Assembly: GCF_024706985.1 (NCBI RefSeq)
Contig: NZ_JAMCCX010000072.1
Span: 62,001 to 126,000, forward strand
From: Alicyclobacillus sp. SP_1
Lineage (GTDB): Bacteria; Bacillota; Bacilli; Alicyclobacillales; Alicyclobacillaceae
Direction of reading: 5' to 3'
DNA: 64,000 nucleotides
Part shown: one piece after another, positions 1 through 64,000 of the stretch
Layout: the number at the start of each line of letters is the position of its first letter
How positions within the stretch are numbered: the first letter of the stretch is position 1
The notes under the pieces: generated by a model
Told to the model about the DNA's origin: nothing
Databases searched by the model: none
The model's input: the letters and a program-made list of their open reading frames with translations, nothing else
Position numbers and translations under genes: made by a program

Positions 1-116
1 GAGTATTACAGCATCTGGAATCGAAAAGTGTGGGTATCGCCGGACTTCGCGTGACGCAACCCTCGCTTGACGATGTCTTTTTGCAACTGACGACGGCCTC
101 TGTCAATGAAGGCTGA
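1..116 (+). CDS. ABC transporter ATP-binding protein, C-terminal fragment
   Basis: Reading from base 3, an open frame runs to a TGA at 114-116 and ends in TQPSLDDVFLQLTTASVNEG. The PSLDDVFLxLT ending is typical of DrrA-type ATPases that drive ABC-2 exporters. Only the last 37 residues lie in the window, so Walker motifs cannot be checked. The next gene downstream is an ABC-2 permease, which fits an ATPase-permease pair for drug, lipid or polymer export. Confidence 0.75.
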   Translation, partial: VLQHLESKSVGIAGLRVTQPSLDDVFLQLTTASVNEG

Positions 117-204
117 CCATCCTCGGGATGTGCGTGTAAATTTTAAAGCCACAGCCTAGAAGCGTCGTTAACACCCAGGAGTCCTTGACAAGGGAGGAAC
201 TTTC

Positions 205-1017
205 ATGACGGTAGTTATGAATGCCATCGGTCCGACTTATCGTCGTTCGTTTTGGCGCGACTTATTCGTTTTGACTGGACGTTCCATCAAAGTTACGTGG
301 AGATTGCCTTTTGCAGTCATCCCTAATTTAGCCATCAGCCTCTTCTTCCTCCTCGTCTACCAAGGAGGGTTGAGTGGAATTTCGGCCTTGCCCGCTTTTG
401 GCGGAGCTCATTATCTAAACTTCATCGTTCCCGTTGCCGTGGTCTCGGGAGCAGTAGGTGGTGCGGGTGGGTCCGGGCAGGCATTGATTCGCGATTTAGA
501 AAGTCGATATTTCACCAAATTGCGCCTGACGCCTGCCTCGCCTACCGCCTTTGTGCTCGCACCGATGATAGCTGGCATGCTGCAGTTAATCGTTCAGACT
601 ATCTTGATTCTCGTCGTCGCGGCCGCTATGGGACTGAGTGTCCCAACAGGTTTCGTAGGCTTACTCGTCGTCGTTCTACTGGCAGCTGGCTGGGGGCTTG
701 CATTTGCCGGATATGCGGTGGCCATCGCCCTCCGCTCGGGCAATAGCCAAACGGCCCAGGCGGCAACTTTCGTCTTCTTTCCACTGCTGTTTCTGAGCGA
801 CACCTTTGTGCCACTCTCGCTCATTGGCGCAGCGTGGCTCAAAGTAGCTGCCCGCATAAACCCGACGACGTATGTCTTTGGCGCGATGCGTGAAGTACTC
901 ATGTATGGTTGGAAGTCTCGACCCATTCTCGAGGGCATATTGGCTATCGTCATTCTTTCGGCGATCACGCTAGGATGGGCGGTATTCACAGCACGCAGAA
1001 CGCTTCGCCGGAAATGA
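205..1017 (+). CDS. ABC-2 type (DrrB-like) transporter permease
   Basis: The 270-residue protein has about six hydrophobic segments (near residues 37-55, 67-85, 112-138, 147-175, 186-210 and 240-262), the usual size and topology of an ABC-2 export permease. A glycine-rich stretch (VSGAVGGAGGSGQALIRDLE) precedes the cytoplasmic loop that normally contacts the ATPase. The start at 205 is preceded by GGGAGGAAC. The partial ATPase gene ends 88 bp upstream, so the two probably form one exporter at the cytoplasmic membrane. The substrate cannot be deduced. Confidence 0.85.
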   Translation: MTVVMNAIGPTYRRSFWRDLFVLTGRSIKVTWRLPFAVIPNLAISLFFLLVYQGGLSGISALPAFGGAHYLNFIVPVAVVSGAVGGAGGSGQALIRDLESRYFTKLRLTPASPTAFVLAPMIAGMLQLIVQTILILVVAAAMGLSVPTGFVGLLVVVLLAAGWGLAFAGYAVAIALRSGNSQTAQAATFVFFPLLFLSDTFVPLSLIGAAWLKVAARINPTTYVFGAMREVLMYGWKSRPILEGILAIVILSAITLGWAVFTARRTLRRK

Positions 1018-1207
1018 CACCGAGGGCGAGATGAGTACACCTCACTGTGGTCGACGCGAACTTTGCTGTGCGAGCTGCCAAACGGACGTCTGTCTCGTTT
1101 TCTCCCTCCACCATCGAGCACAAAATAAGCCATTATCCTCTACAGCCATTGTGCTTTGAACATACCCTGTACCAACGGGCAACAAGAGAGCGTGAAAGCC
1201 GATAAGG

Positions 1208-1465
1208 GTGGTGAGGGAGATGCAGACCCCATTGCGTCAAGCCAACTGGCTTGACGCTGAAGCGGCAGCGAGTCGAGGCCTATTCACATTTTTGCTCTTA
1301 TTCACACTGACTGGAATGGATATTATGAGCCGCCCGGCCGACCAGCAGGCAGAGGCTACCAAAGACTGGGTCTTATGGGGCGTAGTATTCATCCTGCTGG
1401 CATTTTTCATCATTGCTCCAGAACAAGAACGTGCTACAGCACAAACAACAAAGAAAATAAGATAG
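1208..1465 (+). CDS. small two-helix membrane protein, unknown function
   Basis: An 85-residue frame with two hydrophobic segments (about residues 25-38 and 55-69) separated by a short polar loop, and a charged C-terminal tail. I do not recognise a family. Three in-frame starts are close together: GTG 1208, GTG 1211 and ATG 1220. The purine-rich GGTGAGGGAG directly precedes the ATG but is too near it, so the start is unsettled. The gene lies alone between an exporter and an amino acid permease. Coding status rests on length and hydrophobic pattern only. Confidence 0.5.
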   Translation: MVREMQTPLRQANWLDAEAAASRGLFTFLLLFTLTGMDIMSRPADQQAEATKDWVLWGVVFILLAFFIIAPEQERATAQTTKKIR

Positions 1466-1591
1466 AATACGATTTACAAGAGCCCATCTTCATGTTATCC
1501 TTGACTCAAATAGGAATCATTCTTGTTTGCGGTAGAGCTAAGTGATTTGTCAGCACTCCGCTGCACGAGGGTCAAGGAGGCGTGAAAGTTC

Positions 1592-3019
1592 ATGAGTCAA
1601 AGCAATAACTTACGGTCTGACTCTGTGAGTTTTTGGGGGTTGGTCAGTCAGAGCATCAGCGGCATGGCCCCCACGTGTGACGTGGTCGCCTTTATGACTG
1701 CGGGAGCCGCTTTTGCGCTGGCTGCCCTTCCTCTGTCGTATTTGCTGGCTTTTTTGGTCATGTTCATCGAAGTCAACACCATTTATCATCTTTCCAAGCA
1801 CCGCACCTCGGCAGGCGGTTACTACAGTTACGTCGCCGCAGGCATTGGTCCCAAGTCGGCCGTTTTTACTGCGTTTATGGTGATTTTCTATCAAATCGTC
1901 AGTGTTGCAGGCATTCCTGTCTACATTGGTGGCGTCTTTTTACCCGGTCTTCTGGCCAGTCTTCACATCACATTGCCTTCGTGGTTCTGGATTGCAACCG
2001 TCGTCTTCTTTATCGGAGTACCACTCGCACTTGGTTTAGCCGGCATTCGACCGACGATTCGCTTCATCGCGTTTTCTAGTCTCATTGAAATTGCCTTTCT
2101 AATCGTCACGTCAATCATGATTATTGCAAAAGTTCATCCGCACGCTCCTCTAGTCCCGTTCAAACTTCACACCGGCGGAGTAAAAGGCGTAGCTCTGGGA
2201 ATGATCTTCGGTATCACTAGTTTTATCGGCGTGGGCAGTCATACCCCGCTGGGTGAGGAGGCAAAGAGTCGCCGCAATGACCGTGGTCGAATTGTCGGTC
2301 GCGCAGCACTCATCTCATTAGCTCTGGTCGGCGCCGCATTAACACTCTCGGCATACGCCCTGACCGTAGGCTGGGGTCTTCACAACATGTCTACTTTTGC
2401 CAGCAACGGGGCGCCAGGCGTCGTCGTCTTTGAAAGGTACCTTGGCCCAGTCGGAGCCATCGCATTAGTCATTCTCGCCTTGAACAGCGCATTGGCCGAC
2501 GGCATTGCACTCATTACCAGTTCTGCTCGAATACTCTACTCTATCGGACGGGACGAATTAATGCACGCGTCTTTCGCACAAGTCAATGGCCGGTCTGCTC
2601 CGCGCATTGGTGTCTTGCTGCTCTCCCTGTTGGCTTTCGCCATCGCCATTATTGCTGGCGTGCTACTCGGTCCGAGCAACGCTTTCAATATGTTGACAAC
2701 GGCCGTTTTGTTCGGTCTGGTGGCCGCTCACACCTTGTTGAACGTGTCGGTGATTCGCTTGTATCACAAAATGCGAACCATGCACCCCATCCGACATTTT
2801 GTCTTACCCATTCTGTCGACATTGGTTCTGTTCGCAGTGCTCTACTACTCTATCTGGCCCCCAGTTTTCCCACTTTGGATTTCGCCGATTGTCTTTCTAG
2901 TCGTCGCCGCCGCCGTCCTCTGGTACATTATGCGCCTGCGCCGCCGGAAACCAGACCAACTTCGGCTCGCCGATGGATTGCCAGACAATATGGTCAACGT
3001 GATTGACGAATTTGCCTGA
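1592..3019 (+). CDS. APC family amino acid permease
   Basis: A 475-residue protein with about twelve membrane segments. The N-terminal SFWGLVSQSISGMAPTCDV is the glycine-rich first-helix region of APC superfamily transporters that exchange or import amino acids. A second landmark is GVGSHTPLGEEAKSRRND near residue 213, matching the conserved E-E-x-K/R loop of the family. A strong GGAGG precedes the ATG. The gene is followed by an intrinsic terminator and looks monocistronic. Substrate is unknown. Confidence 0.85.
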   Translation: MSQSNNLRSDSVSFWGLVSQSISGMAPTCDVVAFMTAGAAFALAALPLSYLLAFLVMFIEVNTIYHLSKHRTSAGGYYSYVAAGIGPKSAVFTAFMVIFYQIVSVAGIPVYIGGVFLPGLLASLHITLPSWFWIATVVFFIGVPLALGLAGIRPTIRFIAFSSLIEIAFLIVTSIMIIAKVHPHAPLVPFKLHTGGVKGVALGMIFGITSFIGVGSHTPLGEEAKSRRNDRGRIVGRAALISLALVGAALTLSAYALTVGWGLHNMSTFASNGAPGVVVFERYLGPVGAIALVILALNSALADGIALITSSARILYSIGRDELMHASFAQVNGRSAPRIGVLLLSLLAFAIAIIAGVLLGPSNAFNMLTTAVLFGLVAAHTLLNVSVIRLYHKMRTMHPIRHFVLPILSTLVLFAVLYYSIWPPVFPLWISPIVFLVVAAAVLWYIMRLRRRKPDQLRLADGLPDNMVNVIDEFA

Positions 3020-3050
3020 GGCAGACCTCGAACACGACATCATCCTCATG

Positions 3051-3080
3051 GCCAGCGCCTAGGACAAAGGCGCTGGCTTT
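3051..3080 (+). terminator. intrinsic terminator after the APC permease gene
   Basis: A perfect 10-bp stem (GCCAGCGCCT and AGGCGCTGGC) with a 7-nt loop is followed by TTTCTCGT on the plus strand. It lies 31 bp after the permease stop codon and before the convergent IclR gene. Confidence 0.75.
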
Positions 3081-3146
3081 CTCGTACTCCCTGAGTACCT
3101 GCCTCTCACTCTCCTGAGCGCAAACCCACCTATTCAACGGGCAGTC

Positions 3147-3953
3147 TCATCTCTCGCTCTGCAGATTGCTCCTTCCTCCATCCTGCTCGGTTACTTTGTA
3201 CCCGAGCCGCTCCGAAATCTGTCGACCCGTCTCTCGAACCATCGGTGCCAGCGTCTTTAAACGCGCTTCATCCATGCGGCTTTTTGGACCGGAAACGCTG
3301 CACGCTGCCATGACTTGGCCGGAATTTGTAAACACGGGAGCGGCAACGCAGCACACGCCTAACTCGTTTTCTTCAATATCCACAGCGAATCCTTGTTTGC
3401 GAACATCGACCAAGGCGCGCAAAAACGTCCCTTCGTCTGTCAATGTGAACTCAGTCAGAGGTGACAGCCCGTAGCGCGCAATGATAGTACGGGTTTCACT
3501 CGTCGGCAAATGCGCGAGAATGGCTTTGCCAAGACCCGTGGCGTGAACCGGAACACGTTTGCCAACACGGGAGTGCATCCGAATCGTCATTGGGCTATCG
3601 ACTTTTTCCACGTATACCACTTCCCCTTGGTCGAGCAGGGCGAGATGAACGACCTCCGCCGTTTGTGCGGCCAACTGTTGGAGAAACGGCAGTGCCTCGC
3701 GCCGCAAATCAATCGATGTCAACAAGCGCATACCGAGGTCAAGCACGGTGTACCCCAACTTGTAATGCCCGCTGTGCACGTCCTGTTCAATGTACCCACG
3801 CCGTGCCAGCGTACTCAGCAACCGATGGACCGTACTTTTATACATATCCAGCTTGCCTGCTAATTCTGTAATCGAAATTCCTTCCGGGTAATCGCTGACG
3901 ACCTCAAGAATCCAAAGAGCCTTGTCCACCGACTTCACAGTATAGTCTTCCAT
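3147..3953 (-). CDS. IclR family transcriptional regulator
   Basis: The 268-residue protein has the IclR layout: an N-terminal winged helix (VDKALWILEVV, ISITELAGKLDMYKSTVHRLLSTL, about residues 8-60) and a C-terminal effector domain (about 75-255) containing ATGLGKAILAHL. The annotated start uses ATG 3953 because GGGAGGTGTGGCA lies seven bases before it; a GTG six bases upstream overlaps that site. The gene is divergent from malate synthase and the shared spacer holds two operator-like repeats, so it probably controls itself and glyoxylate metabolism. The effector, perhaps a small organic acid, is inferred from family only. Confidence 0.88.
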   Translation of the reverse strand: MEDYTVKSVDKALWILEVVSDYPEGISITELAGKLDMYKSTVHRLLSTLARRGYIEQDVHSGHYKLGYTVLDLGMRLLTSIDLRREALPFLQQLAAQTAEVVHLALLDQGEVVYVEKVDSPMTIRMHSRVGKRVPVHATGLGKAILAHLPTSETRTIIARYGLSPLTEFTLTDEGTFLRALVDVRKQGFAVDIEENELGVCCVAAPVFTNSGQVMAACSVSGPKSRMDEARLKTLAPMVRETGRQISERLGYKVTEQDGGRSNLQSER

Positions 3954-4004
3954 TGCCACACCTCCCTAACAATCCTCTAATCCAGCGCTCACTTGTTCTT
4001 TGTG

Positions 4005-4039
4005 TTCTATAATACAGAACTGACTTCCATAATGCAAAA
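4005..4039. promoter_or_regulatory. paired IclR-type operators over the iclR promoter
   Basis: Two related 15-mers, TTCTATAATACAGAA (4005-4019) and TTCCATAATGCAAAA (4025-4039), repeat with a period of exactly 20 bp. Each is an imperfect inverted repeat of the TTCyATAATrCArAA form. On the minus strand they contain TTGCAT (4032-4037) and TATTAT (4009-4014) spaced by 17 bp, a good iclR promoter. Regulator binding there would repress its own gene and could act on the divergent malate synthase gene. Confidence 0.7.
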
Positions 4040-4172
4040 CAGCGTGTTATGATGTGGGTACTTAGAAGATTGCAAAGGCATCGACCGATGAACGTTGAAA
4101 AAAGTTTTTGACATTTGGGAAAAGTTGAAGTGCTGTCGAAGGAACACCACGCCATTGCGAAGGGATGATTGA

Positions 4173-5783
4173 ATGCCAACCACCGTGCCACAGTATCCAT
4201 GCCCACCGGGAGTATCCGTCGACGCAGCATGGACAGAGTCTTTCGGTGCAATCCTCACCACCGATGCTCTGTCCTTTCTCGCCCATTTACACCGCAGTTA
4301 TAACGCCACCCGCTTGCGCCTACTCGCGCAGAGAGAAATACGCCAGCACGAGATTGACGATGGAAAACTGCCCGACTTTTTGCCAGAAACCGCATCCATC
4401 CGCGCTGCTGATTGGGAGATTGGCCCAATCCCTGCGGACTTGCAAGACAGGCGAGTGGAGATAACCGGACCGAGCAGCGACCGCAAGATGGTCATCAACG
4501 CACTCAACTCAGGCGCAAAATGTTTTCTCGTCGACTTTGAGGATGCCAACTCTCCGACGTTTGCAAACAGCATTCAAGGTCAAGTGAATCTGTTTGATGC
4601 TATTCGCCGAACCATCGATTTCACCAGTCCAGATGGCAAACAATACAGACTTCGAGACCAGACGGCGGTCCTCATTGCTAGGCCTCGCGGATGGCATCTA
4701 CTAGAAAAACATATCCTTGTCGATGGCGAACCGATGTCTGGTGCATTCGTTGATTTTGGACTCTATGTGTTCCATAACGCCAGAGAACTGCTCCGCCGCA
4801 ACTCGGGTCCGTACTTCTACTTGCCGAAACTTGAAAGCCATTTGGAAGCCCGTCTCTGGAATGACGTTTTCTGCGATACTGAAAGATATCTTGGTCTTCA
4901 AGATGGCACCATCAAAGCGACGGTACTCATTGAAACCATTTTAGCGGCTTTTGAAATGGACGAAATTTTGTATGAACTGAGAAGCCATGTAACTGGATTA
5001 AATTGTGGGCGCTGGGACTATATCTTCAGTTACATCAAGCGTCTTCGGAACCATCCAGACTACCTTCTTCCGAACCGTATGGAAGTGACCATGACCGTCC
5101 CATTCATGCGCGCATATTCTCTTCTCACCATTCAGACGTGTCATCGTCGCAAAGCCTTTGCTATGGGCGGAATGGCGGCACAAATCCCTGTGAAAGACAA
5201 CCCAGTCGCCAACGAAGAAGCACTCTCGAAAGTGCGAGCAGACAAAGAGCGCGAGGTTCAAGACGGACATGACGGCACGTGGGTAGCGCATCCAGCACTT
5301 GTCCCTATCGCCATGGCCGTCTTCGATGCCGCCATGCCCACGCCCAATCAGATTTTCAAACAGCGAGATGACGTGCATGTGACCGCAGCCGATTTGCTGA
5401 AACCGCCAACTGGTCACATCACAGAAGATGGTCTTCGCACCAACATCCGGGTCGGCCTGGAATACATCGAAGCGTGGTTGCGCGGCTACGGCGCTGTGCC
5501 CATCTTCAATTTAATGGAGGACGCGGCTACGGCGGAAATTTCGAGGACACAAATTTGGCAATGGATACACCATCCACGAGGTATTTTAGACGACGGCCGC
5601 AAGGTTGATATTCCGTTGTTCCGTGCGATTCTCCGAGAAGAGGTCGAAAAAATACGCCATGAGTCCGGCATGGATGCTTCGCTACCAGGTCATTTTGAAC
5701 AGGCAATCGCTCTCTTTGATGATTTGTCCACACGTGAAGACTACGTCGAATTCCTGACCTTACCAGGTTACGAGTTGCTCTAG
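4173..5783 (+). CDS. aceB: malate synthase A
   Basis: The 536-residue length and sequence fit malate synthase A, which condenses glyoxylate and acetyl-CoA to malate in the glyoxylate shunt. Landmarks are [20 protein letters not shown] (substrate and Mg region), [29 protein letters not shown] and the C-terminal [19 protein letters not shown]. The start at 4173 has AAGGG eight bases upstream. An APC permease follows 20 bp downstream and is probably co-transcribed. Isocitrate lyase is not in the window. The divergent IclR gene fits the usual control of glyoxylate genes. Confidence 0.95.
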
Positions 5784-5803
5784 GATACGCTACAATAGAC
5801 TCC

Positions 5804-7111
5804 ATGACAACAGAGAAGAACGCCATCCCAACACCATTCACTCCAGTCGAGGGGCACCGTGCCCCTCCCGGAGAATTTGCGCGCTCTTTGCGGTGGTACC
5901 ATGCGGCCGCTATTACGACCGGATCGGTCCTCGGGTCTGGTGTTCTCGTATTGCCAGCACTCACAGCAGAAGTCGCGGGTCCAGCTTCCCTACTGGCTTG
6001 GCTCTTGCTAGCGGTTCTCTCTTTTCCGCTCGCGCTCCTCTTTGCAAGACTCGCGGCAAAAATACCTCATGCTGGGGGCGTACTCGCGTACATTGCTGCA
6101 GCTCTCGGCTCGCCGCTCAGTAAATCCGCTGGCTGGATGCTACTCCTCATGTATCCGATTGGCGTACCAATTGTGGCCGTCATCGGTGCAGATTACGCGG
6201 GCAGTGTCGTTGGGCTAAATCACACCGAGATTACGCTCATCGCGGCCCTCATATTGACGTCTTCCGTGCTACTGCACGTACGAGGCATTGAACTTGCAAG
6301 TTGGATTCAAGTCATTATCACGGTTCTGATTGCAGCCATGTTGGTCATAGCCATAGTCGCTGCCTTGCCCCACGTGCATTGGTCGAACTTTCGACCTTTC
6401 ATGCCACATGGGTTCGCCTCCGTGGGATTGGCCGCCGTGCTGACCTTTTGGTGTTTTGTAGGATGGGAAGCGGCTGGAAGCCTGACCGAGGAGTTTGTGC
6501 ATCCCGAGCGGGATGTGCCAATGGGCTTAGCCATAGCAGCCATCTTGGTCTCCGTACTGTATTTAGCACTCGCTTTTGTTACGATTGGCACGAAAGTTTA
6601 CGGAGGGCACCTCAGTCTCGCACCTCTCAGTGCGCTGGTTGGAACTGGCTTTGGAGTGGTGGCAACCAAAATGACCGCCATTTTGGCCCTGCTCATCACG
6701 TTTGGCACGGTGCACACGAACACAGCGAGCTTTTCCAGAATGGTCTTTGCCCAAGCGCGAGATGGTCACTTCCCAAAGCGTTTCGCATCGCTGCATCCAA
6801 AATACGGAACACCTATCGGCGCCTTGATGTTGTTGCTGGCCCTATGTGCTCTTGCCCTTTTATCCTACGGACTGCTCCACCCAAGTCTCGCAGCATTCGT
6901 AAAAATTGTCAGTGTGAGCGACATCTCTATCTATTGCATGTGCCTTACTGCGGCCTTGTTCGTGCTCACTGGCACTGCCGTGAGAAGCCTCGCAGTCCTC
7001 TGTCTTTTCGTCTGTGCCATCGTTTACTGTTTTAGTGGCTGGACAGCACTCATTCCCGTAGGCCTGCTCGGGGCTGGCTGGTTGTTCTTCCGAGCGTCAA
7101 GAAGCCGCTAA
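5804..7111 (+). CDS. APC family amino acid permease
   Basis: A 435-residue protein with about twelve hydrophobic helices. The first helix TTGSVLGSGVLVLPALTA carries the glycine-rich motif of APC transporters, and FWCFVGWEAAGSLTEEFVHPERD near residue 210 (core WEAAGSLTEEF) is the conserved helix-6/loop region. No clear ribosome site precedes the ATG, and only 20 bp separate it from the malate synthase stop, so translation may be coupled. Its pairing with aceB suggests import of a substrate whose breakdown yields glyoxylate or acetyl-CoA. That is inference. Confidence 0.85.
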   Translation: MTTEKNAIPTPFTPVEGHRAPPGEFARSLRWYHAAAITTGSVLGSGVLVLPALTAEVAGPASLLAWLLLAVLSFPLALLFARLAAKIPHAGGVLAYIAAALGSPLSKSAGWMLLLMYPIGVPIVAVIGADYAGSVVGLNHTEITLIAALILTSSVLLHVRGIELASWIQVIITVLIAAMLVIAIVAALPHVHWSNFRPFMPHGFASVGLAAVLTFWCFVGWEAAGSLTEEFVHPERDVPMGLAIAAILVSVLYLALAFVTIGTKVYGGHLSLAPLSALVGTGFGVVATKMTAILALLITFGTVHTNTASFSRMVFAQARDGHFPKRFASLHPKYGTPIGALMLLLALCALALLSYGLLHPSLAAFVKIVSVSDISIYCMCLTAALFVLTGTAVRSLAVLCLFVCAIVYCFSGWTALIPVGLLGAGWLFFRASRSR

Positions 7112-7146
7112 ACCGCGAGTCGATAGACCGCCAGACCGAAACCGGG

Positions 7147-7332
7147 TTAGCGCATCAATCGCTTCGCTGCATGTTCTGAAACCCGAGTCAAGAGTTCTAC
7201 CCATACCTCCGACATCGTGCCATTGTCCGTCCGTTGAAGTTCGGCGATTCGCCTTTCCGCCAATTCAGTCGGCGTAGGTTCCACCACGCGTGGTTTACGC
7301 TTGGCGCTTGCTTTCGTTGTCTGCATCGTCAT
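7147..7332 (-). CDS. small basic protein translationally coupled to the SNF2 helicase
   Basis: A 61-residue protein beginning MTMQTTKASAKRKPRV, with a basic N-terminus and a predicted helical remainder (ELAERRIAELQ, AAKRLMR). I do not recognise a family. Its ATG (7332-7330) overlaps the SNF2 stop codon in an ATGA junction, which supports it as a real third gene of the operon. A start 12 bases upstream is possible but lacks this junction. The tail could bind nucleic acid, but nothing proves it. Confidence 0.6.
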   Translation of the reverse strand: MTMQTTKASAKRKPRVVEPTPTELAERRIAELQRTDNGTMSEVWVELLTRVSEHAAKRLMR

Positions 7333-10187
7333 CCATCCACCCAATCTCTGCGCAAGGCGAAGAGCGATTTCAACTCATCGGTCGACAGTTCTGTCACCCA
7401 CTGCTCCGTCTCACCGACAACCTGTTCCGCCAATTGCGTCTTATTCTGCAACATCTCGTCAATCCGCTCTTCCACTGTGCCGAGCGACACGAATTTGTGC
7501 ACTTCGACAGGCTTATCTTGACCAATTCGATACACTCTGTCTGTCGCTTGGCTCTCTACAGCCGGATTCCACCAGCGGTCAAAATGAAACACATGGGTAG
7601 CAGCTGTGAGATTCAAGCCGACTCCTCCCGCTTTCAGAGAAAGAACAAAAACACCATGCCTTCCATTTTGAAACGCGTCGACTAATTCATCACGTTTCGA
7701 TTTCACCACTCCGCCGTGCAAAAAGATGGGGCGTTCCCCCAATTCTTCCTCGCAAGCACGAAGAATCAATTCACCTGCACTGACAAATTGCGTGAACACC
7801 AAGCAACTCTCGCCTTCAGAACGAACTTCTTGAATCATTTCCAGCAAACGGTCAAGTTTCGCTGACCGCTGACGCCAGGATGCAGAAGTCGAATTTTTCA
7901 ACATCAGAGCAGGATGGTCACAGATTTGCTTCAATCTCGTCAAACTCGCTAAGATCAGTCCTCGGCGCTGCATAGGTGTCGTCTGCTCAATGCGTTCGAG
8001 CATGTCGGTCAAAACTCCTTCATACAGAGACGCTTGTTCCGCGGTGAGTGGAACGTACTCCCGTGCCTCGGTCTTGGAAGGTAAATTTAATCGCACAGCC
8101 GGGTCTGTCTTCAATCGGCGCAGAAGAAACGGTTGAATTAACTTCTGCAACGTGGCGATGCGGTCTGCATCGCGAGACTTTTCGATAGGATAGACAAACT
8201 GTTGGCGAAATTGTGATAGTGTACCAAGGTACCCTGGATTGATAAAGTCAAAAATGGACCACAACTCTGTAAGCCGATTCTCCATCGGCGTGCCCGTCAG
8301 TGCAATGCGATGCTTGGATGAAAATGTTTTCACAGCTTCCGCCTGCTTTGATGCAGCATTCTTAATGTTTTGTGCCTCATCCAAACAGACCAAGTGATAA
8401 TCGACGGAGGACAGTATCTCTTGGTCCATCTGCGCAAGCGTATAAGACGTGATGAGAACGTCTACCCCTTTAAGGTCCGAAGCGAATGTTTCGAGCCCAG
8501 AGCGCTGTTGTCCGTAGTGCAACCGGACCACCAGACTGGGAGCGAAACGAGCAAACTCATGTTGCCAATTGCTGAGGACCGACGTGGGACAAATGAGTAA
8601 ACTCGGCCGTGACTCTTTCCTGTTGGCGGCATCACGTTTTGAGGCGAGCAGATAGGCAATGCACTGAATGGTTTTTCCTAACCCCATGTCATCGGCAAGG
8701 CAAGCACCCAGGCCCAAGCGGCCCAGTGCATATAGCCAGCCAAAACCCATTTGCTGATACGGGCGGAGTTCCCCTTGAAAATCCTCCGGTACCGACACTT
8801 CCGACGCCACCGGTGCCGTTTTCACTTCCCGAACCCACTCCTGCAGATGCTTGTTCAATTCCATTTCAATCGCCAATCTGGGTTCGCCGTCTTCACTTTC
8901 GGGAACTTCTTGCCGAGAGTCAACGAGCGCATCCATCAACACGTCAGAGAGGCGCAACCCCCGTTTTCTCGCCTCATCCATCGCTTTCTTGGCGGCACCG
9001 ACAAATGTCGGATTCATCTCTATCCACTCGCCGCGAACTTTAACAAGCCGGCGTTTCTCATCAACCAATTGACGAAACTCCGCTTCCGTCAACTCGACGT
9101 CGCCTAAAGCAACTCGCCAGTCAAAGGCGAGCGTCGCATTCAAGCCAAGCAACGGATTTACGGCGGATCCGACCGTAGACTGAAAGCGAGCTTTCAGTCT
9201 CGCCCGATGCTCGCGCACTCGCTCCCACCACGCAGGTACGAACACAGGAATACCTGCATCGCGAAACGATTGGCTGAGGTCCGTCAGGAAAATCCACGCT
9301 TCGTCATCGGTCAATGTTGAACGAATGGGGGAAAACCCAGAAGATAGCGCTTCACTCATCCTGGAACCCTCAGTAAGCCATGGAAACATGGCCACCCAAC
9401 GCCCCATCTCTCGCTCGATGGCCTGGTAATGGGACTGCCATGCGAGCGGCAACTCGCTGCCGCTGGTTTGTCCGCGCCACGAAAACAAGGCGTCTTTGTC
9501 CGCTTTGTCTTGTAAAATGACATTCAGTTCCCAGTCGTCCGATGAATGGGCGGGATCGACCAACTGAAGCCCTACCCGGAATGGACGCTTGTCCTCTCGA
9601 AATCCAAGGGCAATGTGCCAATCGTCTTCGTCGTGAAACAAATCGACCTTTGACCACGCAGGAATGGAGTTTTCCACACGCTCCCAGGCAGGTGCCACAG
9701 TGGGATGCAGAAGACACTCCTCGACAGCCGCCGTCAACCAGCGAAGCATCGCTTCTTTGTCTTCTTCCGGCATATCCGCAAAAAGATGCGCGTCCAAAGG
9801 ACGCCAGCGCGGTGAGTGACCAGGTGCAGGCAATGTGGGTACGATACGCCCTGCCACCAGAGCATCGGCGAGAGCAGATGCAAGCTGTCGAAACCGTTCC
9901 AAATCAGCAGACCATTCGATTTTCAAATGACGTAGAGATACCGGATTCGACCACATTCGCATCGTATCCAATGCCGACATCTGCAACTCGCGTGCATCGC
10001 TTTGTCCTTGCGGCGTGCGCAACTGTGTTCCATAGAAAGACAGCGGGTCCCAACCGCAGAGCGCCCGCGCCAGTTGCCAGGCAGGAACAGATTCGGTCAA
10101 AACCGGCGAGAAGACCGTCTCACCCTTGAACAGAAACTGTCCGCGTTCATCGAGATAGCCATTCACTTGGATGTAGGGAGTGCTCAT
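7329..10187 (-). CDS. SNF2-family DNA translocase/helicase (YwqA-like)
   Basis: A 952-residue protein. The C-terminal half carries the SNF2 ATPase motifs in order: LRPYQQMGFGWLYAL, ADDMGLGKTIQ (Walker A), CLDEAQNIKN (motif II), ALTGTPMENRL, then the second RecA lobe with LVFTQFVSAGE, SLKAGGVGLNLT and DRVYRIGQ. The N-terminal half is the bacterial SNF2-associated region. The start at 10187 gives an ATGA overlap with the SWIM gene; a longer frame would run 93 bases into that gene. Bacillus subtilis has the comparable ywqA/ywqB pair. The protein probably remodels protein-DNA or nucleic-acid complexes using ATP. Confidence 0.93.
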   Translation of the reverse strand: MSTPYIQVNGYLDERGQFLFKGETVFSPVLTESVPAWQLARALCGWDPLSFYGTQLRTPQGQSDARELQMSALDTMRMWSNPVSLRHLKIEWSADLERFRQLASALADALVAGRIVPTLPAPGHSPRWRPLDAHLFADMPEEDKEAMLRWLTAAVEECLLHPTVAPAWERVENSIPAWSKVDLFHDEDDWHIALGFREDKRPFRVGLQLVDPAHSSDDWELNVILQDKADKDALFSWRGQTSGSELPLAWQSHYQAIEREMGRWVAMFPWLTEGSRMSEALSSGFSPIRSTLTDDEAWIFLTDLSQSFRDAGIPVFVPAWWERVREHRARLKARFQSTVGSAVNPLLGLNATLAFDWRVALGDVELTEAEFRQLVDEKRRLVKVRGEWIEMNPTFVGAAKKAMDEARKRGLRLSDVLMDALVDSRQEVPESEDGEPRLAIEMELNKHLQEWVREVKTAPVASEVSVPEDFQGELRPYQQMGFGWLYALGRLGLGACLADDMGLGKTIQCIAYLLASKRDAANRKESRPSLLICPTSVLSNWQHEFARFAPSLVVRLHYGQQRSGLETFASDLKGVDVLITSYTLAQMDQEILSSVDYHLVCLDEAQNIKNAASKQAEAVKTFSSKHRIALTGTPMENRLTELWSIFDFINPGYLGTLSQFRQQFVYPIEKSRDADRIATLQKLIQPFLLRRLKTDPAVRLNLPSKTEAREYVPLTAEQASLYEGVLTDMLERIEQTTPMQRRGLILASLTRLKQICDHPALMLKNSTSASWRQRSAKLDRLLEMIQEVRSEGESCLVFTQFVSAGELILRACEEELGERPIFLHGGVVKSKRDELVDAFQNGRHGVFVLSLKAGGVGLNLTAATHVFHFDRWWNPAVESQATDRVYRIGQDKPVEVHKFVSLGTVEERIDEMLQNKTQLAEQVVGETEQWVTELSTDELKSLFALRRDWVDG

Positions 10188-11833
10188 GACTGTTCGGCCA
10201 GCCCTTTCTTCGCCAACTCTTCCTGCAGTGCCCGCAACCGCGAATGTTGTGAGCGAAATTCGGAAAGAAACTGATGCCACTCAGCCATCTTTTTCTGCTT
10301 CTTGTAATAGCCACTGAGCTTCTTCATATGCCGAGCCGCCATTCGGTAAGCGTCCCGGTTGCGAAGTGCAACGAGATCGGCAATTTGGTGATGGAAGAGC
10401 GGAAAGAGTGCAGAAGGTTGCTCTTTCTCCAGGACTTTTAAAGCATCGCGCGACAAGTATTCAAGCGACGTTCCCTGAAACAGATGATAATCGACCCAAT
10501 CCGCATACTGTGCGGATTGCATCAAAAAGTCGGAGTAAATGCCTCGAGTCATTGGCAAGTGGTTGCGTAAAATTTGAGCGGCCCGTTGCACCGATATGCG
10601 TCCACCATGCAGAAGAAGCATCCATTCTTCGGCAAACATCGACCGTATTTGGAAAAACCCAAGCAAACTTTTTGGTTCTAAATTCGTCAACAGAAGAGCC
10701 AGCCAATCTACAGCACGCTCATCCTGCCTGTGTTTGCGCAACAACTTGGCAATTTTATAATAGGACCATACGTGGTGTCTGGAAAGCTTGTTTAACCACT
10801 CCATCGCCTCTTCGTCCCTGCCAGACAAAGCTAGCAAAAACGCAAAGCACTGCGTTCGCAGAGCGAGTGGAACATCCAGCACATCCTCATTGGCATTTGG
10901 AAAAGTCGCACCAGAGACATCCGACCGCTCCAACACATCTGCTTTCGCCTGCTCGTCCAACACGGACCATTGTGACATCCAGACCGCATGGTGCAACTGC
11001 AACAAAACTTCCAGCGCACCGACCGGGAATTGGTTCATCCATAAAATATTTGTCCAAAGGTCGGCAAGCTCTGAGGACAGCAAGTCATGCTTCATCGGCT
11101 TACGTTCCAACTCATCCAAAATCTCGAGCATGCTTCGGAGGATAATGCTCATCAGAGCCGACATCCCCGTTTCGTCGTAATGCCAGCCGCCCTCGCTACC
11201 AAAGCTGTCCGGTAGAGAAACGACGACATAACTTAGCGCCAGATGTCCCACCAACAGTCGGAACGCCCGTTGTTGGTAGGGAGGCCAGTTTTGCGACCGC
11301 TTCCATTCTTGCTGGAGAATGGCGCCCCATTCGCGCGCCCTCATTTTGGCCGTCTTTAGCGTGTTGGCAGCGTCAAACATCGCGGCGACTGTGTCGCGCC
11401 ATGTTTGCCAGCTGTCCCCAACTTCAAGTGGACGCATCTTTGGGGCCGAGGTATGTGCTGGTGCTGCCGTGTGCTTAGGAAATGGGAGCACCAATCCTGT
11501 GGCCACAGCGGCCGAGCCATGCCCGTCCACGTCATGCTCTCCACGACTCAACTGGTCTCGCAAAGCGTAGGCTACTGCCACCACGTGCTTGCAGCAACGC
11601 TCTTGATGTGGACACGAACAAAAGAAATTACAACGTCCGTCATAGACATCAATTTGCACAATGTACATACGTTTCCCGCGAACGACGGCTTGAACCATTC
11701 CGTCCTCTATGGTAACAGTCTCAACTCGATCTTCCAGGAAGTACCGATATCCTCTCTCTTCAATAAAATCCTGTGTCTCTGAGTCAATCGCGCCCTCAAT
11801 GCGCGCCAAGAGTTCGTGCGAAACACGTCCCAT
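10184..11833 (-). CDS. SWIM zinc-finger protein (YwqB-like)
   Basis: A 549-residue protein with a SWIM domain near residues 55-95: the spaced ligands are CNFFCSCPHQERCCKHVVAV, fitting CxCx(n)CxH. The rest is helical and rich in Trp and Leu, with no recognised catalytic motif. AAAGGGCGG lies nine bases before the ATG at 11833. The stop overlaps the SNF2 start (ATGA), so the two proteins are made together and probably act together on DNA or protein. The function of this pair is not established. Confidence 0.88.
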   Translation of the reverse strand: MGRVSHELLARIEGAIDSETQDFIEERGYRYFLEDRVETVTIEDGMVQAVVRGKRMYIVQIDVYDGRCNFFCSCPHQERCCKHVVAVAYALRDQLSRGEHDVDGHGSAAVATGLVLPFPKHTAAPAHTSAPKMRPLEVGDSWQTWRDTVAAMFDAANTLKTAKMRAREWGAILQQEWKRSQNWPPYQQRAFRLLVGHLALSYVVVSLPDSFGSEGGWHYDETGMSALMSIILRSMLEILDELERKPMKHDLLSSELADLWTNILWMNQFPVGALEVLLQLHHAVWMSQWSVLDEQAKADVLERSDVSGATFPNANEDVLDVPLALRTQCFAFLLALSGRDEEAMEWLNKLSRHHVWSYYKIAKLLRKHRQDERAVDWLALLLTNLEPKSLLGFFQIRSMFAEEWMLLLHGGRISVQRAAQILRNHLPMTRGIYSDFLMQSAQYADWVDYHLFQGTSLEYLSRDALKVLEKEQPSALFPLFHHQIADLVALRNRDAYRMAARHMKKLSGYYKKQKKMAEWHQFLSEFRSQHSRLRALQEELAKKGLAEQS

Positions 11834-11888
11834 CGTCTACAACCGCCCTTTGTTGTTCATTAAGGACAGTCTAACACAACACATCTTT

Positions 11889-12272
11889 TCAGACCCGTTC
11901 TGACCGAACACCTTTCCACAATCCAACAGCGAGAAACACCCAACCTGCCAGTAGGCACAATCCCCCGACAGGAGTTAAGACGCCAAGCGCTTTTGCGTCT
12001 GTCATACTCAGCACATAGAGACTTCCAGAGAACAGAACAATGCCGACCGTAAACAACCATCCCGCCGCAACGACCAGACGTCCTCCCAGTTTGCGTTGTA
12101 TGAGTATCCCCACCGCTAACAGAGCGAGCGCATGGTACATCTGATACTGGGTCCCGATGTCGAACACGCCCATCATCTGAGATGACAGGTGGCTCGCCAG
12201 GACATGGGCACCAAAAGCCCCAAAAGCCACCGACAAAAATCCGAAAACAGCACCGACTACCGCAAATCCCAC
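11889..12272 (-). CDS. DUF423 family membrane protein
   Basis: A 127-residue protein with four membrane segments and the DUF423 signature at the N-terminus (GAVFGFLSVAFGAFGAHVL) followed by QYQMYHALALL and an intramembrane FSGSLYVLSMT. The family is widespread in bacteria (YwdK, YgdD), with no proven function. Translation starts at GTG 12272, six bases after AAAGGGCGG. The gene is downstream of and co-directional with the P450 gene, 84 bp away. Confidence 0.85.
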   Translation of the reverse strand: MGFAVVGAVFGFLSVAFGAFGAHVLASHLSSQMMGVFDIGTQYQMYHALALLAVGILIQRKLGGRLVVAAGWLFTVGIVLFSGSLYVLSMTDAKALGVLTPVGGLCLLAGWVFLAVGLWKGVRSERV

Positions 12273-12356
12273 AATGTTCCGCCCTTTCTCTGGCGACTAT
12301 GGCGAGAACCCAATCGGTCCTCGCCACCATCCTTCACACAAGTTGGTTCATCCTAG

Positions 12357-13670
12357 TTACTGACGTTGAGCCAATTTCATAGGAAAAGACTTGACCCCAT
12401 AGACGAAGCCGCTGACAATCGGCTCTAGGGGTACAGGGACCGACTCGAAGTTCGTAAAGTACTCCATCATTTTGGTCAAGGCAATCTGGGCTTCAAGCCT
12501 GGCGAGCGGTGCACCGAGGCAAAAATGAATGCCGTATCCAAAAGCCATGTGCGGATTGGGTGAGCGGTGGATATCAAAAGACTCAGATTCAGAAAACATC
12601 TTCTCATCTCGATTGGCCGACCCAATCCAAACCGTGACTCGCTCTCCTTTGGAAAGTTGCTGCCCCTCTATTTCGACATCTTCCAACACGATTCGACTCG
12701 TCGCTTGGACGGGTGAATAATATCGTAGCGCCTCTTCCATGGCCCCGGGAATCATCGAGCGATTGGCCTCGACTTCGGCCAAGGCATCCGGATGCTCTGT
12801 GAGACAGCGCCAAGTATTCGTAATGAGATTCGTCGTGGTCTCGTTGCCAGCTGCCAAGAGAAGGACGCAAAAACTGAGCAATTCCTCCATAGACAACTTC
12901 TCTCCATCCAATTGAGCTTCGAGCAAGGCTCCAATCAAATTATCTCGAGGGTGCTTCTGCTGATGAGCGACAATTTCCCGGAAATACTCGTTCAACTCGC
13001 GCCTTCCGACCATTTTCCGATTCATCAAGTCCATCAAGGCTTCCGGACGTGCGTCGGACGGTCCCTCCACCAATAAATCAGACCATTTTTTGAACAATTC
13101 TCGATCCGCTGGTGGAACCCCCATCATTTCCGCGATGACGATAACCGGAAGAGGGTAGGACAACTCAGCAACGACATCCATGACCTTCTCCTCCGACGCA
13201 GTCGAGGAATGGGAGGCGAGGCGTGACGAGACATCCTTCAACAGTTCTTCGGCGATTTCCGTAATTCGCGGTGCAGAAGCAGCGATGGCTTTTGGTGTGA
13301 ACGCGAGGTTGATGAGACTGCGAAGTTCCGTGTGCCGCGGTGGGTCCATACTGAGGATGTTAGGCGTAAACTCGCCCATCCCAGATTCGCGTCCCGCAAA
13401 CCTCGCAGAGGAAAAATGTGTATGGTTGCGCAGGATGGACTGGGCCTGTGCGTAGCCAAATACGTCCCATGTTTGGCTCTCTTCATCCCGAAGTATGGGC
13501 CCGACACTGCGCCTCTCCCGGTACCAAGCAAATGGATTCAAGCGCTCTTCACGAGTTCTTAGTGCACTGCGAAGAAAACCAGCCAGCGGGTTATTCGGTC
13601 CTGCTTGGGATGCTGCGGCAGCCCCTGCTCGCCGCAACATTTCATGTGCTTCCGATGCCTGTGACTCCAT
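12357..13670 (-). CDS. cytochrome P450 monooxygenase
   Basis: A 437-residue soluble bacterial P450. The I-helix oxygen-activation motif LLAAGNETTTNLI, the K-helix ExxR within EEALRYYSPVQ, and the heme-binding loop FGYGIHFCLGAPLAR with the cysteine at residue 384 are all intact. It should use heme iron and an external ferredoxin/reductase, neither of which is encoded nearby. ATG 13670 is used because GGGGAG lies eight bases upstream; the longer frame adds only three residues. The substrate is unknown. Confidence 0.95.
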   Translation of the reverse strand: MESQASEAHEMLRRAGAAAASQAGPNNPLAGFLRSALRTREERLNPFAWYRERRSVGPILRDEESQTWDVFGYAQAQSILRNHTHFSSARFAGRESGMGEFTPNILSMDPPRHTELRSLINLAFTPKAIAASAPRITEIAEELLKDVSSRLASHSSTASEEKVMDVVAELSYPLPVIVIAEMMGVPPADRELFKKWSDLLVEGPSDARPEALMDLMNRKMVGRRELNEYFREIVAHQQKHPRDNLIGALLEAQLDGEKLSMEELLSFCVLLLAAGNETTTNLITNTWRCLTEHPDALAEVEANRSMIPGAMEEALRYYSPVQATSRIVLEDVEIEGQQLSKGERVTVWIGSANRDEKMFSESESFDIHRSPNPHMAFGYGIHFCLGAPLARLEAQIALTKMMEYFTNFESVPVPLEPIVSGFVYGVKSFPMKLAQRQ

Positions 13671-13719
13671 TCTTCCCACTCCCCTTTTTCCCGTGTCTCC
13701 CCTCTATGATGACACATTG

Positions 13720-14544
13720 TCAAAGCAATGTCAGTGCAGCCTGCCAAGACAACACACCGCCGAGCAAAATTAAGAGAATCCCGGACAGAAAAGCCATGTT
13801 CTCCGCGGCTCGCCAACTGTCAAAGTGGGCCAATGTACTCTTTGCACGAACCACCAGTACGCCGAGCGTGGACATGGTCGTGGCGGATCCAACAGAGAAA
13901 GCGACCACCAACCAGATTCCCACGGACATTTGATGGACGGCGACGGCGGACAGCAGAATGGCGAGCGCCGACGGACAGGGTATCAAGCCCGTCAGAAAGC
14001 CTACGGAAACCAGTTCCGGCAACGTAGATGGTTCACGCTCGACAGCAAAGTGATGGTGATGATGGTCGTGGTGACCACTTTCGTAGCTGTGAGCATGGAC
14101 GTGGGCTTGGACGCCCCGTGCGGATGGCACAAGGCCACCTTCATCGCTCCCACCTGCCGGCGAAGTGGACACAAGTGCTGGGGCTGTGGAACCTTCGAGT
14201 GCCACCTCACGAAGACGCCCGATGACCTGTACCTTGGGCCGTAACCGTCTGACGACCATCCTTCCCCCGAGATAGACCACAACCAATCCAGATACGAGTT
14301 CAACCGCCGTCTGCAGACTGTGTTCGGCGAGGACGAGATGACTCCCCGCGTGAAACAAGACCGCCAACAGGAAAATCGATAGCGTATGCGCAAATGCGGA
14401 AACGCAACCAATCAGAACTGCGTCCTTCGCTTTTGCTCCAGTAGAGACAAGATAGGCGGACAGCACGCCCTTCCCGTGACCTGGTTCCAACGAATGCAGT
14501 GCGCCGAGCCCCGCTGCTGCTGGAAGCGCATAGATAAGCACCAT
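13720..14544 (-). CDS. NicO/RcnA-type nickel or cobalt exporter
   Basis: A 274-residue protein with about six membrane segments. Helix 1-2 contains LHSLEPGHGKGVLSAYLV and SAFAHTLSIFLL, the conserved metal-binding region of the NicO (RcnA) family. A cytoplasmic His-rich loop (HVHAHSYESGHHDHHHHH, about residues 150-170) is typical of metal sensing or buffering. ATG 14544 has AGGGGG eight bases before it; a TTG 42 bases upstream has no ribosome site. The gene is divergent from a Fur-family regulator, suggesting metal-dependent control. Ni versus Co versus another metal cannot be told. Confidence 0.82.
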   Translation of the reverse strand: MVLIYALPAAAGLGALHSLEPGHGKGVLSAYLVSTGAKAKDAVLIGCVSAFAHTLSIFLLAVLFHAGSHLVLAEHSLQTAVELVSGLVVVYLGGRMVVRRLRPKVQVIGRLREVALEGSTAPALVSTSPAGGSDEGGLVPSARGVQAHVHAHSYESGHHDHHHHHFAVEREPSTLPELVSVGFLTGLIPCPSALAILLSAVAVHQMSVGIWLVVAFSVGSATTMSTLGVLVVRAKSTLAHFDSWRAAENMAFLSGILLILLGGVLSWQAALTLL

Positions 14545-14686
14545 ACAAGCATCCCCCTGAAGACTTGCTGTAGGTTTCATGGACAACGTATTCTTAGAGG
14601 ATAGCGGTGATGCCTGAAAGCTGCGGATGCCTTCTGTACCGATTCGTGATAGAGTGAAAGCAGAAGATGCGAGGGGAGCGTTCTAG

Positions 14687-15124
14687 GTGGACCAGATGGC
14701 CGAAGTGCTGCAACAACTCAAAGATGCCGGATACAAGTTCACTGGCAAACGCGAGATGATTGCAGACATTTTCGTGGAGCACAAAGATAAATACCTGACA
14801 GCCAAAGATGTGTATGAATGGGTCCGCGAAAAATACCCGAGTGTCAGTTACGATACCATCTACAGAACCCTCAATCTGCTTGGCGAATTGGGGATTATTG
14901 AAGAGATGGAATTTAACGAGGATGCCGTTCGCTATCGACTCACGTGCGAAAAACAGCACCATCATCATCTCGTCTGCGTGCGTTGCGGGGCCATCTCTCC
15001 GCTTGACGACTGCCCGATGGATGCACTAGCAGGCGTTCCATCGGACTTCAAAGTCGTCAGCCATCGCTTCGAAGTCTATGGCATTTGCCACGACTGCCAA
15101 GATGCTGCGGACAGTTCACGATAA
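14687..15124 (+). CDS. zur: Fur family metalloregulator, probably Zur
   Basis: A 145-residue Fur-type repressor: N-terminal winged helix (VYEWVREKYPSVSYDTIYRTL) and a C-terminal dimer domain with a histidine cluster (KQHHHHLVC) and two CxxC pairs (CVRC and CHDC), the structural Zn(Cys)4 site. GTG 14687 is ten bases after GAGGGG. The zinc-transporter operon follows, with TCGTAA-type sites in its promoter, so Zur is favoured over Fur or a nickel regulator. The assignment rests on context. Confidence 0.8.
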   Translation: MDQMAEVLQQLKDAGYKFTGKREMIADIFVEHKDKYLTAKDVYEWVREKYPSVSYDTIYRTLNLLGELGIIEEMEFNEDAVRYRLTCEKQHHHHLVCVRCGAISPLDDCPMDALAGVPSDFKVVSHRFEVYGICHDCQDAADSSR

Positions 15125-15166
15125 TCGCGAGAAGCGGCCAAAACGCTGCGCATTCCAGTTTGAATG

Positions 15167-15204
15167 ACAAAAAATCACTCCGGAAACCCGGAGTGATTTT
15201 TTGT
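15167..15204. terminator. bidirectional intrinsic terminator after zur
   Basis: A perfect 17-bp stem (arms 15167-15183 and 15188-15204) with the 4-nt loop AAAC. The outer part is A6 on one side and T6 on the other, so both strands end in a T-run. It separates zur from the zinc transporter operon, which therefore has its own promoter. Confidence 0.9.
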
Positions 15205-15247
15205 GACGGATACCTACAGAGACAGCAGCGGGATCGACCATGATTAT

Positions 15248-15293
15248 TTCGTAACGATTCCTATTTACAATTCGTAATGATGCTGATATACTC
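15248..15293 (+). promoter_or_regulatory. promoter of the zinc transporter operon with Zur-box-like sites
   Basis: A near-consensus SigA promoter: TTTACA (15264-15269), a 17-bp spacer and TATACT (15287-15292). TTCGTAACGATT (15248-15259) is followed 23 bp later by TTCGTAATGATG (15271-15282), inside the spacer. Both resemble half of the Bacillus Zur box (TCGTAATnATTACGA). Occupancy by zinc-loaded Zur would block RNA polymerase. Confidence 0.7.
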
Positions 15294-15338
15294 GCTCTGA
15301 AATGGGAAGACTAGGTATCCTACAGGAGCGATGAGACG

Positions 15339-16331
15339 ATGACCACCCCTTTTACGAAATCACCTTTTTGGAAGCACTCGTTACCTACGTTTGCCGCGGT
15401 CGGCCTGATTCTGGCGGCTGCAGTCGGCTGCGGTTCCGCCCCCGCAGAACTCAACTCATCGCACTCCTCGACTACGCCGGCCACCAAGCTGACGAATTCA
15501 TCCACCGTGATTCGCGCAGTGGGTGCAGAAAACGAGTATGCTAACGTGATTTCACAAATTGGCGGTCCGTACGTACAGGTGACCGCTATCATGAGTAATC
15601 CGAATACCGACCCGCATACATTCGAAGCCAGTCCACAAGTGGCAAACGTCATCAGCAGCGCAAAACTCATCGTGCAAAACGGACTGGGTTATGACACGTT
15701 TATGAGCAAACTGGAAAGTGCATCGCAAAATCCGGCGCGGACCGTGATTGACGTGCAACACCTGCTCGATTTACCGGACAGCACGCCGAATCCGCATCTT
15801 TGGTACAGCCCCTCCACCATGCCGGTGGTGGCGACCGCCATCGAGAATAGGCTGAGCCAGTTGCAACCTGCACACAAAGCTTACTTTCAGGCAAATCTGC
15901 AGCGATTCCTTCATTCACTGCAGCCGTGGAACGCCGCCATCACCGCGTTGAAGGCCCAGTACCCGGGTGCGCCCGTGGCAACAACCGAACCCGTCGCAGA
16001 TGACATGCTGAACGCCGCCGGACTCAAGAACGAGACACCATGGACATTTCAGGCGGACGTGATGAATGGTACGGACCCTTCTCCACAGACTGTCGAGATT
16101 CAAAAAAAGCTGTTCACCGAGCATCGTGTCAAGGTGTTTCTTTACAACCAACAGGTGGTCGATCCGCTGACCAACTCGCTTCTTCTCTTGGCCAAGCAAA
16201 ACAACATTCCGGTGGTAGGCGTGTACGAAACCATGCCACCCAACGAAAACTATCAAACTTGGATGCTCCGAGAAGTTCAAGATGTACAGGCGGCGCTTCA
16301 AGATCACAAATCGACGGAGACGATGAACTGA
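15339..16331 (+). CDS. znuA: zinc ABC transporter substrate-binding lipoprotein
   Basis: A 330-residue cluster A-I (ZnuA/TroA) metal-binding protein. The N-terminus has a lipoprotein signal ending in LAAAVGC, so the Cys near residue 31 should be lipidated. Metal-ligand regions are DPHTFEASP and NPHLWYSPS, and a third sits around ATTEPVADDML. The long His-rich loop of Gram-negative ZnuA is absent. The gene starts the transporter operon, and its stop overlaps the ATPase start by one base (TGATG). Zn rather than Mn is inferred from the Zur context. Confidence 0.85.
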   Translation: MTTPFTKSPFWKHSLPTFAAVGLILAAAVGCGSAPAELNSSHSSTTPATKLTNSSTVIRAVGAENEYANVISQIGGPYVQVTAIMSNPNTDPHTFEASPQVANVISSAKLIVQNGLGYDTFMSKLESASQNPARTVIDVQHLLDLPDSTPNPHLWYSPSTMPVVATAIENRLSQLQPAHKAYFQANLQRFLHSLQPWNAAITALKAQYPGAPVATTEPVADDMLNAAGLKNETPWTFQADVMNGTDPSPQTVEIQKKLFTEHRVKVFLYNQQVVDPLTNSLLLLAKQNNIPVVGVYETMPPNENYQTWMLREVQDVQAALQDHKSTETMN

Positions 16332-17206
16332 TGAAACAGCTCATGCGAAAAATCGCTCCCTTATCGAGCACAGAACGCACTGTGGAAGACACAACGCGCG
16401 ATGCGGTTCTGGAAGTTCGCGGCGTTTCTGTTCGCTTCGGGGCGCGGGATGTCTTGCGGAATGTGAATTTTGTGGTGCGTGAAGGCGAATTCATGGGCTT
16501 CATTGGCCCAAATGGGGCGGGGAAGACGACTCTGCTGCGTGTCATTCTCGGACTGCTTACGCCAACGTCCGGCAGCGTCCACATCGATGGCCTACCCGCT
16601 CGGCATGGCAACTCGTTCGTCGGATATGTTCCTCAAAAAATTCAGTTAGAACCAGACACACCCATGCGCGCTCGCGACCTTGTTTCACTCGGCCTCGACG
16701 GCCACCGCTTCGGCGTGCCACTGCCAAGCAAACGCCGCCGACTGAAAGTGGATGCGGCGCTCGCCGCAGTCCACGCGCAAAGCTTCGCCGATGCTCCAGT
16801 CGGACGCTTGTCGGGCGGAGAGCAGCAACGGTTGCTCATCGCACAGACACTTCTCACCAAGCCGAAACTGCTGCTACTGGACGAACCTCTGTCCAATCTG
16901 GACATCCGCAGTGCCCACGAGGTCGTGAATCTCGTCGCCGAGATTGCCAAAGAACAGCATGTCGCCGTCATGCTGGTTGCTCACGACATGAATCCGCTGC
17001 TCAGCGTCATGGACCGCATTGTCTACCTCGCCGATGGAAAGGCCCTCATGGGTCCAGTCGACCAAGTCGTGCAGAGTTCCGTTCTCAGTCAGCTCTATGG
17101 CTACCCCGTGGAAGTGTTGCGCGTCAAAGGTCGCATCCTCGTGGTCAGCGGGCCGGGCACAGAAGCATCTGCACCAGAAGAGGAGCCTCTCTCTTATGTG
17201 GAGTGA
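16331..17206 (+). CDS. znuC: zinc ABC transporter ATP-binding protein
   Basis: A 291-residue ABC ATPase: Walker A GPNGAGKTTLL, signature LSGGEQQR, Walker B LLLLDEPLSNLD and H-loop VAHDMNPLL. The start is ATG 16331, overlapping the znuA stop as TGATG; a longer frame would read far into znuA. It should power metal uptake with the two permeases downstream. It overlaps the first permease by 11 bp. Confidence 0.9.
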   Translation: MKQLMRKIAPLSSTERTVEDTTRDAVLEVRGVSVRFGARDVLRNVNFVVREGEFMGFIGPNGAGKTTLLRVILGLLTPTSGSVHIDGLPARHGNSFVGYVPQKIQLEPDTPMRARDLVSLGLDGHRFGVPLPSKRRRLKVDAALAAVHAQSFADAPVGRLSGGEQQRLLIAQTLLTKPKLLLLDEPLSNLDIRSAHEVVNLVAEIAKEQHVAVMLVAHDMNPLLSVMDRIVYLADGKALMGPVDQVVQSSVLSQLYGYPVEVLRVKGRILVVSGPGTEASAPEEEPLSYVE

Positions 17207-18143
17207 TGTCTTCCACGCCGTGTTCGCGCCCGGCTTCTTTCAGAACGGGTCCGTCCGTCAAGCTCTGCTACTCGGCAGTGCAACCGCGATACTCTCGGGA
17301 ATGGTTGGTGTATTTGCCGTCCTCCGCGGCCAGTCGTTCGCTGGTCATGCGCTCGGCGATTTTGGCGCTACAGGCGCCTCAGGCGCCTTTTTGCTCGGCG
17401 CCCCTGCCATCTGGGGCTTTCTCACCGTCGGACTCCTCGGAGGCACAGCCATGGACGTACTCGGCCGCCGCCCTCGGGAGCGAGACGTGGCAACAGGTAT
17501 CACACTGACTTTCATTCTCGGTCTCGGCGCCCTGTTTCTCTACTTCGATACCACGCACAGCAACACCACAGGAGCTCCAATGACCATTCTGTTTGGTTCG
17601 ATTTTTTTGATCGATCCCGCTCTTGTCCCTATCACTCTCTCTTTGGCCATACTCACGCTCATGCTCTTGTTCGTTCTCTATCGACCCCTGCTGCTGAGTT
17701 CTCTCAGCCCCGACTTGGCGAGAGCGCGCGGCGTACCCGTTCGCGTCGTCAGCATTCTGTTCATGTCGGCGTTGGCGATGACCGTCGAACAAGCAGCCAT
17801 TCTCATAGGTGCGCTGCTTAGCACGGCCTTGCTCATCGGCCCCGCAGCCACGGCGATACGGCTCGTCAAACGTCCTGGCCAAGCCATGACCGTTGCGGCC
17901 CTGGTTGGACTGTTGGCAACATGGCTCGGCATTCTCTGTGCCTATGACAGCTACAACTGGCCGCCACTCCATCGCGGCTGGCCAGTGAGTTTCTTTGTAG
18001 CTGCACTCCTCTTGTTGTTTTATCTTGCGGCCAGCGCCGGAGCTACATCGATTTCGCGCGTCAGAATACGGCGGAACCCTTACAGGCATTTTCCACAAAC
18101 GTGGAAAAAGGTTGCATCGCCGAGAGAGCGAGGAGACGCATGA
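17196..18143 (+). CDS. znuB: zinc ABC transporter permease, first subunit
   Basis: A 315-residue ABC-3 family permease with about eight membrane segments. The conserved RGQSFAGHALGDFGATGASGAF (core SFAGHALGDFG) and the C-terminal ALLIGPAATAIRL are family landmarks. ATG 17196 overlaps the ATPase end by 11 bp; the longer upstream frame is antisense-free but runs inside znuC. It should form the membrane channel for the metal, together with the next gene's product. Confidence 0.88.
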   Translation: MWSDVFHAVFAPGFFQNGSVRQALLLGSATAILSGMVGVFAVLRGQSFAGHALGDFGATGASGAFLLGAPAIWGFLTVGLLGGTAMDVLGRRPRERDVATGITLTFILGLGALFLYFDTTHSNTTGAPMTILFGSIFLIDPALVPITLSLAILTLMLLFVLYRPLLLSSLSPDLARARGVPVRVVSILFMSALAMTVEQAAILIGALLSTALLIGPAATAIRLVKRPGQAMTVAALVGLLATWLGILCAYDSYNWPPLHRGWPVSFFVAALLLLFYLAASAGATSISRVRIRRNPYRHFPQTWKKVASPRERGDA

Positions 18144-18994
18144 GTACACTCTGGTCATGGTTGTTCCCACCTGGACTGTTTTCTTCCAGCTTTATGGTCG
18201 ACACGTGGGAAGGGGCCAGCATCGTCGCCGTCATCGCTGGTTTCGTGGGTTTCTTTGTGGTCCTCCGCGGCTCTGCTTTTGTGGCGCACGCTTTACCCAA
18301 AGGAGGATTTGCCGGTGCGGCGTGTGCCACATTTTTCGGCTTCAATTCCATTCTTGGTTTAGCCATGTTTAGCGTCGGCGGTGCGCTTGGAATCGCCTGG
18401 CTGGGTCGCCGCGGACGACACGATGTGGTCACTGCTTTGACGCTCGTGTTTCTGCTCGGAACAGGAGCCCTCTTTCTCAATTTGAACAACCTCTACGCGC
18501 CGGAGATTTATAGCCTCCTGTTTGGCGAAATCCTCGGTATTACGCACCGGGAAGTTCTCGACACAGCCGCCATCGGGGTCATCTCTGTCGTTTTGCTCGG
18601 TTTTCTCTACCGTCCCTTACTGCTACTGTCCATCCTTCCGACGACTGCCGAAGCCCGCGGCATCCGACCGCGCCGGATGGAGACGGTATTTCTCATCGTA
18701 GTTGGTCTCGCAACGGCAGTCACCGTGCCGATTGTGGGAGCACTTTTGTCCTTCAGCCTGATGATAGCTCCTGCTGCAGCAGCGCGCTATTGGACCGTCC
18801 GTCCTCTTCACGCCATGGGATTGTCCGCTGCCATCGCGGTCTTCATCGTCGCTCTATCCATCTTCCTCTCTTACGATACTGGCTGGCCAGTGGGTTTTTT
18901 TGTTGCAGCACTCGCTGCCGCCGTGTATGCATTGTCACGCGCACTTCATCCCACCACGCGCACATCTTCCAAAGCGCGGGCGAATTGTTCGTGA
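18140..18994 (+). CDS. zinc ABC transporter permease, second subunit
   Basis: A 284-residue ABC-3 permease homologous to the preceding one: LRGSAFVAHALPKGGFAGAA parallels the first permease, and LMIAPAAAARYW matches its C-terminal region. The ATG at 18140 overlaps the upstream stop (ATGA). Two different permeases with one ATPase and one binding protein suggest a heterodimeric channel. The last 49 bp overlap the convergent ABC exporter gene on the other strand. Confidence 0.85.
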   Translation: MSTLWSWLFPPGLFSSSFMVDTWEGASIVAVIAGFVGFFVVLRGSAFVAHALPKGGFAGAACATFFGFNSILGLAMFSVGGALGIAWLGRRGRHDVVTALTLVFLLGTGALFLNLNNLYAPEIYSLLFGEILGITHREVLDTAAIGVISVVLLGFLYRPLLLLSILPTTAEARGIRPRRMETVFLIVVGLATAVTVPIVGALLSFSLMIAPAAAARYWTVRPLHAMGLSAAIAVFIVALSIFLSYDTGWPVGFFVAALAAAVYALSRALHPTTRTSSKARANCS

Positions 18995-20775
18995 AAGAGT
19001 CGTTGATAGAGACCGCCTGTTTCGAGAAGCTCTGCGTGCGTACCGTGTTCCCGAATCTGACCTTGCTCCACGACATAGATACAGTCGGCTTCTAACACGG
19101 TACTCAATCGGTGCGCGATGACAATGGCGGTGCGCCCCGTCAACAGTGCCGCCAATGCGTCTTGCACGGCGCGCTCAGAAGCCGAATCGAGCGCTGAAGT
19201 GGCCTCGTCTAACACGACAACTCTCGGATTTTTGAGCAGCACACGCGCAATCGACATACGCTGCTTCTCGCCGCCCGAAAGCTTGTGCCCACGCTCACCC
19301 ACCACGGTGTTATACCCCTCAGGAAGAGAGACAATCAGGTCGTGGATGGCCGCTGCTTTGGTCGCTGCGACCACTTCGTCGTCAGTGGCGTCTGGCTTGG
19401 CAAAGCGCAAGTTGGCGAGAATCGTGTCGTGAAACAAAAAAGTATCTTGCGTCACCATGCCCATGGCCACAGAGAGCGAAGAGAGTCGAATGTTTTTTAG
19501 GTCGATACCATCGAGCGTGACCGAGCCCGCGGACGGGTCGTACAGTCTGGCCACCAAATAGCTTATCGTCGACTTGCCCGCGCCACTTGGCCCGACGAGC
19601 GCAATCATTTGGCCAGGTTTGGCCTCGAGCTGGACATGGTCGAGTGCTAGCCGGTCTCCCCCGTATGAAAAGCAGACGTCGTGGAACTGCACGTGACCTC
19701 GCACCTCGGGCACATCGACCGGCTCTGCCGCATCCTCGATGGACGGGGTTAAATCGAGATATTCAAAGAGTCGGTCAAACAAAGCTACACTGCTGTACAC
19801 ATTGACACCCGTATTCGCGAGAGACGAGACCGGCTGGAGGAGTCGCGTGAGAAACACCGTAAACGCTACCATCGTGCCGATGGAGACCGTTCGACCAAAA
19901 AACGGATGTCCTCCGACGAAATAAATGATAGCTGGTCCGGACGCGGTAATGATACTGAGAAACATGAAAAACCAGCGGCCAACGAGCGTCTGCTTAATAT
20001 CGAGCGCGCGAATCTCCTGGCTAATGCCAGTAAAATGCTCCACCTCTTGTTGCTGCCGGCCAAACAGTTTAATCAACAGGGCTCCGCTCAGCGACAGCGT
20101 TTCGGCCATATGCGACGACATCTCGCCGATTTTTGCCTGCGTGTCCCGCCGCACCCGATACGTGATTTTTCCCACCTGGCGCAACGGCAAGATGAAGATA
20201 GGCAAAATGGCAAGCGAGACGACAGCGAGTTCCAGATTCATCTCCAACATCGCGATCGTCGTGGTGACCACCACCAGCAGATTGTTCAGCGTCTGCCCAT
20301 ACGTCTGCGTGACCACGCTCTGCAACTGTTGAACGTCATTTGTCATGCGCGACATCACTTCGCCCGTCTTGGTCTTCGTAAAAAAGTCGACGGGCATGCG
20401 CTGCAAGTGGGCGTAAAGCTTGACGCGCAAGTCATTCATGACCGCCTCGCCAATCCACGAGTTGATGTACGTCTGCAGTACTCCAAGGAGAGAACTGGCC
20501 ACAATGAGTCCGATAATCCAGACCGTCAATTTGTCCAACAGCGGATAGTTGTGCTTGAGCAGCGCATTGTCGACAATTTGCCGCATCAATACAGGTTGCA
20601 GTGTGCCGAAAATAGCCGCTAGGGCAATGACAAAAATAACCGAGATGAGAGGGACTTTATAGGGGCGAAAATAACTCCAGATGCGCTTCCACGGAACCTT
20701 ACGCAACGGAATTTTCTGACTCTTGTCGAGGGTCTTATACGACGAAATCCGTCCAAACCCGCTACCTCCGTGCAT
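18946..20775 (-). CDS. multidrug-type ABC exporter, fused membrane and ATPase domains
   Basis: A 609-residue half-transporter. Residues about 20-330 form the six-helix ABC transmembrane domain, with the exporter motif TKTKTGEVMSRMTNDVQQLQ. Residues 350-600 form the ATPase: Walker A GPSGAGKSTISYL, Q-loop MVTQDTFLFHD, signature LSGGEKQRMS, Walker B VVVLDEATSALD and H-loop IAHRLSTV. It should function as a homodimer (MsbA/LmrA/BmrA type) exporting drugs or lipids. AAAGGAGG precedes the ATG. The MarR gene lies 24 bp upstream, so the two are probably an operon. Confidence 0.93.
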   Translation of the reverse strand: MHGGSGFGRISSYKTLDKSQKIPLRKVPWKRIWSYFRPYKVPLISVIFVIALAAIFGTLQPVLMRQIVDNALLKHNYPLLDKLTVWIIGLIVASSLLGVLQTYINSWIGEAVMNDLRVKLYAHLQRMPVDFFTKTKTGEVMSRMTNDVQQLQSVVTQTYGQTLNNLLVVVTTTIAMLEMNLELAVVSLAILPIFILPLRQVGKITYRVRRDTQAKIGEMSSHMAETLSLSGALLIKLFGRQQQEVEHFTGISQEIRALDIKQTLVGRWFFMFLSIITASGPAIIYFVGGHPFFGRTVSIGTMVAFTVFLTRLLQPVSSLANTGVNVYSSVALFDRLFEYLDLTPSIEDAAEPVDVPEVRGHVQFHDVCFSYGGDRLALDHVQLEAKPGQMIALVGPSGAGKSTISYLVARLYDPSAGSVTLDGIDLKNIRLSSLSVAMGMVTQDTFLFHDTILANLRFAKPDATDDEVVAATKAAAIHDLIVSLPEGYNTVVGERGHKLSGGEKQRMSIARVLLKNPRVVVLDEATSALDSASERAVQDALAALLTGRTAIVIAHRLSTVLEADCIYVVEQGQIREHGTHAELLETGGLYQRLFHEQFARALEDVRVVG

Positions 20776-20799
20776 CGTTCTTTCCTCCTTTATTGCACC

Positions 20800-21273
20800 C
20801 TATCGTCGCGGCACATTCGATGCGCTCCCCGCATCCTTCATCACCTCGGCCAGACGCGTGAGTAACCGCACCAACACTTCTACCTCTCCGGCTTCAAAGG
20901 CAGCAAAACTTGCGGCCAGTAAATTTTCCTGAGCCCGCCGCCCAGCTTCCAGCGCCTCGCGACCGGATATCGTCAAAGAGACAGAACGAGAGCGTGCGTC
21001 CGCCTCATCCACGCGACGTTCCACAAGTCCAGCCAATTCCAATCGGTCAATCATCTGCGACATCGTGCTTGCTCTCACATCGAGTCGCTCGGCCAGTTCA
21101 CCCATCGAGCAGGATTCGCATCGCCCCAGCGTTCGCAGAATGAGCCATTGCGATCTCGTTGGTTCCACTCCCTCTATCTCGGCAAAGCGCTGCCTTCGCA
21201 ACAGGCGATGCAGTTGTTGCATAGCATCCAAAAATTGTCCCATCATGCCGTTCTCTCGCATCTCGTCCTCCAT
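20800..21273 (-). CDS. MarR family transcriptional regulator
   Basis: A 157-residue winged-helix regulator with the MarR core SQWLILRTLGRCESCSMGEL, the recognition helix region RASTMSQMIDRLE and the wing ERRVDEADARSRSVSLT. ATG 21273 is used because AGGAGGTG lies nine bases before it. It is the first gene of an operon with the ABC exporter, which it probably represses. A dyad in the divergent promoter region is a likely operator. Confidence 0.88.
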   Translation of the reverse strand: MEDEMRENGMMGQFLDAMQQLHRLLRRQRFAEIEGVEPTRSQWLILRTLGRCESCSMGELAERLDVRASTMSQMIDRLELAGLVERRVDEADARSRSVSLTISGREALEAGRRAQENLLAASFAAFEAGEVEVLVRLLTRLAEVMKDAGSASNVPRR

Positions 21274-21337
21274 CTCCGAAAACACCTCCTGCGGTCCATA
21301 AGCCAACCGCAACCGTTCACTCCATTCCGGATTTCAG

Positions 21338-21360
21338 TTTATCTAGCGAAACTAAATAAA
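21338..21360. promoter_or_regulatory. MarR-type operator candidate
   Basis: An imperfect dyad, TTTATCTAG (21338-21346) and CTAAATAAA (21352-21360), with a 5-nt centre and one mismatch. It lies between the divergent MarR and aldo/keto reductase genes, 65 bp before the MarR start. The position fits autoregulation; binding is untested. Confidence 0.5.
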
Positions 21361-21447
21361 TCAAGGAGTATGGACCCAGAATTTCGCTCTGAGTCCAAAG
21401 AGCGATAAAATGGACAGTGTACCCAGTCGAAATGGAGGAGTGCAGAG

Positions 21448-22314
21448 ATGGCGACAGACAGCGTTCACGCAAAACAATCCGGTACCTTCACGCTTGGAGG
21501 AGATTTGCCGGTTCACCGCCTCGGCTATGGCGCAATGCAATTGACGGGCCCTGGCATTTGGGGAGACCCGAAAGACCCTGACGAGGCGGTTCGCGTGCTC
21601 AAGCGCGCGCTTGAACTCGGCGTCAACTTTATCGATACAGCCGACTCATATGGACCGTTCGTATCGGAGATGCTCATCCGCAAAGCACTGCATCCGTATC
21701 CGAAAGACTTGGTTATCGCGACCAAAGCAGGTCTGACTCGATGCGGTCCCAACGATTGGCGCCCAGTCGGCCGACCCGAATATCTGCGCCAGCAAGTCGA
21801 GCTCAGTCTGCGCCATCTGGGTCTAGAGCGGATCGACCTCTTGCAGTTGCACCGCATTGACCCGAAGGTTCCATTGGAGGAACAAATTGGGGAGCTTGCT
21901 TTGCTCCAAAAAGAGGGGAAAATTCGCCACATTGGCCTAAGCGAAGTGACCGTGGAACAGATTGAGCAGGCGAAGAAGATTGCAACCATCGTGTCGGTGC
22001 AAAATTTGTACAATCTGGCCAAGCGAGACGCCGAATCCGTGCTCAGATACTGCGAAGAACACGAGATGGGCTTCATCCCCTGGTTCCCGCTTGCGACTGG
22101 CGCACTTGCCAAAGAAGGTGGCCCGCTGGATGAACTCGCAAAACGTCATCAGGCGAAGCCATCGCAACTCGCACTGGCCTGGTTGCTCAAAAAATCGCCT
22201 GTCATGTTGCCCATACCTGGAACATCCTCCGTTGCCCATCTCGAAGAGAATATGGCAGCAGCTGCGATAACACTCGACCCAGCGGACTTCGACGCGCTGA
22301 CCCACGCCGTCTGA
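21448..22314 (+). CDS. aldo/keto reductase
   Basis: A 288-residue NAD(P)H-dependent reductase of the AKR superfamily. The catalytic tetrad is visible: Asp and Tyr in [11 protein letters not shown], Lys in [10 protein letters not shown] and His in LLQLHRIDP. The C-terminal [14 protein letters not shown] is the cofactor phosphate-binding region. GGAGG lies nine bases before ATG 21448. It is divergent from the MarR gene and could be part of the same stress response. The substrate is unknown. Confidence 0.92.
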
Positions 22315-22364
22315 ACAGACTCGGTCGCTTGATGACACGTCCGCTTTCCATGCTTCTCAACAAG

Positions 22365-22419
22365 GCAGGTCAGACCGCGGCTCTGGGTTCGACGGATGAG
22401 AGCCGCGGTGGACACCTGC
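22365..22419. terminator. long inverted repeat between convergent genes, probable terminator
   Basis: An 11-bp perfect stem (22374-22384 with 22399-22409, ACCGCGGCTCT and its complement) is extended by a second 6-bp stem (GCAGGT 22365-22370 with ACCTGC 22414-22419). It lies between the ends of the aldo/keto reductase and quinone oxidoreductase genes. No T-run follows, so termination strength is uncertain. Confidence 0.55.
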
Positions 22420-22455
22420 GAGCAGAGCGGATCTGCATGCTACGACGCAGTCCGT

Positions 22456-23439
22456 TTAAGGCTGAACAACGAGCACAATCTTTCCTGTGCTTTGACGGCT
22501 CTCCAGCAACTCATGCGCCTTTTTGCAGTCTTCGAGCGGAAAACGCGCACTGACGGGCACATGCAGCTTGCCACTGGCCGCCAAACCCAAGACGGCGTCC
22601 ACCGATGGACGCAAGGTTTGCGGACGCAGGCGACGGGTGGTTCCCATGCTGTATCCTCGAACGGATCGACAACTGCCGTGCAACTCCTGGGTCTGGACCT
22701 GTCCGGGCTTCCCTGAAGCACTGCCGAAGGCCGCAATTCGACCGAACGGAGCCAAGCAGCGCAGGTTCTCCGCAAAGCCATCGCCTGCGACGGAGTCTAG
22801 GATGACATCGACTCCTTTTCTCTCCGTGGCTTCCAATACACCCTCGGCAAAGCCCCCATTGGCCGCTTTAATGACCACGTCTGCGCCGTGTGTGCTCGCA
22901 AACTCCATTTTCTTCGTACTGCCGACCACACCAATGACTCTACTGGCTCCCAAGTGCCGCGCCAACTGAAGTGCGACGGAACCCACACCTCCGGCCGCAG
23001 CATGGACCAACACGCGCTCTCCTGCCGCCAATTGCGTCACTTTTGTCAACAATTCATAAGACGTCACAGCAACCGTCAGCATGCCTGCGGCCGTGTGCCA
23101 ATCCAGGTTCTCTGGAATTTCGTAAGTCAAGTCCACCTTAGCGACCACATATTCGCTGTACGATCCGCCGCTAGGGAAGGCGACCACTCTCTTCCCTTGC
23201 CATCCAGCATCGACTCCCTCGCCCAGCTCATCCACAGTTCCGGCTACATCCAACCCGGGCACAAAGGGCGGCTGTCCACCCGCATGGTAGCGGCCTTGGC
23301 GAGCCATCACATCGGCAAAATTGACGCTCGTCGCCACGGTCCGAATGCGCACCTCCCCCGGACCTGGCACGGGCATCTCCTTATCCACATAGCGCAACAC
23401 ATCGGGTCGGCCAAATGCCGTCACAACCACGGCTTTCAT
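22456..23439 (-). CDS. NADPH:quinone reductase-like zinc-free alcohol dehydrogenase
   Basis: A 327-residue medium-chain dehydrogenase/reductase of the quinone oxidoreductase group. Landmarks are FVPGLDVAGTVDELGEGV, the cofactor-binding VLVHAAAGGVGSVALQLARH (near residue 145) and VILDSVAGDGF. The zinc-ligand cysteines of true alcohol dehydrogenases are missing, as expected for the group. ATG 23439 has GGAGGG eleven bases before it; the longer frame adds 24 unrelated residues. It should reduce quinones or enones with NADPH. Confidence 0.9.
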   Translation of the reverse strand: MKAVVVTAFGRPDVLRYVDKEMPVPGPGEVRIRTVATSVNFADVMARQGRYHAGGQPPFVPGLDVAGTVDELGEGVDAGWQGKRVVAFPSGGSYSEYVVAKVDLTYEIPENLDWHTAAGMLTVAVTSYELLTKVTQLAAGERVLVHAAAGGVGSVALQLARHLGASRVIGVVGSTKKMEFASTHGADVVIKAANGGFAEGVLEATERKGVDVILDSVAGDGFAENLRCLAPFGRIAAFGSASGKPGQVQTQELHGSCRSVRGYSMGTTRRLRPQTLRPSVDAVLGLAASGKLHVPVSARFPLEDCKKAHELLESRQSTGKIVLVVQP

Positions 23440-23609
23440 CGGTCCATCGTCCCTCCAAACTGAGTGCAATTCACGCCTCATTATAGTCCCTTCAACAAAG
23501 GCAGTGCACACACCACGACAGTCCCCGTCTGTCCGCTTGATGTCATAGTTGAAGGACTGTTAGTCGAGTTCTACATGGTCGGCGCCTTGCTCTTGTTGAC
23601 ATCGATGCT

Positions 23610-24053
23610 TCACGAGAGAGGCAATTCAAACTGCTTTTGTAGTGCTTGTCGATTCACAATCATGTCGGCCAAAGTATACTTGTCCAGAACCTCAAGATAG
23701 GCCCGTAGCGCTTCCGAGAATACTCCTTTCAGACGACACATCGGATTGAGAATGCAAAAACCGTTCTCTTCATCGAAACACTCGACCAAATTCCAGTTAT
23801 CTTCCGTATGGCGAATCACCTCGCCAATGCAAATTTCCTCAGGTGGCTTCGCAAGTCGAATACCGCCAGAGCGGCCGCGAACCGTTTTCAAATAACCGAG
23901 CTTGCCAAGCTCGTGAACCACTTTGACCAGATGGTGATTAGAAATGCGGTAAACTCGCGAAATGGATTCAATATTGGATAATTCGTTATCGGGCTGCAGC
24001 GCCACGTAAAGAAGAATCCGCAGAGAATAGTCACTAAATCGCGTCAGATTCAT
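23610..24053 (-). CDS. nsrR: NsrR-like nitric oxide-sensing repressor (Rrf2 family)
   Basis: A 147-residue Rrf2 regulator. The winged helix covers about residues 2-60 (LTRFSDYSLRILLYVAL, ISNHHLVKVVHELGKLGYL) and the sensor loop has three cysteines in CFDEENGFCILNPMC, the arrangement that binds the [Fe-S] cluster in NsrR. ATG 24053 has GGAGGG upstream. The gene is divergent from the flavohemoglobin gene, whose promoter region holds a near-consensus NsrR site. NO should inactivate the cluster and release repression. Confidence 0.88.
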   Translation of the reverse strand: MNLTRFSDYSLRILLYVALQPDNELSNIESISRVYRISNHHLVKVVHELGKLGYLKTVRGRSGGIRLAKPPEEICIGEVIRHTEDNWNLVECFDEENGFCILNPMCRLKGVFSEALRAYLEVLDKYTLADMIVNRQALQKQFELPLS

Positions 24054-24154
24054 GAATAACCCTCCAAGTGTCCGAGACATTCTACCCGTGTCTAACAACA
24101 TCCTAACCGAGAAACCGAAGATCAGATGGAGAAAGTGTCAAATTATCTCCACAA

Positions 24155-24177
24155 AAGATGCATATAAAATACACCTT
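24155..24177. promoter_or_regulatory. NsrR operator of hmp
   Basis: An 11-1-11 dyad: AAGATGCATAT (24155-24165), one base, and AAATACACCTT (24167-24177). It is very close to the known NsrR consensus AAGATGCATTT repeated in inverted order. The site overlaps the TATAAA-like element at 24163-24168, and it sits 87 bp before the hmp ATG and about 100 bp before nsrR, so one site may control both genes. Confidence 0.8.
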
Positions 24178-24263
24178 TAATGCGGCGAAGGGTCTATACT
24201 GTCGTCGTTGTGGTTTTACTTCACTCCGTTGCGCTCTTTCTTCACCCATTGTCCTAGGAGGTC

Positions 24264-25493
24264 ATGCCCTTGTTGTCCAAACAGACCATCGAAATTATCC
24301 GCTCCACCGTCCCTGTTCTCGAGATTCACGGAACAGAAATCACGACCAGGTTTTACGCTCGGCTCTTTGAAAACACCCCCGAGTTATTGAATGTCTTTAA
24401 TCATAGCAATCAACAGGAAGGTCGCCAACAGACAGCGCTGGCAAACGCAGTTTACGCAGCTGCCGTACACATTGATCGATTGAATGACATCATGCCCACC
24501 GTCAAGCAAATTGCTCAAAAACATAGAGGTATCGGAGTGAAGCCAGAACATTATCCGATTGTCGGTGAGAATCTGCTCGCAGCAATGTCTGAAGTTTTAG
24601 GGGATGCAGCCACACCGGAAATCCTTCAAGCTTGGTCAGAGGCCTATGGTGAAATTGCAGGGGCGTTCATTTCCGTCGAGCAGCAAATGTATGAAGAAGT
24701 CGCCAATAAACCAGGAGGATGGATTGGGTACCGGCGATTCATTGTCGATAAAAAGGTGGTCGAAAGCGACGTTATCACGTCCTTTTACCTACGTCCAGAG
24801 GATGGCTCCGCCATTGTCTCTTACGAACCGGGGCAGTACCTGACTTTCTCGATTCACATTCCTGGCGAAAAATACGCACATGTTCGACACTACAGCCTAT
24901 CGGACGTACCAAACCCAAATCACTACCGCATCTCCGTCAAACGAGAAGACACCATACCCAATCAGCCACCTGGGAAAGTGTCCACTTATCTCCATGCACA
25001 CGTTAACGAGGGTGACGTCTTGGAAGTGAGTGCTCCCGCAGGCGACTTTATCCTGTCAGACACAGACACCATTCGGCCGCTCGTCTTCCTCAGTGGTGGA
25101 GTTGGTATGACGCCCATTTTGAGTATGCTGAAGTCGGCATTGCACAACAACGCAACGCGCGACATCACCTACATTCACGCAGCCATCAACGGAGATGTGC
25201 ACGCCTTCCAAGAAGAAGTGGAGACACTCGCGAAATCACATCCCAACCTGACCTACAAGGTTGTCTACGAAACTCCCACAGAAAACGACCAAGTGCAGCG
25301 TAAATTCGATAAATCCGGATTTATTGACCTACCTTGGTTACAGTCTGTACTGGCCGGACCCGAGGCGGACTTTTACTTCTGTGGACCTGCGCCCTTCATG
25401 CACGCCATGAATCGCTCTTTGCGCGATTTTGGAGTTGCGGAGCAAGACATTCACTATGAAGTTTTTGGCCCTCAACTGTCTTTCACCGCTTAA
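24264..25493 (+). CDS. hmp: flavohemoglobin, nitric oxide dioxygenase
   Basis: A 409-residue flavohemoglobin, normal length. Globin domain at residues 1-140, with the proximal heme His in QKHRGIGVKPEHY; FAD domain about 150-260 with HVRHYSLSDVPNPNHYRISV (FAD-binding RxYS within) and NAD domain with LSGGVGMTPILSML and a C-terminal FYFCGPAPFMHAMN. It converts NO and O2 to nitrate in the cytoplasm. TAGGAGGT precedes the ATG. It is regulated by the divergent nsrR and complements the nitrate respiration genes that follow. Confidence 0.96.
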   Translation: MPLLSKQTIEIIRSTVPVLEIHGTEITTRFYARLFENTPELLNVFNHSNQQEGRQQTALANAVYAAAVHIDRLNDIMPTVKQIAQKHRGIGVKPEHYPIVGENLLAAMSEVLGDAATPEILQAWSEAYGEIAGAFISVEQQMYEEVANKPGGWIGYRRFIVDKKVVESDVITSFYLRPEDGSAIVSYEPGQYLTFSIHIPGEKYAHVRHYSLSDVPNPNHYRISVKREDTIPNQPPGKVSTYLHAHVNEGDVLEVSAPAGDFILSDTDTIRPLVFLSGGVGMTPILSMLKSALHNNATRDITYIHAAINGDVHAFQEEVETLAKSHPNLTYKVVYETPTENDQVQRKFDKSGFIDLPWLQSVLAGPEADFYFCGPAPFMHAMNRSLRDFGVAEQDIHYEVFGPQLSFTA

Positions 25494-25515
25494 GCAAAGA
25501 AAAAGAAGAAGAAAA

Positions 25516-25552
25516 AAACTGACCGGCGACTCTCTCAGTCGTCGGTCAGTTT
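25516..25552. terminator. bidirectional terminator overlapping the crp/fnr stop codon
   Basis: A 16-bp stem (25516-25531 and 25537-25552, one G-U pair) with loop CTCTC. The minus-strand transcript ends in a long T-rich run opposite the A-rich 25494-25515. The right arm starts inside the TGA stop of the crp/fnr-like gene (25535-25537), so the gene's last codons form the hairpin. It ends the nar operon and probably hmp too. Confidence 0.85.
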
Positions 25553-26212
25553 GTCAAAATGAAAAGTCCACTGGTCAGTCCTCCCGGTAATGACCCCTTC
25601 GCGGCGCAATTCGCTCCACACGCGATTGACGGACTCACGCGTGACGCCAATCATCTGAGCCATCTCAGAATGCGTCAAAGGAAGTTGGATGTGCGCTTGG
25701 TTTCCACAAATCTCTCCATGTTCCTCCGCCAAATGTTTCAACAACGCGATAACACGATGGCGCGAATCGTAGAGCGAAAGCTCTTGAATTTTCAACTGGA
25801 GACGAGAAATTTGAGTACTCATCACAGCCATGACTTTATGCGTAATGTCTTCATGAGCTTCTAAAAAAGCATCGAACTGAGTACAGCGAATCGACAAGAG
25901 TGTAGTCGCATCCATCGTTTGAGCGGTCCCAGGATACGGGACCCGACTAAAAAAGCCAATGTGCGGGAACATCTCGCCAACGCCAAGTATGTTAACGATA
26001 TGCTGACGTCCGTCTTTATTGACTTGAAAAACCTTCACCAATCCTCGAAGAATGAAGAAAACAAATTCGCGCTCGTGGCCTTCCATAAAAATCGTATATC
26101 CTCGGTCAAATGTATGCATGGTCGCCATGCTCTGAATTTCCGTCAGTTGCTCCGTCGTAAAGTCTTGAAAGATATTTACTTTTCTCAAACTATCGAGCTG
26201 AACCTGCGACAC
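25535..26212 (-). CDS. Crp/Fnr family regulator, last gene of the nar operon
   Basis: A 225-residue CRP/FNR protein: cyclic-nucleotide-like beta barrel (residues 15-120), dimer helix (THKVMAVMSTQISRLQLKIQ) and a helix-turn-helix with recognition segment GVTRESVNRVWSELRREG. The RExxxR pattern predicts TGTGA half-sites, as found upstream. It has only two cysteines (in IRCTQ and EICGNQ), not the Fe-S clusters of E. coli or B. subtilis Fnr, so the oxygen signal is unclear. It lies 27 bp after narI. Confidence 0.9.
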   Translation of the reverse strand: MSQVQLDSLRKVNIFQDFTTEQLTEIQSMATMHTFDRGYTIFMEGHEREFVFFILRGLVKVFQVNKDGRQHIVNILGVGEMFPHIGFFSRVPYPGTAQTMDATTLLSIRCTQFDAFLEAHEDITHKVMAVMSTQISRLQLKIQELSLYDSRHRVIALLKHLAEEHGEICGNQAHIQLPLTHSEMAQMIGVTRESVNRVWSELRREGVITGRTDQWTFHFDKLTDD

Positions 26213-26239
26213 AGAACAGTCTCCTCCCGCGTCATCAAG

Positions 26240-26944
26240 TTAACTGCGCTCTCTTGGTGGGCGATGTGCATAGCGAACACGGGACCGATACTGCATAGGT
26301 GCCCTTGTGATATAGATGATGGGTGCACTGTACATATGTATCAACCGCGTAAACGGCGCTACTCCAAACAGGACGAACGACGCGATGATGTGGATTTGCA
26401 GTAACAAAGGAACATGAACCATCAGTTCAATTTTCGGTTGCAATGTAAACAGACTACGCACCCACGGACCGACCGTCGTTCGATATTCGTAGGGACCATT
26501 GACGGTGTCCCAAATGGTCGTCATGGCCTCCCCTAAAGCAATCACAATCCAAAGCAACGCATCCGCGAGAAAGTCCGACGGACTGGAGTTCCTACGCACG
26601 CGGGCGTTAAAAATCCTCCGCAGCAAAAGAATCGTCATCCCGATTAAGGTAACCAAACCGAAGAATCCACCAAAGAGTTCCGCGTTCGTGTGGTACATCG
26701 TATTCGATACACCAAGCCATTGGTATACTTGAATCGGGATTAGCAATCCCATAATGTGACCAATAACCACAAAGAGTAGTCCCCAGTGAAACAGCATACT
26801 ACCAATCCGCAACCAACGTCGTTCTAACAACTCACTGGATTTGGATGTCCAACTCATCGGGTGATACGCATAGCGGTACATCGACCCAAACACAATCGAA
26901 CCTAAACAGATGTACGGAAAAACCCCCCACCACAGCATTGCCAT
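26240..26944 (-). CDS. narI: respiratory nitrate reductase gamma subunit
   Basis: A 234-residue membrane cytochrome b with five helices. Heme-ligand histidines are visible in FHWGLLFVVIGHIMGLL and in HVPLLLQIHIIASFVLF with RLIHMYSAP. It takes electrons from quinol at the membrane and passes them to NarH. AAAGGAGG is before ATG 26944. It is separated from narJ by 62 bp, and the Crp/Fnr gene follows. Confidence 0.95.
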   Translation of the reverse strand: MAMLWWGVFPYICLGSIVFGSMYRYAYHPMSWTSKSSELLERRWLRIGSMLFHWGLLFVVIGHIMGLLIPIQVYQWLGVSNTMYHTNAELFGGFFGLVTLIGMTILLLRRIFNARVRRNSSPSDFLADALLWIVIALGEAMTTIWDTVNGPYEYRTTVGPWVRSLFTLQPKIELMVHVPLLLQIHIIASFVLFGVAPFTRLIHMYSAPIIYITRAPMQYRSRVRYAHRPPRERS

Positions 26945-27006
26945 CGAGAAAACCTCCTTTGTTGAAAACTTTTACAGATACGCACCGCAACGTGGTCCCT
27001 CTCGTC

Positions 27007-27705
27007 TCAGGTACGACTGCGACTGTCAGATTCATAGTGAAGAGGATACGGCATGTCCGCTGCTGCATCGTCTTCGCCGCCGGACCGACTATCAAAATCG
27101 GCCGATGGCTCCGCCCGCGCTAAAATCGTCTCATCGGCTGGCACTAAGACGGTTCGCAGTGCGGAAAAGATGAATTCATAGACGCCGTCTCCTGCCAGCC
27201 GTTGTTCCATCAGGCGGCAAAGATTAGAAATGCGCTGTTCCAACGCAAGTACTGTTTGGGTTTGCCGAGAAGCCTCGACCATACCTAAAAACTCCAAGAG
27301 TTGCGGCAAATAATCGGATAATTGCTCCTCCGCAGGCATCCATCCCGCCGCGCGAAAAGTCTGAGCCAATTCCAGAAGAGCAGGACCGCGCTGGCGCCCG
27401 TCGCCGTATTCGTGCGCAGTTAAATGCAAAGTGGTCTCTTGCGACAAATCAAACACTGACACATAGTGCTCTTCCAAATCGACAGGAGATAAACCAAGCA
27501 TCGCGCCCATAGCACGGGCCAATGGACTGTCCATTGGCATCCCGACTTCCTCCAGAGCATCGTAACTGTCTCGCAACTGACGAAAAAAATCTGTTTCGCC
27601 CGGGTAGGAGAGCATACGCGCTGCGGAAAAAAGTGTGATCGTCCGCGGCGATAATGGGATTTTTCGCCCATCTTCGTACAGCGTGCGTTCCGTCTGCTCG
27701 CTCAT
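27007..27705 (-). CDS. narJ: nitrate reductase molybdenum-cofactor assembly chaperone
   Basis: A 232-residue NarJ/TorD-type chaperone with characteristic LSYPGETDFF and HYVSVFDLSQETTLHLTAHEYGDGRQRG (core DLSQETTLHLT, EYGD). It binds NarG before cofactor insertion and is not part of the final enzyme. ATG 27705 overlaps the narH stop (TGATG). The acidic C-terminal tail is longer than needed and is probably flexible. Confidence 0.93.
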   Translation of the reverse strand: MSEQTERTLYEDGRKIPLSPRTITLFSAARMLSYPGETDFFRQLRDSYDALEEVGMPMDSPLARAMGAMLGLSPVDLEEHYVSVFDLSQETTLHLTAHEYGDGRQRGPALLELAQTFRAAGWMPAEEQLSDYLPQLLEFLGMVEASRQTQTVLALEQRISNLCRLMEQRLAGDGVYEFIFSALRTVLVPADETILARAEPSADFDSRSGGEDDAAADMPYPLHYESDSRSRT

Positions 27706-29189
27706 CAGCTGTCCCACCCGATCAATGCACCAGGTCCCTCCGGCGGCGCCAATTCCTCGATGCTACACGCGCCTTGCTGATACGGCAACATATTGTCCAT
27801 TTCACGCTGTCCTGTCGGAATGACAAAACGCTCATTGTACTTTGCTACACCAAACAGCCGGGCCATGCGCTCAAGTTCGCTTGCGGTCAAGCCACTCGCT
27901 TGGAGTAAGGCATTCTCTGTCATCCCACCCACAGTCTTGTTGCGCATATGCATGCGCATGGCCGTCAGGCGAAGCAATACCCCGCGAATCACTTCCACAT
28001 CTCCTGCCGTCAAAATCGATGCCAAGTACTCCATTGGAATACGCATATCAGAAATAGCGGCGAGATATCCTTGGTCCGTCAGGTGTTCCTCGTTACTCAG
28101 TTGATTCATAATGGGACTTAGCGGAGGCACATACCAAACCATAGGGAGAGTTCTGAATTCCGGATGTAAGGGAAGAGCAACTTTGTATTCTACCGCCATC
28201 TGATAAACGGGAGACTGCTGGGCAGCATCCAACCAGGCATCATTGATACCCTGTTCTCGAGCACATTTGATGACCTCTGGGTCAAACGGATCGAGAAATA
28301 AATCCAATTGCGCTTTGTAGAGATTATCGGTTTGCGGTTCCGAGGCCGCTGCTCGTACCCGGTCAGCATCATAGAGCAGCACACCTAAATACCGAATTCT
28401 CCCGACGCATGTTTCAGAACAGATGGTCGGCAGTCCGGCCTCTATTCGCGGATAACAAAAGGTACATTTTTCCGCTTTATGCGTGTTCCAGTTGAAATAC
28501 ACTTTTTTGTAGGGACACGAACTTACACAGAAACGCCACCCCCTGCACGCCTCCTGATCGACTAAAACAATACCGTCTTCATCTCGCTTATACAGGGCAC
28601 CCGACGGACACGCGGCCACACAGGCTGGATTCAGACAATGCTCGCAAATGCGTGGCAAGTACATCATAAACGTCTGCTCATACTCAAACGCCACGTGACT
28701 TTGAACGTTTCTAAAATTAGGATCCGTCGGGGCAATCTGTTTTCCTCCAGCGAGATCGTCGTCCCAATTAGGGCCCCACACAGGATTGTCCATATTTTTC
28801 CCAGTCAAGCTTGATTTCGGTCGGGCCACAGGCTGATGCTTGCGGTGGGGACTCTCCAGAAGATTTCCGTAGTCATATGTCCATGGTTCGTAATAGTCGT
28901 CAATCACTGGCATTTCTGCTGGACCGAAAATGTTCGACAGGCGCTTTGCAGCGCCGCCTGTTTTGAGCATCAAACGCCCATTTTTGAGCACAAACCCTCC
29001 TTGATACTTGTCTTGATCCTCCCATAATTTCGGATAACCTGGGCCTGGCCTGGTTTCGACGTTGTTAAACCACATGTATTCGGCCCCAGGACGACTCGTC
29101 CACGTATTCTTACACGTGACACTGCAGGTGTGACAGCCAATGCACTTGTCGAGATTCATTACCATGGCAATTTGTGCTTTAATCTTCAA
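27705..29189 (-). CDS. narH: respiratory nitrate reductase beta subunit, iron-sulfur
   Basis: A 494-residue NarH with four cysteine clusters: CIGCHTCSVTCKNTW near the N-terminus, CEHCLNPACVAACPSGAL, CRGWRFCVSSCPYKK with KCTFCYPRIE, and CSETCVGRIRYLG. The Trp in CRGW is the usual [3Fe-4S] ligand variant. It carries electrons from NarI to NarG on the cytoplasmic face. It overlaps narG by 11 bp. Confidence 0.97.
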   Translation of the reverse strand: MKIKAQIAMVMNLDKCIGCHTCSVTCKNTWTSRPGAEYMWFNNVETRPGPGYPKLWEDQDKYQGGFVLKNGRLMLKTGGAAKRLSNIFGPAEMPVIDDYYEPWTYDYGNLLESPHRKHQPVARPKSSLTGKNMDNPVWGPNWDDDLAGGKQIAPTDPNFRNVQSHVAFEYEQTFMMYLPRICEHCLNPACVAACPSGALYKRDEDGIVLVDQEACRGWRFCVSSCPYKKVYFNWNTHKAEKCTFCYPRIEAGLPTICSETCVGRIRYLGVLLYDADRVRAAASEPQTDNLYKAQLDLFLDPFDPEVIKCAREQGINDAWLDAAQQSPVYQMAVEYKVALPLHPEFRTLPMVWYVPPLSPIMNQLSNEEHLTDQGYLAAISDMRIPMEYLASILTAGDVEVIRGVLLRLTAMRMHMRNKTVGGMTENALLQASGLTASELERMARLFGVAKYNERFVIPTGQREMDNMLPYQQGACSIEELAPPEGPGALIGWDS

Positions 29190-32100
29190 GCCAACGCACC
29201 TCCTTGAGCGGTCGAATCACTGCCATAACATCTCTTTGGTGCCCAGTTGGCCCATAATAATTGAAGCCAAAGGACAGTTGGGCATAACCCCCTATCATGT
29301 GCGTAGGCTTCGGAATGATTCTCGTCACACTGTTGTGTGTTCCGCCTCTGTCTTTTGTTATCTGCGTTCCCGGAACTCCGACTGTGCGGTCTTGCGCGTG
29401 ATACATCATTGAAATACCTTCCGGAATCCGATACGACACAACCGCACGAGCGGCAATGACACCATTGCGGTTGTACACTTCCACCCAGTCGTTATCGCGC
29501 ACACCAATTTTTTCAGCATCTTGCTCTGACATCCAGATGGTCTGACCGCCACGAAATAAGCTCAACATGCGCGGAGTATCCGCATACGTTGAATGAATTC
29601 CCCACTTTTGATGCGGCGTCAGATATCGTACGGTGACCGTCTTTCCCTCCATTGGCACACCCTCATCCGAGCGAAACGGAGTGAGTTCAAGAGGTGGGCG
29701 ATAGACTGGCAAGGACTCGCCAAATTCCAACATCATTTCATGTTCCAAATAAAAAGTCTGACGGCCTGTCAACGTTCTCCAGGGAATCTTGTATTCCACG
29801 TTCGAGGTAAACGGCGAATAGCGTCTGTCTGCACCCTCCAGTCCGCTCCATACAGGAGTCGCCAAAGTAAATTGAGGCTGGGCACTGATGGTCTGGAGCG
29901 TTTGCGCAATGGACCGATGATGATCCGCTATTTCTGACAAATGGAGTCCTGTCGTTTTCTCCAACGCTGTCCACTCTTCATGGGCTCTCTCTCCGTTGGT
30001 CGCACCCGATAAAGTGAGAATGGCCTCAACCACATTTTTATCCATTTCCAGTGTAGGACGTCCGTTTCCAATTCCCTCTTCGGAATACGTGCCTACTCTT
30101 TGAATCAGTTCCTGATATGCAGATTTTCCAGGAATCGTAATCCCCTTCGTTGTCAACGCAGACTCCGCCAAGGGTCCAAGAGTCACAAACTGCTCGTACA
30201 AATGTGGATAGTCCCGCTTCACAATCGCAAAATTCGGCATCGTCAGCCCCGGTTTGGGTGGACATTCACCTCGCCGCCAGTCTTTGACTTTCCCATACGG
30301 CTGAGCGATTTCTCCCTTCGCATCGTGTCCGAGCGGAGACATCACTAAGTCTTCTTGCAAAGGTAGATATTCTTTCGCCAAGCATGTAAAGGTTTCCGCG
30401 AGCTTCCGAAAAGCAGCCCAGTCGCTGCGCGTCTCCCAAGGAGGAGAGATGGCCGGATTAAATGGGTGTACGTAAGGATGCATGTCCGTAGTCGATACGT
30501 CGTATTTCTCATACCACGTGGCGGCGGGTAAAATGACGTCTGAGTATAGCGCGGTCGAGGTCATGCGAAAGTCGACATCCACGAGCAAGTCGAGCTTTCC
30601 AATGGGCGCATCTTCCGGGACATCGATAGTTTCCGGCTTCCAGGACGACTTTTCATTGGCCAACACATGTCCGTCACTACCGACCATGTGTTTAATAAAG
30701 TACTCGTGACCCTTCCCACTGGAACCTAGTAAATTCGAGCGCCAGACAAAAAATACTCGAGGGAAATTTTGTGGATGATCCGGCGCGTCAACGGCAAACT
30801 GTATCTCGCCGCTCGCCAAGCCGTCAGCTACTCTCTGCACAACTTCCGCATCCGTTTTTGCACCGGCCGCACGAGCCTCTTGGACAACCCTCAAAGGATT
30901 TTGGCGCAATTGCGGATAAGAAGGCTGCCAACCCAGTCGAACAGACAGTGCGGCCATATCCGCTGGATGCATGCTTTGAAAGCGCGAAGAAAACGGTGTG
31001 CCAATTGACTCGGCGTGGAGTTCCTCGTAGCGAAACTGGTCGGACACAAAATAGAAGAACAGCGTTCCTTGCATTTGACGCGGAGGCTTAACCCAGTCGA
31101 GACCAAACGCGACCGTAGACCACCCCTCCATCGGCCGTACTTTTTCTTGTCCGACATAGTGCGCCCATCCACCTCCGTTCACCCCTTCACATCCGGTCAG
31201 AAGAACTAAATTGATGATGCTTCGATAGATGAGGTCACTATGGTACCAATGGTTTGTCCCCGCCCCAAGAGCAATCATGGACTTACCTCGTGTCAACTCC
31301 GCATTTTCCGCAAATTCTCTTGCAACGCGAATTGCATCCTCACGGCGAACGCCTGTAATGGCTTCTTGCCAAGCCGGTGTGCACGGCATCGGATCATCAT
31401 AATTCGCAGGATATTCGCCAGCTAGTCCCCGTCCAACGCCACACTGCCCTAGGAGCAAGTCAAAAACCGTCGTGACAACCACAGTTTCGCCATGATTCAG
31501 CCGTAGTCGCTTGCAGGGAACATGGCGTCGCATCAACTGAGCCTGTCGATGGCCGTCCAAAAAATGAGGAAATTCGACGGGTACTGTATCTTCAGCGCCT
31601 TCGAGCAAGCTGAGTACCGGACGGATGGTGCTTCCTGCCGCATCCTCTAAATTCAAATTCCATTGACCCGATTCATCCCATCGATAACCGATGCTTCCAA
31701 TTGGAACGGCCGGACTGTTGCGAAGCTCGTCCCAAACTACGGGTTTCCACTCGGCGTTCGATTCCACAGAACCCAGGTCGCTTGCTCGCAGTAGGCGGTC
31801 TGGCCGGAACGTGCCATCCGATTCTTGAAGCGTGACCAAAAACGGTAAATCAGTGTAACGCTGTACGTAGTCCAAAAAATACGGGGTCGATTTGTCGACA
31901 TAAAATTCCTTCAAGATGACGTGTGTCATGGCCATGGCCAGCGCAGCATCGGTACCCGCTTTCGCTGGTAACCACTGATCTGCAAACTTAATGTACTCTG
32001 AATAATCCGGGCTGACGCCAATCACTTTCGTTCCGTTGTAGCGTGCTTCCACCATGAAATGAGCGTCGGGAGTCCGTGTCATCGGTAAATTCGTACCCCA

Positions 32101-32859
32101 AATAATAAAATACTTGGCATTGTACCAATCGCCACTTTCCGGAACATCCGTTTGTTCACCCCAAATTTGCGGAGATGCAGGTGGCAAGTCAGCGTACCAG
32201 TCATAGAAGCTCAGAACGGACCCGCCTATCAACGACAAATAGCGCGATCCCCCCGCATAACTCACTTGGGACATGGCGGGAATCGGACTAAATCCCGCAA
32301 TTCGGTCTGGTCCATATTCTAAAATGGTGTAAATGTTGGATGCCGCAATGATTTCGCTCACTTCATCCCAGCTTGCGCGCAAGAGACCCCCCTTACCACG
32401 GCTGCGCACATACTGAGCACGTTTGTCCGAGTCCGTCACAATGCGCCGCCAAGCCTCAACCGGATGGCTTGTCTCGCGCTCTTTTCGCCAAAGAGACAAC
32501 AGTTCTTTGCGAACATATGGGTACTTCACGCGCATCGGACTATATGTATACCACGAAAAGCTGGCTCCGCGCGGACATCCACGCGGCTCATATTCTGGGA
32601 AGTCATGTCCGAGGGACGGATAGTCAATCTGCTGCGTCTCCCACGTGATAATGCCGTCCTTGACGTAAATTTGCCAACTACAGGACCCAGTGCAGTTCAC
32701 TCCATGCGTCGAACGGACAATCCTGTCATGCTGCCAACGCTCTCGATACATAGATTCCCAATTTCGAGACCGTCGGCTCAGTTCGGTCCAACCGTCATTG
32801 ATTCGAGGACCTCTGCGTAAGTACCAAATGCGTTTCCAGTATGGGATTTGTTCTGTCAA
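29179..32859 (-). CDS. narG: respiratory nitrate reductase alpha subunit, molybdoenzyme
   Basis: A 1226-residue molybdo-bis-MGD enzyme, full length. N-terminal HGVNCTGSCSWQIYVKDG supplies the His/Cys [4Fe-4S] ligands typical of NarG. MALYRIGG-like cofactor regions appear, such as WGTNLPMTRTPDAHFMVEAR and SVLSFYDWYADLPP. There is no twin-arginine signal, so the active site faces the cytoplasm, as in Bacillus NarG. It reduces nitrate to nitrite with quinol electrons. It follows four small genes of the same operon. Confidence 0.97.
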   Translation of the reverse strand: MTEQIPYWKRIWYLRRGPRINDGWTELSRRSRNWESMYRERWQHDRIVRSTHGVNCTGSCSWQIYVKDGIITWETQQIDYPSLGHDFPEYEPRGCPRGASFSWYTYSPMRVKYPYVRKELLSLWRKERETSHPVEAWRRIVTDSDKRAQYVRSRGKGGLLRASWDEVSEIIAASNIYTILEYGPDRIAGFSPIPAMSQVSYAGGSRYLSLIGGSVLSFYDWYADLPPASPQIWGEQTDVPESGDWYNAKYFIIWGTNLPMTRTPDAHFMVEARYNGTKVIGVSPDYSEYIKFADQWLPAKAGTDAALAMAMTHVILKEFYVDKSTPYFLDYVQRYTDLPFLVTLQESDGTFRPDRLLRASDLGSVESNAEWKPVVWDELRNSPAVPIGSIGYRWDESGQWNLNLEDAAGSTIRPVLSLLEGAEDTVPVEFPHFLDGHRQAQLMRRHVPCKRLRLNHGETVVVTTVFDLLLGQCGVGRGLAGEYPANYDDPMPCTPAWQEAITGVRREDAIRVAREFAENAELTRGKSMIALGAGTNHWYHSDLIYRSIINLVLLTGCEGVNGGGWAHYVGQEKVRPMEGWSTVAFGLDWVKPPRQMQGTLFFYFVSDQFRYEELHAESIGTPFSSRFQSMHPADMAALSVRLGWQPSYPQLRQNPLRVVQEARAAGAKTDAEVVQRVADGLASGEIQFAVDAPDHPQNFPRVFFVWRSNLLGSSGKGHEYFIKHMVGSDGHVLANEKSSWKPETIDVPEDAPIGKLDLLVDVDFRMTSTALYSDVILPAATWYEKYDVSTTDMHPYVHPFNPAISPPWETRSDWAAFRKLAETFTCLAKEYLPLQEDLVMSPLGHDAKGEIAQPYGKVKDWRRGECPPKPGLTMPNFAIVKRDYPHLYEQFVTLGPLAESALTTKGITIPGKSAYQELIQRVGTYSEEGIGNGRPTLEMDKNVVEAILTLSGATNGERAHEEWTALEKTTGLHLSEIADHHRSIAQTLQTISAQPQFTLATPVWSGLEGADRRYSPFTSNVEYKIPWRTLTGRQTFYLEHEMMLEFGESLPVYRPPLELTPFRSDEGVPMEGKTVTVRYLTPHQKWGIHSTYADTPRMLSLFRGGQTIWMSEQDAEKIGVRDNDWVEVYNRNGVIAARAVVSYRIPEGISMMYHAQDRTVGVPGTQITKDRGGTHNSVTRIIPKPTHMIGGYAQLSFGFNYYGPTGHQRDVMAVIRPLKEVRWLED

Positions 32860-32871
32860 TGTCTGCTCCCC

Positions 32872-33129
32872 CTATTCCTGTCGCAATGGATTGAACTCTT
32901 GACCAACAAGTCGAAACGCTCCGTCTCCGGCAGCTAGTTCCGCCAAGAAAACACTCGCCTTGGGTGCATTAGCCGCGACAAGAATGAGTCGCTGTAAAAC
33001 CTCCGGCTTGCGAATTGCCTCTATTTTCTCCATGACCTCCGAAGGAATAGGGCCAAACTTCATTTCCAACAGCGCAATCAAATCAGCGAGATCGACCATC
33101 AGCATTGAGTTCACAACATGCTCGTCCAA
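32872..33129 (-). CDS. unknown 85-residue protein in nar operon
   Basis: I do not recognise a proven family. The segment LIALLEMKFGPIPSEVMEKIEAI with LQRLILVAANAPKASVFLAEL faintly resembles small helical domains attached to Rpn/DUF4351 proteins. TTG 33129 is preceded by GGGGAGAGGG; ATG at 33105 is the alternative. It ends 12 bp before narG, so it belongs to the operon. A cytoplasmic assembly or regulatory role is only a guess. Confidence 0.6.
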   Translation of the reverse strand: MDEHVVNSMLMVDLADLIALLEMKFGPIPSEVMEKIEAIRKPEVLQRLILVAANAPKASVFLAELAAGDGAFRLVGQEFNPLRQE

Positions 33130-33166
33130 ATGCCCTCTCCCCTCTTCCTCTCGTCTGAATCGGCTC

Positions 33167-33478
33167 TCAGAATTTTTGTTTCATCCCCTTCCGATAATCC
33201 TTGACTAAGCGATCCTTCACATCCAAAACGGTTTTGTCCAGGTACTCATGGAACGCAGGCGGTAAAAAACCTGTCTCGACCATTTCCCACTCACCATGCT
33301 CGAACGCATAGTCTGCATGATATGTAAAGTCACCGCCATAGGACATGACCAGAATGTGACCCCCTCGCTCATCGACGACTTGTCCGTCAACGTCATACGG
33401 GTTCAATCCATGAGCCGATAATTTATCCATGACTTGTTGATACAAGGCGGGACTTGCAAAGCGGAGCGGTTTATCCAT
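33167..33478 (-). CDS. unknown 103-residue protein in nar operon
   Basis: A mostly polar, aromatic-rich protein (HGLNPYDVDGQVVDERGG, SYGGDFTYHADYAFEHGE) with no transmembrane segment. Not recognised. ATG 33478 has AAGGAGAGGTGAT before it, and the upstream hemerythrin-like gene stops one base before. It is one of a series of tightly packed genes between the SLAC1-like channel and narG. Confidence 0.65.
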   Translation of the reverse strand: MDKPLRFASPALYQQVMDKLSAHGLNPYDVDGQVVDERGGHILVMSYGGDFTYHADYAFEHGEWEMVETGFLPPAFHEYLDKTVLDVKDRLVKDYRKGMKQKF

Positions 33479-33479
33479 A

Positions 33480-33932
33480 TCACCTCTCCTTTGCCAGAAT
33501 GTCGGCAAGCGGCAGACCCGATTGAAACAAAAACTTCTCTTCATCTCGTCCGTGAATGGCGTTTATCAGCAACATCGCTTCAAATCGCTCCACCACGCCA
33601 TCCGACCATCCGTGTGTAGCCAAAATACCTTCAATTTCTGTTACCAGAGTGCGCATTAAATCGTGATCTCTCGTGAGTTGGGCGATTCTCCTCGCCACGC
33701 GCGATTCGGCTCGTTCGATTTCTTGATACAAACCTTCCTCCTCCGAATCCGCATGACGGAGAGTACGCGTTTCCCAATGTTCCAAGAGCACGGACGCAAG
33801 ATGCAGCGCTTCATCCACCTGCCCTTCATGTGCCTTTTTGCGGAGAATACGCGTCCACTGCTCAGCTTCATCGAACGCCGCTTGGTGAATAGCGTGGTGC
33901 GCATCAAACTGAGCCAAACCTTTTCCCGACAT
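33480..33932 (-). CDS. hemerythrin-like HHE domain protein
   Basis: A 150-residue protein with the ligand pattern of an HHE cation-binding domain: DAHHAIH, LRHADSEEEGLY, TRDHDLM and NAIHGRDEEKFLF. It probably binds a di-iron centre. The start is ATG 33932, after GGAAGGAG; the longer frame back to 34154 overlaps the channel gene. In a nitrate/NO region it could sense O2 or NO, or repair Fe-S clusters (compare RIC/YtfE), but that is inference. Confidence 0.75.
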   Translation of the reverse strand: MSGKGLAQFDAHHAIHQAAFDEAEQWTRILRKKAHEGQVDEALHLASVLLEHWETRTLRHADSEEEGLYQEIERAESRVARRIAQLTRDHDLMRTLVTEIEGILATHGWSDGVVERFEAMLLINAIHGRDEEKFLFQSGLPLADILAKER

Positions 33933-33964
33933 ATCGCAGTACTCCTTCCATACATCTGGCGTCC

Positions 33965-35002
33965 TTATTTGGCCTCTTGGGACCGCACTTTCAAAACATC
34001 GTGAGCAAACCAGTCGACCAGCACCAAACACCAACAAACTAACGCAAGAATATAGAAGTATTTCACAGCATAATGCAGGAAGTGAAGTCCTGGGAAACTG
34101 CTCATCAGTGCCAATGCCGCCGAGTACATGCCTAGTGGGAAGATGATACTCCATAAACTAGGGTCGAACGGTTCAATCCGTTTGTACATTCGATATTTCC
34201 AAATGCCCATAATGACCAAGAGGGGAATCCACCAAGTTCCCCATGTCCACATGGTGACTGTAAAAGCAACCACAAAGGGATGGACTGCGGCCAGAAACTT
34301 TGTTGCAGCACCTGGATTCGCGAGCCGCACACCCGCAACTGTCGTAATCGCCATAGCCCCCATATTAATCCAATACGGAGGACTAAGGTCTGCAGGATGA
34401 ACCGCTTTGAAGAAAAACCGATACATGATAATCACGATGAAAATGAGGTATAGCAAGATGCCAAACGACCAGAACGCATAGGCGACAAACAACAGGGCTT
34501 CACTCATAAAGTGCAGATGAACCGCCAAAATCGCTGCAACGATGGAGAGCGACTCTGTTCCCACGGTCGCAATCAGCCACGCGCCATTAACGGACTCGTG
34601 AACCGCCCGCTCGTTGTGAAAGACAAGCATCGCGAAGATAAAGTACAAGAGTCCGCACCAAACGAGAAAAGCGATACAGCCCAAAATCAAGACGGGCCAA
34701 AGATATCCTGAAAGACCTAGGCGCGTTGCCAAGATGTCGGTTCCGGCAACAAATGTAAAGTAGCCAAAGACACGCAATGGATTAAACATATCCGCCTTGA
34801 CTTGCGCAGGAAAACGGAAAATTCGGGTTATGTAGAGGACAATCAGCCACAAGTAAAATACGCTCGCAATGATAAACAACGCGTCAGACAAATCGGTCCA
34901 ATGAACCAAAAATCCAACGACAGAGAGAATGCCAGTGGCCATGACCAAAGCAAAATATCCAGGATAGAGGTTACTCAAACTCCAAGTAGCCGACTTGTCC
35001 AA
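33965..35002 (-). CDS. SLAC1/TehA (TDT) family anion channel or transporter
   Basis: A 345-residue protein with ten membrane helices and the TDT signature (NLYPGYFALVMATGILSVVGF at the N-terminus, and FRFPAQVKADM). Family members include plant SLAC1, which conducts nitrate and chloride, and TehA. The start is TTG 35002, seven bases after GAGGAGG. It is the first gene of the nar operon and stands where NarK nitrate/nitrite carriers normally are. It is a good candidate for nitrate uptake or nitrite release. Confidence 0.85.
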   Translation of the reverse strand: MDKSATWSLSNLYPGYFALVMATGILSVVGFLVHWTDLSDALFIIASVFYLWLIVLYITRIFRFPAQVKADMFNPLRVFGYFTFVAGTDILATRLGLSGYLWPVLILGCIAFLVWCGLLYFIFAMLVFHNERAVHESVNGAWLIATVGTESLSIVAAILAVHLHFMSEALLFVAYAFWSFGILLYLIFIVIIMYRFFFKAVHPADLSPPYWINMGAMAITTVAGVRLANPGAATKFLAAVHPFVVAFTVTMWTWGTWWIPLLVIMGIWKYRMYKRIEPFDPSLWSIIFPLGMYSAALALMSSFPGLHFLHYAVKYFYILALVCWCLVLVDWFAHDVLKVRSQEAK

Positions 35003-35075
35003 TACGGTGCCTCCTCTTCATAGAATATTTGTGGGACACTAAGAGAGCGGCCTTCACAGTCATGAACACCCTCTC

Positions 35076-35118
35076 ATCTTACCAATTTAAGGATTGCATA
35101 GCTGTGATATATGTCACA
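35076..35118 (-). promoter_or_regulatory. CRP/FNR-type promoter of the nar operon
   Basis: TGTGATATATGTCACA (35103-35118) is a full TGTGA-N6-TCACA site. On the minus strand a -10 hexamer TAAGAT lies at 35076-35081, with 21 bp between. This places the site centre about 41.5 bp before the predicted transcript start, the class II activation layout. The operon's own Crp/Fnr protein is the likely activator. Confidence 0.8.
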
Positions 35119-35240
35119 CCTCCAGCTTTGGAAGGCACATCCCAAAGCGTTCCCTTGAAGCTCAATACTATGAGAACATATCAGTTGCTGTTGATGGTGA
35201 TGTATCACAGATGATACTGCGGATAGGACATATCGGCTGT

Positions 35241-35570
35241 TTACTCGACCGGTGGCGCACTATCGGCTTGGCTGACGACCAAAAGTACGATGCTCTTTTC
35301 CAGGGCATCCAGCGCATGAATTTCTTCAGGTTCCATCAAAACCATCTCCAACTCTTTGAGTTCCATACTCTTGTCTCCAGCTTCCAAGCGAATGCGGCCA
35401 CTAAGTAAAATGACGGCTACAGGGGCATGAGCATGATGCTTCGGCAACGAAGCACCTGGAAGCAAAGAGAGTTGAACAAACTTTGTCTGTACGTGCCCTC
35501 TCTTCTCGCGCTCTAAAATACTTTCCACTTTGGCATGGCGAAATTGCAAAGAATATTTTTCCATATTCAT
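35241..35570 (-). CDS. small cupin-domain protein
   Basis: A 109-residue single-cupin protein with KHHAHAPVAVILLSGRIRLE, HAHAP being the probable metal-binding motif, and GDKSMELKELEMVLMEPEE. It could be a metal-binding sensor or enzyme; substrate unknown. The start is set at ATG 35570 beside GAGGAAAGG, though two other ATGs lie within nine bases. A CRP/FNR site and -10 lie upstream, so it is probably co-regulated with nitrate respiration. Confidence 0.75.
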   Translation of the reverse strand: MNMEKYSLQFRHAKVESILEREKRGHVQTKFVQLSLLPGASLPKHHAHAPVAVILLSGRIRLEAGDKSMELKELEMVLMEPEEIHALDALEKSIVLLVVSQADSAPPVE

Positions 35571-35674
35571 CATCCTTTCCTCATACAGGTACATTCAAAG
35601 TAGGAACGACCAACAAGCCACAACAGCGCAAGTCTCTACGATGACAGGACAGAGCAAAATGCCATTCTGTCATG

Positions 35675-35717
35675 ATTATGCCAAGATGAGAGGTATCGCG
35701 ATGTGATCAAACTCACA
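35675..35717 (-). promoter_or_regulatory. CRP/FNR-type promoter of the cupin gene
   Basis: TGTGATCAAACTCACA (35702-35717) is a full TGTGA-N6-TCACA site. The minus-strand -10 CATAAT lies at 35675-35680, with a 21-bp gap identical to that at the nar promoter. The layout fits class II activation of the cupin gene. Confidence 0.78.
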
Positions 35718-35843
35718 CCCATGAGACTCATTTTTTGTCATCTTGTTAGCAAGGCCGTGTAGCAATCAGCCATAAAGTCTGCTACGTTAAGACCATCGTG
35801 TCTTCCCAAGTCTTGAAACACCAGTCAGGAGGCGATTTGGCCC

Positions 35844-36959
35844 ATGATGGATGATGTCTTGCTGAAACTCGGGCAAAATGTTTCCCATTTGATGGAGGTC
35901 AACCGAGCCATTGATGAAGCCATCATTTTGGCTATCACCAACCAACAAGGCATGATTACCTTTGCCAACAAAAAATTCTGTGACATCTCCCAATACAGCC
36001 AACAAGAACTCATTGGGCAGAATCATCGGATCGTCAATTCTGGATTTCATCCACCGGAGTTTTTCAAAGACCTCTGGCGCACCATCGGTCAAGGGCGAAT
36101 CTGGAAAGGCGAAATCCGAAATCGGGCAAAAAATGGCGACTTGTACTGGGTTGACACCACCATCGTTCCCTGCCTCGACGAGAAGGGAAAACCGTATCAA
36201 TATATTGCTTTTCGTGTCGACATCACGGCGAGAAAGCACGTGGAAGAGCAGATGCGTCGCCTTGACCAACTGCAGATTGCTGGACAAATCTCCGCCAGCA
36301 TTGCGCATGAGATACGAAACCCGCTTGCGGCCATCCAGTGGACTTTGCTCTCGTTGTCCAACGATGCTGCCGACCGCGAACATCAACTGTCTCTGGTTCA
36401 GGCGGAATTGACTAGAATTGATGCCATCTTGACGGAATTTCTCACCCTGTCGAAAAAGAGAGAGTCTGTCTTCTTCGAAATTGACTTGCCAGACTTAGTT
36501 TGCTGCAAGACGGTCGACATCGTTGCGGCGCAAGCCCGGCAGCAAGGGATTACTCTCGACGTCGAGGTGCATTCGGTCTCCGGAAAGGTCTGGGGCGATG
36601 AACACCAACTTCGTCAGGTCTTTCTCAATCTCATGAAGAATGCCTTGGAGTCGATGGAAGTCGGTGGACGGCTGACCGTTCGAGCAGAGCAAACTCACGA
36701 CTCTTCCAACCGCCCGTGCATCTCCATTGCGATAGCGGACAGTGGATGCGGTATGACGGCTTGGCAACTCTCGAATTTAGAGCGGGCCTTTTTCACGACC
36801 AAACCGGATGGAACTGGTTTAGGACTCACCGTATGCCACCAGATTCTGCATTCCCACCAAGGTGCCTTAAACTTTCGCAGTCAAGTCGGAGAAGGGACCA
36901 CTGCTACGGTCACCCTTCCGCTTTACGAATCTTCTGAGGGGACAGGCGGCAATGTGTAG
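35844..36959 (+). CDS. cytoplasmic PAS-domain histidine kinase
   Basis: A 371-residue kinase without membrane segments. PAS domain at residues about 20-130 (ITNQQGMITFANKKFCDISQYS), HisKA helix with SIAHEIRNPLAAIQW near residue 155, and HATPase_c about 250-365 (NLMKNALESMEVGGR, IADSGCGM, GTGLGLTVCH). A start nearby could be ATG 35847. It lies divergent from the cupin gene and is convergent with a NarL-type regulator with a 37-bp overlap. The stimulus, perhaps redox or NO, is unknown. Confidence 0.9.
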   Translation: MMDDVLLKLGQNVSHLMEVNRAIDEAIILAITNQQGMITFANKKFCDISQYSQQELIGQNHRIVNSGFHPPEFFKDLWRTIGQGRIWKGEIRNRAKNGDLYWVDTTIVPCLDEKGKPYQYIAFRVDITARKHVEEQMRRLDQLQIAGQISASIAHEIRNPLAAIQWTLLSLSNDAADREHQLSLVQAELTRIDAILTEFLTLSKKRESVFFEIDLPDLVCCKTVDIVAAQARQQGITLDVEVHSVSGKVWGDEHQLRQVFLNLMKNALESMEVGGRLTVRAEQTHDSSNRPCISIAIADSGCGMTAWQLSNLERAFFTTKPDGTGLGLTVCHQILHSHQGALNFRSQVGEGTTATVTLPLYESSEGTGGNV

Positions 36960-37618
36960 CCTTCCCGCACCGCGTAGGCTGCGGCCTGTACTCGATTAGC
37001 CAGATGCAATTTCTCCAAAATATTTCTAACGTGATTGCGGACGGTATTTTCGCTAATAAACAGTGCCTTTGCGATGTGCTGGTTGGATGCTCCTATGCTC
37101 AGTTGGCGCAATACATCCTGCTCTCGTTGTGTCAAAGGTTCGATGCTCTCCGGAGAATGGACTTTTCGCTGGGGCGCTAGCTCCGTCAAGATGCGCAGCG
37201 CCAATTGTTCCGGAATAACAGGCTCTTTTCGATAGACGCGTTGAATGCTCTCTAAGACGTGGTCCGGACTGGAGGTCTTCAACACATACCCCAACGCACC
37301 CGCTTGAATCGCATCAAACAGAGATTCCTCTGTGTCGGAGGCCGTTAACATAAGTATTCCTATTTCAGGGAATTCTCGGTGAATGACTTTGGTTGCTGTT
37401 AATCCGTCCCATACCGGCATGTGAATATCCATGAGGACGACATCCAGATTCCTTGCCGAGTTGCAGTGTTCAAACGCTTGTTGTCCGTTAGCCACATCTC
37501 CAACAACGTCAATCCAAGGCACCCGGGTCAGGATGGCTTTCACGCCTTGACGAAACAATTCATGGTCATCGGCAAGGAGAACACGAATGCGCGTCTCGCC
37601 CATTTTTTCGTCTGGCAC
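36923..37618 (-). CDS. NarL/FixJ family response regulator
   Basis: A 231-residue regulator. Receiver domain residues 5-120: VLLADDHELFRQG acidic pocket, Asp in VVLMDIHMPVWDG, and Thr/Lys in MLTASDTEES and YVLKTSSPD. LuxR-type helix-turn-helix at 160-220 (LTQREQDVLRQLSIGASNQHIAKAL, cut here to two parts, and TVRNHVRNILEKL). GTG 37618 has GGAGG eight bases upstream. It probably works with the convergent kinase. Confidence 0.9.
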   Translation of the reverse strand: MPDEKMGETRIRVLLADDHELFRQGVKAILTRVPWIDVVGDVANGQQAFEHCNSARNLDVVLMDIHMPVWDGLTATKVIHREFPEIGILMLTASDTEESLFDAIQAGALGYVLKTSSPDHVLESIQRVYRKEPVIPEQLALRILTELAPQRKVHSPESIEPLTQREQDVLRQLSIGASNQHIAKALFISENTVRNHVRNILEKLHLANRVQAAAYAVREGYTLPPVPSEDS

Positions 37619-37748
37619 CCTGCCCACCTCCTTTGGTTCCGCCTACCCTGGTCCACGCGAACGATGCAGCACCAGAGACCACACCACAGGCATCCCGGGC
37701 TGTCTGAAGGGTAGTGGTAGCGCGTCCCATGACAAACTCCTACAACGA

Positions 37749-38177
37749 CTATTTCACAACCAAAACAGACATCTTAGCACGATGCATCACGCCATGGCTG
37801 ACACTACCGAGCAATAGTCCATCCACTGTGCCTCGACCATGGCTTCCCACCACTAACAAATCCGCGTGGGTTTGCTCTCCAACTTCACATATCTTGTGTG
37901 CTGGCGAGCCAATCGCACGCTCGGTTCGGAACGTTACTCGATTGGGGAAGTCGTCTAACAGCGGCTTGACTGCTTCTTTCACTTCCTGGACGACTGCCGT
38001 TTCGGCATCCCACAAAAGTTGTGGTTGAATGTTGCTGCTCATCACCATCGCCGACTCGGTTATCACATGCAACACGGTCACTTCAACTTCCGGCCATGCA
38101 GACAAGATGCTTACTACGGCTTCCTGTGCTTTTTTGGAACTGGCCGATCCGTCCGAAGCAAACAACACCTTCTTCAC
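37749..38177 (-). CDS. universal stress protein, UspA family
   Basis: A 142-residue Usp domain with VKKVLFASDGSASSKKAQEA at the N-terminus and the ATP-binding loop VVGSHGRGTVDGLLLGSVS near residue 110. The start is GTG 38177, nine bases after GGAG; an ATG 18 bases earlier contains that same ribosome site. It is often induced by starvation, oxygen limitation or stress. It lies downstream of the NarL-type regulator region. Confidence 0.85.
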   Translation of the reverse strand: MKKVLFASDGSASSKKAQEAVVSILSAWPEVEVTVLHVITESAMVMSSNIQPQLLWDAETAVVQEVKEAVKPLLDDFPNRVTFRTERAIGSPAHKICEVGEQTHADLLVVGSHGRGTVDGLLLGSVSHGVMHRAKMSVLVVK

Positions 38178-38494
38178 GTCTATCCACTCCTTCATTTGAT
38201 TCGCCGCAATGCCCCATGACAGGGGGTGGCGGCGAAGTCCCCGCAGCTAACATCCCCATCCGATTCTAGAATAGCCCCTCTGTCTTCATCGCGACAGGTC
38301 CGAAAGGACTATCTTGCATGGGCTCGGAAGACACATTTTGGACGCAATTTCCTGTTTCATACAAGATAGACCGTACAACTCCAAGTCTAACCTTTTCAAT
38401 TCACACAGCATCTTCCCGCAGAATAAGTCGCCTCATGTCTTTTGGCCCCCGCCACCTTTGCAACGACCGAACAGCAAGAGAGGCCACAGAGAGT
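38178..38494. other. 317-bp intergenic region
   Basis: Between the universal stress protein start and the SQR-like gene stop. It holds a perfect 10-bp palindrome ATTCTAGAAT (38263-38272) and a GGGG/CCCC dyad at 38222-38242 but no supported gene. It should include the usp promoter, which I could not pinpoint. Confidence 0.4.
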
Positions 38495-39712
38495 TTACGC
38501 CAAGCGCTGTAAGTAGACATTGAGCAAACGCTGGGCAATGTCTGGTGGCATCTTCCCTTTAAGATGAAGGAGATAATCGTCGAAAGCTTTCTTCATGAAG
38601 CTGGATACTGCTCCATAATACGCAATGTCCATATTTCCTCCATACAGCGTATTCGAACGAATGAGCATCGCCCTGTGGTTTCCCATGTTCATAATGCAAA
38701 AAATCTCTGGGTCAAAGTCATGAATGGCCCCTCGTCCGGTCAATTCCCGGTGCAGGAGACTGGCCACCAAGGCACCCTGTTCTACCGCTAAATGGCCCAA
38801 CTTCGGCACCGTCCGAGAGGCTCCATCGCCAATCGCATAGATATCTGGATAATCCAGATGGCGAAATTGTTCGTCCGTGGGTGCAAACCCCGCTTCGTCG
38901 CCAAGATGACTTTCCGCGACAACCTCTGGACCGCGATACGCAGGGATGAGAATCGACAGTGCCGAAGGAATTTCTGTCCCGTCCGCAAACACCACTTTGT
39001 CCGCTTCCAGATGATCGATGATTTTCTTGGTCTCGATACCAATTTGATGCTGCTCGGTGAACTCCCCAAACGCTTCATGCACCTTGTCTCCGACATCCTC
39101 AAAAAAGACATCGGCTGGACTGAAGCAATGAATGCGGGACTTTTCCCGAAGACCGCGTCTTTGCAGATACGCATCCACCATAAACGCAATTTCCCCAACA
39201 GGTCCCTCACATGCCGCTTTTAAAAACGGAACATCCGGAGTACGCGTGCCTTGAGTCATAGGTGCAGAACCAATCACAAGGTCTCCACCCGAGAATTCTT
39301 CTAAAGCCTGAAAGAGGCGTGGCGCGAGAACATCCGTGCAGACCGAATGCCCGAAGTCGGAAAAGCCCGGAATGGCACGAAAGTCTTTCTGTGCGCCCAA
39401 GGCGAGAACGAGGGTGTCGTAGAAAATTTTTGTGCCGTCTTCCAAAACGACCGACTTGTCCTCCGGGTCAATCCGCTGCACCCGACTGCAAAGGAATGTG
39501 CCATGCGCTTCAATCACCGGACGCACTGCAAAAGTCACATCCTGAATGCCCTTCTCCCCCATGGCTACTTCTGGCAGCGACGGCTTCAACAAAAAGGTCT
39601 CTCGCTCGTCAATGACCGTTAACTGTACCTGCTCTTTTTTCGCCCACGGAACGATGTGATGAAAAACGGTCATTCCACCAAAGCCAGCTCCCAAAATCAC
39701 GACTCTATACAC
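38495..39712 (-). CDS. SQR-like FAD-dependent quinone oxidoreductase
   Basis: A 405-residue flavoprotein of the sulfide:quinone oxidoreductase/type II NADH dehydrogenase superfamily. RVVILGAGFGGMTV is the FAD dinucleotide fold, and DIYAIGDGASRTVPKLGHLA is the second FAD segment. The cysteine in KAACEGPVGEIAF aligns with the SQR catalytic region, and another lies in IFCIMNMGNHRAM. SQR is favoured but NADH oxidation is possible. GTG 39712 has GGAGG seven bases upstream. It is the last gene of the cytochrome b operon. Confidence 0.75.
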   Translation of the reverse strand: MYRVVILGAGFGGMTVFHHIVPWAKKEQVQLTVIDERETFLLKPSLPEVAMGEKGIQDVTFAVRPVIEAHGTFLCSRVQRIDPEDKSVVLEDGTKIFYDTLVLALGAQKDFRAIPGFSDFGHSVCTDVLAPRLFQALEEFSGGDLVIGSAPMTQGTRTPDVPFLKAACEGPVGEIAFMVDAYLQRRGLREKSRIHCFSPADVFFEDVGDKVHEAFGEFTEQHQIGIETKKIIDHLEADKVVFADGTEIPSALSILIPAYRGPEVVAESHLGDEAGFAPTDEQFRHLDYPDIYAIGDGASRTVPKLGHLAVEQGALVASLLHRELTGRGAIHDFDPEIFCIMNMGNHRAMLIRSNTLYGGNMDIAYYGAVSSFMKKAFDDYLLHLKGKMPPDIAQRLLNVYLQRLA

Positions 39713-39870
39713 ACAATGTCCTCCCCTAGTAGAGTGCACTCCGAAGCAACCACGCTTCCGACAGTCTGGAACCACTCTCTGTAATCACAGTCTAACAACA
39801 CCCGTACCGAACTGCGAGCGTATTGCGCATCGAGCCACTGCCACGTGGTTTCGTTGATGAGAATTCGCAT
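39697..39870 (-). CDS. 57-residue protein overlapping the SQR-like gene
   Basis: MRILINETTWQWLDAQYARS followed by a short segment with two cysteines (LLDCDYREW, ASECTLL). No family recognised. The ATG at 39870 has GAGAGGGA seven bases before it. Its 3' end overlaps the SQR-like start by 16 bp, which points to translational coupling. Confidence 0.55.
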   Translation of the reverse strand: MRILINETTWQWLDAQYARSSVRVLLDCDYREWFQTVGSVVASECTLLGEDIVCIES

Positions 39871-39925
39871 GGAATTTCCCTCTCTCTTATCTGCCACAGG
39901 AGAAAGCGCAGACCGTGCTTCTGCC

Positions 39926-40561
39926 TCATGCATCGCTCTCCCCATCTTTCTTCTCAAGGGGCTGCTCGGACGGCCTTTGCGTCAATCCTTGAAAGAGGCT
40001 CTCTAACCGCTCAAGCTCGGAGGTCGCCGCCCGCACACTTCCGTCTTCGACGCCGTCCCGAAGGGGAAACAAGAGAAATCGCACCGCAGCCAGGGAAGAG
40101 CGAATGTCATTGACCACTCTCCAGGGAAGCACCGAATCCGTCGTGCCGTTTCGCCCCACATCGAGCCCGTCTCCGCCCCCTCGTGTCCGAGCTTCCTGCT
40201 GCCGGCGGAGCATCGCGTGATGGTACCCAAGCCAGCAGATGTTCACCACCCCAATCCCTTGAACGATAGCCAAACTCAGCGTGGTGTCTGTTGTCATCGA
40301 CGGATGAAGGAACCCATCCACAGCCCATGCCGTGCAGGAGAAAAAGCCGAGGCACAGTGCTGGTACCAAGCCACCAAAGTAAGCCAGAGAACCTATCAGC
40401 GCGAGTCGAAGAGAAAACCATGGAAACCCCGAAAAGAGTCCGAAGACGGCCAACAGGCTGGACAGTAACGCCATCCACAAAGGCAGATGCGTACGTCCGA
40501 ACGCCAGAAAGGCCTCATCCCACGCTTGGAGCATCTGCCAACCCCGAACCACACGATGCAT
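39926..40561 (-). CDS. membrane protein with degenerate histidine kinase helix
   Basis: A 211-residue protein with four hydrophobic segments at residues about 25-120, then a cytoplasmic tail. The tail has VVNDIRSSLAAVRFLLFPL and ATSELERLESLFQGLTQ. These align by eye with the two helices of a HisKA phosphoacceptor domain, where the usual HExRNPLAAIR becomes NDIRSSLAAVR: the histidine is lost. No ATPase domain follows. It could be a dimerising sensor remnant or binding scaffold in a respiratory operon. Confidence 0.6.
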   Translation of the reverse strand: MHRVVRGWQMLQAWDEAFLAFGRTHLPLWMALLSSLLAVFGLFSGFPWFSLRLALIGSLAYFGGLVPALCLGFFSCTAWAVDGFLHPSMTTDTTLSLAIVQGIGVVNICWLGYHHAMLRRQQEARTRGGGDGLDVGRNGTTDSVLPWRVVNDIRSSLAAVRFLLFPLRDGVEDGSVRAATSELERLESLFQGLTQRPSEQPLEKKDGESDA

Positions 40562-40586
40562 CCGTCGCCCCCACCCTTCGTTCGAG

Positions 40587-40808
40587 TCAGACGGCCTTCC
40601 CTTCGGCCCGCTGTTTGCGATAGATTTGCCGGGCAGACGCCCACATGTTCCCAGTCACCCAAATGCCTAACAAGAGAATCGGAATGCCAAAAATCAAATT
40701 GTTGGTCTCTCCTTGAAAAATGCCGCGATACACCAACGCCGTTCCATACACCCCAGAAGCAAGCGCCAACATCCATATGGCATACATCCGCACGACTTTT
40801 CCCATCAT
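40587..40808 (-). CDS. small two-helix membrane protein in cytochrome b operon
   Basis: A 73-residue protein with two hydrophobic stretches (RMYAIWMLALASGVYGTAL and LIFGIPILLLGIWVTGNMW). ATG 40808 has GAGGAGG next to it; a frame 42 bases longer lacks a ribosome site. No family recognised. It lies between the 384-residue partner and the degenerate-kinase membrane protein. Confidence 0.65.
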   Translation of the reverse strand: MMGKVVRMYAIWMLALASGVYGTALVYRGIFQGETNNLIFGIPILLLGIWVTGNMWASARQIYRKQRAEGKAV

Positions 40809-40872
40809 CCGTTCCTCCTCAAAAGATTCGTTTGCTTTCCAATCGAACATCCACCGTCACGCTCGTCGTTTC

Positions 40873-42027
40873 TCACATGCCGAAGGGTGCACCGGACGTC
40901 CCTTTCCCCTCTGGTCTCGGTGGCATCGGCACATTTTGTTTCCCCTCATAGCAAGCAGGCGAGGCTGACGCTGCCGTTGCTGCTACTTTCGGACCACGAA
41001 ACTCCTGCGTACAAGCCGCTTTCAGCGGACACGTGGCGCACGTCTTGTTCGTCTCGAGTCTCCGATACCAGTCCCGCCAAATCAACCGATGCACAGGCAG
41101 TGCCCTCGGTAACTTATTCAATCCCGGAATCCAAGGCAGGAGCGTCAAAAGCACGAACAGGAAAGCAATGGTGTAAGCGACGAACTCGTCTCCCCAAGGT
41201 GCGGTCGATCCCGGTGGAATCTGATACAGAAACGTATAGGGCGTCAGCCACCACGGACCGGGGTACGGCTGCTCATCGTGGTTGATGCCCCACTGCCCGC
41301 CTTTCATGTCAATCCCGTGGGCAATCTGATGGAGCGCCTTACCTTGCAAAAATAAAAGGTCATCTTGAATGTTGTAGCGATAAATCGTCCCTGGATTGCT
41401 CTCCCGGTCTAATGCTCCCGACAGTAGACCTGATTTGGCAAACGACAGTTCCGCTGTCATCATGGTTTGAACCGGTCCATAGTCCCCACTGGGAACCACG
41501 ACGCGCCCATTCACCACGGCCGCCTTTTTCAAGGCATTCGCGTAGTTCATAGCCCACGTTTGTTGCGTAGCAAACGGCGCCGCTTGGAAGGTTGCCACTG
41601 CCCCGCTCAAGGCTGCATTATTGGATGCCGTCGCCAACATGCGCAGCGGGTTCAAGACGTCGTCCGTCGCCGTGTTGACCGGATACGGCGTTCCCCAAAA
41701 AGTTTGTGGATGATATCCTAAAATCGATTGCACATGTTGCGGCGCTTCCCCGTGAAATCCGTGATTATACGGAGGACCGTAATGAGACATTTCGCCTGTG
41801 CCGTCGAGATCACCCAAGGCCGTCTGTTCGAGCAGGATGGGCTTGGTGCTGGCAATCTGCTGATTGGTGACGGCGGGGCGATACGGGGCCCCGAAGAACG
41901 CTGCCACGCCGACAATCAATACCCCGGCGATGACCAGGCTGACTGTTCCCTCTTTGACCATGTCAAACTCTTTTTGCGGAAATTGAAGTGTGTCCCGAGA
42001 AAATCGTGCTCGACGTGTCTTCGCCAT
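40873..42027 (-). CDS. large-domain partner of cytochrome b6-type subunit, no CxxCH
   Basis: A 384-residue protein. One membrane helix near the N-terminus (TVSLVIAGVLIVGVAAFF), a long extracytoplasmic domain (about 45-290) rich in Gly, Pro and Trp, a second helix (VAYTIAFLFVLLTLLPWI) and a basic cytoplasmic tail with CATCPLKAAC. It has no CxxCH heme c motif and no Rieske motif. ATG 42027 has AAGGAGG nine bases upstream. Directly downstream of the cytochrome b gene, so it probably forms a quinol-linked complex with it. Family not recognised. Confidence 0.7.
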   Translation of the reverse strand: MAKTRRARFSRDTLQFPQKEFDMVKEGTVSLVIAGVLIVGVAAFFGAPYRPAVTNQQIASTKPILLEQTALGDLDGTGEMSHYGPPYNHGFHGEAPQHVQSILGYHPQTFWGTPYPVNTATDDVLNPLRMLATASNNAALSGAVATFQAAPFATQQTWAMNYANALKKAAVVNGRVVVPSGDYGPVQTMMTAELSFAKSGLLSGALDRESNPGTIYRYNIQDDLLFLQGKALHQIAHGIDMKGGQWGINHDEQPYPGPWWLTPYTFLYQIPPGSTAPWGDEFVAYTIAFLFVLLTLLPWIPGLNKLPRALPVHRLIWRDWYRRLETNKTCATCPLKAACTQEFRGPKVAATAASASPACYEGKQNVPMPPRPEGKGTSGAPFGM

Positions 42028-42028
42028 C

Positions 42029-42640
42029 TCACGCATCCTCCTTGGAACGAGACTTGGCTCGATAGGGCGGTACTACGCCTTTGCTGCGAACCGCCAACAT
42101 GTGCAGTCCAACCAAACCAATCAAAATCAACGGCAGTACGGCGATGTGTAGCCCATACACCTGACCGTTGTTGAGGATGTTCAAAAACCCATCCAGACCC
42201 GCTCCGTTGAATGCGTCCTTGCTTTGCACCTGGTTCCACTGAGCAAAGAAGTCGCCGCGACTGAGATAGCCGGTAAACGCCTCCACGACAGCAACCGCGA
42301 ACGAAAGGGAGCCTAAGACCCAAGTCATAGCGCGTCCTTCTCGCCAGGAACCCATAAAGAACTGCCCGACTAAGTGCATGGTCATAAAGAAGAAAAATGC
42401 TTGGACGCTCCAAAAATGAACACTGCGCATAAAGTCTCCGAGAGACGTATGCTGATACCAGAGCGGCCCCTTGGCCGCCATGATGACTCCTGACGCAATG
42501 CAGAAAACGAGACTGCTGAGAGTGAAAACTCCGAAGCTATACACCAAAGACGATACATACACGGGTTGCTCGGAAGGGAGCAGGTTATCCCAGGTCAATT
42601 TTTCCGACACTTTGGTTCGAATGGCCCGTGACCAGTTCAC
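42029..42640 (-). CDS. diheme cytochrome b6-type subunit
   Basis: A 203-residue protein with four membrane helices. Helix 2 has two histidines 13 residues apart (HFWSVQAFFFFMTMH) and helix 4 two histidines 14 apart (HIAVLPLILIGLVGLH), the pattern of cytochrome b6/bc1 diheme ligands. It should carry two b hemes across the membrane. No subunit IV, Rieske protein or cytochrome c is encoded in the window. GTG 42640 overlaps the preceding peptide's stop (GTGA). Confidence 0.9.
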   Translation of the reverse strand: MNWSRAIRTKVSEKLTWDNLLPSEQPVYVSSLVYSFGVFTLSSLVFCIASGVIMAAKGPLWYQHTSLGDFMRSVHFWSVQAFFFFMTMHLVGQFFMGSWREGRAMTWVLGSLSFAVAVVEAFTGYLSRGDFFAQWNQVQSKDAFNGAGLDGFLNILNNGQVYGLHIAVLPLILIGLVGLHMLAVRSKGVVPPYRAKSRSKEDA

Positions 42641-42759
42641 GATTTTTTCCCGCCTTTTCCTTTTCCGTGCGGATACTTAAAGGCAACAAATCCGATAAAT
42701 GCAGCCAGCCACAGAAATCCAACGTAATAATTCGGCCATGCATTGGCGTAGTCGACCAT
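42637..42759 (-). CDS. 40-residue membrane peptide, first gene of cytochrome b operon
   Basis: A 40-residue peptide, MVDYANAWPNYYVG, then one hydrophobic helix (FLWLAAFIGFVAF) and a Lys/Gly-rich tail (KYPHGKGKGGKKS). AAAGGGAG lies eight bases before the ATG at 42759, and the TGA stop overlaps the cytochrome b GTG start. Its size, single helix and tight coupling suggest a small respiratory-complex subunit. It is short enough to be skipped by usual gene finders. Confidence 0.75.
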   Translation of the reverse strand: MVDYANAWPNYYVGFLWLAAFIGFVAFKYPHGKGKGGKKS

Positions 42760-42885
42760 GAGCTACACTCCCTTTCTTGTTCTGCTTACAAGGTTCATGA
42801 TAGAGACCGTGCAGCGTTTCAGGCAGTTCCAAACGGACTATCTTCGGCCCGCATCGAGACTAGTTCAAAGAGACCCCTTCTCATG

Positions 42886-42915
42886 CAAAAAGACTAGGTC
42901 TCCCTAGTCTTTTTG
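42886..42915. terminator. bidirectional terminator upstream of the cytochrome b operon
   Basis: A perfect 13-bp stem (42886-42898 and 42903-42915, CAAAAAGACTAGG and complement) with loop TCTC. T5 runs end both strands. It should end the PAS-HD gene transcript and insulates the cytochrome b operon, whose promoter lies at 42760-42885. Confidence 0.85.
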
Positions 42916-42972
42916 GACTATCTCGCTCCATGCTTTAGATATCAGGATTATCAAAACCCACTATTGGCGAGT

Positions 42973-44025
42973 CTATTCGCGAGTCTGCGGATGTTGATGT
43001 TCACCGAGCGGCTCCCACTCACGCTGCCCAGTGTATAAGTTCACGGTTCGAATCCCATTGTACTCGGGTCTGTGGTTGACTTCGCGGATTTTGACGGTGC
43101 AATCTTGCACATCAAAACAGACACTGACTCCACCCCGCGTGACAGCCGCAGAAGTTCCATCCACGATTTGAAACAGACGTAGCATAGGCAAAAGTCTGCG
43201 CGGAAATGTCTCCGGTAATTCGCGCTCGGAATGATGATGAAATCGGATGATGTCTACAATGTCATCATTCTGATTGTAATAATACTTGGCCATATCGGCG
43301 CTACGGTCCGCATGCTGCTTGCCATCTTCAAAGACGGACCGAGGGTCAACCACATCACCTACTTTTAAAATTGGCTGTGACTTTCCTATATCATGGTAAA
43401 CAAATACTTGTACCAGTTCATCCTTGTCAATGCCTATCAGCCGACTCACGCCTTTTGCCGTCAACTGAGAGAAAATTTTCAGGCAGTTGACCACATGCCG
43501 ATATCCACCATCAACAACAATGCCTGTAATGGTGATTTGCTTTGTGTCCGGATTGTACCAATCTTGATACTCGGGGATGGAACGAAGGCGATATTCCACT
43601 TTACTGTTCGGCAACGTCAGCGCAAACGCCATATCGAGTTCTTGCTCCATCTCCCGCAGATGCGTCACATCCTCTGCAGTAATGAGCACGCCGCGCAAGC
43701 CCTCGTGAATCGTCACTGGCACAAGATTGACGGACAATGTGCGACCATCCGTCGTCTGACGCATGATACCCCGTACCGCAACATCTCTCTTCAACACTTC
43801 ATGAACTTTTGTGTTTTCCCGATTTCCATGAAGGACCCATGCTCCCAATTCGTCAAAAAAATGTCGTCCTATGTAATCGTCACTCGTGGTACCAAGCATC
43901 CGCTTTGCAGACTGATTCATAAAGGTCACGCGGAAGTCCTCATCAATGAGAATGAGCATTTCCTCCATGGCTTCTGCAATCGGCTCAAACAGAAAGGCCC
44001 TGTAATTTAACAGGTTTTCCATCAT
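42973..44025 (-). CDS. PAS domain plus HD-type phosphohydrolase protein
   Basis: A 350-residue protein. PAS domain about 20-130 (LILIDEDFRVTFMNQSAKRMLG), then an HD-type domain: VVNCLKIFSQLTAKG, VFVYHDIGKSQP (the HD pair), HADRSADMAKYYY and IIRFHHHSEREL. The HHH-SEREL motif lacks the GYP of HD-GYP cyclic-di-GMP enzymes. It could be a signal-responsive nucleotide or phosphate hydrolase. ATG 44025 has AAGGGTGG upstream. Confidence 0.8.
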   Translation of the reverse strand: MMENLLNYRAFLFEPIAEAMEEMLILIDEDFRVTFMNQSAKRMLGTTSDDYIGRHFFDELGAWVLHGNRENTKVHEVLKRDVAVRGIMRQTTDGRTLSVNLVPVTIHEGLRGVLITAEDVTHLREMEQELDMAFALTLPNSKVEYRLRSIPEYQDWYNPDTKQITITGIVVDGGYRHVVNCLKIFSQLTAKGVSRLIGIDKDELVQVFVYHDIGKSQPILKVGDVVDPRSVFEDGKQHADRSADMAKYYYNQNDDIVDIIRFHHHSERELPETFPRRLLPMLRLFQIVDGTSAAVTRGGVSVCFDVQDCTVKIREVNHRPEYNGIRTVNLYTGQREWEPLGEHQHPQTRE

Positions 44026-44347
44026 CTTAGCCACCCTTCTTCCCATCGAGAACATTCAAACAGGGTTCTGCGGATGCAGAACCCTGTCGCCTGAAACGTC
44101 TGCAACCCGGCTACCATAGACTTTCGTCGTTAGACCCGTGGCTTTGCGCCCGCAACTTTCGATGCGTTTGCCCATATTCACTTGTGGTCAAGATCATTGT
44201 ACAACGAACGAAACTTTCAGACAACCAAAAATTCACACCTGCGCCAAGGGTCCATACCGAGCGACTGGCAATCTCCTACCGTGAGACCCACTGCCCCTGA
44301 GTTCGATTTTTCCGGGAAATCTCTCTTTACAATGGACGCAATGCGAC
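44026..44347. other. 322-bp intergenic region with a hairpin
   Basis: Holds a perfect 12-bp hairpin (44060-44087, below) and the promoter area of the PAS-HD gene, but no supported coding gene. The weak frame on the plus strand at 44182 is not supported by a ribosome site. Confidence 0.4.
44060..44087 (-). terminator. probable terminator of the solute-binding protein gene
   Basis: A perfect 12-bp stem (ACAGGGTTCTGC and complement) with loop GGAT, about 260 bp after the binding protein stop and 35 bp before the PAS-HD start. On the minus strand it is followed by TTTGAATG, a weak T-run. It may terminate read-through or act as an attenuator of the PAS-HD gene. Confidence 0.5.
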
Positions 44348-46159
44348 TTAGTTGGACGAAGAACTCTTCGATACAGACCAGTATTGAATTTGTGGATATC
44401 CAACCACCGCATCAGCGTATTGAACCGATCCGTGCAAGTTCGGTGCGTGTACTGCCAAAGTAGCGACATTATCTCCCCACAAGAGGGGCAATTGTTTCGC
44501 CGTGTACTCCTCATATTGATAGAATTGATGGAGGGTAGCCTCAGCATTCGCACCAGCTTCATGCGATGCTTGGATGAGAGCATCTTCTTTTTGATTGCTA
44601 TACCCAACCCCAGATGGGGCATTCGTCGCAAACAACTGTCCTCCCGTCGGATAGTAACCAGGCCCGTTATAAAACCACTCCGTTCCCGTGGCAATTTGCC
44701 AACTGTTCGGTTGGCTAGGCTCGACAATACTGACAAATGTGCTGAAGGGGACCGGTTTGAGCGTGACATGAATACCTTCTTTCGCCCAGTCTTCTTTCAT
44801 CAACACGACCTCGTCGGTCTCCGCTTGACTACCGCTGACGTACATCATGACGAACTGAAGCTTCTCGTTCCCTTTGGTCATGACGCCGTTGACCTCTTTC
44901 CACCCGTGGGACTCAAGCAATTGCTTACCTGCCAGAGGATTATACGGGTATGGGTTGTTTTGAAGAGCGGGATCGAAAAATTGGGTGTTGGGCACAGACG
45001 GAATGGGACCATCGGTGGGACTGGCGTACCCATGATATACCGCTTTCGCGATGGCTGAGTTATCAATGCCTAGTTGAAACGCCTTCCGAATGTAGAAGTG
45101 GTCAAAAATCTTTTTCGTTTTAGACCCTGGATACATATTCAAAGAGGTATACGCCATAGCGAGCGAATACTCGGGGGTGATGGTGTCGCCCATCGAGGTC
45201 AAAGCCCCTTTTGACCCATATTGACTTAAATCGAGATAGCCGTAGTTGACAGTACCAGACTTCAATCCACTGAATTCCGCACTGTTTGACCCTTCATATT
45301 GGAAGATAAGCTGATGGACCGTGCTTTTGTGACCATCGTAATGAGGATTGGGAACCAAGACCCATTCTTGGTTGGGTACGGCTTTGACTAATTCAAACGG
45401 ACCGTCGACCACTTTGTCGAATTTCGGATTAGTCGCCCCATTGCCGAGATACTTCATTTCTTTCATCATATTGTCCGGGTATTTATCCATAGAAGCGGCG
45501 GGCAGAGGAGTAATTTGGACAAGCCCGTTGTAAATAAACCACTCTTGATTGGCTGGTTTTTTGAGCGTGACCGTCACTTCGTACAACCCGTTCGCGACCA
45601 CGCTTTGAATTCCGTTCGGCAAATCGCCCGTGCCTGCCCCAATAAATGGCCAAGGCGCCGGCGCATGCGCGGAAGACGTCGCTTTAATGACGTCCCATGT
45701 GAAAAGAAAGTCCTTGCTTGTGACAGGATGTCCATTGGACCAATGCCACTTGGGATTTAAATAGACATGATAGACTGTTCCTTGCTTGTTATAGGTGATT
45801 TTACTTGCGATAGACGACTTCCAATCGATTTTGAACCCATCGCCAATCCATATCAGCGGTTTATACATCTGCTGCGTCATTTCCGTGTTAAACGTTGTGT
45901 CGTTTGCCCCATTGATGAGCGGAAGATACCACGTGATGTTCGATTGCGGGGACAGTGCATACACGATGCTTCCACCCTGATTCGTCTGAGCAGACGGAGT
46001 CGAAGATTTCTTACCAGCCGGCGCCTTCGCCGTCGTTGCAGAAGTACCGCAACCCGTCACCAGCACGGCAGTGCCTAGCGCCAACATTCCTGTGACGGCC
46101 GCCATACGTCTCTTTCTCATGCGCGCTGGCCTTACCAGCATGCCAACCTTCGACTTCAT
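44348..46159 (-). CDS. Opp-family solute-binding lipoprotein, second copy
   Basis: A 603-residue family 5 (OppA/DppA) binding protein. Lipoprotein signal: basic RKRRMAAVTGMLALGTAVLV then TGC, the lipidated cysteine. The mature part has GDGFKIDWKSSIASKITYNK and KWHWSNGHPVTSKDFLFTWD, typical of family 5. ATG 46159 has GGGGAGG upstream. It has its own SigA promoter, separate from the transporter genes, and probably feeds the same permease or extends its substrate range. Confidence 0.85.
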   Translation of the reverse strand: MKSKVGMLVRPARMRKRRMAAVTGMLALGTAVLVTGCGTSATTAKAPAGKKSSTPSAQTNQGGSIVYALSPQSNITWYLPLINGANDTTFNTEMTQQMYKPLIWIGDGFKIDWKSSIASKITYNKQGTVYHVYLNPKWHWSNGHPVTSKDFLFTWDVIKATSSAHAPAPWPFIGAGTGDLPNGIQSVVANGLYEVTVTLKKPANQEWFIYNGLVQITPLPAASMDKYPDNMMKEMKYLGNGATNPKFDKVVDGPFELVKAVPNQEWVLVPNPHYDGHKSTVHQLIFQYEGSNSAEFSGLKSGTVNYGYLDLSQYGSKGALTSMGDTITPEYSLAMAYTSLNMYPGSKTKKIFDHFYIRKAFQLGIDNSAIAKAVYHGYASPTDGPIPSVPNTQFFDPALQNNPYPYNPLAGKQLLESHGWKEVNGVMTKGNEKLQFVMMYVSGSQAETDEVVLMKEDWAKEGIHVTLKPVPFSTFVSIVEPSQPNSWQIATGTEWFYNGPGYYPTGGQLFATNAPSGVGYSNQKEDALIQASHEAGANAEATLHQFYQYEEYTAKQLPLLWGDNVATLAVHAPNLHGSVQYADAVVGYPQIQYWSVSKSSSSN

Positions 46160-46192
46160 TTGGCAACCTCCCCTCGAATCGATCAATCACCA

Positions 46193-46260
46193 TGTCGGAC
46201 AACCCGACACAATGATCCGATGATTCCGTCAATTATAACGGTAGGTGAAGGATTGGTCAA
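46193..46260 (-). promoter_or_regulatory. SigA promoter and downstream operator-like dyad of solute-binding gene
   Basis: On the minus strand TTGACC (46255-46260), a 17-bp spacer and TATAAT (46232-46237) form a near-perfect promoter. TGTCGGACAACCCGACA (46193-46209), a dyad with TGTCGG/CCGACA arms, lies about 22 bp downstream of the -10, a normal repressor position. Confidence 0.7.
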
Positions 46261-46307
46261 TGAGCGTTTGTCAGATTCGTTGACATGCCAGTTGAGAGCT
46301 CCGTCAT

Positions 46308-46333
46308 TCCATATGCTGCATCCATATGCTGCA
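46308..46333 (+). repeat. 13-bp perfect tandem repeat
   Basis: TCCATATGCTGCA occurs twice in direct succession (46308-46320 and 46321-46333). It lies in the non-coding stretch between the solute-binding promoter and the isomerase stop. Function unknown. Confidence 0.7.
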
Positions 46334-46474
46334 CTTCACCCAATGGCGTTCCTTAAAACCTTGTCTCCGGGCCAAACGGCCAGCCGGCGCCGCATGGACT
46401 GCCGCCGGCAATCGCAACCTTAGGGGCAGCCCATACTGACCGTAGAAGAGAAAGCGTTCATGAAAACCAGTGCC

Positions 46475-47224
46475 TCAGGGGCGATGCGATGCAAGAAACT
46501 CGAAGCTCGATTGAATGCTCTCGAGCGGGTTACCTCGGCACACGTCCTGCTCAACAATATACCATTCTACTCCGGATGCGTTCGCCGCCGTAAAGATGCT
46601 TGACCAATCCAGGCACCCGTGACCCACTGGTGCGAAAAAGCGCTCCTCGTCCGGGGTCATGTCCTTCATGTGCAGAATCGGACAACGCCCAGCGTACCGC
46701 TCAATGTACGCACTCGGGCTTTGATTCGCATAAGCAATCCAGTAGAGGTCTAATTCCGCTTCCACAAACTTGGCATCTGTCTGTTCGTACAGATAATCTA
46801 AAGCGAAGATTCCATCAAACGACATGAATTCAAACGCATGGTTGTGATATCCAAATCCAATGTTCGCCTCGGCAAACAACTCTCCCGATTTCTGCAACCA
46901 TTCCGCAAGACGTTGATAATCCGCTTTCGTCTGACGCCGTTCCTCTGGAAGATAGGGACAAAAGACATGTTGCAACCCCAACTCTGCCGACTGCTCCACT
47001 ACGCGCTCCAAACTGTCCTCCAAATCTGCCAACGGGACGTGACTAGAAACAGGAGTCAGACCGAGATGGTCCACCGCATGCCGTAACTCCCGTGGCGTCA
47101 TTCCCCCATAACCTGCAAATTCCACACCTTCAAATCCAAGGTCCGCCACTTTTTGCAGTGTCGGCAGGTACGCCTCTTGCATCATCTCGCGAAGTGTATA
47201 TAGTTGGATCCCGATGTTCGGCAT
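46475..47224 (-). CDS. sugar phosphate isomerase/epimerase-like TIM barrel
   Basis: A 249-residue xylose isomerase-like TIM barrel (IolE/YcjR/EboC type). Metal-ligand motifs are visible: FGYHNHAFEF, EAELDLYWIAYAN and LHMKDMTPDEERFFAPVGHG. ATG 47224 is seven bases after GGAG; the stop of the upstream ATPase gene overlaps it. It probably isomerises or epimerises a sugar released from the imported compound. The substrate is unknown. Confidence 0.8.
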   Translation of the reverse strand: MPNIGIQLYTLREMMQEAYLPTLQKVADLGFEGVEFAGYGGMTPRELRHAVDHLGLTPVSSHVPLADLEDSLERVVEQSAELGLQHVFCPYLPEERRQTKADYQRLAEWLQKSGELFAEANIGFGYHNHAFEFMSFDGIFALDYLYEQTDAKFVEAELDLYWIAYANQSPSAYIERYAGRCPILHMKDMTPDEERFFAPVGHGCLDWSSIFTAANASGVEWYIVEQDVCRGNPLESIQSSFEFLASHRP

Positions 47225-47226
47225 AC

Positions 47227-48186
47227 TCATACTCCTTCCACCATGTGACAAGCGACAGCGTGTTGGTTCGTCCTCTCCTCAAGCGGTGGCATCTCCACTT
47301 GACATCGCTCATCGGCGAGCGGGCAGCGCGGCGCAAACGGACATCCGTGCTTTGGAATATCTCCAGTTCCTGCGGTCGGAATGACCATTGCTTTCCCTTC
47401 TGCGGCGCGGCGCGGATTGGGGATGGCTGACCAGAGCAATTTGGTGTACGGATGCAGCGGATTCGTCAACAGCGTTTCCGTCTCACCAATTTCCACAACG
47501 TTTCCACGATACAGTACCATGATGCGCTGCGCCAGTAGTCGGGCGCTGAGCAAATCGTGCGTGATGTAGAGCATGGCGGATACTTTCTTCTGGTCGAGTA
47601 AATCTCGCAGCAGGCGCAGAACATCAGCGCGGATGGAAACGTCAAGCATCGACACGGGTTCGTCGGCGATGACGATTTCCGGAGAAGCCGCGAGTGCGCG
47701 CGCAATCACCACGCGCTGACGCTGTCCTCCCGACAGCTGATGAGGCCGTTTTTCCAAGTATTCGTCTGCTGGAATCAACTGTACTGTTCCGAGAATCTCA
47801 CGTGCCCTTTCTAGGGCGGCTGCATTGTTCATTTGGTGATAATTGATGATGGGGCGGCTGATGGTATAACTGATCCGATTAAATGGATTGAGTGCCGCAT
47901 ATGGGTCTTGAAAGACCATTTGTACGCGTTGCCGAAGGCTTCGTCCACTGCGTTCGGCGCTCTCTTCGGACAGTCGGATGCTACCCTCAGTAGGGGTCTC
48001 AATTCCCGCCAACATGCGACCAATCGTCGTTTTCCCACTGCCACTCTCGCCCACCAGTGCCACAACTTCTCCATGGCCAAGCGTGAAAGAGACGTCCCGC
48101 ACCGCCACAAAGGGCTCCGCGCGACGGCGTGGCACGCGAAAAACTTTCGTCAACCCGTGCACCTCAAGAACGGACTCCGACACCAT
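47227..48186 (-). CDS. Opp-type ABC transporter ATPase (OppF-like)
   Basis: A 319-residue ATPase with Walker A GESGSGKTTIGRML, signature LSGGQRQRVVIARAL, Walker B EIVIADEPVSMLD and the family C-terminal PFAPRCPLADERC (cysteine-rich C-terminus). It works with OppD-like and two permeases in import. It overlaps the OppD-like gene by 23 bp, one of a tight operon. Confidence 0.93.
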   Translation of the reverse strand: MVSESVLEVHGLTKVFRVPRRRAEPFVAVRDVSFTLGHGEVVALVGESGSGKTTIGRMLAGIETPTEGSIRLSEESAERSGRSLRQRVQMVFQDPYAALNPFNRISYTISRPIINYHQMNNAAALERAREILGTVQLIPADEYLEKRPHQLSGGQRQRVVIARALAASPEIVIADEPVSMLDVSIRADVLRLLRDLLDQKKVSAMLYITHDLLSARLLAQRIMVLYRGNVVEIGETETLLTNPLHPYTKLLWSAIPNPRRAAEGKAMVIPTAGTGDIPKHGCPFAPRCPLADERCQVEMPPLEERTNQHAVACHMVEGV

Positions 48187-49147
48187 CGACCACCTCCTGT
48201 CTCGTCACGGGACACCTCGACTGAACGTCTTGAAATGTCTCCAAGGACGGCGTCGATGTGCGGCAAGACTCCTGAACTAAAGGACAGCGAGGCGCGTACA
48301 TGCATGCCTCCGGAATCACGTGAAGGTCTGGAGGAGAACCCGGTATGCCTTGGTAAGACCCCTTGGGGTTTTCAGGGTCCGGCAAAGAGTCCATTAACGC
48401 ACGAGTGTAGGGATGCCAGGCATGTTTGAGTAATCCTCGCGAACTTTGCTCTTCAATAATTTCTCCCGCGTACATGACGACTACACGGTCTACGAGTTCC
48501 AAGACGAGGCCTAAGTCGTGACTGATGAACAACATGGCAAACGACTGCTGATGGCGAAGCGCCTTCAAGTTCTCGAGAATTTGACGTTGCACGACCATGT
48601 CGAGCGCTGTGGTCGGTTCATCCATAATGACAAGTTTTGGCCGAAGAACCAGGGAGAGTGCAATCGCAATGCGTTGTTTCATCCCACCGGACAACTCGTG
48701 TGGATACCGACGCAAGACCTCAGGACGGATTTGCACTAAATCCAACACTTCAACGGCCCGTTCTTCGATAGCTCGTCTTCCTCGGTGACCATGTTGTTCC
48801 ATCACATCGCGAAACTGAGCGCCAATCGTCATGATGGGGTTGAGGGCATTCATGCCACTTTGCAGGACAACAGAGACCGTCTCCCACCGCGCTTTGCGCA
48901 TCGACTCTGCATCCATGGACATCCAGTCATTCCCACCTATATGAATGCGGCCACCGACAATCTGAGCAGGGGGGCGCTCTAAACGAGCAATGGCAAATCC
49001 GAGAGTGGACTTGCCGCAGCCAGACTCCCCAACTAATCCTACAAATTCATCCTCTTCAATGGACAGAGACACGTTTCGAACCGCGTGCACTGGGTTGCGG
49101 CGCCCATAATCAATCGATAAATCTTCTACGGAAAGGAGAGTACTCAT
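48164..49147 (-). CDS. Opp-type ABC transporter ATPase (OppD-like)
   Basis: A 327-residue ATPase: Walker A GESGCGKSTLGFAI, signature LSGGMKQRIAIALSL, Walker B KLVIMDEPTTALDMVV, H-loop FISHDLGLVL, and a C-terminal APRCPLVQESC as in OppD. It overlaps the OppC-like stop by four bases (ATGA), showing translational coupling. It powers import through the permease pair. Confidence 0.93.
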   Translation of the reverse strand: MSTLLSVEDLSIDYGRRNPVHAVRNVSLSIEEDEFVGLVGESGCGKSTLGFAIARLERPPAQIVGGRIHIGGNDWMSMDAESMRKARWETVSVVLQSGMNALNPIMTIGAQFRDVMEQHGHRGRRAIEERAVEVLDLVQIRPEVLRRYPHELSGGMKQRIAIALSLVLRPKLVIMDEPTTALDMVVQRQILENLKALRHQQSFAMLFISHDLGLVLELVDRVVVMYAGEIIEEQSSRGLLKHAWHPYTRALMDSLPDPENPKGSYQGIPGSPPDLHVIPEACMYAPRCPLVQESCRTSTPSLETFQDVQSRCPVTRQEVVDGVGVRS

Positions 49148-50052
49148 CGCGATTCCTCCTGAAGACGGGGATTGGAGACGGCGTCAAACCCGAAGTTAAT
49201 GAGGACGAGCGACATTCCGAAGAAGGCAATACAAAGTCCTGGTGCTAAAATCCAAGCCCACTGCCCTTGCAAAAGGGCACTCGAATTTTGAGCCCAATAA
49301 AGCATCGAGCCCCAGGAAATTTGACTCGGATTCCCAAATCCGAGGAACTCCAATCCGACGGCAGCCAACAACCCCGCAGTCGAAGCGCCAAGAAAGTTGG
49401 CCATGACCAACGACAGCATATTCGGGACGACTTCACGAGAAATAATTCGGCCCACACTGTCCCCCGCGAGACGCGCCGCAGTGACAAAGTCTCGAGAGCG
49501 TAGCGTGACGACCTGCGAGCGAAGCACTCGCGCGCCCCAAGGCCATCCGGTAAAGCCGATGATAATCACAATTAACGTCATACCTCGTCCTGGGGCGTAA
49601 GAGGCTAAGACGATTAACAGCGGCAGTCCTGGTAGCACCAAAAATACATTGGTCAAAAACGACAGAACTTCATCGACCCAACCTGACACATATCCTGCGG
49701 TAATGCCTATCAACATCGCCAAAAAAGTGGCGATAGCTCCTACGGAAAAAGAAACAAGAATGGAAACGCGCGTTCCGTAGATGAGTTCAGACAGAACATC
49801 CTGTCCATTCTGCGTGGTGCCGAGCCAGTGCTGCCACGATGGACCTGCCATCGCAGCAAAGCTGGAGTCCTTAGGACTATAGGGTACCAACCATGCCCCA
49901 AAGATAGAAACCGCGACAAAAATACCGAGCATGACAATGCCGACCCGTGCCTTGCGATTCCGCCACAAAATACTCGCAATCTCCGCAACAGCACCACGAG
50001 ACCGAGCCCTAGCCGGAGCTTTTGGTTGCTTTGCCAATGTTCCGATGCTCAT
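49144..50052 (-). CDS. Opp-type ABC transporter permease (OppC-like)
   Basis: A 302-residue permease with about six helices and the BPD EAA loop (RDFVTAARLAGDSVGRIISREVVPN, core AARLAGDSVG). ATG 50052 overlaps the OppB-like stop in an ATGA junction. A longer frame upstream lies inside OppB. With OppB-like it forms the membrane channel. Confidence 0.9.
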   Translation of the reverse strand: MSIGTLAKQPKAPARARSRGAVAEIASILWRNRKARVGIVMLGIFVAVSIFGAWLVPYSPKDSSFAAMAGPSWQHWLGTTQNGQDVLSELIYGTRVSILVSFSVGAIATFLAMLIGITAGYVSGWVDEVLSFLTNVFLVLPGLPLLIVLASYAPGRGMTLIVIIIGFTGWPWGARVLRSQVVTLRSRDFVTAARLAGDSVGRIISREVVPNMLSLVMANFLGASTAGLLAAVGLEFLGFGNPSQISWGSMLYWAQNSSALLQGQWAWILAPGLCIAFFGMSLVLINFGFDAVSNPRLQEESR

Positions 50053-51041
50053 GATGTCCCTCCTCGCCGGACACGGGGATCGAATAACACATATGCCAAA
50101 TCGGCAAAAAAGTTGGCCAATACGACACATACGACGATAATCAAGAAAATGCCTTGCATGAGTGGATAGTCTTCATTAATGACCGCATTGTAGAGTAAAA
50201 ACCCAATGCCTGGATAGGAGAAGACGATTTCCGTCAGCAGCGAACCACCGACGACAAATCCCAGGGCCATCGCGAAACCCGTCAAATTCGGCAAGAGTGC
50301 ATTTCTCGCCACATACATCCAAGCGACCCACCGACTTTTCAAGCCTTTAGCATTGGCGAGAAGAACGTAGTCTTCATTTAAGGTATTAATCATGTTATTG
50401 CGCATGCCGAGCAGCCAACCGCCAATCGAACTGATGACAATAGTCATGGCAGGTAAAAATCCGTGGTGAACAACGCTGACGATAAAGCTCCAATGGAACC
50501 CTGTGGGAAATGCAGCGTTATACGCGCCACTCAACGGAAACCAGTGCAACACGAATGCCAAGACATACACAGCAGCCAGTCCCAGCCAAAAATAAGGGAA
50601 CGTGTTTGTGAAACTCGAAATGGTCGTCAACACGCCGTCCGCCGATTTACCGCGCCTCATGGCGGCGACGATACCAAGCGCAGTTCCCAGTCCAAAGCTG
50701 ATGAGCGTGGATATCCCCACCAATCCCAGCGTCCAGGGCAACGCGTGCGCAATCATATACGTCACAGTATAAGGAAAATACGTATAAGAAACACCAAAAT
50801 TGAAGTGCACAACTTCTCCGAGATACTGCCAGTATTGTTGAAATACATTCCCGTGTTTTACTCCGAGCATCAGCGCGATGGCTTTCATCGCACTTGGACT
50901 CATCGAACCACGTTCATGAAATCGCGCCATCATCGTTTCTACGGGATTTCCCGGCATCAGTCGCGGAATCATGAAATTGACTGTGATGGCGACCCAAAGG
51001 GTGCAGAGCAGGATGATCACTCGCCTCACAAAGTAACGCAT
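50049..51041 (-). CDS. Opp-type ABC transporter permease (OppB-like)
   Basis: A 330-residue permease: MRYFVRRVIILLCTLWVAIT at the N-terminus, several helices, and the EAA loop NEDYVLLANAKGLKSRWVAW. ATG 51041 has GGAGGAGGT before it, so the much longer open frame is rejected. Partner of the OppC-like permease. Confidence 0.92.
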   Translation of the reverse strand: MRYFVRRVIILLCTLWVAITVNFMIPRLMPGNPVETMMARFHERGSMSPSAMKAIALMLGVKHGNVFQQYWQYLGEVVHFNFGVSYTYFPYTVTYMIAHALPWTLGLVGISTLISFGLGTALGIVAAMRRGKSADGVLTTISSFTNTFPYFWLGLAAVYVLAFVLHWFPLSGAYNAAFPTGFHWSFIVSVVHHGFLPAMTIVISSIGGWLLGMRNNMINTLNEDYVLLANAKGLKSRWVAWMYVARNALLPNLTGFAMALGFVVGGSLLTEIVFSYPGIGFLLYNAVINEDYPLMQGIFLIIVVCVVLANFFADLAYVLFDPRVRRGGTS

Positions 51042-51148
51042 CAGGCACCTCCTCCGTAACGGATCGATGTAAAGGGAGCGAATAGGACGGGCCGGGACAG
51101 GCCGAGAAAACATTTCTCTGGGCCTCGTCCCGCCGCAGATGTCGTCCT

Positions 51149-52840
51149 TTACTTGACCGGACGCAGGTGAATGATTTCGAGCAATGCGTTCGTCGACGTG
51201 AGGCCAGGCGAAGCATACGGGTTGCTCGCAGTCGGCCAGCCGACGTAGTGATTGGTCTGGTACTCGTTCCATCCCGCACCGGAAACCAGTCCAACAATCG
51301 GGACTTGAGTAAACGCAATCTTCTCCAACTGGTCGACAATTTTGTGTTGTTTCGACGAACTCGTAGTTTGTGCAAGCTCAGTCAGCAGTTGATTCGCCTT
51401 TGGATCGTTGAATCGTTCACTGTTGGCATTGAACGCGGCAACTTTGCCAATCGGCGCAGATTCTGAGGACGACATCAGGTAGTCATAGATGTAATAAGGA
51501 TTGGACTCGGACCACCCATAAACGAGAGCCGCTTGGAAGTGCCCTGTTTCGACATCGTTGTAGTCCGTTGACTGAGAAGGAGTTTCCGTGTTGACTTTAA
51601 TGCCGATTTTTGCGAGTTCTGATTGAATGATTTGCATGTCTTGAATATAGTCGGTCCAGCCGGTCGGGCATTCCAGTGTAAAACTCAATTGCTTACCATT
51701 CGGCCCTATCAGTTTCCCATTTTGCATGTGATAACCAATCGATTCGAGCAAGGACAACGCCTTTTTCGGCGAGTAGTTATACTGATATTTCTGTGCCAGC
51801 GTGGGGTCTAGCCATTTGCTGTCCAACGACGGAGGCAACAGCGACTGACTTGCAGGCGGCTCATAGCCATATTCGCCTTTTTTATAGATGACTTCTTTAT
51901 TAATGGCGTAAGCCATCGCTTGACGGAATTTGACGTTGTTGAACGGTGCCTCCGACAAATTGAAATACAGAGCGGTCGGCGACGCGAGAGGGAACCAGTA
52001 ATGATAATCGGCCGGATTTTTATCCACATACACTTTCTGAATGCCCGGCTCAAAGAGCACAGCTTGATCAAACTTGCCTTCCGACATCTGCAGGTCTGCC
52101 GTTTGATTCCCACTCAGCGCAATTTCCGTAATTTCCGGCACTTTCACTAGATTTTTCTGCCAATAAAGAGGGTTTAGTTTCAAGGTATACTGACTCGGAT
52201 TGAAGGTATCCACCACATAAGGCCCGGTCACAATCGGATTGTCGTCCGTAAACGTCACCGGATTGACATTTTTGAACTGCCCTGGATAGACGATTAACTG
52301 CTCGGCGATGTACTGCCACCCTGGAACGTTTGGCTGCGAAAAATCGAACGTCACAACGTTCCCTTTAGAAGACACCGAACTGACGTAACTCCAGATGCCG
52401 TTGCTATCGAGTGCTGGGTATTTCTTCAGTAAGTCAAACGTGAAAACTACATCTTTTGCCGTAAATGGCTTCCCGTTAGACCATTTGACGCCTTGACGAA
52501 TGGTGAATTCTAACTTCTTTGTTCCAACCCACTGATAACTGGTGGCAAGCCATGGCGTCTTGGCACCCGTCAGCCCATCGACTTCATACAACGGTTCATA
52601 CATAAAGAACTCGCCTTCAAGCGCGTTCGGTGAGAACGGGTTAAAGTTTTCTGTATATCCTGGCGATCCGTCTTGAGCACCGATGACAAGTGGTGCCGTC
52701 CCCATCCCGGCCGCTGCAGTGGTGGTAGAACTCGGTGCTGTACTCGAGTTTGACGTGGTTGCCGTACCGCAACCCGCCACGCCCATCGCCACCAGCAGCG
52801 TGGTCGAAGATACTACAGCGAGCATTCTCTTCTTTGCCAC
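51149..52840 (-). CDS. Opp-family solute-binding lipoprotein
   Basis: A 563-residue family 5 binding protein with lipobox VAMGVAGC. GTG 52840 is seven bases after GGGGGAG. Domain landmarks: EFTIRQGVKWSNGKPFTAKDV and AYAINKEVIYKKGEYGY. It is the first gene of the transporter operon. Such proteins often bind peptides, but many in Thermotogae and Bacillota bind cello- or other oligosaccharides, which the neighbouring beta-glucosidase suggests. Confidence 0.9.
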   Translation of the reverse strand: MAKKRMLAVVSSTTLLVAMGVAGCGTATTSNSSTAPSSTTTAAAGMGTAPLVIGAQDGSPGYTENFNPFSPNALEGEFFMYEPLYEVDGLTGAKTPWLATSYQWVGTKKLEFTIRQGVKWSNGKPFTAKDVVFTFDLLKKYPALDSNGIWSYVSSVSSKGNVVTFDFSQPNVPGWQYIAEQLIVYPGQFKNVNPVTFTDDNPIVTGPYVVDTFNPSQYTLKLNPLYWQKNLVKVPEITEIALSGNQTADLQMSEGKFDQAVLFEPGIQKVYVDKNPADYHYWFPLASPTALYFNLSEAPFNNVKFRQAMAYAINKEVIYKKGEYGYEPPASQSLLPPSLDSKWLDPTLAQKYQYNYSPKKALSLLESIGYHMQNGKLIGPNGKQLSFTLECPTGWTDYIQDMQIIQSELAKIGIKVNTETPSQSTDYNDVETGHFQAALVYGWSESNPYYIYDYLMSSSESAPIGKVAAFNANSERFNDPKANQLLTELAQTTSSSKQHKIVDQLEKIAFTQVPIVGLVSGAGWNEYQTNHYVGWPTASNPYASPGLTSTNALLEIIHLRPVK

Positions 52841-52890
52841 AATGACTCCCCCTCATTGTTCTTCAAGAATTCATGAAAGCAATTTGCGCC

Positions 52891-52904
52891 TGTAAACGCT
52901 TACT
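52891..52904. promoter_or_regulatory. cre/LacI-family operator-like site before the transporter operon
   Basis: TGTAAACGCTTACT matches the cre consensus TGWAARCGYTWNCW in full. It lies 51 bp before the first solute-binding protein start. CcpA or another LacI-family protein could bind. The adjacent LacI protein prefers a different GAAACCGCTTTC-type site, so carbon catabolite control is the simplest reading. Confidence 0.65.
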
Positions 52905-52991
52905 TGACGTGCAGACCTCACAGCAAATCAGACGACAACCGTCACCGGATGTCGGCAAAACGTCCCACATCACCTCCCTAACAGCAGACTC

Positions 52992-54116
52992 CTATTCTTC
53001 GGCACTGTGCGTCACACAAACTTGCTCGACAGCATCCACATCACACGCTTGCCCACTTTTCTCAAAAAAATCGCTTGATGCGAGAGACGAACTAGAATCC
53101 GCGCAGACTATCCTTACCGTTTCTCTCGCAACCAGCTCGACATCAACCACGACTCCCGAGGGAGGTTTTCCCGGTTTGTGAATAAGCTCGAGCAATTCTT
53201 GAGCAGCTCGGGTTCCCATTTCTCCTCGTTTTTGTCGAATCGTCGTGAGAGCCGGAGAAAGGTGACTACTCATGACGATGTCGTCAAACCCGATGATGGA
53301 GAAGTCTTCCGGAATGACATAGCCTCTTTGCTTCAAAAGTTCCATACCACCAATCGCCATCATGTCACCCGCAAAGAAAATTGCCGTCGGCAAATCTGGC
53401 AACTCCAGCATCCGTTCCATCGCAAAACGCCCGCCCTCTTCGGTAAAATCGCCGTCAAGAACCCATTCGTGCCGAAAGAGCAGTCCGTTGTGCTCCAATC
53501 CTTGCTGATATCCTACTAAGCGGTCGTGCCCCGGTTTTGTAGAAAACCGGTCTCCGACAAAAGCAATTCGAGTGTGCCCACACTGAACCAGATAATCTAC
53601 AGCTTTTTTCGCTCCATCTACGTTGTCCGACACCAAGTAGCTCGCACGCGGCCCGAGCAAATCCAAATCGACCGAGAGACAAGGGATAGAACTCCGCGAA
53701 ATCGCCTCTAAACCAGGGTCGGTCCGCCACACGCCGAGCAACAGCAAGCCGTCTACGTTGCGGTGACGCGCTCTATCCTCATACCCTGAATGTACGTTGT
53801 CTGGGGCGTTATTGGCGAAAAAGAGCAAATCATAGCCAGCGACGCCAATCACATCTTTAAAACTGGCGAGAACATCTGCAAAGAACGGGTGTCGAAGACC
53901 AGAATTCGCGTGGTCCCGAAAAAAGACTCCAATGGTCATCGACCGCTTTGTCGCCAAACCACGAGCAACGGCGTTCTGCTTGTAACCTAGTTCTTGAGTG
54001 ATAGCTTCCACCCGAGCACGTGTCTCTCGATTGACGTCCGGGTAGCCATTCAACACTTTGGAGACGGTCGCAGAAGACACGCCAGCACGTTTCGCAATGT
54101 CGTATATCGTTGTCAG
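52992..54116 (-). CDS. LacI family transcriptional regulator
   Basis: A 374-residue regulator: N-terminal helix-turn-helix (TTIYDIAKRAGVSSATVSKVL), then a periplasmic-binding-like sensor domain with GVFFRDHANSG and ACGYDL-like folds through LDLLGPRASYLVSDN. Start: CTG 54116 places the HTH at the usual first residues, with GAAGGGG six bases upstream. GTG 54155 is the only other in-frame start but has no ribosome site and adds 13 residues. It probably represses itself and the beta-glucosidase gene. Confidence 0.85.
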   Translation of the reverse strand: MTTIYDIAKRAGVSSATVSKVLNGYPDVNRETRARVEAITQELGYKQNAVARGLATKRSMTIGVFFRDHANSGLRHPFFADVLASFKDVIGVAGYDLLFFANNAPDNVHSGYEDRARHRNVDGLLLLGVWRTDPGLEAISRSSIPCLSVDLDLLGPRASYLVSDNVDGAKKAVDYLVQCGHTRIAFVGDRFSTKPGHDRLVGYQQGLEHNGLLFRHEWVLDGDFTEEGGRFAMERMLELPDLPTAIFFAGDMMAIGGMELLKQRGYVIPEDFSIIGFDDIVMSSHLSPALTTIRQKRGEMGTRAAQELLELIHKPGKPPSGVVVDVELVARETVRIVCADSSSSLASSDFFEKSGQACDVDAVEQVCVTHSAEE

Positions 54117-54186
54117 CGAAAACCCCTTCTTCCAACACGTTTCACGTGACGGCACGGCCCGTAGGCTAAAACACAGTACGCCGTCA

Positions 54187-54236
54187 GAAACCGCTTTCGA
54201 TAAACATGTATTCGTTAGATTTCGAAATGTTCCTGC
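54187..54236 (-). promoter_or_regulatory. lacI promoter/operator, duplicate of the beta-glucosidase one
   Basis: GAAACCGCTTTCG (54187-54199, a GAAAgCGGTTTC-type palindrome) and GTTCCTGC (54229-54236) are separated by 29 bp. The same two elements with the same 29-bp gap occur before the beta-glucosidase gene. The palindrome is 71 bp from the CTG start. Confidence 0.7.
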
Positions 54237-54253
54237 TTATCAAACAAAAATTT

Positions 54254-54271
54254 ATTTGAGCATTTTCAAAT
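54254..54271 (-). terminator. weak terminator candidate of the beta-glucosidase gene
   Basis: A short AT-rich dyad, ATTTGA (54254-54259) and TCAAAT (54266-54271), is followed on the minus strand by AAATTTTTG. It lies about 100 bp after the beta-glucosidase stop and before the lacI promoter. Confidence 0.3.
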
Positions 54272-54370
54272 CTGAAAGCAGATCTATCACATCTTCAGGA
54301 ATATCAGTCAATATTTTGTGTGTCGTAGCCAGAATACGCATGGAGACACACCAAATTCAGTCACGTGCCA

Positions 54371-55726
54371 TCATACAAGCTGTGTCCGATGCTTCGTTGC
54401 AAGTTCTCGGTACCACTTTGCACTGTCCTTTAATACCCTCTTTTGTGTATCATAGTCGACATAGACAATCCCGAAACGTTTCGAATAACCATAGGCCCAC
54501 TCAAAATTATCCATCAGTGACCAGAGATAATACCCACGAAGGTCACCGCCATCTTCGATGAATCTCTCTGCAGCAGCCAGATGCCCTTCAACGTACGCAA
54601 TTCGCGCCGTATCGTGAATTTGCCCATCGTCCTCAAGAACATCCGCATAGGCCGCCCCGTTTTCCGTCACATACAGCGGGATGTCCGTATACTCCGAGGC
54701 AACTCGCTTGAGCAACCGGTAGAGTGACTCCGGATGAACTTCCCACCCCATGTCCGTTTGCGAGTCAGGCGAAGACGGCACATAGCCTACTCCCAAGAAT
54801 TCGCTGGTCACATCTGCTTTGACAACACTTCGCGTATAGTAATTCACTCCCAGAAAGTCCATGGGTGCCGAAATGTGTTGTAAGTCCCCATCTCTGATGA
54901 AGTCTACCCGGCCCACGCGCGCCTCAAATTTTTCAAGCATGTCCTCAGGGTACTGAGCGCGAAAGAGCGGATCGAGAAACCATCGATTGGTAAATCCATC
55001 TGCCGTTCGAGCGGCAGCAACATCCTCCGGAGAAGACGAGGCTGGATAGACCGCGCCAAGATTCAAAGTGATGCCAATGTTTCCACCGAGTCCAGAAGCC
55101 CGATAAGCTTGAAGCGCCTCGCCATGAGACAACAAGAGGTGATGCGCGGCCGTCAGCGCCTCCCGCCAGTCGGTGTGTCCAGGAGCATGTTCCCCGATGC
55201 CATAACTCAGAAACGACGCACACCAAGGTTCGTTGTGCGTAATCCACGTGTCGACCTGAACACCCAAATGGTGCAACAGTGTCTCAGCGTATTCTCCGAA
55301 ATATTTCGAAACATCTCGATTCAACCAACCGCCCATTTGACCGAGCCACTCAGGCAAATCCCAATGATACATAGTGACCGCAGGCTTCAATTGTCTCTTT
55401 TCCAGCTCATCGACCAACCGCTTGTAAAAGTCCATGCCCTCCGCATTGAATTTCCCTTTCTCAGGAAAGATGCGCGGCCAAGCGATAGAAAACCGATACG
55501 AAGACACTCCTAAATCAGCAATTGTCTGCACATCTTCGGCATAGCGATGGTAATGGTCGCATGCGATGTCACCCGTATGCCCAGAGTGAGTTTTACCAGG
55601 CACTCGGCAGAAAGTGTCCCAAATAGAATCGGTTCGCCCTCCTTCTGACGTCGCCCCTTCAATCTGGTAGGCTGATGTCGCAACACCAAAAATAAAATTC
55701 TTAGGAAACCTGAGGGAACTCGACAA
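54371..55726 (-). CDS. beta-glucosidase, glycoside hydrolase family 1
   Basis: A 451-residue GH1 enzyme. The acid/base Glu is in ITHNEPW (residue 166) and the nucleophile Glu is in YVTENGAAY (residue 355). N-terminal FPKNFIFGVATSAYQIEGA is the family signature. No signal peptide, so cytoplasmic. It should cleave imported cellobiose or aryl/phospho-free beta-glucosides; no phosphate-binding lysine pattern of 6-phospho enzymes was identified. The start is TTG 55726, nine bases after AAGGA. Confidence 0.95.
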   Translation of the reverse strand: MSSSLRFPKNFIFGVATSAYQIEGATSEGGRTDSIWDTFCRVPGKTHSGHTGDIACDHYHRYAEDVQTIADLGVSSYRFSIAWPRIFPEKGKFNAEGMDFYKRLVDELEKRQLKPAVTMYHWDLPEWLGQMGGWLNRDVSKYFGEYAETLLHHLGVQVDTWITHNEPWCASFLSYGIGEHAPGHTDWREALTAAHHLLLSHGEALQAYRASGLGGNIGITLNLGAVYPASSSPEDVAAARTADGFTNRWFLDPLFRAQYPEDMLEKFEARVGRVDFIRDGDLQHISAPMDFLGVNYYTRSVVKADVTSEFLGVGYVPSSPDSQTDMGWEVHPESLYRLLKRVASEYTDIPLYVTENGAAYADVLEDDGQIHDTARIAYVEGHLAAAERFIEDGGDLRGYYLWSLMDNFEWAYGYSKRFGIVYVDYDTQKRVLKDSAKWYRELATKHRTQLV

Positions 55727-55796
55727 GGACGCACATCCTTTCGTAAAGTCGACGGTTGTTCAACACGCACGGGCAGTCTTGAAAGGTACAGTTATT

Positions 55797-55846
55797 GAAA
55801 CCGCTTTCGAAGAATGTATATTCTGCAGCGACTCCAACGTTCCTGC
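55797..55846 (-). promoter_or_regulatory. beta-glucosidase promoter/operator
   Basis: GAAACCGCTTTCG (55797-55809) and GTTCCTGC (55839-55846) with a 29-bp gap, as at the lacI gene. The palindrome is 71 bp from the TTG start, exactly as at lacI. Between them is TATACA-like sequence in minus orientation. Confidence 0.7.
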
Positions 55847-56104
55847 TTCTTCACCACAAATTTTTGTCCGCGCAAAACAGCGCCTCTCACCTTGGTCGGT
55901 CGAGGCGCGTCCGCAATTTGGAAAAAGTAGCACGGTGCTGCTCTGTTCGACGTGTTTTGTCTCGCCTGCAGCGGCATTCACGAACGGGTCCCTTTTCGCA
56001 CCGTTACCCCCGTGGCAGCAAGCGCGCAAAAACGGCGACGCGGCTTAGCCGCTCGCCACACACCCGACGGACCGACAAGCAAACCTGACTGGCCAGGCTG
56101 TTCA
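55847..56104. other. intergenic region without recognised gene
   Basis: From the beta-glucosidase upstream element to the PadR gene stop. A perfect GCGGCT-T-AGCCGC palindrome sits near 56041-56053. No credible coding frame was seen: those on the plus strand lack ribosome sites. Confidence 0.35.
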
Positions 56105-56482
56105 TCACGTATCAAGATTGAGCAGACCACGAGCAACGAGATCGTCGTATTGCTGAATGAAATACTCAAGGTTTTGTTTGCGAATACAGATGTCCTTATA
56201 CCACAGTTCGAGTTCAGCCACACCATCCTTCGTGAGATGGTAGACGCGTTTCGCGGGGCCAGGCTCGCTCATATCCCAATCCGAAGTGAGTGAACCGCGC
56301 TCCTCTAAATCGCGAAGAACTCGATACACGGCACCACTGTCTATTTCCCAATGGGACGGCATAATCTGCGAAACCCGATTCCACAATGCACCGCCGTGCA
56401 CATCTCCTTCACTCAAAAACAACAGTAAAAATGCCGGCAAGTGGCGATTCTGCTTGCCCGGCACCCCGCTTTCCTTAGCCAA
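56105..56482 (-). CDS. PadR family transcriptional regulator
   Basis: A 125-residue PadR protein: FLLLFLSEGDVHGGALWNRVSQI begins the winged helix, followed by SGAVYRVLRDLEERGSLTSDW and the wing VYHLTKDGVAELELW. The C-terminal helix is short. Start TTG 56482 has GGGAGG seven bases upstream; the longer frame begins within the ribosome site. It probably controls the divergent aldolase gene. Ligand unknown. Confidence 0.88.
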   Translation of the reverse strand: MAKESGVPGKQNRHLPAFLLLFLSEGDVHGGALWNRVSQIMPSHWEIDSGAVYRVLRDLEERGSLTSDWDMSEPGPAKRVYHLTKDGVAELELWYKDICIRKQNLEYFIQQYDDLVARGLLNLDT

Positions 56483-56566
56483 TCGAATTCCTCCCAAATC
56501 ATAAAGGCGCCCTATTTCCCACCCCTCAGTCTACGGAAGCGCTGAACAATCTGCAACGCCCGAATG

Positions 56567-56630
56567 AAACCGTCTCGTCCTGGAAACGGTATTAGAGAGT
56601 CCGTCCAAGTCGGACGGCCCTATGGGCCGT
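56567..56630 (-). ncRNA. mutually exclusive hairpins in the padR leader
   Basis: Two alternative stems overlap: CCGTCC/GGACGG (56601-56606 with 56612-56617) and ACGGCCC/GGGCCGT (56614-56620 with 56624-56630, loop TAT). A further ACCGT/ACGGT pairing spans 56569-56573 and 56586-56590. On the minus strand this would be the untranslated leader of padR. It is a candidate attenuator; no known riboswitch class was recognised. Confidence 0.3.
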
Positions 56631-56688
56631 AGCTGACCTTCCACCGTCTTCCGATGGCCTAGGCGCAAAGGTGATTATGCAGCCACCA

Positions 56689-56722
56689 TTGACAGGCAAA
56701 TTGATTCACTGTAATATACAGT
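56689..56722 (+). promoter_or_regulatory. aldolase promoter with palindromic operator over -10
   Basis: TTGACA (56689-56694), 17-bp spacer, TAATAT (56712-56717). A perfect 6-3-6 palindrome, ACTGTAATATACAGT (56708-56722), covers the -10 exactly. A repressor there, most likely the divergent PadR protein, would block RNA polymerase. The ribosome site and ATG at 56760 follow. Confidence 0.8.
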
Positions 56723-56759
56723 ATGATGTTCATTATAGAAATATGGAGGTGCGTTTTCG

Positions 56760-57425
56760 ATGGATGCTTCACAGGCCAGGAAAGAGATCATTCAGGCTGC
56801 AGTGGCGCTTCGCGATGCTGGATTGATGTATCGCGGTCATCACGCAAACTTGTCCGCACGCTTATCGGAGGACACCATGCTGATGACACGCGGAGGCAAC
56901 GTGGCCAATCTAGACGACGATAGTTTCGCGGTCATTCGCACCGATGGCACGGTATTAGAAGGCGAGGTCATGCCTGCACAAGCAGAAATTATAGAAATGC
57001 ATGCTGCGGTCTATCGCGCACGTCCATCCGTCGGAGGCATCATTCACACGCACGCCCCTCATGCTACCGTGTTTGCGGTCGCACACGAGCCGATTCCCGT
57101 CGTCTACGAGCCGTTGATGCGCTTTGGAATGACCGAAGCCGCTCCTGTCATCCCCTGGGCGCCTCGTGGTTCGGACGCGTCGGTCAGTGGCATTGTCGAA
57201 GCCGTCAAACAGAAACCTGGCGTGTCTGCTGTGCTGCTGGCCAATCACGGCGTTCTGGCCTTTGGAAAGTCTCCCGCAGAAACAGCACAGCTTTTGGCAA
57301 CCCTCGATGAAGCTGCTGAATTGATTTTGCAGGCGCGATTGATTGGCGGAGAAAAGCCGCTGCCAGCACAAGCCTTCCAGCAAATCGAGGAGCGGAAAAA
57401 GGAGTTTGCTGGCGCAAAGGCTTAG
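56760..57425 (+). CDS. class II aldolase/adducin family protein
   Basis: A 221-residue member of the L-fuculose/L-ribulose-phosphate aldolase-epimerase family. Zinc ligands are in HTHAPHATVF and the downstream LANHGVLAF; an acidic catalytic residue is likely in QAEIIEMHAAVY. It should cleave or epimerise a phosphorylated sugar. GGAGGTG precedes ATG 56760. Control by the divergent PadR gene is suggested by the palindrome at its -10. Confidence 0.87.
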   Translation: MDASQARKEIIQAAVALRDAGLMYRGHHANLSARLSEDTMLMTRGGNVANLDDDSFAVIRTDGTVLEGEVMPAQAEIIEMHAAVYRARPSVGGIIHTHAPHATVFAVAHEPIPVVYEPLMRFGMTEAAPVIPWAPRGSDASVSGIVEAVKQKPGVSAVLLANHGVLAFGKSPAETAQLLATLDEAAELILQARLIGGEKPLPAQAFQQIEERKKEFAGAKA

Positions 57426-57490
57426 AGAGAAGCCCAGATTCTCAAAGGGCAAACAAAGGTTGTCGACGGATGGGAACAGGTACATCGGTC

Positions 57491-57528
57491 AGAGCCGGAG
57501 AGCACAATACGTGCCATCCGGCTCTTTC
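57491..57528 (+). terminator. probable terminator of the aldolase gene
   Basis: A nested stem: AGAGCCGGA (57491-57499) with TCCGGCTCT (57517-57525), extended inward by GCAC and GTGC (57502-57505 and 57511-57514). Followed by TTTCGT on the plus strand. It lies 66 bp after the aldolase stop. Confidence 0.6.
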
Positions 57529-57640
57529 GTACTCCAAGCAGCCTTGGTCGACGGCAACTCTCGCCATCCATCCACCAAGCAGCAAACTCCACGCGCTGTA
57601 TGACTTTAAAGACTTGACCCTTCGAAACGGTCCGCACGTT

Positions 57641-58579
57641 TTAGACGCGCGGCCACGATGCAGCATCGGCAATCACGTGACGGAATGCTTGTTGCAGCTT
57701 CATCGTGAGAAGACCGCCGTCGTGAAGAGGTCTCTCCCAGAGCGTATGCACACTCTCAACAGACGCCACGAGAGGCTCCTTAACCAAATCCGGCAGTGCC
57801 TTTAAGTAGGACATTTTTCGTGCATCGGCAAACACCGCCGTGATGGGCAGAATCTCTGTCGTCGTACCCGTCATGAAAATTTCGTCCACTGTGGCAAGTT
57901 CCTCGAGAGCAATGGCCTCCATGTGCACAGCGAGCCCCAATCGCTCAGTCAAGTCCAACACGAAAGAGCGCGTAATTCCGGCGAGAATGTAGCGGTTGTC
58001 CGGTGCTGTCCAAAGCTCTCCGTCCCGCACAAACCAGGCATTGCTGCTCGACCCTTCCGTGATGACGCCATTTCGCACAAACAGCGCTTCAACCGCGCCT
58101 ACACGGTGGGCCGTTTCCTTCGCGGCAATATTCGGCAACAGGTTAATCGACTTAATCCAGACATCTGCAAAACGATTGTCTGGCAGACACAGCAAACTCC
58201 CACGTGCGTCGAGAGCAGGCGCGGTGACCGGCCGAACGGTCAAGCAGACCGAGGGCTGCACGGCAGGAAACAGATGAGCCCGTTCCGCAATGCCCCGTGT
58301 AACCTGAAGGTAAACCATTGCATCCTGCTCGTCGCTCCGACCAATGGCGTCCTCTACCAATTCAGCCCATTCTTCATCCGTGTGGGGATTGTCGATACAA
58401 ATCGCCGAAAGACTTCGCTTTAAGCGCAAAAGATGCCTATGGAGAAGGAATGGCCTCCCATGATAGACACGAACCACCTCATAGACACCGTCCCCAAACT
58501 GGTGACCACGTTCCTCGATGGGTACAACGGGATCGTCTGGATGAACAAACCGACCGTTCCAGTATGCGATTTTTGGCAC
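57641..58579 (-). CDS. dat: class IV aminotransferase, D-alanine aminotransferase-like
   Basis: A 312-residue fold-type IV PLP enzyme. The PLP lysine lies in VWIKSINLLPNIAAKETA, which matches D-amino acid aminotransferases; EGSSSNAWFVRDG binds the cofactor phosphate. GTG 58579 has a GAG seven bases upstream. The S53 gene ends 23 bp upstream, so both probably share a transcript. D-Ala formation for the cell wall is possible; branched-chain activity cannot be excluded. Confidence 0.8.
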   Translation of the reverse strand: MPKIAYWNGRFVHPDDPVVPIEERGHQFGDGVYEVVRVYHGRPFLLHRHLLRLKRSLSAICIDNPHTDEEWAELVEDAIGRSDEQDAMVYLQVTRGIAERAHLFPAVQPSVCLTVRPVTAPALDARGSLLCLPDNRFADVWIKSINLLPNIAAKETAHRVGAVEALFVRNGVITEGSSSNAWFVRDGELWTAPDNRYILAGITRSFVLDLTERLGLAVHMEAIALEELATVDEIFMTGTTTEILPITAVFADARKMSYLKALPDLVKEPLVASVESVHTLWERPLHDGGLLTMKLQQAFRHVIADAASWPRV

Positions 58580-58602
58580 TCTTTCACTCGCCCCTTTTCG
58601 CT

Positions 58603-60291
58603 CTAGTTCGCGCTGCGTAGGCTGTCGAGAAACGACTGAATCAGCGTCCCACCCTTCGGACTGCCAAGACCCGTGCAGCAATTCCAACCAGGTCCTGCCG
58701 AATAGACATCACTTGTCCCCTGAATGTCGTTGTTCCCGTGAGTAATCTCCCGAAAAGCGTGGATGGCCGGCGATATGCCATACAAAAACGGATTCATGAA
58801 GCCCGTCAGATGACCCGTCATCTGTTGAGTCAACACCAGCAGTCCGGCCCACAACGGCGCGACAGCGCTGGTTCCGCCGACAACCATCGACTGTCCATCG
58901 ACCAAAATTTGATATCCCGTCTCCGGGTCAGCATTTCCCGCAACATCGGGTACCCCTCGGCCGCGCACGCCACCTGGGTTCGCCGACGGAGGCACCCCCG
59001 CACCTTCCTGCCAACTCGGCACGGCAAAGACGCTGCTGACGCCTCCCCCTGTAGCGCCACCCATCAGACCATCGTTCCAGACCGTCTCGCTGTCAATGAC
59101 GCTACCGGACCCAACCAAGCGCGTTCCCCCGCAGGCCAGAACATGCGGCGAGGATGCAGGAAAGTCCACGTGGTATCTGCCATCGTCGACTCCATCGGTC
59201 GATCCGCTATCGCCAGCGGCCACACAGACACTGACGCCGAGCAGTCGCCCATCCGCTAAGGCGGAGTTCATCGCTTGCAAGCTCGACATGCTCCACGAGT
59301 CCTCCGGACCGCCCCAGCTGATGGAAAGTACCGTCGGGCGATACGTCGTGTCGTGCATGGCCATCGTGATCGCGTTGAGAAATCCGGCATCCGTATTCGG
59401 AGTGAAATAGACGACCACTTGGACACCAGGGGCGACGGAGGCAACCACTTCGATATCGAGATTGACTTCGCCGTCCGGGCCGTTGGGACTGCCTGGTTGA
59501 TTGACTCCTCCATCCACCGTCACCGTTGCCACTCTTGGCATGGGTAGGCCGAGTGCCGAAAAATAGTCTTTGAGATTACTCTCCGTATAGCCTCCGCCCA
59601 GTTCAATAATGCCGACGCACTGGTCGGAACAGGGCACGTCGTTCGGATATTGATAGAGCTCTGCGACTTGAGGCGGCGTGTACGACAGAGCTAACGCAGT
59701 GGCCGCAGCTCGCGAGTGCCATCCTTCCTCGCTCGTCACACCCGCGTTTCGCATCCGCAAATGTGGCTTAGCTTGCGGACGGGAGTCAAGTCCAAGCACG
59801 GCGCTTATCCGGTCACTAAGCGACGTTGGCAAAGACACAGAGCCCGTATAGCCCCGATACGTGCCGTCGGGATGGTCATAGTTGCGCAATTCGAGTAAAA
59901 ACGCGCGATTGAAATTGCCGACCGTGCCGGCGAGGACCACCGTGCCTGCAGCTCTCAGAACGCGCGTCACCACAAGACCACACACCTCGGCATAGCCTGT
60001 GACCGCCGCCACGTCCTCATCGGTCGCGCCATACTTCCGGGCAAAGGACTCCCGCGAGAGAAAAGTTCGCTCAGAAATCGGCAGCGAGTCCAACGTCTCG
60101 AGGTATCCAGAAAGTTCAGAAGATGCTGCGCGGCGTAAAACCATCGTGACCTGTATCTCTTCATGGTCATCGGTTGGACCGACGTCGACTGCACCGGGTA
60201 ACGCCAAGCGGCTACTCATGGGAAGAATGCGCATCGTCTGTCTGAAGGAATCGCCGTCGGGCAGAGAAGACTGACTCTTCAAGAATATCAT
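58603..60291 (-). CDS. kumamolisin-like S53 serine-carboxyl peptidase
   Basis: A 562-residue sedolisin. The N-terminal prodomain (about 1-175) precedes the catalytic domain: GEVNLDIEVVAS holds the catalytic Glu and Asp, AAGDSGSTDG the oxyanion Asp, and GGTSAVAPLW the catalytic Ser at residue 475. C-terminal NDIQGTS and WNCCTGLGSP form the calcium site. It works at acid pH, probably outside the cell, yet no signal peptide is evident. ATG 60291 is too near GGAG; TTG 60282 is a good alternative start. Confidence 0.92.
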   Translation of the reverse strand: MIFLKSQSSLPDGDSFRQTMRILPMSSRLALPGAVDVGPTDDHEEIQVTMVLRRAASSELSGYLETLDSLPISERTFLSRESFARKYGATDEDVAAVTGYAEVCGLVVTRVLRAAGTVVLAGTVGNFNRAFLLELRNYDHPDGTYRGYTGSVSLPTSLSDRISAVLGLDSRPQAKPHLRMRNAGVTSEEGWHSRAAATALALSYTPPQVAELYQYPNDVPCSDQCVGIIELGGGYTESNLKDYFSALGLPMPRVATVTVDGGVNQPGSPNGPDGEVNLDIEVVASVAPGVQVVVYFTPNTDAGFLNAITMAMHDTTYRPTVLSISWGGPEDSWSMSSLQAMNSALADGRLLGVSVCVAAGDSGSTDGVDDGRYHVDFPASSPHVLACGGTRLVGSGSVIDSETVWNDGLMGGATGGGVSSVFAVPSWQEGAGVPPSANPGGVRGRGVPDVAGNADPETGYQILVDGQSMVVGGTSAVAPLWAGLLVLTQQMTGHLTGFMNPFLYGISPAIHAFREITHGNNDIQGTSDVYSAGPGWNCCTGLGSPKGGTLIQSFLDSLRSAN

Positions 60292-60369
60292 TCTCCTTTT
60301 CTGCACGGGAGCACGAGCGGCCATGCTTAGTTTCCCAACATCATAACACAAACTATTTCGAATCTATTT

Positions 60370-61665
60370 CTATTTTCTATGACGGACCTTTGACGATGTC
60401 CCTTTTTGGGTCGATCCCGAACGCATCATAAGAATCACGATACTGACCAACCCGGCGAAGCAGAGGATGGAAGCTAATTCGTAGACGCCTTTCGGACCCA
60501 TGTCTCCGAGGACCACGCCACCTAAAATGCTTCCAGTGATGGCTGCTAGGCCCATGTTGACGGCACTGTACACAGACTGCGCTGTAGCCCGGTTGTCCAC
60601 ATGGCTCACTTCAGCCGCCAAGGCAACGCCTGCGGCAAACGTGAAGCTGAAGGAAATGCCATGAAGCATCTGCAACAGAAAGAGGGTCCAAGTTGGCGGA
60701 CCAAAGGCGAGGACTATCCAGCGGAAGCAAAAAACGGAGCCACCCACAACAAATACTTTACGCGGGCCAAACCGCTCCAAAATGCCTCCAACCACGTAGA
60801 AAAACGGAAGTTCACTAAGTGCTCCGAGCGCATAAATCACACCGAGTAAGGACATCGGATGGCCCATGTCTCGGTAATATAAACTGTAAAAATTTGAGTT
60901 CATGATTTGACTGGTACTGACTAAAAAAATAAATGAGAGAACGAGGAGAAACGGGCGGTTGCGGACGAGGCGCTGGATTTCTGTGAATCTCGCTCGCTTC
61001 CACCATGGCAGGGGCGCGTCCGTGGACTGCTGACGCGTAGACTTCGCACGGACCCGAAGAGTCTCGGCTTTCCGTTTGCGCCCCGGCAGCGGGTAGCCCA
61101 TCAAACCCAAAAAGGCCATGACACCCGCAAGCAAATAAAGTTCTGGCAAACGTCCAATTCCAGCATGTATACTGTAAATCAATGAAGCGGCCACGGACGC
61201 AAGGGCCCAACCCAAAGAGCCGAACATGCGCACTTTCCCGTAATTCCGCACCCCCGTTTGCTGAATCGTCAAACTGTCCATGACTGGCGTCACGGCAGTC
61301 TGGAATAGTGCAAGGCAAGCCACCGTCCCTATCAACCACAAGAACGATGGTCGCAGGAACAGCAGCAAGGATATCAATGGAGCAGCCAAAATGGCCGTAC
61401 CGACAGTTTGTCTCTGAATGGAAAAGCGGTCATTGATGAGCCCCCACAGAGGCTGAAACAGCAACGCCATCAGCGGCGGAACCGATAGAACCAGGCCGAT
61501 TTCGGCGCTCGTGAGTCCGACATGCTGCAGATACAAATTGAAGTATGGCGCAAAGACACCAATGGTTGTGTAAAATAGCCCGTAAAACGCCATCATTCGG
61601 GCATAATGCCCCTTGGTCAGCAGTCGAGGCTCCTCTACAGGATGCGGGCCAGTCGCAGTGCTCAA
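60370..61665 (-). CDS. MFS transporter of the LacY-like MFS_1_like/HsrA type
   Basis: A 431-residue protein with twelve helices. GVFAPYFNLYLQHVGLTSAEIG and PLWGLINDRFSIQRQ, the family motif A (GxxxDRxxxx) variant, and GALSELPFFYVVGGILERFG between helices support this group (phenylpropionate or sugar-like substrates in relatives). TTG 61665 has GGGAGGGG upstream. The substrate is unknown. Confidence 0.85.
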   Translation of the reverse strand: MSTATGPHPVEEPRLLTKGHYARMMAFYGLFYTTIGVFAPYFNLYLQHVGLTSAEIGLVLSVPPLMALLFQPLWGLINDRFSIQRQTVGTAILAAPLISLLLFLRPSFLWLIGTVACLALFQTAVTPVMDSLTIQQTGVRNYGKVRMFGSLGWALASVAASLIYSIHAGIGRLPELYLLAGVMAFLGLMGYPLPGRKRKAETLRVRAKSTRQQSTDAPLPWWKRARFTEIQRLVRNRPFLLVLSFIFLVSTSQIMNSNFYSLYYRDMGHPMSLLGVIYALGALSELPFFYVVGGILERFGPRKVFVVGGSVFCFRWIVLAFGPPTWTLFLLQMLHGISFSFTFAAGVALAAEVSHVDNRATAQSVYSAVNMGLAAITGSILGGVVLGDMGPKGVYELASILCFAGLVSIVILMMRSGSTQKGTSSKVRHRK

Positions 61666-61740
61666 TGCGGCCCCTCCCTTTTGTCTGGCGGTTGACCGGC
61701 TCAGCCCTAAGCCCTCGCAAAATGGCCGATGCCTGACGGA

Positions 61741-63858
<2,118 letters not shown>

Positions 63859-63883
63859 TCACGTTTGTCGAAAACATGTGCCA

Positions 63884-63946
63884 AAAGTGGACCGTCCAGA
63901 CAGCACATAAAGTGGACCGCCCAGACAGCGCAGAATGTGGACACTC
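63884..63946 (+). repeat. 25-bp-period repeats, probable mobile element end
   Basis: Two 21-bp copies of AAAGTGGACCGyCCAGACAGC lie at 63884-63904 and 63909-63929, 25 bp apart with one mismatch, and a third degenerate copy (AATGTGGAC) starts at 63934. Such tandem terminal repeats are seen at the ends of IS21-family elements. The rest of the element, if present, is outside the window. Confidence 0.5.
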
Positions 63947-64000
63947 GTTGAATTGGGTGGAACCGCTTGCCTCACGCCCTCTCAAGCGCAATCAGGGAGC

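Follow-up and report, generated by a model that had tools for sequence, protein, structure and literature searches.

The window, by which we mean the whole 64-kb stretch of DNA that was analysed, carries a run of genes on one strand in the order SLAC1-hemerythrin-U103-U85-narG-narH-narJ-narI-crp/fnr (Table 1). From the SLAC1 gene through the crp/fnr gene, the gaps range from -11 to 62 bp, with NarJ taken at an internal position. The four nar genes are contiguous and each scores above its NCBIfam cut-off, which identifies the run as a respiratory nar operon. We placed the start of this operon at the SLAC1 gene, whose TTG start codon is preceded by GAGGAGG. An earlier note on this DNA had placed a SLAC1-family protein first in the nar operon, and the tight same-strand run, together with the match of the ORF to Pfam SLAC1 (PF03595, E 5.5e-43), bears this out.

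Table 1. Genes and sites in and around the nar operon of the window
Feature	Position	Strand	Observations
Rrf2-family regulator, NsrR-like	23610..24101	(-)	Divergent from hmp; PF02082; best NCBIfam match NsrR, 143.6 bits, below cut-off 182
Hmp, NO-inducible flavohemoprotein, NO detoxification	24264..25493	(+)	NF009805, 566.9 bits, cut-off 432
Crp/Fnr-family regulator	25535..26212	(-)	Last gene of the run; PF00027 and PF13545; 27-bp gap
narI, gamma subunit	26240..26944	(-)	TIGR00351, 201.8 bits, cut-off 106
narJ, assembly chaperone	27007..27717	(-)	TIGR00684, 86.7 bits, cut-off 59
narH, beta subunit	27705..29189	(-)	TIGR01660, 772.6 bits, cut-off 524
narG, respiratory nitrate reductase alpha subunit	29179..32859	(-)	TIGR01580, 1759 bits, cut-off 1084
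U85	32872..33129	(-)	85 aa; no family match
U103	33167..33478	(-)	103 aa; no Pfam or NCBIfam match
Hemerythrin (HHE) protein	33480..33932	(-)	150 aa; PF01814, 26.1-27.5 bits, cut-off 25.3; 32 bp after SLAC1
SLAC1-family anion channel/permease gene	33965..35002	(-)	345 aa; heads the nar operon
TGTGAN6TCACA palindrome (Fnr/Crp-type)	35103..35118		Exact match; 100 bp upstream of SLAC1 start
Small cupin-like ORF upstream of SLAC1	35241..35594	(-)	Cupin_2, 22.8 bits, below cut-off 27.2
Second TGTGAN6TCACA palindrome	35702..35717		Exact match; upstream of the cupin-like ORF

The small genes between SLAC1 and narG have counterparts in related genomes. A hemerythrin-domain protein accompanies narG, with either NarK or SLAC1 as the transporter, in the window (33480-33932) and at loci L101-L104, L107, L108, L112, L114, L116-L118 and L120; it may handle NO or oxygen. 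Weak homologues of U103 were found by blastp in the nar clusters of L101, L102 and L105. By eye, small ORFs resembling U85 lie directly before narG in relatives, and small ORFs with a DLLAIL..RFG-like stretch lie between hemerythrin and narG in L101, L105 and L108.

The surroundings of the operon hold several regulators. The NsrR-like Rrf2 protein and Hmp beside it fit a cell exposed to NO derived from nitrite. Proteins 53% identical to the Crp/Fnr regulator occur near nar in L116 and L119. The cupin-like ORF stops 238 bp short of the SLAC1 start codon, and the gap between them contains the palindrome TGTGATATATGTCACA. Exact TGTGAN6TCACA sites occur twice in the 64-kb window, against a mean of 0.15 in shuffled sequences, none of which (0 of 100) had at least two. 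This form is what we take to be the box of Bacillus Fnr; the sites are candidate targets of the operon's own Crp/Fnr regulator, and the operon is presumably under Fnr/Crp-type control. Scans of the window for promoters and terminators returned no more than in shuffles. Just upstream, at 35844-37627, a PAS histidine kinase and a response regulator lie on opposite strands with overlapping 3' ends. The best NCBIfam match of the response regulator is NarL (154.9 bits, below the cut-off of 250), and the pair is a candidate nitrate sensor.

The first gene of the operon encodes a SLAC1-family protein

The PF03595 profile matches residues 12-329 of the ORF with 147.8 bits (cut-off 27.9) and is covered over nearly its whole length (2-328 of 331), which places the product in the SLAC1 family; no other Pfam family matched. 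The nearest NCBIfam model is that of the tellurite-resistance/dicarboxylate (TDT) family, TIGR00816 (TehA), and the ORF scores 100.7 bits against its cut-off of 237.25, hence outside this subfamily. Since a sequence search of the PDB with the protein gave nothing or chance matches, a comparison of folds was needed. The AlphaFold2 model (mean pLDDT 84.2) was compared with the PDB using Foldseek, and all 24 matches at E <= 0.001 were SLAC1, SLAH or TehA entries, with TM scores of 0.57-0.74 by query length and sequence identities of 15-18%. The best of them was plant SLAC1 (7en0_A, E 3.1e-6), and 3m71 and 4ycr were among the TehA entries. Phe288 aligns with F262 of the E. coli and H. influenzae TehA proteins, that is with the column of the gate phenylalanine, and every one of the 13 subfamily rows in the alignment carries this residue. 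By profile, fold and gate phenylalanine the product is thus a member of the SLAC1 family, outside the curated TDT/TehA subfamily.

PF03595 includes transporters of several anions. The protein could accordingly serve as a stress valve whose substrate is a different anion or a volatile acid. Sulfite (compare Ssu1), a dicarboxylate (compare Mae1), chloride and tellurite-type resistance all come into question; such a valve would be switched on alongside anaerobic respiration and pass neither nitrate nor nitrite. The variety of substrates in the family and the nature of the nearest NCBIfam model, sub-threshold as it is, speak for such a valve, which we nevertheless consider improbable in view of its genomic company among relatives (see below).

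No recognisable NarK is encoded in the genome

The nar operon contains neither a NarK-type ORF nor any MFS ORF, in agreement with the earlier note. That note had proposed a search for narK elsewhere, and we ran it on all 105 contigs of the genome (3.4 Mb, 99.98% complete). The best match to the NarK model TIGR00886 scored 69.7 bits against a cut-off of 311.7, so that no convincing NarK was recognised. Weak matches (E <= 1) fell at 17 MFS-type places. The best of these, a 423-aa ORF at L004, was rejected as a hidden NarK, as it scores higher to D-galactonate and phosphoglycerate carriers. Across 61 related genomes, the TIGR00886 matches set off from the rest have 139-266 bits, none above the cut-off either; NarK calls therefore rest on the score gap and on position beside narG.

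Other ways across the membrane were sought in the whole genome as well. FocA/NirC (PF01226) had no matches, and matches to the nitrate ABC transporter ATPase (TIGR01184) all remained below threshold (best 167 of 291.8 bits), for which reason an ABC transporter of this type was rejected. For nitrite consumption, no copper nitrite reductase NirK (TIGR02376) was found. The sole PF01077 (NIR_SIR) match was a 565-aa ORF that starts, by eye, like a corrin C-methyltransferase, and it was rejected as a NirB-like sink. The ORF at L206 483-2991 (contig C83 of G000), which resembles a corrin C-methyltransferase fused to a NIR_SIR domain, might be mistaken for a nitrite reductase. With no recognised NirK or NirB sink, nitrite probably has to leave the cell.

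These results bear on whether the SLAC1 protein exports nitrite only, while nitrate enters non-specifically or by a carrier that escapes recognition, such as a divergent MFS or ABC transporter. We regard this as possible, if rather unlikely. The 17 weak MFS matches offer room for such a carrier; on the other hand, no candidate stands out among them, the best one fits other substrates better, and the nar operon has no MFS gene of its own.

Orthologues accompany nitrate reductase in related genomes

A close orthologue was found in 13 of the 61 related genomes, amounting to 14 full-length copies 44-68% identical to the protein of the window, not counting fragments of one more in G009. NarG is present in all 13 of these genomes, compared with 13 of the 48 without an orthologue (Fisher test, 1.6e-6). 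In addition, 10 of the 14 full-length copies are found no more than 20 kb from narG. A further 29 SLAC1 matches occur in the 61 relatives, nine of them in genomes with NarG, and none of these nine paralogues is that close to narG (p 0.0016).

Most informative is G006, which has two nar operons, one headed by NarK and the other by SLAC1. The order on contig C8 is NarK-hemerythrin-narGHJI; on contig C2, SLAC1 takes the slot of NarK and the order is SLAC1-hemerythrin-U103-U85-narGHJI. G004 likewise has NarK at the head of its nar operon. G024 has a tandem pair of nar operons, each with its own SLAC1 gene, and no NarK; at this locus (L101, 2090-19901) both operons are complete and contain hemerythrin, and the two SLAC1 copies are 47% and 69% identical to that of the window. 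Elsewhere the position varies: the SLAC1 gene follows narI in G021 and G027, sits between a pair of hemerythrin and small ORF and narG in G016, and is divergent at the nar cluster in G009. G009 also retains, on contig C44 (L105, 7496-9485), the remnant of a second nar/SLAC1 cluster with hemerythrin, a U103-like ORF, a small ORF, a 132-aa start of narG and a SLAC1 fragment. Finally, G022 and G052 each have NarK next to SLAC1 at a single nar cluster, as if the two were complementary, an arrangement that favours a SLAC1 protein exporting nitrite alone.

The remaining four of the 14 copies are located apart from nar. In G037 and G049 the gene is beside a cluster that by eye resembles that of a quinol oxidase, and in G002 and G004 it is elsewhere. 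That these four left the nar cluster and persist is what would be expected of a passenger, linked to nar by inheritance or hitch-hiking and with no role in nitrate respiration. Such a passenger is very improbable, given that every related genome with an orthologue also has NarG and that the linkage recurs across phyla in several arrangements (upstream, downstream and divergent).

SLAC1 is not a general substitute for NarK

Among the related genomes with NarG, eight have SLAC1 without NarK, five have both, 10 have NarK alone and three have neither (p 0.11). The last three are G028 (99% complete), G050 (81%) and G054 (60%). In G028 (L119), narGHJI is present, the frame of narG contains an in-frame TAG, and the nar operon is perhaps decaying.

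We also used a sample of 299 genomes of the class, 82 of them with NarG. NarG occurs in 14 of the 16 genomes of this sample that have the SLAC1 protein, compared with 68 of the 283 that do not (p 4e-7). At the thresholds used, only six of the 82 NarG genomes lack NarK, and the genome of the window is one of them. The SLAC1 protein is found in three of these six, as opposed to 11 of the 76 NarG genomes with NarK (p 0.059). G076 and G131 lack both proteins at the same thresholds, and G207 and G300 have a SLAC1 relative without NarG. The absence of NarK is thus unusual in NarG genomes, and the SLAC1 protein leans toward genomes in which it is absent; as a measure of avoidance of NarK, neither the test in the relatives nor that in the class sample is significant, and the species are not independent.

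The earlier note had described the SLAC1 protein as standing in the place of NarK. This description is supported by the slot exchange in G006 and by the genome of the window, which has no recognisable NarK. It does not extend to all bearers of the gene: as five of the 13 related genomes with an orthologue also have NarK, the SLAC1 protein is not a simple NarK substitute everywhere.

The linkage to nar recurs in distant phyla

To cover more distant bacteria, we scanned GTDB species genomes and used the best 80 of 563 relatives. The examined flanks of 26 of these 80 contain narG or narH. Of these 26 loci, 14 have the SLAC1 gene in the orientation of a nar gene and at most 1 kb from it, and nine also have NarK. 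The 26 belong to five phyla (Bacillota, Chloroflexota, Myxococcota, Pseudomonadota and Ignavibacteriota). On a quick tree, proximity to nar is scattered with 17 changes, of which 14 are forced by well-supported branches, and none of 500 shuffles gave so low a number. The 17 changes may reflect repeated gain, repeated loss, or contigs that end within the flanks.

The other 54 of the best 80 relatives have no narG or narH in the examined flanks, many being on short contigs. Taken at face value, this majority outside nar clusters argues for a valve serving another anion. Yet the neighbours of these genes suggest no alternative task: among 152 neighbouring ORFs (150 aligned, some of which may be shadow frames), 146 were scanned with Pfam and no theme was shared, Rieske proteins being the commonest with six of 146. 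The return of the nar linkage in five phyla is a second point against such a valve, and against a passenger.

Proposed role in nitrate respiration

As is established for its enzyme class, NarGHI reduces nitrate on the inner (cytoplasmic) side of the membrane; therefore, nitrite accumulates inside the cell and nitrate must enter it. The SLAC1 protein is a good candidate for the entry of nitrate or the exit of nitrite, because its gene heads the nar operon, NarK was not found and its relatives adjoin nar in many unrelated bacteria. A distinct nitrate/nitrite route through it, as the earlier note had suggested, is plausible on this genomic evidence. The reading that we favour, by a modest degree, is that the product of the gene is an anion permease with the SLAC1 fold, belonging to a subfamily of its own and made together with respiratory nitrate reductase, which passes nitrate and nitrite and has nitrite exit as its main part. 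Both the substrates and the direction of transport are what we infer for this protein. Weighing against this reading are the varied substrates of the family, the 54 distant relatives and four close orthologues apart from nar, the company of NarK in five of 13 related genomes and at nine of 26 nar loci, the NarG genomes with neither protein (G028, G076, G131), the two SLAC1 bearers that lack NarG (G207, G300), and an avoidance of NarK that falls short of significance.

The main job of the pore would be to release nitrite, driven both by the nitrite gradient and by the membrane potential. In the genome of the window, where NarK was not found, the same pore would probably also admit nitrate, either through coupled flows or through mass action, with NarG using the nitrate up. 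An uncoupled pore at 120 mV, inside negative, would hold internal nitrate roughly a hundredfold below the outside and would drive nitrite out (Nernst, 60 mV per decade). Nitrate entry might then be possible at high external nitrate, with coupled flows, or at a low or reversed potential. Because a passive anion channel under an inside-negative potential opposes nitrate uptake and favours exit, nitrite exit is the better-supported half of the permease reading. The same energetics lend weight to an exporter of nitrite only.

Acidophiles have a low or reversed membrane potential. At 58603-60351 the window encodes a peptidase with a Pro-kumamolisin domain, a type associated with acid-loving bacteria; this peptidase and the family of the strain do no more than hint at acidophily. 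One could extend the permease reading to a second, channel-type answer to nitrate respiration, in which a gated SLAC1-fold pore would alone carry nitrate in and nitrite out in the genome of the window and in some bacteria of several phyla, perhaps helped by a low or reversed potential in acid-loving members. We hold this extension to be an unlikely one.

Comparison with known systems

To our knowledge, current explanations of nitrate and nitrite passage across the membrane of nitrate-respiring bacteria rest almost entirely on NarK and NirC. The NarK nitrate/nitrite carriers of the MFS share with the SLAC1 protein the head slot of nar operons (G006, G004) and are unrelated to it in fold and family. 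The ions would probably be the same; the SLAC1 protein is probably a channel or uniporter, unlike the 12-helix antiporter or symporter that is NarK. The FocA/NirC formate-nitrite channels offer a comparison in the way of working, as small nitrite channels that serve anaerobic metabolism, although they belong to another family (PF01226), one absent from the genome of the window.

In the literature searched, which included few subscription journals, we found no description of a SLAC1-family gene in nar operons. The available text of a study of two denitrifying Bacillus species links nar clusters to NarK and NirC and contains neither 'tellurite' nor 'anion channel' (Heylen and Keltjens 2012, PMC3475470). 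In Rodionov et al. 2005, putative transporters of NsrR regulons homologous to tehB and narK were proposed to excrete nitrite (PMC1274295); that proposal concerns enterobacterial NsrR regulons, names tehB and does not have nar operons as its subject. The fold and the operon are both known, and their recurrent pairing was not found described in these sources. If our reading is true, annotations such as 'tellurite resistance' or 'dicarboxylate transporter' hide a gene of the nitrogen cycle in many phyla.

TehA of H. influenzae and E. coli has the same fold (3m71) and the same phenylalanine column. In H. influenzae, F262 corresponds to the pore-blocking F450 of AtSLAC1, and its change to alanine raised conductance (PMC10645844). 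For E. coli tehA, control by the NO regulator NsrR has been suggested on conflicting data (PMC5320621). The likeness to TehA stops at family and fold: identity to E. coli TehA is 19%, no tehB lies beside the SLAC1 gene, and the score falls short of the TIGR00816 cut-off. The term 'SLAC1/TehA-type' used in the earlier note is therefore apt for the SLAC1 family and fold and loose in its TehA half.

With the plant SLAC1/SLAH S-type channels the protein shares the fold (7en0_A) and the gate phenylalanine (F450 of AtSLAC1). Plant SLAC1 carries chloride and nitrate (PMC10645844), from which the earlier note had argued for nitrate passage. Taken alone this argument is weak, as the identity in the structure alignment is 16% and the family moves other anions. 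The bacterial protein, at 345 aa in all, also lacks the long cytosolic regulatory ends of the plant channel. If the proposed role is true, a channel family known from plant guard cells acquires a physiological function in bacteria, one open to direct testing. Plant SLAC1 serves in stomatal signalling, whereas its relative in the window belongs to a bacterial respiration operon.

Follow-up and report, generated by a model that had tools for sequence, protein, structure and literature searches.

Within the 64-kb window, the whole stretch of DNA analyzed here and the frame for all positions given unless noted, the products of the genes at 42759–40587 would assemble into a Rieske-free complex of the cytochrome bc/b6f superfamily that has four subunits: a cytochrome b6 with two b hemes, a remodeled subunit IV, and two small helical subunits. 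The module is the only cytochrome-bc-like complex of the genome (3.4 Mb, 99.98% complete), and it would occupy the place that bc1 has elsewhere. The role that we propose, at roughly even confidence, is to link the menaquinone pool, by electron exchange and without a Q-cycle, to outside cupredoxins serving CuA-type aa3 oxidases. How quinone is joined to the iron-oxidation chain is an open question in Gram-positive acidophiles, and the published Sulfobacillus genomes contain a cytochrome b and no bc complex.

Seven reading frames were confirmed between 42759 and 38495, all on the minus strand and with short gaps or overlaps between them. The first four encode a single-helix peptide of 40 residues (p40; 42637–42759), a diheme cytochrome b6-type subunit of 203 residues (b6; 42029–42640), a two-helix partner of 387 residues (40873–42036), and a two-helix protein of 73 residues (p73; 40587–40808). 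They are followed by genes for a 211-residue membrane protein with a degenerate histidine-kinase dimerization helix (39926–40561), a 57-residue open reading frame that is uncertain as a gene (p57; 39697–39870), and a 405-residue sulfide:quinone oxidoreductase resembling that of Acidianus ambivalens (SQR; 38495–39712). The b6 gene starts with GTG and overlaps p40 by 4 nucleotides (GTGA); b6 and the partner overlap by 8 nucleotides and p57 and SQR by 16, and most starts are preceded by ribosome-binding-like purine runs. A hairpin with a T run, seen by eye at about 42885–42912, separates the operon from a PAS-HD gene upstream (42973–44055, minus strand; Pfam PAS_4 and HD). The operon encodes no Rieske protein, and no CxxCH motif is present in its called frames. 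The sequence-only reading, which had described seven frames with GTGA and 16-bp overlaps, one diheme b6, and neither a Rieske protein nor CxxCH, proved correct on these points.

The co-occurrence of the seven genes was then compared across 41 related genomes. The 387-residue protein is present in 26 of them, often in two to five copies, and the nearest named relative, Alicyclobacillus montanus, has 70% identity in this protein, which puts the source genome in the Alicyclobacillaceae. In the approximately 35 copies whose neighborhoods were inspected, p40, b6, the partner, and p73 are found together, and more than 20 of the related genomes have loci with the four genes in the same order. While b6 and the partner share 55–89% protein identity in the main groups, p40 precedes b6 in about 30 loci with 45–81% identity, and p73 comes after the partner in most loci with 27–66% identity. 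In a second, more divergent group, b6 and the partner have other small proteins on both sides; p40 is missing there, and a different one-helix protein of 76–85 residues is found in its position. A third group keeps b6 and the partner. The earlier idea of a single complex made from all seven gene products was therefore not borne out: the core of p40, b6, partner, and p73 is conserved, whereas the kinase-like gene, p57, and SQR are local additions. Beyond the close relatives, class- and phylum-wide searches detected the partner in nine genomes out of 300 in the class and six out of 398 in the phylum, among them three further families outside the class. No relatives were found on plasmids or viral contigs in the searches made.

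The b6 subunit matches PF13631 (2.7e-15) and PF00033 (7.6e-10). In bc1, b6f, and Qcr complexes, two b hemes are held by four histidines in helices B and D, and b6 has the same arrangement, with His75, His89, His165, and His180 invariant among 15 homologues at spacings of 14 and 15. The position of the cysteine that binds heme ci covalently in b6f and Qcr is occupied by serine, and the LPWDQ motif of the cd loop is replaced. The best NCBIfam match of b6 is the ExtP b-type cytochrome (NF040969), but its score of 67.5 bits against a cut-off of 290 does not place b6 in that family. Among all modules, the most divergent group (L053, L054, L087, and L089) alone keeps a cysteine at the heme-ci position of b6.

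The 387-residue partner probably descends from subunit IV, as suggested by a profile alignment with controls and by the position of its gene directly behind b6, just as qcrC and petD lie behind qcrB and petB. The protein has no relative in sequence searches of Pfam, NCBIfam, PHROGs, or the PDB, and PF00032 (subunit IV) was not detected in it. It was compared by profile–profile alignment (HH-suite) with QcrC of relatives having a normal bc complex, to which four known sequences were added (spinach PetD, Mastigocladus PetD, B. subtilis QcrC, and the C-terminal part of bovine cytochrome b). Residues 254–304 matched the QcrC/PetD segment that comprises the PDWY loop and helix F (E = 6.8e-5, score 38.8), and residues 20–44 aligned to the start of helix E, in colinear order. 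The score was 38.5 once the four added sequences were omitted, and the profile–profile probability for the match to subunit IV was 58–63%. As controls, 100 column shuffles reached at most 24.6, reversal gave 18.2, and twenty other membrane families used as decoys reached at most 19.9.

The partner has two helices, which run inside–out–inside by charge, and about 230 residues outside. Relative to subunit IV, it carries about 200 extra outside residues and is missing helix G; the ef loop would have grown into a roughly 200-residue outside domain. The P[E/D]WY quinol-oxidation motif, which is PDWY and not PEWY in the canonical subunit IV of related bacteria, gives way to PGPWW, PGAVW, or GPWY in the partner, and its acid is missing in all groups. 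Two AlphaFold models (pLDDT 68.7 and 72.5) yielded no fold match for the outside domain in a Foldseek search of the PDB. Metal binding by this domain was considered and dropped, as the outside part contains no conserved His, Cys, or Met and hence no conserved metal ligand.

Like QcrABC, the menaquinol:cytochrome c reductase of Bacillus and Alicyclobacillus, and like b6f, the module has b6 and a probable subunit IV encoded by separate adjacent genes, the four heme histidines, and, in the profile alignment, a recognizable helix E start, ef loop, and helix F; the small helical subunits are a further likeness to b6f. However, the module is without the Rieske protein, cytochrome c/f, the heme-ci cysteine, and helix G, and it has lost the PEWY acid and LPWDQ and gained the large outside domain. 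It would thus show a bc-type complex that lost its Rieske protein, its cytochrome c, and its quinol-oxidation motif yet kept both b hemes.

The long forms of the partner, including the one encoded here, all end in a C-x2-C-x5-C...C-Y tail, which is placed on the cytoplasmic side by the positive-inside rule and could hold a cluster. Such a tail, kept on the inner side in every long form, would suit a quinone reductase on the cytoplasmic side, in which a ferredoxin or flavoprotein passes electrons to a possible Fe–S cluster in the tail, from which they cross the b hemes to reach menaquinone; some modules also have SQR/NDH-like or 2-oxoacid ferredoxin oxidoreductase genes nearby. However, the short forms and the divergent groups are without the tail, the neighbors vary between genomes, and SQR can reduce quinone by itself, which makes this function unlikely. 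In a separate observation, the cysteines of the tail (40873–41060; long forms L018–L034) resemble the C-terminal cysteines of radical SAM proteins, and several of the long-form modules (L021, L028, L032, L033, and L034) have a gene for a radical SAM protein nearby.

The description of a bc-like complex without Rieske protein or cytochrome c was strengthened when the whole genome was searched for such parts encoded elsewhere. PF00033 has a single match, which is the b6 of the operon, canonical subunit IV (PF00032) has no match over the cut-off, and PF13442, the only cytochrome c family searched, has none. Five Rieske-domain genes are present, and none is recognizable as a membrane-type Rieske protein next to a cytochrome b. 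The three smaller ones look like soluble ferredoxin types without a membrane anchor, with an amidohydrolase-like gene, a ferredoxin-reductase-like gene, or SUF genes as neighbors, and the remaining two domains belong to open frames (386 and 413 residues) whose length is that of ring-hydroxylating oxygenases. These genes could speak for a bc-type enzyme completed by a Rieske-like or cytochrome partner from elsewhere in the genome, but their types and sizes, the absence of a PF13442 match, and the loss of the PEWY acid and the LPWDQ motif make such an enzyme very improbable. Among the 26 genomes with the module, canonical PF00032 is missing in 15, and 11 have both; strict replacement of the canonical Qcr complex by the module was rejected as not significant (p = 0.20).

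The genome contains three COX1 genes. In one of the oxidases, subunit II lacks CuA, which marks the enzyme as a quinol oxidase; the other two have CuA subunits plus a SoxE-like lipoprotein, and a gene of the cupredoxin family sits before both. One cupredoxin gene of this genome is at 21668–22303 of contig C13. Relatives of this cupredoxin occur in 17 of the 41 genomes, 16 of which have the module (Fisher p = 7.5e-4), and counting by genus, which handles shared ancestry only partly, the cupredoxin is accompanied by the module in 11 of 11 cases (p = 0.001). One genus (g8) comprises one genome with both and one with neither, and ten module genomes are without this cupredoxin subfamily. One genome (G040) has a CtaG–cupredoxin–COX cluster at a distance of about 4 kb from the module, with a response regulator between them. 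The cupredoxin is a candidate redox partner of the complex, with the chances for and against about balanced. The SoxE (sulfocyanin)-like lipoproteins beside the CuA oxidases (L084 6095–6652 and L085 11974–12516, in local coordinates on contigs C13 and C50 of the same genome) both lack a cysteine in the copper-site region and therefore probably cannot hold normal type 1 copper.

Either quinol would have to reach the CuA oxidases somehow, or those oxidases would serve only Fe(II), and the gap would in both cases be filled well by a b complex that has a docking domain outside. In the forward direction, electrons here would pass from sulfide via SQR to menaquinol, the b hemes, the cupredoxin, and the CuA oxidase, with no uphill step. 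In Fe(II)-grown cells, the complex is a candidate for carrying electrons from cupredoxin to quinone or the other way; in the reverse case, a high-potential cupredoxin would have to reduce heme b with no Rieske protein involved, a steeply uphill step. With low pH outside, the quinone potential at the outer face becomes higher. Because there is no Rieske protein, no bifurcation would be possible, and since the partner has no conserved outside metal ligand, direct contact between heme bp and the cupredoxin would be needed. More tentatively, the module might represent a separate bc-type class that has neither bifurcation nor an outside redox subunit, transfers electrons directly between quinone and cupredoxin, and supplies the quinone step that is missing from Fe(II) and sulfur oxidation as described for acidophilic Firmicutes.

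In the available parts of the Sulfobacillus literature, the orphan cytochrome b was already noted as an oddity in 2014, when Justice et al. (2014, PMC4378227) wrote of a diheme cytochrome b lacking both cytochrome c and iron–sulfur protein that it "may perform some other function". Similarly, two cytochrome b copies and no bc1 were reported by Panyushkina et al. (2019, PMC6803676). In the "PET I operon" of S. acidophilus TPY, a cytochrome oxidase assembly gene is followed by petB-1 and "petC-1", and on FeSO4 versus sulfur, petB-1 was upregulated 32-fold and "petC-1" 13-fold (log2 4.99 and 3.68; PMC5114278). In S. thermosulfidooxidans, two adjacent cytochrome b/b6 genes and sulfocyanin drop when Fe(II) is scarce (PMC6315122). 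The operons of the first three papers likewise combine a diheme cytochrome b with the absence of an iron–sulfur protein and cytochrome c, in acidophilic iron-oxidizing Firmicutes. As genome G639 has the order CtaA–b6–partner, the same as in the TPY operon, "petC-1" is probably the partner, a match made by gene order and annotation. The same parts of those papers leave the function open and describe neither the partner, which one of them terms a cytochrome c subunit, nor the small subunits; the anatomy and spread of the complex, its Alicyclobacillaceae distribution, and a subunit IV origin are likewise not reported there. The module described here would give the orphan cytochrome b a defined partner and set of subunits, and a position in the chain that can be tested.

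The closest solved relative of the SQR is the Acidianus ambivalens enzyme (3h8i/3h8l; E = 1.3e-52 to 3h8i). The alignment to 3h8i supports an FAD fold and places three cysteines at positions that we take to be catalytic, one of them at chain Cys129; a type III SQR model also matches, below its cut-off. The SQR gene stands outside the conserved core: at none of about 40 loci does the core have a close SQR or p57 beside it, and the flavoproteins near the module at four loci are only 27% identical to it. Enzymes of the SQR type reduce quinone directly, and the one encoded here looks like an ordinary SQR, a neighbor with its own activity rather than a part of the complex. A seven-gene complex in which SQR docks on the b subunit and feeds sulfide electrons to the b hemes, as had been suggested earlier, could draw on the 16-nucleotide overlap of SQR with p57 in the same operon but is hardly credible, given that SQR is not kept beside the module and that its cysteines fit a normal quinone-reducing enzyme.

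In the 211-residue membrane protein, the H-box histidine is replaced by asparagine, and neither an ATPase domain nor a Pfam match was found. Its relatives occur at five other module loci (L019, L021, L023, L034, and L036) and share its operon position only in the sister species; they point to a family of small membrane proteins with a histidine-kinase dimerization helix, a His-to-Asn change, and no ATPase domain. The protein looks like a regulator remnant and is probably an accessory, regulatory product of the operon. There is no family match for p57 and no support from conservation, as the sister species has a different 94-residue frame in its place, similar over 17 residues only. This 94-residue protein (L019, 1415–1696, minus strand), encoded behind the kinase-like gene, appears HesB/YneR-like by eye and has no Pfam match; p57 may be a shortened relic of it.

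Two further genes are possible regulators, a PAS-histidine kinase (35844–36959, plus strand; HATPase_c 3.9e-21) and a NarL/LuxR-type response regulator (36923–37627, minus strand; Response_reg 2e-24, GerE 1.4e-20), which are convergent, with ends overlapping by 37 bases. A relative of the kinase adjoins the module in the sister species, relatives of the response regulator are present at about 10 module loci, and relatives of the pair flank the module in other genomes.
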